Position numbers and translations under genes: made by a program. From an uncultured Pirellula sp. (GTDB lineage Bacteria > Planctomycetota > Planctomycetia > Pirellulales > Pirellulaceae), in NCBI GenBank assembly GCA_903837255.1, contig CAILTZ010000637.1, positions 1 through 12,677 on the forward strand: DNA of 12,677 bases. Reading direction: 5' to 3'. This document shows, in pieces, positions 1 through 12,677 of this stretch. The notes under the pieces were generated by a model. The model searched no databases. It was not told where the DNA came from and saw only the letters and a list, made by a program, of their open reading frames with translations. Within the stretch, counting starts at the first letter, position 1, and the number at the start of each line of letters is the position of its first letter.

Positions 1-530
1 AGAGTGACACACAGAATGCCAACATCGAGTCGATCGATCCGGGCAGCTGGGCGGAAAATCATGGCGTGCAATCTGGACAGACCCTCGATTCGCTCCAGAT
101 AGGGATCGTGCCCCAAACCCCAGCCGAGCAAGCCGAGGCGGTTCGCAATCATATGCCTCCAGATTTAGAGGGGTTGGTAAGAACCGACCAAGTCCGCATG
201 GTCGTGCGCGATCTTCCCAACAAAAGCCTACCTGTGCATCCCTCGCAGATCTATGCGTCGCTGACCGGCTTTCTGCTTTGCTTCTGGAGTCTGAGCATCC
301 CGAGGTGGATCCAGCGCCCTGGATTGGTCTTCGGATCCGGATGGTTAGTCTACGGAATTTTGAGATTCCTCGAGGAAATCGTCAGGGTGGACGAAGGAGG
401 CCAGTTCGGCACCGACCTGAGCATCGCGCAGTGGGTCAGCATCGTCGGCATCGTCTTCGGCTCGATCTTAACGGTCTATTCGCTGGTGCGCTCCCAAACC
501 AACTGCACCCCAGTGACCACGCCAACGTAA
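1..530 (+). CDS. lgt: Prolipoprotein diacylglyceryl transferase, C-terminal part (5' end outside window)
   Basis: Lgt is the inner-membrane enzyme that moves diacylglycerol from phosphatidylglycerol to the lipobox cysteine of prolipoproteins, the first step of lipoprotein maturation. The frame is open from base 3 to a TAA at 528-530, so the N-terminal half, with most catalytic residues, is missing. The visible part has the late Lgt block HPSQIY (codons from 237), a hydrophobic helix, then YGILRFLEEIVR, which matches the GYGAFRIIVEFFR segment of E. coli Lgt containing the essential Arg, and finally QWVSIVGIVFG, matching the last transmembrane helix. Before HPSQ lies a soluble insert; its start (IESIDPGSWAENHGVQSGQ, about 24-80) resembles the carboxylate-binding and GD-loop region of PDZ domains. 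A GTG at 66 is an internal codon rather than the start. The next gene is 39 bp downstream on the same strand. Confidence in Lgt is high; the PDZ-like reading is inference. Confidence 0.88.
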   Translation, partial: SDTQNANIESIDPGSWAENHGVQSGQTLDSLQIGIVPQTPAEQAEAVRNHMPPDLEGLVRTDQVRMVVRDLPNKSLPVHPSQIYASLTGFLLCFWSLSIPRWIQRPGLVFGSGWLVYGILRFLEEIVRVDEGGQFGTDLSIAQWVSIVGIVFGSILTVYSLVRSQTNCTPVTTPT

Positions 531-569
531 TTTGCCCCGAACCAAGAACCATTCGATCCGACGCCAACC

Positions 570-2027
570 ATGCACGTCCTTACCAAACTTTCCTCACTCA
601 AAACTCCGGAGTTGTTTCTTAAGCACGTCGAGTCCCTGGGCATCGATATACCGCTTGATACCCACATTCATCAGCTGACGGACAGTCCGCTGATGAATTC
701 GCTACGGTGGAATAATCGCACGATCGGAAATAGGATCGCTGTCCAGCCGATGGAAGGTTGGGATGGAACGACCAGCGGCGGAATCAGCGAAGCGATGATT
801 CGTCGTTGGCGACGCTTCGGCGAATCGGGGGCTAAACTGATCTGGGGTGGCGAAGCGATGGCGGTGCGTCCAGATGGCAGGGCCAATCCCAACCAACTGA
901 TCTTGATCGAGGCCAACCGTGAGGGAATAGGGCAACTGCTCGCTGCGTTACGCCAGTCCCATCGCGAGCATTGGGGAAAGACCGACGACTTGGTGATAGG
1001 CTGTCAGCTGACCCACTCGGGCCGCTTCTGCAGACCCAACGACCACCATCGATGGGAACCGCGTGTAGCGCACAGGCATCCGTTGCTAGACAGCAAGTTC
1101 GGAGTTACCGAGAGCTGTTTGCTCACCGAGCAAGAGATCCTGGGTTTAATCGACGATTATGTCCGAGCTGCGAAACTAGCCCATGCCATCGGCGCCGACT
1201 TTGTCGACATCAAGTGTTGTCATGGCTATTTGCTGCACGAATTCTTATCGGCGAGAACCCGACAAGACGCGTTTGGTGGCAGCCTAGAAAATCGAGCAAG
1301 GATCGTCCTCGAGATCATCCAAAGAATACGCAAAGAAGTTCCCGGTTTAGGCATCGGGGTCCGCCTCAGCGCCTACGATTCGATTCCCCATGAACCAAAT
1401 CCCGAGACGGCCAACGACAGCAAACTTGGGCAAGGCCGACCTCGTGCACATGATCATTTGATCCCCTATCAATGGGGATTCGGGATGAATATCCAGCGAC
1501 CTACCGAGGTCGATCTTACCGAACCTTTGCAGTTCATCCAGTGGATTCGAGGCGAGGGAGTCGATCTTCTAAACGTCACGGCCGGGAGTCCCTACTATAC
1601 CCCTCACATGCTTCGACCGGCAGCTTTTCCTCCGTCGGACGGCTATCAGCCGCACGAGGATCCGCTCTTGTCGGTGGCCAAGCATTTCCATGTCACCAAG
1701 CAGATCAAGCAGGAGAATCCCGGTCTGTTGGTCGTTGGGTCCGGATATTCGTACATGCAAGAACATCTGGCTGCATCGGCGGTCCACAACGTGCGAGTGG
1801 GTTGGACCGATTTTGTCGGGATCGGCAGAACGGTTCTTTCCTATCCCCAGGTTCTGACCGACGCAGTTTTGCAAGGGACATCGCAGCGTAAGCTCATCTG
1901 CCGAACCTTTTCCGATTGCACCACCGCACCGAGAAATGGTTTGCCCTCGGGCTGTTACCCCTTGGACGATTACTACAAGGGTACCGAAACAGCCGAAGCG
2001 GTCAAACGCATCAAGAGCACGTTCTAG
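570..2027 (+). CDS. NADH:flavin oxidoreductase, Old Yellow Enzyme family
   Basis: An FMN-dependent TIM-barrel oxidoreductase of 485 residues, probably cytoplasmic, reducing activated C=C bonds with NAD(P)H; the substrate cannot be inferred. The barrel begins near residue 42 (NRTIGNRIAVQPMEGWDGT), continues with GAKLIWGGEAMAVRPDGRANP, and has the family block CCHGYLLHEFLSARTRQDAF followed by GGSLENRARIVLEII near residues 215-250. Late phosphate-binding elements include LLVVGSGYSY and DFVGIGRTVLSYP. The ~40-residue N-terminal extension before the barrel (LKTPELFLKHVESLGI) looks like real protein, so the ATG at 570 is preferred although no clear Shine-Dalgarno sequence precedes it. The C-terminus has CRTFSDCTTAPRNGLPSGC, reminiscent of the [4Fe-4S] region of FadH-type dienoyl-CoA reductases but with only three cysteines in altered spacing. 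No second FAD/NAD domain follows. It may be co-transcribed with lgt, but no functional link is evident. Confidence 0.88.
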   Translation: MHVLTKLSSLKTPELFLKHVESLGIDIPLDTHIHQLTDSPLMNSLRWNNRTIGNRIAVQPMEGWDGTTSGGISEAMIRRWRRFGESGAKLIWGGEAMAVRPDGRANPNQLILIEANREGIGQLLAALRQSHREHWGKTDDLVIGCQLTHSGRFCRPNDHHRWEPRVAHRHPLLDSKFGVTESCLLTEQEILGLIDDYVRAAKLAHAIGADFVDIKCCHGYLLHEFLSARTRQDAFGGSLENRARIVLEIIQRIRKEVPGLGIGVRLSAYDSIPHEPNPETANDSKLGQGRPRAHDHLIPYQWGFGMNIQRPTEVDLTEPLQFIQWIRGEGVDLLNVTAGSPYYTPHMLRPAAFPPSDGYQPHEDPLLSVAKHFHVTKQIKQENPGLLVVGSGYSYMQEHLAASAVHNVRVGWTDFVGIGRTVLSYPQVLTDAVLQGTSQRKLICRTFSDCTTAPRNGLPSGCYPLDDYYKGTETAEAVKRIKSTF

Positions 2028-2050
2028 CACGTTCTAGCACGTTCTAGCAC
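2021..2050. repeat. 10-bp tandem repeat, three units, across a stop codon
   Basis: GTTCTAGCAC occurs three times head to tail, preceded by a partial unit (GCAC, 2017-2020). The first unit contains the TAG stop of the oxidoreductase gene (2025-2027), so each later unit repeats the last codon and stop. This looks like recent slippage or local duplication of the gene end. Confidence 0.95.
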
Positions 2051-2140
2051 GATCTGTCTGATCCGTCTGATCCGTCTGATCCGTCCGCTCCGTCTGATCC
2101 GTCCGATCCGTCCGATCCGTCTGATCCGTCTGATCCGTCT
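2051..2140. repeat. 9-bp tandem repeat array, ten units
   Basis: Ten contiguous 9-bp units of consensus GATCCGTCT fill 2051-2140 exactly. Variants are GATCTGTCT (first unit), GATCCGTCC (three units) and GCTCCGTCT (one unit). The array fills the gap between two convergent genes and ends 4 bp before the stop codon of the minus-strand gene. On the minus strand one frame reads as repeated Gly-Ser-Asp, but it is not the frame of the neighbouring gene. There are no spacers, so this is a minisatellite and not a CRISPR array. Confidence 0.95.
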
Positions 2141-2143
2141 GAT

Positions 2144-3934
2144 CTACTTAGGCGCAGTTTCGTGTGTGCGGAAATCGTCAAAGGATATATGGCCCCAGGA
2201 ACCTCGATTCTCGTCGACGAGCCGAATCCGGATCGCTCTGCCGTTCCAAGCCGCCGCGTCCACAACCACACGCTTGAGACTGTCGTCGTTCTTGCCATGC
2301 TCGGTGTGGAGCACCTGGCCACTTGCCGCATCCATCAGCTCGACGCGGGTCTCTTTGGACTCGCCCCCGCCAATCAAGAACGACAACCAGCCATGCTGCA
2401 TGACAAACGCTCGACTGGTCATCGTACCCAACGCATTATCAGTACCGACCTCAGAGGACCCGATCCAGTACTCGCCTTGCTGATGTATATTAGATTTGTT
2501 GCCATTCCCGGCTGGATTGTGAATGGGCTGATTGAAGAAAGCTCCTCCCCGAGCCTCCCAATCGATGCTCGAACCATTCTCAAATTCCATATTCATCGCT
2601 TCGGATTCCGACCAAGCCGGACGGAAACCTCCTAGATCATCTTTTATCGCAATCGACTTGGTCGCCACGGCACCCTGGCTATCTCGCGGATGGTTCGAAT
2701 GGACGATTCTGCTCGGCGGCGTCTGAGTAAGTAGATGAACCCCTCGTTTGCTGACCGACAGGACGTCGAGCTTACCGTCCCGGTTGGCATCCTTTACCGT
2801 CACCTGAGTCCCCACGCCACTGTCATCGTGGATAATATGCGGCTCGAATTTCAGTCCGCCCGCAACCGTCTGCGGCTTGAACCACACCAGCAGCGGCAGA
2901 TCGTTTTCTCCGGGATCATTGCCATTGTGAGCCCAAAATCGTTTGCCCGTGAGAATATCCGGTTTGCCATCCCCATCGATATCGGCGATTTCGACGGCGT
3001 GAAGTTGGGAGATTGCAAGCCCCGACGGAGAGGTCTCGGGCTTGTCGGTCATCACGTCGATTCGAGTCCAGGTGTACTCTTTGCCCCCCGGGCTCTTCTT
3101 GTAAACGGCCAGTCCATAAGCATGAGCAGCCAGCGACGTGACCACTTCGGTCTTGCTATCTCCATCGAAGTCTACGGCGTGCATCTGTGCTCCACCCGGC
3201 CCGGAGAATTCAAACGGATGAAAGACCCACAGCTTATTGGCATCGCTCCCCGGCCCAGGATTCTCCCACCAACCGTTCTTGGCCAAGAGATCCTGATACT
3301 TGTCATCGTTGACATCGCCGACACCGATCCCATGGGTGAAGCGTTGGTAGGGGCCGGGTTCGCTGACCGGATGAAACACCCAAGGCTTCGTCGGGTCGGG
3401 ACCCACGGTGGCGTATCCATACTGACCAGCGGTCGAACAAATCAAATCGGGTTTGCCATCCCCATCGATGTCTTTGAACATCGGGGATTCATTGTCGACA
3501 ACCTCCATGACGGTGAAACGTTCCCAGTTGGCTTTTATTGCATCGGCTTTGCCGGGGTTTCGATACCAATGCGAAGCTGCTCCGGGAAAGCCGACGATCA
3601 GCACGTCAGGATCTCCATCGGAATCGATGTCGGCATCGAAGCCAAAAAAATACTCTGAGTAGCCGTTGATGTTGTAGGGGTTCGACGCAAAGAGCTTGGT
3701 AGACTCCTTAAATTCCGGTCCAAAGAAAATTTGGTATCCGGCTGCGATATCCATCGAACCATCGCCATCGAAATCAGCCAACGTGCCACCTTCGCCATGA
3801 AACAGTTTGCTCAACTTCGTCACGGTCCACTCGATCTCTTGTGCCTCGAGTTGTCTACTGTTGGTGAGGGTTCCTATACCAACCGAGCACAGGCCTAAAA
3901 CGATTGCACGGAAACGTTGAGTGAGAACTCTCAT
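2144..3934 (-). CDS. Secreted FG-GAP/VCBS repeat protein with C-terminal sandwich domain
   Basis: A 596-residue exported protein. A basic, hydrophobic N-terminus (residues 1-32, ending near LEAQ) looks like a Sec signal peptide. Seven Ca-binding-type DxDxDGxxD loops lie near residues 54-62, 102-110, 155-163, 207-215, 255-263, 318-326 and 382-390 (for example DFDGDGSMD, DIDGDGKPD, DANRDGKLD), spaced as expected for a seven-bladed FG-GAP/integrin-alpha-like propeller. Residues ~448-590 form a separate beta-sandwich-type domain with the motifs WLSFLIGGG and VDENRGSWGHISFDDFR, resembling accessory modules seen beside glycoside hydrolases and in planctomycete secreted proteins. No catalytic motif is visible; binding of sugars, polymers or surface partners is inference. 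It starts 74 bp after the DUF1501 gene on the same strand and is probably co-transcribed. The start ATG at 3934 has only a weak AGG upstream, but the signal peptide supports it. Confidence 0.85.
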   Translation of the reverse strand: MRVLTQRFRAIVLGLCSVGIGTLTNSRQLEAQEIEWTVTKLSKLFHGEGGTLADFDGDGSMDIAAGYQIFFGPEFKESTKLFASNPYNINGYSEYFFGFDADIDSDGDPDVLIVGFPGAASHWYRNPGKADAIKANWERFTVMEVVDNESPMFKDIDGDGKPDLICSTAGQYGYATVGPDPTKPWVFHPVSEPGPYQRFTHGIGVGDVNDDKYQDLLAKNGWWENPGPGSDANKLWVFHPFEFSGPGGAQMHAVDFDGDSKTEVVTSLAAHAYGLAVYKKSPGGKEYTWTRIDVMTDKPETSPSGLAISQLHAVEIADIDGDGKPDILTGKRFWAHNGNDPGENDLPLLVWFKPQTVAGGLKFEPHIIHDDSGVGTQVTVKDANRDGKLDVLSVSKRGVHLLTQTPPSRIVHSNHPRDSQGAVATKSIAIKDDLGGFRPAWSESEAMNMEFENGSSIDWEARGGAFFNQPIHNPAGNGNKSNIHQQGEYWIGSSEVGTDNALGTMTSRAFVMQHGWLSFLIGGGESKETRVELMDAASGQVLHTEHGKNDDSLKRVVVDAAAWNGRAIRIRLVDENRGSWGHISFDDFRTHETAPK

Positions 3935-3967
3935 GGTGAGACCTATAGTCCTTGGAGTCGATGAATG

Positions 3968-3986
3968 AAAAGGTCCTTCGAGGGCC
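3968..3986 (-). terminator. Weak hairpin plus short T-run between two minus-strand genes
   Basis: On the minus strand the gap between the DUF1501 stop and the VCBS start holds GGCCCTCGAAGGACC followed by TTTT: a short stem with one C/A mismatch and a 3-nt loop. It could be a weak terminator or attenuator within the presumed operon. The T-run is only four bases, so the call is tentative. Confidence 0.3.
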
Positions 3987-4008
3987 GAACAACAACGGTG
4001 AAATCTGT

Positions 4009-5457
4009 TTAACCAAAGAGGGGGGCGATCGCTCGACCTTCGTCGAGCAGATGATAAGGTCGACCTTGCGTATCGGTGGCTTGCAGATCGTTCACTCCGA
4101 CCGCTTTGTAAACAGTCTTGGCGATATCGGCGGGGGTAACAGGGTTTTCTGCAGGGTATTCAGCGTAGCGATCGGTGGTACCGAAGGTCTGTCCGCCACG
4201 GATCCCGCCACCGGCCAGCAGAACACTTTGGCAGTGGGTCCAGTGGTCCCGTCCGGCACCGCTGGTCCCACCTGAGCGAGGATCGCCAATCTTGGGCTTG
4301 CGACCCATCTCGCTAGTGACCATCACGAGGGTTTGATCGAGCAGACCTCGCTGGCGGAGGTCGACGAGCAACCCAGAGAAGGCTTGGTCGAACTCTGGTA
4401 GAAGGTACTTCTTGAGGCACTCAAAGTTATTGCCGTGGGTGTCCCAGGCTCCTTCGCTTTTGCAAGCATCCGCGATGGCTTCGTTCTCTCGCCAAAAGAC
4501 GGTGATGAACGGAACCTGGGCCTCGACCAATCGTCTGGCCAACAGCAAGCTCATGGCATTGACGCTTGAGCCATAGAGGTTTCTGGTCGCTTCGCTCTCA
4601 GTCGACAGGTCAAAGGCTTGGGTCGCTTGCGAGGACAAAAGCAGGTTCAGCGTGCGATCTTGATGCTTCTTCCAATTCGATTCATCGGCGGCACGATCCA
4701 GATCGCGGCGGGCTTGATTGAACCGACCCAGCAGTTCCTTGCGAGATTGGAGTTGCTGGGCCGAGGTCCCGCCGGCGAGCGTCAGCGAGGGGGCTTGGAA
4801 TTGCAGTGGTTTCTCTAGCGAACCATCGACGAAGAGGGGATCGAATTCCACACCGAGGCGAGCGGCGAATTGGCCAGGGCGAGTGTAGGGCGGTTTGCTG
4901 GGCTTGTGGGGCAGCGTGATGGTATTCGGGAGCGACGACCTAGAGGGCGTTTTCTTGGCAACGACGCAGGCCATCGAAGGCCAATCGTCTGCGTAAGGCC
5001 GCCGATCGTTTCCGAGTGACAAAAAAGTAGGATCCGGGACGTGTCCTGTAAGGTTATAGTAGTAGCCAGCGTGGTGATCGTTGGTATTGACGGTAGCACC
5101 GACGGAGCGAACAATCGCCAAATGGTGAGCCTGCTCGGCAAGCTTCGGTAAATGTTCGCAAAGTCGTATACCCGGTGCAGAGGTGGCTATCGATTGGAAA
5201 GGTCCGCGGTACTCCAGCGGTGCGTCGGGTTTCATGTCCCAGGTATCGATGTGGCTTGAGCCACCGCACAGAAAAAACAGGATCACCGATTTGGCTTGTC
5301 CCCCGCTGGCAGTTTCTCCGTTCGCATTTTCCCTATTGGCATTTCCGACGGGCAAGGCGGCTTGGGCCGGTCTCGGGATCCCCCACGGCAATCCGGCGAC
5401 GAGTCCGCCGGAGGCGACCAGGAAGCTTCGTCGATCGAGAGGCTGGAAGCGTTGCAT
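4009..5457 (-). CDS. DUF1501 domain-containing protein with twin-arginine leader
   Basis: A 482-residue member of DUF1501, a family greatly expanded in planctomycetes and related to the alkaline phosphatase/sulfatase fold; its reaction is unknown. From the ATG at 5457 the protein begins MQRFQPLDRRSFLVASGG, with RR at residues 9-10 followed by a hydrophobic stretch ending PRPAQA, a good Tat signal. The body has LFFLCGGSSHIDTWDMKP near the N-terminus, a central helical section, WDTHGNNF, and a C-terminal block TSEMGRKPKIG...GRDHWTHCQSVLLAGGGI with candidate metal-binding Asp and His. The frame stays open upstream to a TTG at 5511, but the Tat motif near the start and a promoter-like element at 5500-5530 favour 5457. 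In planctomycetes DUF1501 genes often sit beside DUF1549/DUF1553 cytochrome-type genes; here the partner is the VCBS gene downstream. The product is probably exported folded. Confidence 0.88.
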   Translation of the reverse strand: MQRFQPLDRRSFLVASGGLVAGLPWGIPRPAQAALPVGNANRENANGETASGGQAKSVILFFLCGGSSHIDTWDMKPDAPLEYRGPFQSIATSAPGIRLCEHLPKLAEQAHHLAIVRSVGATVNTNDHHAGYYYNLTGHVPDPTFLSLGNDRRPYADDWPSMACVVAKKTPSRSSLPNTITLPHKPSKPPYTRPGQFAARLGVEFDPLFVDGSLEKPLQFQAPSLTLAGGTSAQQLQSRKELLGRFNQARRDLDRAADESNWKKHQDRTLNLLLSSQATQAFDLSTESEATRNLYGSSVNAMSLLLARRLVEAQVPFITVFWRENEAIADACKSEGAWDTHGNNFECLKKYLLPEFDQAFSGLLVDLRQRGLLDQTLVMVTSEMGRKPKIGDPRSGGTSGAGRDHWTHCQSVLLAGGGIRGGQTFGTTDRYAEYPAENPVTPADIAKTVYKAVGVNDLQATDTQGRPYHLLDEGRAIAPLFG

Positions 5458-5499
5458 GAGAGGGATCGCAAGCAGGGCAGGTGGGTGGGATATCCCCCA

Positions 5500-5530
5500 A
5501 GTATACACCAATTTATCTGCACCGTGTCAT
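5500..5530 (-). promoter_or_regulatory. Candidate promoter of the DUF1501-VCBS unit
   Basis: On the minus strand a TATACT -10-like hexamer (5500-5505) lies 19 bp after an ATGACA -35-like hexamer (5525-5530). Transcription would begin near 5493, giving a leader of ~35 nt before the ATG at 5457 and excluding the upstream TTG at 5511 as a start codon. The spacing is longer than the ideal 17 bp. Confidence 0.3.
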
Positions 5531-5545
5531 TAAATGGCCAAGGCA

Positions 5546-5577
5546 ATGAAGCAGCCGGGCCATGAAACAGCCGGGCA
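5546..5577. repeat. 16-bp tandem duplication
   Basis: Two adjacent 16-bp units, ATGAAGCAGCCGGGCC and ATGAAACAGCCGGGCA, differ at two positions. They lie in the divergent intergenic region, 36 bp upstream of a second array with the same period. Confidence 0.9.
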
Positions 5578-5612
5578 ACGATTAACCAAACGGTTCATGC
5601 ACCCCGAGCAAC

Positions 5613-5660
5613 ATCGAGTCATTGCGCTATCGAGTGATTGCAATATCGAGTGATTGCGAA
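5613..5660. repeat. 16-bp tandem repeat, three units
   Basis: Three adjacent 16-bp units, ATCGAGTCATTGCGCT, ATCGAGTGATTGCAAT and ATCGAGTGATTGCGAA, share the core ATCGAGT(C/G)ATTGC. The array lies ~90 bp upstream of the ABC permease start and ~155 bp upstream of the divergent DUF1501 start. It may be simple slippage or clustered regulator sites; no known operator was recognised. Confidence 0.92.
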
Positions 5661-5749
5661 TCCCACCAGAAAGCGACAAACCGTTACAATGGGGCCCAGA
5701 TCATCCCTGATCCATCGTCTGTAAACTCGAACCTGGAAGATACTACGAC

Positions 5750-6706
5750 GTGACCGGTCATCGACCATGGCAAAGTGCCTTTGCCCAATACGGCGGATTG
5801 CTGGCTGCAATGATCGTGCTGCTGCTGCTGTTCACGTTTTTTGCCAAAAACTTCCTCACCACGACAACACTTCTGACGATGGCCAACACCATCCCCGATA
5901 TCACGGTCGTCGCCGTCGGCATGACCTTGGTACTCATCGCCGGAGGGATCGATCTTTCGGTCGGTTCCGTGATGGCACTGTCGGCTTCGCTCTTGGGCTG
6001 GCTGATGGTTGATTACAAATTTCCGTTGTGGTTGGCGGCCCTGGGTGCAATAGCTCTAGGGGCTTGCTGCGGGGGACTCAATGGTTGGATCAGCGCCGCG
6101 TTTAGAATCCCTGCCTTCATCGTCACCCTGGGGATGCTTGAGATCGCTCGCGGAGGAGCTTATTGGCTCACCGACTCCAGTACCAAATACGTCGGCTCTT
6201 CGCTCGGTTGGTTCTCTGACCCTATCGGCGGATTGGGCGTCTCGATCTCGTTTTTGATCGCTCTGGCAGTGGTTTTCGTTGGCCAGTGGTTGCTCCACCA
6301 AACCGTGCTAGGTCGAACGGCGGTGGCCATCGGTACCAACGCCGAATCGGTGCGAATGGCAGGCATCCGGACTACCCCTCCACTGGTCTACTTGTATGCG
6401 ATCTGTGGTGGTCTCTGCGGACTTGCGGCTTTGATGCAATCCTCCCGACTATCGACCGTCGACCCGAACTCTGGAGTCGGCATGGAACTCAGTGCCATCG
6501 CTGCGTGCGTGATCGGCGGAACGAGTTTACGGGGCGGCCAAGGCTCGGTGATCAGAACATTTATCGGTGTGCTGATCATCTCGATCCTGCAGACGGGGCT
6601 GTCTCAAATGGGAGCCACTGACCCGATCAAGCGGGTGGTCACAGGTGGCGTGATTATTCTCGCCGTGCTGCTGGACTCGCTGCGGAAACGATCAGAGAAT
6701 CGATAA
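5750..6706 (+). CDS. ABC transporter permease, ribose/sugar type (RbsC-like)
   Basis: A 318-residue polytopic inner-membrane protein of the BPD_transp_2 family, which forms the pore of ABC importers for sugars such as ribose, xylose or galactose; related members carry other small solutes. It begins at GTG 5750 with GGAAGA nine bases upstream. The first hydrophobic segment is ~residues 15-32. Family hallmarks are GGIDLSVGSVMALS (65-78), GGLNGWISAAFRIPAFIVTLGMLEIARGG split across ~108-136, and the cytoplasmic loop for the ATPase, GRTAVAIGTNAESVRMAGI (188-206), followed by AIAACVIGGTSLRGGQGS and a final hydrophobic pair. Length is normal for the family. No ATP-binding protein or periplasmic binding protein gene is adjacent, so partners must be encoded elsewhere. 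Its last 53 bp overlap the 3' end of the opposing hydrolase gene. Family assignment is secure; the substrate is unknown. Confidence 0.92.
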   Translation: MTGHRPWQSAFAQYGGLLAAMIVLLLLFTFFAKNFLTTTTLLTMANTIPDITVVAVGMTLVLIAGGIDLSVGSVMALSASLLGWLMVDYKFPLWLAALGAIALGACCGGLNGWISAAFRIPAFIVTLGMLEIARGGAYWLTDSSTKYVGSSLGWFSDPIGGLGVSISFLIALAVVFVGQWLLHQTVLGRTAVAIGTNAESVRMAGIRTTPPLVYLYAICGGLCGLAALMQSSRLSTVDPNSGVGMELSAIAACVIGGTSLRGGQGSVIRTFIGVLIISILQTGLSQMGATDPIKRVVTGGVIILAVLLDSLRKRSENR

Positions 6707-7541
6707 ACTGGCTGATCTCCTGAAAGACCTCCTGCCGCTCGGGCTCACAGTGCATGTCGTGGTAGAGACCGGGCCACTCGACCCACCTGCAACAATCGTT
6801 GGATCGGCTAGCAAACTCCTTGCTCGCTGAGTGCGATGTGATCCGGTCTTCGGTCCCGTGCATAAGCAGTAGCGGTGTCTTCAGATCGGATGCATGATCG
6901 ACTGCCCACTGCCCAGCCTCGAGCATCGACAGGCCCAAGACGGCCGATACCCTCTGATGAACCAGTGGATCATGGACGTAAGCCGCTACGGATTGTGGAT
7001 CGCGGGAAAGCTCTTTGGGTTTGATCGCCGTCGAGAGCGTAAAGCCAGGCCACCATTTGCCTAGCAATTTCGCGACCGTCAGCTTCCAAGCCGGGGGAGG
7101 AAAGGTGGTGCGAAGCAGCGGGCTCATCGAGATGACCCCTGCCAACTGGTTTTTCGTTTTCAGGGCATAGTTGACCACGATGCTGCCACCGAGGCTCTGG
7201 CCATAGAGAAACACAGGAACGCCCGGATAGGATCGATGGAGATAGGCTTCCAAACGTCCGATGTCGCTTACCAAAACATCGAAATGGGGAAGCGAACCGC
7301 CGGTACGACCGTGACCTCGTTGATCGATCGCAACCGCCGTCGCACCTTGGGAGACAAAATACTCGGCCACATGCTCGTAGCGCTGAGCGTGCTCGCCCAT
7401 CCCATGAACAATCCCCACGATAAATCTTGGTGCCGCATCGCCGCACCAACGACGTGTCATGATCGCAGGCTCTGGAGAATGAGAGCCGGAAGATGCCTCG
7501 GGGATAACCAGATCGTGGACATGCATAGGGGATTGCTCCAT
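6654..7541 (-). CDS. Alpha/beta hydrolase, monoacylglycerol lipase-like
   Basis: A serine hydrolase of the Hydrolase_4 (monoacylglycerol lipase / lysophospholipase) group, 295 residues from the ATG at 7541. The family motif HGMGEHAQRYEHV is followed by DQRGHGRTGG, the nucleophile elbow GQSLGG (Ser ~115), the acid in LLMHGTEDRIT (Asp ~231), and the catalytic His in PGLYHDMHCEPER (~260), which matches the PGxYHExxxE pattern of MGL enzymes. No signal peptide is seen, so it is probably cytoplasmic or membrane-associated. The start is uncertain: a TTG at 7562 overlaps the TGA of the upstream gene as TTGA, an ATG lies at 7541, and a third at 7526 has GGAG nine bases upstream. It is the last gene of the tig-LOG cluster and may be translationally coupled. 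Its 3' end overlaps the convergent permease by 53 bp. Confidence 0.87.
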   Translation of the reverse strand: MEQSPMHVHDLVIPEASSGSHSPEPAIMTRRWCGDAAPRFIVGIVHGMGEHAQRYEHVAEYFVSQGATAVAIDQRGHGRTGGSLPHFDVLVSDIGRLEAYLHRSYPGVPVFLYGQSLGGSIVVNYALKTKNQLAGVISMSPLLRTTFPPPAWKLTVAKLLGKWWPGFTLSTAIKPKELSRDPQSVAAYVHDPLVHQRVSAVLGLSMLEAGQWAVDHASDLKTPLLLMHGTEDRITSHSASKEFASRSNDCCRWVEWPGLYHDMHCEPERQEVFQEISQFIDSLIVSAASPAARRE

Positions 7542-7558
7542 CGATCCGGTGGGACCGA

Positions 7559-8620
7559 TCAAGGATGATTGACCGCGTCGATGAGTTGCCGGAGGCGTCC
7601 GAGATTTCGGCGATTGAAGTGGAAAGTCAATCGGGGGAGATCTGCAAGCTCTGGTTCACTGGCTTCCTCGGGCAACATGCCTACTTGCTCGATAGCCCCT
7701 GAGACAACGATGTCTGCGAATTCGAGATTGAGTTGTTCGAGTCGATCAGGACTCAGCCGACTCGTAAGCCTCATGACTAGCGATTCATCGACATACCGCA
7801 TGCTGTGATAGACGCGATAGAATTTCAGCACCTCGCGGACGGCTTCGTCATTGTTATCGGTCACTTTGTACAAGTGGACATCTTCGGAACTGATCCATTT
7901 GTCACCCAAGAGTTGTTCGCGAAAGAAACGCTCGACGTTCTTCCAGTAAGTCCCACCTGGCTCGTCGACAAGGACCATCGGCAAAAGGCTTTGCTTACCG
8001 GTTTGCAGGAGGGTGAGGACTTCAAAGGTTTCGTCGAGGGTTCCGAATCCGCCGGGGTAGCAGACCACGGCACTGCATTCCTTGACGAACATCAATTTGC
8101 GGGTGAAGAAGTACTTGAGCGTGACGAGTTTGGGATCACCAACGATGACTGGATTGGTCGACTGCTCGAATGGGAGCATGATATTGAGTCCCATCGAAAG
8201 ATCGCGACCGGCCCCTCGGTGGCCGGCTTCCATGATGCCGCCTCCGGCCCCGGTGATGACCATCCATCCGTGCTGTGCCATTCGCTTGGCAAACGACTCG
8301 GCTTGCTGGTAAGCCGGATGATCGGGCTTGGTGCGAGCCGAACCGAAGATGGTGACTTTTCGTCGCCTTTGGAACGGCTGAAAGACTTTGAAGGCGTATC
8401 GGAGTTCCCGCAAGGAGCGGGATAGGATTTTCAGGTCCCCACGAGAAACATCGCTTTGGGCGAGTTGCTCGACGGTTCGCCTCATCATCTCGATGAGGTC
8501 TTGGTTGGACAGGAGCGAAGCGGGTTCATCGGCCGGAGTCGACCTCTCCTTCTCAGTCTCCCCGAGCGCCTCGGGGAGAATGGACCTGAGAGTGGAGTCG
8601 GATGGTTTGTGTTCACCCAT
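7559..8620 (-). CDS. LOG-family protein (nucleotide 5'-monophosphate phosphoribohydrolase-like)
   Basis: A Rossmann-fold protein of the LOG / TIGR00730 family (often misannotated as lysine decarboxylase), whose characterised members split the N-glycosidic bond of nucleoside 5'-monophosphates, including cytokinin nucleotides. Within 353 residues, the core starts at VTIFGSART (~89-97). The signatures GAGGGIMEAGHRGA (~124-137) and PGGFGTLDE (189-197) contain the substrate-binding and catalytic Arg/Glu positions of the family. It is longer than the ~190-residue minimal LOG: about 85 residues precede the core, including an acidic linker and a helical stretch (DLIEMMRRTVEQLAQ), and a C-terminal extension of over 80 residues follows. 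The start ATG at 8620 lies 31 bp after the tig stop. The gene ends within 4 bp of a possible start of the hydrolase gene. Whether it acts on cytokinin-like or ordinary nucleotides cannot be told. Confidence 0.87.
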   Translation of the reverse strand: MGEHKPSDSTLRSILPEALGETEKERSTPADEPASLLSNQDLIEMMRRTVEQLAQSDVSRGDLKILSRSLRELRYAFKVFQPFQRRRKVTIFGSARTKPDHPAYQQAESFAKRMAQHGWMVITGAGGGIMEAGHRGAGRDLSMGLNIMLPFEQSTNPVIVGDPKLVTLKYFFTRKLMFVKECSAVVCYPGGFGTLDETFEVLTLLQTGKQSLLPMVLVDEPGGTYWKNVERFFREQLLGDKWISSEDVHLYKVTDNNDEAVREVLKFYRVYHSMRYVDESLVMRLTSRLSPDRLEQLNLEFADIVVSGAIEQVGMLPEEASEPELADLPRLTFHFNRRNLGRLRQLIDAVNHP

Positions 8621-8651
8621 GATCGTTTAGATCCAACCAGAGCATTGGCGA

Positions 8652-10124
8652 CTAGGTCGGCTTGATTGGGTTCTTATCGTCGGCGACATCTTCTGGCCGA
8701 TCATCGTACTTGGCCTCAGGAAGCGATTGCGAGACAGGAGCGACCATGAATTCAACTGCGAATTCTTTGGGCTCTTTCTTGAGGATCGATTCCCCTTGCT
8801 CGGTTTTCACTTGAGCCGCATCGACAATTCGATCGATAACGATCCGCTCGATGATTTGGTTGCGCAGTGCGTCCATTTGTCCGCTGCGATCGAGTTTCGC
8901 TCGAATTTGTCGAGTGGTCGCATCGCTTTGCTCGGCGATGAGTTTGATTTCCTCGTCGTATTGCTCTTCGGTTGGCTCGATCTTGAGATCTTCAGCGATT
9001 TTCTCGAGAACGAAGTGTTCGCGGAGGGCCTCCCGAGTGTGCTCTTCGATGTTCCGACGCATCGAGTTAACGACCGTGCGAATTTGATCATCTTCAAAAC
9101 CGTTTCGGCGCATTTCCAGAACGCGTCGTTGCAGTTCACGTTCGGCTTGGCGTCTGACGAGAATCGAGGGCAGTTCCCAATCGGCACCGGAGGTCAGTTG
9201 CTTGGTGATCTGTTCACGGAGGAGTTGGTTTTGGTGGTATTCGGCTTGACGCTTGAGTTCGCCTCGGACGAAATCCCGAAGTTCTTCGGTGTTATCAAAG
9301 CCGATTTGTTCGAGCACATTGCCACTGAGTGCGTCGACGTTGACGCGACGGATTTCGATGACCTTGAAGGTTGCGTCGACCTGCGTGCCACGCACAGCTT
9401 CGTTCAGAGACGTTTCGAGAACCTTGACGGTCGTCGAGATCTTGTCCCCTTCACTGGCGCCGGACATCAGCTCACCGAAGTTCTCGATAATGCAGTCGGC
9501 AAGGCTCAATTCAGGGCGGAGGGTGACGAGGACCTCGTCGAAGCCGCTGATTCGGCGTCCGTTTTGCGAGAATTCGGCTTCGAGCAGCAATCGATCTCCG
9601 AGGCTCGCTTCACCGTCCCACGGTTCGCCTGGAGTGACTCGTTGAAGGGTTCGCAGGAGTTGTGTTTCGACTTCTTCGTCGGTCAATGAAAATTCGGTTT
9701 TGGTGAGGTTGAGACCTTCCCACTTCGGGGAATCGAATTCGGGGCGGACTTCGATTCTGAATTCAAAAGTGAAGTCTCCGGTTTCTGGGAGGTCCACTGC
9801 GCCGTAGTCCATATCGGGTTCAGCGATCGGAGAGATATCACCGCCTTCGGTGATCTGCTGAAGGCTGTCCATGACCAAGCTGCTTTTGACTTGATCAGCT
9901 ACCGTTTTTTTGAATCGCGATTCGAGCAGTTTGCGAGGAATCTTGCCTTGGCGGAACCCAGGCAAATCGGCTCTTGGAGCGATCTCGCTGTAGGCTTCGC
10001 GGAAGTAGCGGTCGATTTCAGCACGGGGTACTGTCACGATGATATGCCGTTGGCAAGCAGCGGTTTTATCGATCTTGACCTTGAAATCTAACTTGCTTTT
10101 TACCTCGGTATCGACTGCAGACAT
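8652..10124 (-). CDS. tig: Trigger factor (ribosome-associated chaperone)
   Basis: Trigger factor binds the ribosome exit tunnel and shields nascent chains. The start is set at ATG 10124 (MSAVDTEVKSKLDF), because the frame further upstream runs into the tRNA-Gly gene; this gives 490 residues, longer than the ~430 usual. The ribosome-binding signature GFRQGKIP is at residues 56-63 with the following RKLLESRF. A long Glu/Arg-rich helical C-terminal domain (from ~residue 245) is as expected for the chaperone cradle. The middle FKBP-like section (~160-240) is present in outline, but the E. coli-like IPGFEDG segment is replaced by IIENFGELMSG, so prolyl isomerase activity is doubtful. The last ~50 residues are a charged tail. 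No clpP follows; LOG and hydrolase genes do. The leader has no strong Shine-Dalgarno sequence. tRNA-Gly lies 72 bp upstream on the same strand. Confidence 0.9.
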   Translation of the reverse strand: MSAVDTEVKSKLDFKVKIDKTAACQRHIIVTVPRAEIDRYFREAYSEIAPRADLPGFRQGKIPRKLLESRFKKTVADQVKSSLVMDSLQQITEGGDISPIAEPDMDYGAVDLPETGDFTFEFRIEVRPEFDSPKWEGLNLTKTEFSLTDEEVETQLLRTLQRVTPGEPWDGEASLGDRLLLEAEFSQNGRRISGFDEVLVTLRPELSLADCIIENFGELMSGASEGDKISTTVKVLETSLNEAVRGTQVDATFKVIEIRRVNVDALSGNVLEQIGFDNTEELRDFVRGELKRQAEYHQNQLLREQITKQLTSGADWELPSILVRRQAERELQRRVLEMRRNGFEDDQIRTVVNSMRRNIEEHTREALREHFVLEKIAEDLKIEPTEEQYDEEIKLIAEQSDATTRQIRAKLDRSGQMDALRNQIIERIVIDRIVDAAQVKTEQGESILKKEPKEFAVEFMVAPVSQSLPEAKYDDRPEDVADDKNPIKPT

Positions 10125-10196
10125 TCGTGGCTCGCGAAGCGAAAAAGGAGGGGTGACTAAAGGAAATAAAAAAAAGGGTTTTCTCAGGCAAACAAG

Positions 10197-10269
10197 AGCG
10201 GGTGATGGGATTCGAACCCACGACAACAACGTTGGCAACGTTGTGCTCTACCAACTGAGCTACACCCGC
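10197..10269 (-). tRNA. tRNA-Gly (anticodon GCC)
   Basis: The minus strand folds as a cloverleaf of 73 nt including the discriminator: acceptor GCGGGTG/CACCCGC, D arm GCTC..GAGC, anticodon stem CAACG/CGTTG around the loop TTGCCAA (anticodon GCC, reading GGC), T arm GTGGG TTCGAAT CCCAT and discriminator T as in bacterial tRNA-Gly. CCA is not encoded. An eight-base T-run on the same strand (10168-10175) lies between it and tig, without a convincing hairpin, so read-through into tig is possible. Confidence 0.96.
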
Positions 10270-10670
10270 ACGGAAAGTGCCTGACCAAAACCCTCTGGTC
10301 TATTTTTTGGAGTCGAGGAAGGTTCATTAGTGGCTTTTAGACCTCAATAAACCCTGCCGACTCGCGAAAAAATAACCGAAAGTGGCTTGCGGATCAAGCC
10401 TACTTTGGCTTTCGGCGATTTTTCTGGGTTTTGGGTTCTGGTTGCCCATCAGGTTGCCCATAAAAACCCCGGAAACACCCAAAAATCTGGCATTGCATCC
10501 TCCTGCAGTGGATCTTGATAAAGATCCCCGGCACCTCTGGGGGGTATCGCTAAGCGTCAAAATTTGCCTAGACGCAGCGGATCGTTTTTTGCTAATGGAT
10601 GGGGGGGCAACGAGGCGGTTTTATTCGAAACGGATGCTTTCTCAGGAACGGCTTTCTCAGGGAGTCTAAG
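10270..10670. other. ~400-bp stretch without a supported gene
   Basis: Short open frames exist on both strands here (for example 10327-10560 minus and 10382-10669 plus), but none has a ribosome binding site, recognisable domain or likely protein composition. The stretch holds two small tandem duplications, GGTTGCCCAT with a 12-bp period (10440-10463) and GCTTTCTCAGG with a 15-bp period (10636-10665). The second reaches the Shine-Dalgarno sequence of the next gene. It probably contains the promoters for tRNA-Gly (minus) and the secreted protein (plus). Confidence 0.5.
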
Positions 10671-11198
10671 ATGAATACTGCGTGGAAAAGCTGGTACATC
10701 AGCGGTTCTGGTTGTTGTTTACTGTTGGTTGCGATTGGCTTTCTAGACGTCCGAAACGCTTTGGCTCAGAGCGAGTTTGAGTCCAGCGACCAGCGGTCGG
10801 TGGGCCAGGTCGCATCGGTTTTCGAGCGGGATCCAGAGTGGTTGGAGTGGATTGCATCGAAGAACAAGAAAACGACGGCCAAGTCGAGCACGTCAAGTTG
10901 GGGATCGGGGAGTTTGGGATCCTGGTGGAGCGGCTCGACGTCGAGCAAACCTCGAAGTCCGATGAGTAGTTACCGGAGAGACAACAAGACGTCCTATCAA
11001 CGGTTTTCACAAGCATCCAAGCGGATGTGGAGCACGACGGCTTCATGGTTGGATCCCTATCCGGCCCCCAAGCCACAGTCGTCGATGCGTCCGGCCAAGA
11101 AGAGTTGGTATTCTTCCTGGACGGAGGGATGGGGTGGGGGCACCAAGAAGCCGACGCAATCGGTTTCTGACTTCATCGGCCAAGAGCATCCCAAGTAG
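10671..11198 (+). CDS. Small secreted Ser/Trp-rich hypothetical protein
   Basis: A 175-residue protein of no family I recognise. The ATG at 10671 has a strong GGGAG six bases upstream (10660-10664), which decides the start over an in-frame ATG at 10599. Residues 1-32 form a Sec signal peptide with a hydrophobic core CCLLLVAIGFLDV and an ALA cleavage site before QSEF; the CC in the core is followed by leucines, so a lipobox is unlikely. The mature part begins with a charged segment (VFERDPEWLEWIASKNKK), then becomes low-complexity and rich in Ser, Trp, Lys and Gly (SSWGSGSLGSWWSGSTSSK), with about ten Trp in 143 residues, and ends SVSDFIGQEHPK. The basic, Trp-rich composition would suit an envelope or DNA/polymer-contacting structural protein, but that is inference. 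It stands alone between two tRNA genes. Confidence 0.72.
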   Translation: MNTAWKSWYISGSGCCLLLVAIGFLDVRNALAQSEFESSDQRSVGQVASVFERDPEWLEWIASKNKKTTAKSSTSSWGSGSLGSWWSGSTSSKPRSPMSSYRRDNKTSYQRFSQASKRMWSTTASWLDPYPAPKPQSSMRPAKKSWYSSWTEGWGGGTKKPTQSVSDFIGQEHPK

Positions 11199-11263
11199 CT
11201 GGACATTTGGCCTGCGGTATTTTGATAGCGAGCGATCAGTTTTCGGTGATCTCAAAACAAGGC

Positions 11264-11292
11264 TTGCCATTGAGGGGCGGTACGTTTATTTT
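11264..11292 (+). promoter_or_regulatory. Candidate promoter of tRNA-Met
   Basis: TTGCCA (11264-11269) and TATTTT (11287-11292) are separated by 17 bp and end 15 bp before the tRNA, which fits a sigma-70-type promoter with a short leader. It follows the stop of the secreted protein gene by about 65 bp. Confidence 0.45.
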
Positions 11293-11307
11293 ATTCGTGG
11301 CATTTTT

Positions 11308-11381
11308 GGCGAAGTAGCTCAGTCGGTTAGAGCAACGGCTTCATAAGCCGTGTGTCGCCGGTTCGAGTCCGGCCTTCGCTA
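11308..11381 (+). tRNA. tRNA-Met (anticodon CAT)
   Basis: A 74-nt cloverleaf: acceptor GGCGAAG/CTTCGCT (G1-T72 wobble), D arm GCTC..GAGC, anticodon stem ACGGC/GCCGT around TTCATAA, a variable loop, T arm GCCGG TTCGAGT CCGGC and discriminator A. The shape fits elongator tRNA-Met; tRNA-Ile2 (lysidine-modified CAT) cannot be fully excluded from sequence alone. CCA is not encoded. A T-rich tail (TTTTCTCTTT) follows and may help termination. Confidence 0.93.
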
Positions 11382-11414
11382 TTTTCTCTTTGTGTGATTT
11401 TGCCTGTCGTTCGG

Positions 11415-11668
11415 CGTAGGGTGTGGTGAAGCGGTCGGCCAATCATTTACCAAGCCACCGATACACGCCAATCCACCCTCATCATTTCGCCCCAACGAGC
11501 CCATCGACCGCGCAACCCACCATCGAGCATGGGATCCTCTTGCGGCACCCCGCGCGCATGGTACGTTCCGCGGTCCGTTTGCGTGGCGACGTTTGCCGAG
11601 CGATCGTTGTGGTCGATGCGTTGGCGGTTGTTTGGGTGGTAACCCGGACCGCTTCACGAACCCTACGG
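11415..11668. repeat. REP-like complex repeat, left copy with inverted ends
   Basis: The 254-bp element starts with CGTAGGGT..GTGAAGCGGTC (11415-11436) and ends with its near reverse complement, GACCGCTTCACGAACCCTACG (the 21 bases of 11647-11667, of which 20 after the first G are written here without the final G in strict count). GTAG therefore faces inward from both ends (11416-11419 plus; 11663-11666 minus). Just inside the left end CGGTCGGC (11432-11439) pairs with GCCACCG (11454-11460) in a 7-bp stem with one bulged C. Confidence 0.8.
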
Positions 11669-11695
11669 AACCACCGCGTATCGAAAGCCACCCCG

Positions 11696-11813
11696 GCGCG
11701 CATGGTACGTTCCGCGGTCCTTTCGCGTGGCGACGTTTACCGAGCGATCGTTGTGGTCGATGCGTTGGCGGTTGTTTGGCGGGTGACCCGGACCGCTTCA
11801 CGAACCCTACGGA
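11696..11813. repeat. Duplicated 118-bp right-hand module of the REP-like repeat
   Basis: This segment repeats 11552-11669 at an offset of exactly 144 bp, with few mismatches, and both copies are preceded by CACCCCG. It includes the conserved GCGCGCATGGTACGTTCCGC start and the CCCTACGGA end, carrying CTAC (GTAG on the minus strand, 11807-11810). It lacks the left-hand part of the element. It ends 3 bp before the transposase stop codon. Confidence 0.85.
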
Positions 11814-11816
11814 GGA

Positions 11817-12365
11817 CTAGCCGAGCTCGATATTCGCGATGTGGGCGGGAACCGTGCTGCCCCAGCCCTCGTGGTAATGCCCCATTTTGATGTACTTGTG
11901 AATTGTCGAATAAGGCCAATCGGCGGGCCGGAGTCGATAGCCATGTTTGGTCGGGTTGTAATGGATGTAATCAAAATGGTTCTCAAGGTCCCGTGCATCC
12001 CGAATGCAATGTTCCCAGAATCGCCGCTGCCAAATACCTCGATTCCCATTTCGCTTTTGGGAATCGGTAACAGGAACCTCGTACCCTCCGCTCGCAAGCC
12101 ACGGTTCAGTGAATCCATCCTTGATTCGTTTGAGCCTCGTCGAAAAGTCCTTATCGCCTGAGGGTAAAGACCACAGGCAATGGAAATGGTCTGGCAACAG
12201 AACCGAGGCAATGTTGATAAAAGGCAATTCTTTTTGAATCTCCTGCCAGGATTCGCGAAGCAAATCAATGGCACCTTTTTGACCAAAAAACGGATATCGC
12301 CCATATGTATTAACAGTGAAAAAATAGGTTCCACCGGGTACGTAATATCGAAGATAATCCGACAT
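11817..12365 (-). CDS. REP-associated tyrosine transposase (RAYT, Y1/HUH family)
   Basis: A 182-residue single-strand DNA transposase/nuclease of the Y1_Tnp (IS200-like) superfamily, REP-associated branch. The start is ATG 12365, with GGTGGAG seven bases upstream; the in-frame TTG at 12371 would be too close to that site. Seen in order: GGTYFFTVNT (residues 11-20, first strand of the fold), the metal-binding HUH motif in LLPDHFHCLWSLP (His60 and His62), WQRRFWEHCIRD (112-123), typical of RAYTs, and the catalytic Tyr region YIHYNPTKHG (Tyr133 or Tyr136). Length is normal and no frameshift or stop is present, so it looks intact. In characterised RAYTs the protein cuts and rejoins ssDNA at GTAG next to REP hairpins. 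Here GTAG-bearing repeats flank the gene on both sides, which supports a cognate pair. It converges on tRNA-Met and the flanking repeats. Confidence 0.93.
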   Translation of the reverse strand: MSDYLRYYVPGGTYFFTVNTYGRYPFFGQKGAIDLLRESWQEIQKELPFINIASVLLPDHFHCLWSLPSGDKDFSTRLKRIKDGFTEPWLASGGYEVPVTDSQKRNGNRGIWQRRFWEHCIRDARDLENHFDYIHYNPTKHGYRLRPADWPYSTIHKYIKMGHYHEGWGSTVPAHIANIELG

Positions 12366-12432
12366 GTTCAATCTCCACCTTGAGTCATTGATCCATGTGT
12401 GTCTCCCGATTTTACCAATCCACTGCGATCAA

Positions 12433-12463
12433 CACCCTAATTTGGTAAGGATTTCGTAGGGTG
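12433..12463. repeat. Short inverted repeat at the right repeat boundary
   Basis: CACCCTA (12433-12439) is the reverse complement of TAGGGTG (12457-12463), with a 17-nt loop. The right arm is the start of the right repeat copy. It may be a terminal hairpin or part of a decayed repeat end upstream of the transposase gene. No equivalent is seen at the left copy. Confidence 0.45.
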
Positions 12464-12677
12464 CGGTGGAGCGGTCGGCCAATCATTTACCAAGCCACCG
12501 TCACCCGCCAATCCAACCTCATCATTACGCCCCAACGAGCCCATCGACCGCGCAACCCACCATCGAGCATGGGATCCTCGTGCGGCACCCCGGCGCGCAT
12601 GGTACGTTCCGCGGTCCGTTTGCGTGGCGACGTTTGCCGAGCGATCGTTGTGGTCGATGCGTTGGCGGTTGTTTGGG
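12455..12677. repeat. REP-like complex repeat, right copy (truncated by window edge)
   Basis: This is the direct copy of 11415-11636. The GTAG (12456-12459) and the bulged-stem arms CGGTCGGC (12472-12479) and GCCACCG (12494-12500) are unchanged from the left copy, as is the long block through CGAGCGATCGTTGTGGTCGA. Differences cluster between 12463 and 12530. The left copy has lost one G in the run CCCCGGCGCGC. Confidence 0.88.

Follow-up and report, generated by a model that had tools for sequence, protein, structure and literature searches.

A probable REPtron in Pirellula whose REP hairpins carry an enlarged apical loop

Results

An intact RAYT gene lies between two long direct repeats

The window, i.e., the whole analyzed stretch of 12,677 nucleotides, is contig C637 in its entirety and comes from a fragmented assembly (912 contigs, 83% complete). 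Near its right end, an intact 184-aa frame on the minus strand (11817..12371, start side at 12371 and end at 11817) encodes a predicted RAYT, a TnpAREP-type HUH/Y1 transposase. The protein matches NF047646 (REP-associated tyrosine transposase) with 174 bits (E 1.6e-51), well above the curated cut-off of 80 by which homology defines RAYT membership; its match to Pfam Y1_Tnp stays under the cut-off (E 0.038). The sole PDB match at E ≤0.001 is 4er8 (TnpAREP; E 2.6e-38). In the alignment with 4er8, the HUH motif is present as HFH and the catalytic Tyr lies in YIHYNP, and W94, Q95, E100, H101 and R104 (4er8 numbering), which are discussed as GTAG-recognition residues (PMC6006769), are all conserved. 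Among named RAYT-bearing records, the nearest come from a Planctomycetota MAG, with 91% protein identity, and from an uncultured Pirellula MAG, with 79%. A tRNA gene (11308..11381, plus strand; Rfam RF00005, 72.6 bits) lies 34 nt left of the downstream repeat unit described below. Elsewhere in the window, tandem 10-nt and 9-nt repeats (2016-2149) adjoin the end of a long minus-strand frame (3934-2144).

The intact RAYT frame sits between two repeats in direct orientation, 11415-11636 (222 bp) and 12455-12677 (223 bp), which share 214 identities over 223 columns (96%), just as an earlier note on this DNA had described. That note also had each repeat open with GTAG; the GTAG feet are present, but they begin one base further in, at 11416 and 12456, with a C before each. 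Each unit extends to a second, inverted foot, which in the left-hand unit is located at 11666 on the minus strand. A single giant REP is ruled out by the two feet and two hairpins of each unit. Judged from its sequence, the 222-bp repeat is a REPIN/BIME, in which an A and a B REP, asymmetric and each 104-110 nt long, stand in inverted orientation. The downstream REPIN (11416..11666, unstranded as a whole) comprises REP A (11416..11521, plus strand; 106 nt, with a GTAG foot and a 73-nt interval between the motif arms), a 38-nt spacer and REP B (11560..11666, minus strand; 107 nt, with its foot at 11666 and a 75-nt interval). An extra REP B, i.e., a third half unit (11704..11810, minus strand; 107 nt), lies between this REPIN and the RAYT gene, with its foot 6 nt past the RAYT stop codon. 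The upstream REPIN contains REP A (12456..12561, plus strand), whose foot is 84 nt ahead of the RAYT start codon, and REP B (12601..12677, minus strand), which is truncated by the contig end, has its foot outside the window and is assigned by alignment to the left copy.

In the predicted type A plan, the GTAG foot is followed by a basal stem of 4+3 bp with a one-base bulge and then by a 3×3 internal loop, above which the upper stem reaches up to 8 bp. Type B is built likewise, but its basal stem has 7 bp and frequently includes one mismatched pair (10/26 rows). The 5′ arms measure 19 nt in A and 18 nt in B, one inserted or deleted base apart. In 134 of the 141 long copies collected from the genus (see below), the motif arms are 71-78 nt apart and the REP measures 104-110 nt, beyond the 20-40 bp by which REP size is defined (PMC3733652); the intervals of the remaining seven are 23, 26, 39, 42, 42, 70 and 92. 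The repeat is thus long because otherwise ordinary REP stems hold a 71-78-nt apical interval. The earlier note had described the repeat as far longer than the 20-40 bp of proteobacterial REPs; the 222 bp represent an inverted pair of REPs rather than a single oversized one.

Compensatory changes support the predicted stems of type B. Among 26 type B rows, 4 pairs are changed on both sides, a number reached by 2/500 shuffles, and 14 cells are changed on both sides, reached by 0/500 shuffles; extra pair types are at the shuffled level (250/500). In type B, 96% of cells are paired versus 25-40% when slid, a percentage that is partly built in since the copies were gathered by their arms. In type A (15 rows), the basal stem is invariant and the one compensatory cell is matched by 139/500 shuffles, which adds nothing beyond conservation. 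RNAalifold, run without a supplied structure, returns the same stems for both types and no structure in the loop.

The repeats are dispersed across the genus

The 254-nt unit has matches in 8 of the 27 genus genomes (in G017 by short arm pieces only), and exact matches to its end motif GTAGGGTN{2,3}GTGAAGCGG number 130 in those genomes and 0 for the reversed control, showing that the repeats do not arise by chance. These are the further genomic copies on whose existence the earlier note had made its reading depend, with 47 exact sites in G010, 38 in G001 and only 3 in the fragmented G000. Across the other 214 family genomes, the end motif occurs at 6 sites in 5 genomes, not above its reversed control (7 sites).

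From the fetched stretches, 179 starts were extracted by allowing up to 3 substitutions anywhere in the motif. The exact GTAG is retained in 174 of these 179 starts, GTAG being itself included in the motif. We kept 159 starts, of which 141 belong to long REPs (58 of type A and 83 of type B) and 18 to short ones, and dropped 20, of which 15 yielded no 3′ arm and 5 have a poorer arm or another foot. Long REPs are present in 7 of the 27 genus genomes (G000, G001, G009, G010, G013, G019 and G024), and short REPs passing the filter in four (G009, G013, G017 and G019), one short G000 REP with a degenerate foot being excluded. The arms of the short REPs are identical in type to those of the long ones, with a 6-nt interval and a length of 38 nt in the listed copies (37 nt in one). 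Among the 110 distinct flanks available for long REPs, 97 have a C immediately before GTAG. Where the REPs are paired, as A/B or B/B, the two members are inverted and 9-39 nt apart and form one hairpin-capable unit, as expected for a REPIN/BIME; many others are solitary in the fetched stretches. Two other repeats were encountered alongside the REPs. Of the 8 genomes searched, several contain numerous near-identical copies of a different short palindromic repeat (L132:553-586), which has no GTAG foot in the stretch inspected, and a 50-nt repeat (L010:1825-1874) is dispersed in several genus genomes as copies 82-88% identical.

Close relatives of the RAYT are bracketed by REPs

All four close RAYTs (at least 79% identity: window, L010, L011 and L012) are bracketed by REPs, the distance between upstream foot and start codon being 84, 84, 84 and 80 nt and that between stop codon and downstream foot 6, 6, 6 and 4 nt. 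The genes occupy differing places: the window and G013 copies follow a tRNA or a tRNA fragment, and the G009 copy is located elsewhere. In G013 (L010:280-331), the 3′ part of a tRNA lies left of the RAYT-flanking REPIN where the window has a whole tRNA, possibly an assembly join. The earlier note had proposed a comparison with empty sites in relatives. At the site of the G009 RAYT, G013 has a REP remnant, G019 has REPs running into the contig end, and the syntenic G017 site is occupied by 248 nt of different sequence that matches neither RAYT nor REP; however, the ends of these 248 nt do not coincide with the REPIN borders, and no clean empty site or target site is readable at the loci compared.

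These arrangements bear on what spreads the repeats. An unrelated MITE-like family, spread by another enzyme and flanking the RAYT by coincidence, would agree with the four of eight REP-bearing genomes in which the RAYT was not found (G001, G017, G019 and G024, all drafts; best E 3e-4 or worse). The earlier note had itself named repeats in relatives lacking a RAYT, together with lost GTAG conservation, as evidence against a cognate pair; the former is encountered in these drafts, but the latter is not, with GTAG kept in 174/179 starts. Nevertheless, we consider such a family highly improbable, as 4/4 close RAYTs are bracketed at near-equal distances despite their different places, and the GTAG foot and stem plan fit what the RAYT protein family recognizes. 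Scarcely credible is a TIRtron, an arrangement described for other species (PMC3733652) in which long terminal inverted repeats with no relation to REPs enclose the RAYT. The flanking units are indeed long with inverted ends, yet these ends are GTAG feet on REP hairpins, the same arms form ordinary 38-nt REPs in the genus, and the two flanking units are direct, not inverted. Taken together, the locus is very probably a REPtron, in which an E. coli TnpAREP-type RAYT is bracketed by its own REPINs and the REPs combine canonical stems with an enlarged apical loop (71-78 nt between the arms). The cognate GTAG-footed REP family that the earlier note had assigned to a planctomycete RAYT is thereby supported, as dispersed repeats in a REPtron/BIME arrangement.

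Loops of near-constant length vary in sequence

Loop identity between subfamilies is near random (type B, G000 versus G001: median 0.45 versus 0.40 shuffled), loops inside close groups are alike (type A, G000 versus G009: 0.82), and A and B interiors compared with each other barely exceed the shuffled level (score 7.7 versus 5.4, sd 3.5). A short box (CATT[TC]CG, ATCATT or ATTTCG), picked post hoc from the alignment, is found in 13 of 37 cluster representatives where ~1 is expected, and because of this box the long REP loops probably share ancestry. In the listed positions, it is mostly 27-32 nt ahead of the 3′ arm. The loop strand is poor in G, with 10-14% in type A and 14-18% in type B, but 21% in type B of G001. 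The loops of the 37 cluster representatives fold no better than shuffled sequences (median z 0.02), compared with −1.7 for the whole REP.

As to loop length, 54 close interior pairs contain 35 indels per 333 substitutions. If only 1-2-nt indels are counted, the RMS length difference predicted from this ratio rises from 1.8 nt (K 0.3) to 2.3 nt (K 0.5); if all indels are counted, it rises from 5.0 nt (K 0.3) to 7.1 nt (K 0.6). The cluster representatives, restricted to 68-80-nt intervals so that length outliers are excluded, show an observed difference of 1.6 nt in type A (apparent K 0.44) and 1.9 nt in type B (apparent K 0.51). Hence this rough neutral estimate is close to the observed scatter with 1-2-nt indels and well above it with all indels, which weakly suggests selection on loop length.

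An orthologous REPIN (G009 C188/L132 versus G019 C44/L135) differs at 2/250 sites (248/250 identical), whereas its flanks differ at 22/201 and 9/201 sites (179/201 and 192/201 identical); at this one locus, the conservation may reflect homogenization or selection on the whole unit. At the RAYT locus of G000 and G013, the A interior is identical at 59/73 positions and the gene at 503/549. A hypermutating loop is contradicted by the G009/G019 REPIN, with the RAYT locus as the contrary case. A structured small RNA, whose stems would close a functional loop, has next to no probability: near-constant length, paired ends and the orthologous REPIN with its more divergent flanks would suit it, but the loops are no better folded than shuffled and near random between subfamilies, no Rfam match falls inside the repeats, the A interior stands at 59/73 against 503/549 for the gene at the RAYT locus, and the foot and the RAYT link would be left unexplained.

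A second long-loop family is present in G044

In a FastTree phylogeny of 94 proteins, L014 and L017 are placed as sisters of the window RAYT clade with a local support of 0.95; both carry ordinary short GTAG REPs. Of 90 other RAYT loci, 51 contain GTAGGG no more than 500 nt from the gene. A first long-loop scan, which dimers confounded and which was blind to very short loops, was replaced by a stricter scan over 119 other RAYT loci, i.e., the 90 earlier and 29 planctomycete loci, with at least one record (L033/L297) apparently included twice. By demanding 6 exact pairs beside GTAG, the stricter scan misses some REPs, e.g., bulged ones like type A; it yields a GTAG hairpin with ≤30 nt between 6-bp arms at 99 loci, longer intervals only at 7 and none at 13. 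Among the 7 longer-interval loci, only L016, from G044, repeats one long interval around its gene.

The G044 motif has 124 sites at ≤2 mismatches, compared with 1 in the control. The G044 REPs (L016, L322-L351) are 65 nt in length, and REPINs flank the RAYT on both sides. The upper stems are 30-33 nt apart in 29 of the 32 sites read (29 fetched loci), and the 30 distinct interiors have a median identity of 0.52 versus 0.38 shuffled, with 17% G. Like the window REPs, those of G044 possess a GTAG foot, a basal stem, an internal loop, a GCGG/CCGC upper stem and a variable loop of near-constant length; unlike them, they have ~31 nt between the upper stems and a different stem sequence, and they belong to another family of the same order. 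G044 thus harbors a second long-loop REP family in planctomycetes, which suggests that there are more.

Discussion

Ordinary recognition of single-stranded REPs and their spread as REPINs is the most likely mode of action at this locus, because the window REP keeps the elements that are needed and alters the part that E. coli TnpAREP tolerates. E. coli TnpAREP requires GTAG and the bulge and contacts conserved lower-stem positions, its loop bases are unselected, and the role of the upper stem-loop is structural and non-specific; loop bases are read by other RAYTs (PMC8266576). By analogy with other RAYTs, the window RAYT would bind the single-stranded REP via foot, basal stem and internal loop, cut near the REP and disseminate REPINs, and the long loop would be carried along as a mainly structural, largely sequence-free spacer. 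A bolder proposal, which we regard as unlikely, is that REPs in Pirellulales acquired an additional module in the form of an unpaired loop, near-free in sequence and of measured length (71-78 nt between the arms in one genus, ~31 nt in another family), with selection acting on the length itself. The length might be set by a RAYT dimer, by replication-fork geometry or by a loop-wrapping protein, and RAYT systems would then carry a variable cargo of fixed length.

Studies of REP recognition have so far used hairpins whose loops are only a few bases long. In the sister genomes, the same arms occur with a 6-nt and a ~73-nt interval, a natural contrast by which the contribution of the apical part can be tested directly. 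Surveys designed for REPs with short loops will overlook such families: one accepted either a 2-5-nt loop or a bulged second stem (PMC6006769), and in another unusual loop lengths were discarded (PMC3733652). A literature search for RAYT and planctomycetes gave only PMC3733652 and PMC6006769 as relevant among the titles listed, many subscription papers being outside its coverage, and one for REP and "long loop" gave only PMC3733652. Against the literature searched, the long-loop REP appears to be a new REP variant in what its sequence indicates to be a genuine REPtron.

Among known systems, the TIRtron/TIRYT resembles the window in its RAYT-like gene and long flanking repeats. Its TIRs, as described in PMC3733652, are unrelated to GTAG REPs except for double repeats of P. 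putida/P. fluorescens with degenerate GTAG-1 units, whereas the flanking units of the window end in GTAG-footed REPs. The GTAG REP super-family of Di Nocera et al. 2013, which occurs in Planctomycetes and Chloroflexi too, shares with the window REPs the GTAG foot, palindromic structure, dispersal, dimers and location near RAYTs (PMC3733652). Its loops are mostly of 2-3 bases, large ones being 9-15, and the self-complementary inner region in Bradyrhizobium is up to 27 bp (PMC3733652); by comparison, the window REPs have 71-78 nt between the arms, predicted to be unpaired. The E. coli REPtron (TnpAREP, y/z REPs and BIMEs) is like the window in protein family, GTAG foot, basal stem, unpaired internal loop and upper stem, and also in its inverted pairs with asymmetric arms, the two REPs of enterobacterial REPINs being asymmetric by one base (PMC8049555). 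E. coli REPs measure 29-37 nt (PMC8266576), whereas those of the window reach 104-110 nt by way of the apical interval.
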